Positions 1 to 5,082 of a stretch of DNA of 5,082 nucleotides are shown piece by piece. The DNA lies in contig JALSQH010000199.1 in NCBI GenBank assembly GCA_026985515.1, forward strand, positions 1 to 5,082, written 5' to 3'. The translations under genes and the position numbers were made by a program. The notes beneath the pieces are model-generated. The model saw only the letters and a program-made list of their open reading frames with translations. It searched no databases and was not told the origin of the DNA. Origin of the DNA: a bacterium. GTDB taxonomy: Bacteria; JALSQH01. Within the stretch, counting starts at the first letter, position 1. The number at the start of each line of letters is the position of its first letter.

Positions 1-651
1 TTTTCTCTTCTGTTCCAGTACTACATTTTCTCCCTCACCGGCTTCAGGAGCCTCTTTTTCTCACTTTTTTTTGTTTTGTTCCTGGCTATTGGGGTTAAAT
101 ATGCTGGTAAGGGTTTTCACATTTTCCTCGCATATGTTTTGAACCTGTGGCTTCTTCTTGTGATTCTGGTTAACATGTTTCTGCCATCCAGGGGAATCCC
201 GGTTGCTTCAACTGGTGTAAGGAGACCCTTTTTTCTACCTGCTCTTGTGGGAAATTATTACTGGGACTTTTTCAGTGAGCATACTCGGGATCATTTCAGC
301 AGAAATTTTCCCTTCAAGTTTTTCTTCGCTCCTGAATATGAAGAACCTATACCCTATGTGATAGGGGAAAAATTTTTCCACAGCAGGGTACATGCCAACG
401 CAAATTTCATTGCCGACACCTTTGCAAATACAGGTTATACAGGTGTGGTTGTTGTGTGGCTTATTTTTCTATTTCTGCTAAAATTTCTCGATGATTTCTC
501 AACAGGAAAATCACTTTTACTCCTCACAGGGCTAACGGGTATGTCAGCTTTCAGTCTTACAAATTTGTCTCTAGTCACGGTGATGATGACGCATGGATTT
601 CTGTTAGCAATTTTTTTGATACTTATTCACCCGGAGAGAAACGATGCATAA
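1..651 (+). CDS. Wzy-like oligosaccharide repeat-unit polymerase, C-terminal part (5' end outside window)
   Basis: The reading frame is open from base 1, so the true start lies upstream and 216 residues are visible. An internal TTG at 76 could be mistaken for a start, but the codons before it already encode a hydrophobic helix. Membrane segments are seen at about residues 14-32, 39-61, 147-153 onward, 160-180 and 188-205. Between the second and third lies a long polar loop (62-135) containing an Arg-rich stretch, an NYYWDFFSEH segment and the motif HANANFIADTFANTGYTG at 131-148. A large extracytoplasmic loop ending in an N-x-N...ADxxANxG-type motif is typical of polymerases that join lipid-linked repeat units in the periplasm or outside the membrane. 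The gene overlaps the downstream glycosyltransferase by 8 bp, so they are probably co-transcribed. Polymerase, rather than ligase or another polytopic polysaccharide protein, is a family-level inference; the N-terminal half is needed to settle it. Confidence 0.72.
   Translation, partial: FSLLFQYYIFSLTGFRSLFFSLFFVLFLAIGVKYAGKGFHIFLAYVLNLWLLLVILVNMFLPSRGIPVASTGVRRPFFLPALVGNYYWDFFSEHTRDHFSRNFPFKFFFAPEYEEPIPYVIGEKFFHSRVHANANFIADTFANTGYTGVVVVWLIFLFLLKFLDDFSTGKSLLLLTGLTGMSAFSLTNLSLVTVMMTHGFLLAIFLILIHPERNDA
633..639 (+). promoter_or_regulatory. Shine-Dalgarno site of the GT4 gene at 644
   Basis: GGAGAGA lies with its GGAG core 7 nt before the ATG at 644, inside the last codons of the upstream polymerase gene. 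It supports the ATG at 644 as the start. It contrasts with the genes starting at 3006 and 3088, which lack a comparable site. Confidence 0.75.
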
Positions 652-1744
652 GGTGTGTCATATTTCCAGTGTTCATTCCACTTTTGACATAAGAATATTC
701 AGAAAGGAATGCAGGAGTCTTGCCAGGGCAGGATATGATGTATCACTTGTTGTCCCTGCCGAGAGGGAGATTGTGGTTGATGGTGTGAGAATCATACCAC
801 TTGAGCCACCTGCTTCAAGATTTGAAAGGGTTACCCGCACAGATTTTGAAGCATTTCTGAAGGCTCTGAAAACAGGAGCAGAGCTATTTCACTGTCACGA
901 TCCTGAATTACTTTTAATATGCTATTTGCTTAAGCTTGCGGGGAAAAAAGTAATTTATGATGTTCACGAAGATGTGCCGAGGCAGATCTATTACAAGCGG
1001 TACATTCCTGTAAAATTCAGACCACTGGTATCTTCCTCAATAGAAGTAATTGAATCCTTTTTTGCAAAGAAGTTTGACGCAATTGTAACTGCAACGGCTT
1101 TTATAAAGGAGAGATTTCAGAAAATTACTGACAGGCCAGTTGTGGAGATAACCAATTATCCGCTGGTGAATGAGCTTTTTGAGCCAGTTCCGTGGAGCGA
1201 GAGGCGTCCCGAGATCTGCTATGTGGGTGGAATAACGAGAATAAGGGGAATAGTTGAGCTGGTGAAGAGTCTTGAAAAGGTTGACACTGTTCTGCATCTT
1301 GCAGGAAGGTTTGAAAGTGAGGAACTTTTCAGGGAGGTCTCTTCCCTGCCCGGGTGGAAAAAGGTACGATACTACGGGTTCGTCTCCCGTGAGAAGGTTA
1401 AAGAAATTTTAAGCAGAGTAAAGGTGGGAATGGTCGTCCTTCTGCCTGCTCCCAACCATATCAATTCTCAGCCAAACAAGATGTTTGAATATATGTCAGC
1501 CGGGATTCCTGTAATAGGATCAAATTTTCCTCTATGGAAATCTGTTCTGGAAGATAACAGAGTTGGACTCTGCGTTAATCCTGAGGATCCAGATGAAATA
1601 GCAGAGGCGATAAATTTTCTTCTTACGAATGACGATGTGGCCAGAGAGATGGGAGAGAGAGCCAGAAGACTTATTATTGAGAAGTTTAACTGGGAAAAAG
1701 AGGAGAAGAAACTGCTTCAACTTTACAGAGAATTGCTTGATTAA
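644..1744 (+). CDS. GT4-family glycosyltransferase (GT-B fold)
   Basis: A 366-residue cytoplasmic or membrane-associated glycosyltransferase, probably transferring a sugar from a nucleotide donor to the lipid-linked oligosaccharide. The start is fixed by a good Shine-Dalgarno sequence and by the family-like opening CHISSVHSTFDIRIFRKEC at residues 5-23. The N-terminal acceptor domain carries HCHDPELL (83-90) and YDVHED (105-110), seen in GT4 enzymes of O-antigen loci. The C-terminal donor domain begins near YVGGI (193-197). It holds NKMFEYMSAGIPVIGS (278-293), where E282 corresponds to the second glutamate of the GT4 E-x7-E signature; the first glutamate position is not acidic here (INSQPN). 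The length is normal for the family. The ATG lies inside the end of the polymerase gene, so translation may be coupled. The last bases are shared with the convergent gene's stop. Sugar specificity cannot be read from the sequence. Confidence 0.9.
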   Translation: MHKVCHISSVHSTFDIRIFRKECRSLARAGYDVSLVVPAEREIVVDGVRIIPLEPPASRFERVTRTDFEAFLKALKTGAELFHCHDPELLLICYLLKLAGKKVIYDVHEDVPRQIYYKRYIPVKFRPLVSSSIEVIESFFAKKFDAIVTATAFIKERFQKITDRPVVEITNYPLVNELFEPVPWSERRPEICYVGGITRIRGIVELVKSLEKVDTVLHLAGRFESEELFREVSSLPGWKKVRYYGFVSREKVKEILSRVKVGMVVLLPAPNHINSQPNKMFEYMSAGIPVIGSNFPLWKSVLEDNRVGLCVNPEDPDEIAEAINFLLTNDDVAREMGERARRLIIEKFNWEKEEKKLLQLYRELLD

Positions 1745-1757
1745 TCCAGCAGTTTTT
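1735..1757 (+). terminator. Possible weak intrinsic terminator at the convergent gene ends
   Basis: An imperfect palindrome (GCTTGATTAATCCAGC, 1735-1750, one mismatched pair) is centred on the shared TTAA and followed on the + strand by five T residues at 1753-1757. Pairing can be extended a few A-T or G-T pairs outward. The stem is AT-rich and the symmetry may simply reflect that both genes end in Leu-Leu-Asp-stop, so a terminator role is tentative. No T tract follows on the - strand. Confidence 0.25.
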
Positions 1758-3006
1758 CTATCAGTTTTGAGTACTGTTTCCCTATTTCTCTGTATGTGAA
1801 GTTCTGGAGGAGATATTTATGGCCATTGTGACCCATTTTTTTTCTTTCGTCCGGGTCCATTTTGAATAATTTTTCAAATCCTTCAGCTATTCTTGGTTTG
1901 TCATAATCCTGAATTGTGATTCCTGCACCTGCCCGGGCAACTATGTTGTATTCCTCTTTTACTGGTGCTACAAAAAGTATGGGAAGAGATGCCGCCATGT
2001 AGTCAAAAAGTTTATTGGGACTGCCACCAAGTTCGTAAATCTTTTTGTTGGGCCACCCCGCACATGCCACATCGGACATTTTGAGAATATGGGGTACAAG
2101 AGAAGGCTTCACTCTTCCTGTGAAAAAAACGGGATATGATGGATGAGAATATTTTTTCCTCAGAGATTCAAACAGTGCTCCGTCTCCCACCACGATAAAA
2201 CAGGCTGAATTTATCTTGCTGGAAAAAGTGGCAAATCCTTCAAGGAGAGATTCAATGCCTGTTCCCAGCCCCACAGTCCCTGTGAAAACAAATTTAAAAG
2301 AACATCCTGCAGTCATTGATTCAATCTTTTCAAGCGTTTTTCTATCTTCATCACTTAAGATTTCTCTGGAAGGTTTTTCATATTTTTTTATGACTTCTTC
2401 GGGAAGCCCGTTTGGAATGTAGTTAAACTGTTCCTCTTTTAACCCCTTCTTTTTCATATGCTCTATGGCGCCGGGAATCAGAGAAACAACTGCATCTGAA
2501 TATTTGTAACCAGCTTTTTCAATAATGGAGAATGTTACCACAAGAGGATTCCAGCGGGATGTATTCATAAGTTCAGTCAGGGATAGAGGCCAGATATCCC
2601 TGACTTCAAAAATTACCCTTGGTTTTGTTCTCATGACATGGGAGAGAATGAGTGCCGGGGGAAGAACGAAGAGATGAGGAGATGAGGTAATTATGACATC
2701 TGGTGGAGGAAGTTTCTTCATACCCTCAACTGGATAAAGTGTGGAAAAGATAATCATGTTGACGATTCTTCCCACTCCATTGCCGTGATATTTTGTATTT
2801 CTTATCCATAGAAAAGGAACTCCTTTTTCATCCGCAACCCCATTCTCCGGGAAATTTGTTAAAAGGTGATGGTATGAAGAGGATATTACAAAGGCTTCAT
2901 ATCCCAGCTGCCGTAGGGCACTGGCCAGATAGTATTGTCTGAATTGCATTCCTCTTTCTGGAGTGCCGGCGTAATTGTTGACAATCCAGATAACTTTCTT
3001 TTTCAT
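1741..3006 (-). CDS. GT4-family glycosyltransferase, WbuB/WcaI-like
   Basis: A 421-residue glycosyltransferase encoded opposite to its neighbours. The protein opens directly with the group's signature, WIVNNYAGTPERGMQFRQYY (7-26), which fixes the ATG at 3006. The acceptor domain contains ITSSPH (106-111) and EVRDIWP (134-140). The donor domain contains YIPNG (196-200), FTGTVGLGTGIESL (241-254), VGDG (273-276) and GGSPNKLFDYMAA (327-339). In the last motif D335 stands where classical GT4 enzymes have the second glutamate of E-x7-E; Asp at this position is usual for WbuB-like proteins. S340 replaces the common Gly after DYMAA. WbuB itself is a FucNAc transferase, but that specificity should not be carried over. 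A short hydrophobic stretch near 113-123 may aid membrane association. There is no clear Shine-Dalgarno sequence; a TATAAT lies 8 nt before the ATG. The stop codon is nested with that of the convergent glycosyltransferase. Confidence 0.9.
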   Translation of the reverse strand: MKKKVIWIVNNYAGTPERGMQFRQYYLASALRQLGYEAFVISSSYHHLLTNFPENGVADEKGVPFLWIRNTKYHGNGVGRIVNMIIFSTLYPVEGMKKLPPPDVIITSSPHLFVLPPALILSHVMRTKPRVIFEVRDIWPLSLTELMNTSRWNPLVVTFSIIEKAGYKYSDAVVSLIPGAIEHMKKKGLKEEQFNYIPNGLPEEVIKKYEKPSREILSDEDRKTLEKIESMTAGCSFKFVFTGTVGLGTGIESLLEGFATFSSKINSACFIVVGDGALFESLRKKYSHPSYPVFFTGRVKPSLVPHILKMSDVACAGWPNKKIYELGGSPNKLFDYMAASLPILFVAPVKEEYNIVARAGAGITIQDYDKPRIAEGFEKLFKMDPDERKKMGHNGHKYLLQNFTYREIGKQYSKLIEKLLD

Positions 3007-3014
3007 ACTGGCTC

Positions 3015-3042
3015 ATTATACAGAACAAATTTTTTCCATAAA
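3015..3042 (-). promoter_or_regulatory. Probable promoter of the WbuB-like gene, leaderless or nearly so
   Basis: On the - strand a perfect TATAAT occupies 3020-3015, followed by only 8 nt before the ATG at 3006. A weak -35-like TTTATG lies at 3042-3037 with a 16-bp spacer rich in A and T. Transcription would start at about 3009-3007, leaving almost no leader. Only a GAG at 3014-3012 resembles a Shine-Dalgarno sequence, and it would lie at or upstream of the predicted start point. Confidence 0.5.
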
Positions 3043-3052
3043 GATGGATAAC

Positions 3053-3080
3053 TTGTTTATACTTTCAATACTTTTATAAT
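3053..3080 (+). promoter_or_regulatory. Probable promoter of the phosphoglycosyl transferase fusion gene, leaderless
   Basis: A perfect TATAAT at 3075-3080 is followed by 7 nt and then the ATG at 3088. A weak -35-like TTGTTT at 3053-3058 gives a 16-bp spacer. The predicted transcription start falls on or next to the ATG, and no purine-rich Shine-Dalgarno sequence precedes it, so a leaderless mRNA is the simplest reading. An archaeal-type TATA box (TTTATA, 3056-3061) could also be read here, but the encoded enzyme family is bacterial. Confidence 0.5.
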
Positions 3081-3087
3081 TGATTGC

Positions 3088-5082
3088 ATGGAGATAAGCA
3101 AAGAGGAACTTGAGATAATTGAGAAAAGATTGAATTCACCCTATGTCAGATATTTCAAGAGAATCTTTGATATTACAGCTTCTCTCCTTGCTCTGATTCT
3201 TCTCTCACCTGTCTTTCTGGTGATTGCTGTCATTATTAAAATCACATCTCCCGGACCGGTTATTTTCAAACAGGAGAGGGTTGGCAGGAATTTTAAAAAG
3301 TTTACCCTTTACAAATTCAGAAGCATGAGGGTTGGAAGTGAGAGAAATGGAGCCGGGGTAACCTTTGCAGGTGATCCAAGGATTACAGGCATAGGTTCTT
3401 TCCTCAGGAAGACCAAGCTTGATGAACTGCCCCAGTTTTTCAATGTACTTAAGGGTGACATGAGCCTGGTGGGGCCAAGGGCTGTACTGGAAAAGTTTGT
3501 TATTCCTTTTAAAGATGATTATGAAATTATTCTCAGGGTGAGACCCGGTCTCACTGATTATGCAACCCTTTACTACACGGAGGAGGAAGAACTGCTGAAG
3601 GGCAAGGGATCAACACCTGAAGAGATTGAGGATTACTATATCAGACATATCCATTCTGAAAAGGTGAGGTTCTACTACAGGTATTTGAAGGAAATCTCCT
3701 TTTCCACAGACCTCAAAATTCTTTTCCTGACCGCTCTAAAACTCTTTCGCGGTATCTGGAACAGAATTATCAAGGCGGGAAAGGAGAAGGTTCTTTACCT
3801 TATTGGAGATCTTACAGTTCTGACTGTTGCATACATTGTAACATTTTACCTGAGGTTTGATTTTCACATTCCCCACAAGCACTTTGTGAATATGTGGAAG
3901 GGACTTGCTTTTTTTGTTCCGTCTGGAGTGCTTTCCTTTCTTCTGTTCAGGATTTACCGTATTGGCTGGAAGGCTTCCTCCATCAATCTGATTGAGCTAA
4001 TAAAGGCGGTTGGCCTGACCTTTCTGCTTTTTGGTCTTGCTGTACTCAGCTTGAGGCATAATTTTTTTTCAAGTTTTCCCAGATCCATAATTTTCCTTGC
4101 CCCAATAACAGGACTTGCATTCATAAAGGGTTACAGGGTAATAATAGACCAGTTCAGAGATTTTTCCCGTGGAGGTACAAGGACGATCCTCACAGGTGAT
4201 GCGGAGAAAGAGGAGTTTGAAAGGGTGATTACAGCTTTTGAAAAAATTAGCGATTTCTTCGATATTGTAGGAATTCTCTCCCGTTCTGAAGATGATGTTG
4301 GAAAGAGTTTCGAGAACAGAAAAGTTATAGGGACATTTGAGGACATATTTAATGTCGTTGAGAGGGAGGCTATAAATTCAATTTTCATTCTGCCATCCAG
4401 GGAGACCACAATCAAAGGAGAATCTTTTCTGAGGGTGAGGGAGATAACCGGGAAGAATCTTTTCACCTTTGATCCTCTTTACTACCGGCTTTTTTTCCCT
4501 GATAATTTGCAGAGCTGGATTGAACCATTGGATTTTGAATTTCTCTTCCGGAGGTTGATTTACAACAAAGAATTTGACGAGAAATTAAAGGAGAAAATTG
4601 GGGGTAAAAAGGTCCTGATTTATGGAGGTGATTCTGCCTCATTTTTAGGAACTCTCCTTTTTCATCTGCTTCTCCTTGGCAGTAAAAGGGTGGATATTGT
4701 TGCAACTGACCCCTTTGAAGCATGGGAGCTTGACAGATTATTTAAGAATCGGTGTGTCAACTGCAGGAGTGAGGTGAAATTTCATGTCAGTGCTAAATCT
4801 GTTTGTGGGGAGGAAGTGACTGCTCTGTATAGAGAGGTTCGCCCTGATTATGTTTTTTATCTGGATACATTTAGAGAGAGTGAAATTACACAATTTGTAT
4901 CTGCTGATGATCTGATAAGGAGAAATGTTCTTTTCCCCTTTAAACTTGCTGATGCGATGAATAATAATTCACCTTTTATTTACCTGTCAGGTGGAGTATC
5001 ATCTTTTGCCCGTGATGTGGGTGTTACTCTCAGAATCGCTGAATCTTTGTTGAGAAGATATAAGAATGTCTATCTTCTCAGA
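3088..5082 (+). CDS. Monotopic phosphoglycosyl transferase fused to a FlaA1/CapD-like membrane SDR protein with degenerate motifs (3' end outside window)
   Basis: One frame runs 665 codons to the right edge without a stop. An in-frame TAA at 3049 and no better upstream start support ATG 3088. Residues 1-225 are a bacterial sugar transferase (PglC/WcaJ type), which moves sugar-1-phosphate from a nucleotide sugar to polyprenyl phosphate. It shows KRIFD (24-28), a re-entrant hydrophobic helix with the Ser40-Pro41 break, GPVIFKQERVG (56-66), YKFRSM (75-80), the catalytic Asp112-Glu113 in KLDELPQ, GDMSLVGPR (123-131) and RPGLTD (152-157). Four membrane helices follow (about 235-255, 272-289, 301-322, 330-347), with the family-like D241 and LRFD (255-258). 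Then come a CoA-binding-like Rossmann domain (364-450) and an SDR domain from 506, cut by the window edge. Full FlaA1/WbpM proteins are about 600 residues, so some 150-200 residues are probably missing. In the SDR part the NAD-binding and catalytic motifs are not conserved. The transferase role is strong; the role of the C-terminal part is unknown. Confidence 0.9.
   Translation, partial: MEISKEELEIIEKRLNSPYVRYFKRIFDITASLLALILLSPVFLVIAVIIKITSPGPVIFKQERVGRNFKKFTLYKFRSMRVGSERNGAGVTFAGDPRITGIGSFLRKTKLDELPQFFNVLKGDMSLVGPRAVLEKFVIPFKDDYEIILRVRPGLTDYATLYYTEEEELLKGKGSTPEEIEDYYIRHIHSEKVRFYYRYLKEISFSTDLKILFLTALKLFRGIWNRIIKAGKEKVLYLIGDLTVLTVAYIVTFYLRFDFHIPHKHFVNMWKGLAFFVPSGVLSFLLFRIYRIGWKASSINLIELIKAVGLTFLLFGLAVLSLRHNFFSSFPRSIIFLAPITGLAFIKGYRVIIDQFRDFSRGGTRTILTGDAEKEEFERVITAFEKISDFFDIVGILSRSEDDVGKSFENRKVIGTFEDIFNVVEREAINSIFILPSRETTIKGESFLRVREITGKNLFTFDPLYYRLFFPDNLQSWIEPLDFEFLFRRLIYNKEFDEKLKEKIGGKKVLIYGGDSASFLGTLLFHLLLLGSKRVDIVATDPFEAWELDRLFKNRCVNCRSEVKFHVSAKSVCGEEVTALYREVRPDYVFYLDTFRESEITQFVSADDLIRRNVLFPFKLADAMNNNSPFIYLSGGVSSFARDVGVTLRIAESLLRRYKNVYLLR

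Follow-up and report, generated by a model that had tools for sequence, protein, structure and literature searches.

The window analysed here is one whole contig of 5,082 nucleotides (G000:C199) from a draft genome of 268 contigs and 2.36 Mb. Positions 1-651 encode a fragment of a hydrophobic protein with a weak, sub-threshold match to PF14296 (O-antigen polymerase, 14.9 bits). Two GT4-type glycosyltransferases are encoded at 644-1744 on the forward strand and 1741-3006 on the reverse strand, and their 3' ends overlap by 4 bases. A fusion gene on the forward strand (3088..5082) remains open at the contig end, without a stop codon; since the frame ends where the contig does, a frameshift or truncation of this gene was ruled out. 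Contig C200 starts with a 4-base overlap (CAGA) with the end of C199 and carries the frame on, adding 143 residues to give a protein of 808 amino acids. A BLAST alignment with a homologous fusion, L012, spans the join (543 columns, 1e-13), and the overlap together with this homology suggests that the two contigs are adjacent. Contig C198, which carries chemotaxis genes and overlaps by 3 bases only, was rejected as a neighbour of C199, and the sequence of C201 consists of N only. A PHROGs search gave no match.

The fusion protein is organised in the order PGT, four TM helices, CoA_binding_3/DUF and SDR. The PGT domain (residues 24-220, 3157..3747) scores 197 bits against PF02397, the cut-off being 27, and thus belongs to the monotopic PGTs. 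The catalytic Asp-Glu dyad is present in the motif DELPQ (residues 112-116), and 34 of the 35 family-invariant residues are retained; the sole change is GPRP to GPRA (3472-3483). The PglF-type module starts with four TM helices (residues ~231-360, 3778..4167), which AlphaFold2 models as four long helices with pLDDT >90 over most of their length. The Rossmann-like CoA_binding_3/DUF domain that follows (4174..4467) is degenerate: its glycine loop VGAGxxGE reads TGDAEKEE, the motif IDDDPxKxG reads LSRSEDDVG, only 4 of 16 conserved residues remain, and the PF13727 score (24.3 bits) falls just below the cut-off of 25, so that the domain does not qualify as a nucleotide-sensing DUF. The SDR domain, with a PglF-type dehydratase fold, begins at 4567; the window (4567..5082) covers only its first ~170 residues, while the C-terminal part is encoded by C200 (2-436).

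Alignments with PglF-type relatives reveal the loss of all functional motifs of the fused SDR on the forward strand of the window. The NAD(P) glycine loop TGAGGSIG is replaced by YGGDSASF (residues 512-519, 4621..4644) and HAAAYKHVP by YLDTFRESE (residues 591-599, 4858..4884). The segment STDKA reads SGGVS (residues 634-638, 4987..5001), with loss of the catalytic Thr, Asp and Lys, and MGATK reads VGVTL (residues 644-648, 5017..5031), which places Leu648 at the position of the catalytic Lys. The substrate motifs in the C200 part are also lost: RFGNVLGS is changed to RAGRLAGA, and RYFMT and LRPGEK are absent. Both the stand-alone SDR encoded by this genome and the first 16 PglF-type relatives to be examined keep the four motifs that fall in the window, with small variations, wherever their sequence reaches. 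Set against a family alignment of 40 sequences, the fused SDR retains 21 of the 67 invariant columns that could be aligned, against 54-75 of 75 in the relatives, and the bias in favour of the 40 comparison proteins, on which these columns were set, is far smaller than the gap seen. Among the family-hydrophobic columns 60 of 68 are still hydrophobic, and the overall hydrophobic fraction is 46%. The PF02719 profile did not match the fused SDR, for which the only hit was Epimerase at 18 bits, below the cut-off. Hence none of the marks of a 4,6-dehydratase, namely the PF02719 score, the TGxxGxxG loop, the TDK residues and the Lys of MGxTK, is found.

Because the PGT half of the chain is nearly unchanged at its invariant positions, the loss of the SDR motifs does not reflect chance divergence, and together with the state of the DUF it means that ligand sites have gone from the whole PglF-type soluble half and not from the PGT. 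The fused SDR has, judging from its sequence, almost certainly lost catalytic activity. A first-pass annotation had described it as a pseudoenzyme, which holds at the sequence level, since the motifs for cofactor (glycine loop), catalysis (TDK/Lys) and substrate are gone and the predicted fold is kept; the motif strings and residue numbers quoted there, including Leu648, agree exactly with the translation. Its statement that the glycine loop had changed with no change in length is less clear, as the alignments place one additional residue in the loop and one fewer before VGVTL. It also recognised the degenerate SDR but overlooked the degenerate CoA_binding_3/DUF just before it.

The AlphaFold2 model, built from a 38-row alignment, has a mean pLDDT of 82.6 and displays an SDR core of alternating strands and helices, the last of which is the catalytic helix. 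Comparison by VIA-align gave Z 14.5 to PglF (5bju) and Z 15.2 to BbsCD (7pcs), a tie within error, with PglF as the closest sugar dehydratase. The input alignment consists of intact relatives and may favour an SDR fold. It does not impose the fold by itself, however: the ten best matches of a single-sequence model, weak as that model is (pLDDT 59), again include PglF as well as a UDP-GlcNAc 4,6-dehydratase from Vibrio. The predicted Rossmann topology with its catalytic helix and the collinear homology to L012 are those of a pseudoenzyme that has kept its fold. The fused SDR resembles the UDP-GlcNAc 4,6-dehydratases PglF, FlaA1 and CapE (PF02719) in predicted fold, and differs from them by the absence of the glycine loop, HAAAYKH, STDKA, Lys, RFGNVLGS, LRPGEK and the PF02719 match. 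A Foldseek search with the two-domain model put shikimate dehydrogenases at the top, an order that probably arose because DUF and SDR were aligned jointly, and VIA was used instead. The best-kept helix of the SDR is the one that bore the lost Lys; the helix with the catalytic Lys is the usual dimer interface of SDRs. The oligomerisation helix (VGVTLRIAESLL) is retained.

At about 20% identity, the ~300 codons of the fused SDR are free of stops. In simulations of the neutral decay of an intact SDR, which counted stops in a 303-codon frame with indels left out, 6 of 400 frames were still stop-free when identity had fallen to 60%, and 0 of 400 from 50% downwards. The G+C content at the three codon positions (0.50/0.34/0.35) is like that of neighbouring genes, while a codon-preference log-likelihood did not separate the reading frames. 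The first-pass argument for selection rather than decay is indirectly borne out by the stop-free frame set against the simulations, the coding-like codons and the hydrophobic core. Orthologues of the dead SDR were found neither in its two-genome phylum nor among 386 genomes over many phyla nor in a search of genome contigs, so the evidence from sequence points to selection on this domain only indirectly.

The fusion gene is followed in the operon by an aminotransferase gene and then by a live SDR gene, two genes on from the fusion. The first (C200 445-1629) encodes a PseC-like DegT/DnrJ aminotransferase, for which PseC is the nearest NCBIfam model, with a score below its cut-off. The second (C200 1633-2691) starts 3 bases past the aminotransferase stop codon and encodes an intact stand-alone PglF-like SDR of 352 residues, with all motifs present (TGAGGTIG, STDKA and LGRTKK) and PglF 5bju as its best solved relative (1e-57). 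No other protein of the genome matches PF02719 strongly: this SDR scores 304 bits and the runner-up 39.

PGT-PglF fusions occur in several phyla but are uncommon: only 4 of 386 genomes reached the threshold, and one of these contains unfused neighbours; no further fusion reached it in the phyla of G051 and G139. Six intact fusions (L032/L012 of KSB1, L033/L142, L143, L144, L145 and L146) share with the window protein the PGT-4TM-DUF-SDR order and a DegT aminotransferase in the cluster. Unlike the window protein, they keep the inspected SDR motifs, and no second PGT or PglF-like SDR was found within ~12 kb of them.

Three genomes of one family in another phylum (G410, G411 and G412) encode mirror-image fusions, in which the PGT half is dead and the SDR intact, namely L136 (4548-7046, reverse strand), L137 (4799-7360, forward strand) and L138 (4092-6641, reverse strand). 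Their DELPQ dyad is destroyed and 17-21 of 32 PGT invariants remain, whereas each cluster holds an intact stand-alone PGT with 32 of 32. The dead PGT halves of these genomes and of G391 share 30-51% identity across genera, with pN of 0.33-0.54 and pS near saturation, values computed on the mirror-image fusions, the window pseudo-SDR being a single sequence. At the level of sequence these dead halves appear to be constrained. A stand-alone replacement accompanies four of five dead-half loci and none of the six intact fusions (Fisher p 0.015); because G410-G412 share ancestry, about two independent events underlie this rule. The presence of a live copy with dead halves and its absence with intact fusions indicate that dead halves go with activity supplied in trans. 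The exception is L140 of G391 (3141-5645): its SDR is live and its PGT half dead, and no stand-alone PGT or DegT gene was found on its 9.9 kb contig. The G463 protein L127/L139 (L139, 4255-5664) consists of PGT-4TM-DUF without an SDR, and genes nearby encode a LegB-like SDR that stands alone and an aminotransferase of the DegT type.

In Neisseria PglB, an example of the bifunctional monotopic PGTs (Bi-PGTs), an aminotransferase domain follows the PGT at the C-terminus (PMC6133551, PMC10942596). Like the Bi-PGTs, the window protein has an intact PGT core with a sugar-modifying domain fused C-terminally; in contrast, its fusion partner is a dehydratase module of PglF type that appears from its motifs to be catalytically dead. 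Among PGTs of the bifunctional type it adds a new arrangement, whose reciprocal form occurs in another phylum. In WbaP and other large PGTs, four TM helices and a non-catalytic DUF, structurally like the PglF N-terminus, are also attached to the PGT. However, the Rossmann-like DUF of WbaP precedes the PGT and senses uridine nucleotides (PMC10942596), whereas the window DUF follows the PGT and has lost its loop. A pseudo-SDR that works beside a live SDR is documented in BbsCD, a heterotetrameric SDR with inactive pseudoenzyme subunits (FEBS J 2021, as cited in PMC10818641). BbsCD is soluble, acts in toluene degradation and is not fused to a membrane enzyme, and its pairing is documented, while that in the window system is only inferred.

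The fused DUF and SDR are probably a pseudoenzyme retained as a membrane docking platform beside the live PGT and the stand-alone SDR. The stand-alone SDR would make a UDP-4-keto-6-deoxy sugar, from which the aminotransferase would yield a UDP-4-amino sugar, and the PGT would transfer this product onto undecaprenyl phosphate. The dead SDR could act as a membrane-bound docking partner, most likely pairing with the live SDR by analogy with BbsCD; the two putative partners are encoded in one operon, and the interface helix is kept. A scaffold role for the dead SDR itself seems an even chance. Of the two roles proposed in the first-pass annotation, scaffolding is favoured; a regulatory role through a bound sugar nucleotide is less likely, as the DUF and the SDR, the two Rossmann domains, have both lost their nucleotide-binding motifs. 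That annotation was unaware of the live dehydratase gene in this operon and of the mirror-image fusions.

The fused SDR might instead be a functionless relic, replaced by the stand-alone SDR and drifting, tolerated since its fold spares the PGT and the TM helices. Activity is indeed supplied in trans, the pseudo-SDR is known from one genome only, and L127/L139 shows that the domain is dispensable there. Against this, an unselected 303-codon frame at about 20% identity would hold several stops, and none of the 400 simulated frames survives to 50% identity; moreover, the hydrophobic pattern and predicted topology are preserved and the mirror-image dead PGT halves are constrained across genera, which leaves drift rather unlikely. 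It is far less probable that the SDR is an active enzyme with rewired chemistry, in which new residues replace TDK/Lys and another cofactor or reaction is used. The predicted fold is kept and an acidic residue follows beta 2 (VATD); in NAD-dependent SDRs the acidic residue after beta 2 binds the adenosine ribose. However, no alignment contains a Thr-Asp-Lys or a Lys near the lost sites, and one sequence cannot define a conserved substitute, so this reading is very improbable.

By analogy with the DUF of WbaP, which binds UMP, the altered pocket could act as a regulatory sensor, tuning the PGT through a bound nucleotide or UDP-sugar. In Salmonella WbaP the DUF senses nucleotides and is non-catalytic (PMC10942596), and the Rossmann topology of the window SDR is predicted to be kept, but the glycine loops of both DUF and SDR are gone, as are the SDR substrate motifs on C200, and such a sensor is distinctly unlikely. 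The draft state of the genome, with the gene split over two of its 268 contigs, could allow an assembly error or chimera to mimic degeneration of a normal gene. This is extremely improbable, since the loss extends over ~300 codons, all in frame, on C199 and C200 alike, the resemblance to L012 continues through the join, codon-position composition is coding-like and base composition is as on other contigs.

The docking platform proposed for this locus has a reverse counterpart in the related fusions, and dead halves therefore seem to be kept as structural parts. This suggests a general rule for PGT-PglF fusions: once an activity is provided in trans, the fused half that carried it can be lost, whichever of the two it is. 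We tentatively consider it possible that these fusions are membrane platforms whose dead half docks a stand-alone live copy of itself, forming a hetero-oligomer through which the synthesis of the UDP-sugar and the first membrane step would be coupled; the window protein, with a dead dehydratase, and L136-L138, with a dead PGT, would then be two reciprocal forms of such platforms. The work on WbaP (PMC10942596) raised the questions of why PglF-like modules are attached to PGTs and of whether lipid loading is physically tied to UDP-sugar synthesis. A fusion with one half dead and a live copy in the operon allows the structural role to be told apart from the catalytic one. The mirror-image fusions provide the reciprocal case, and together with the window fusion they make the coupling hypothesis testable. 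A literature search on pseudoenzymes in bacterial polysaccharide biosynthesis found no paper joining all these subjects in the library searched.

The SDR module of such proteins may also be of another type. In L132/L141 and L133 the PGT-TM-DUF part is followed by an epimerase-like C-terminal SDR with the motifs TGGAGYVG and YARTR, which indicates that the SDR module has been swapped.
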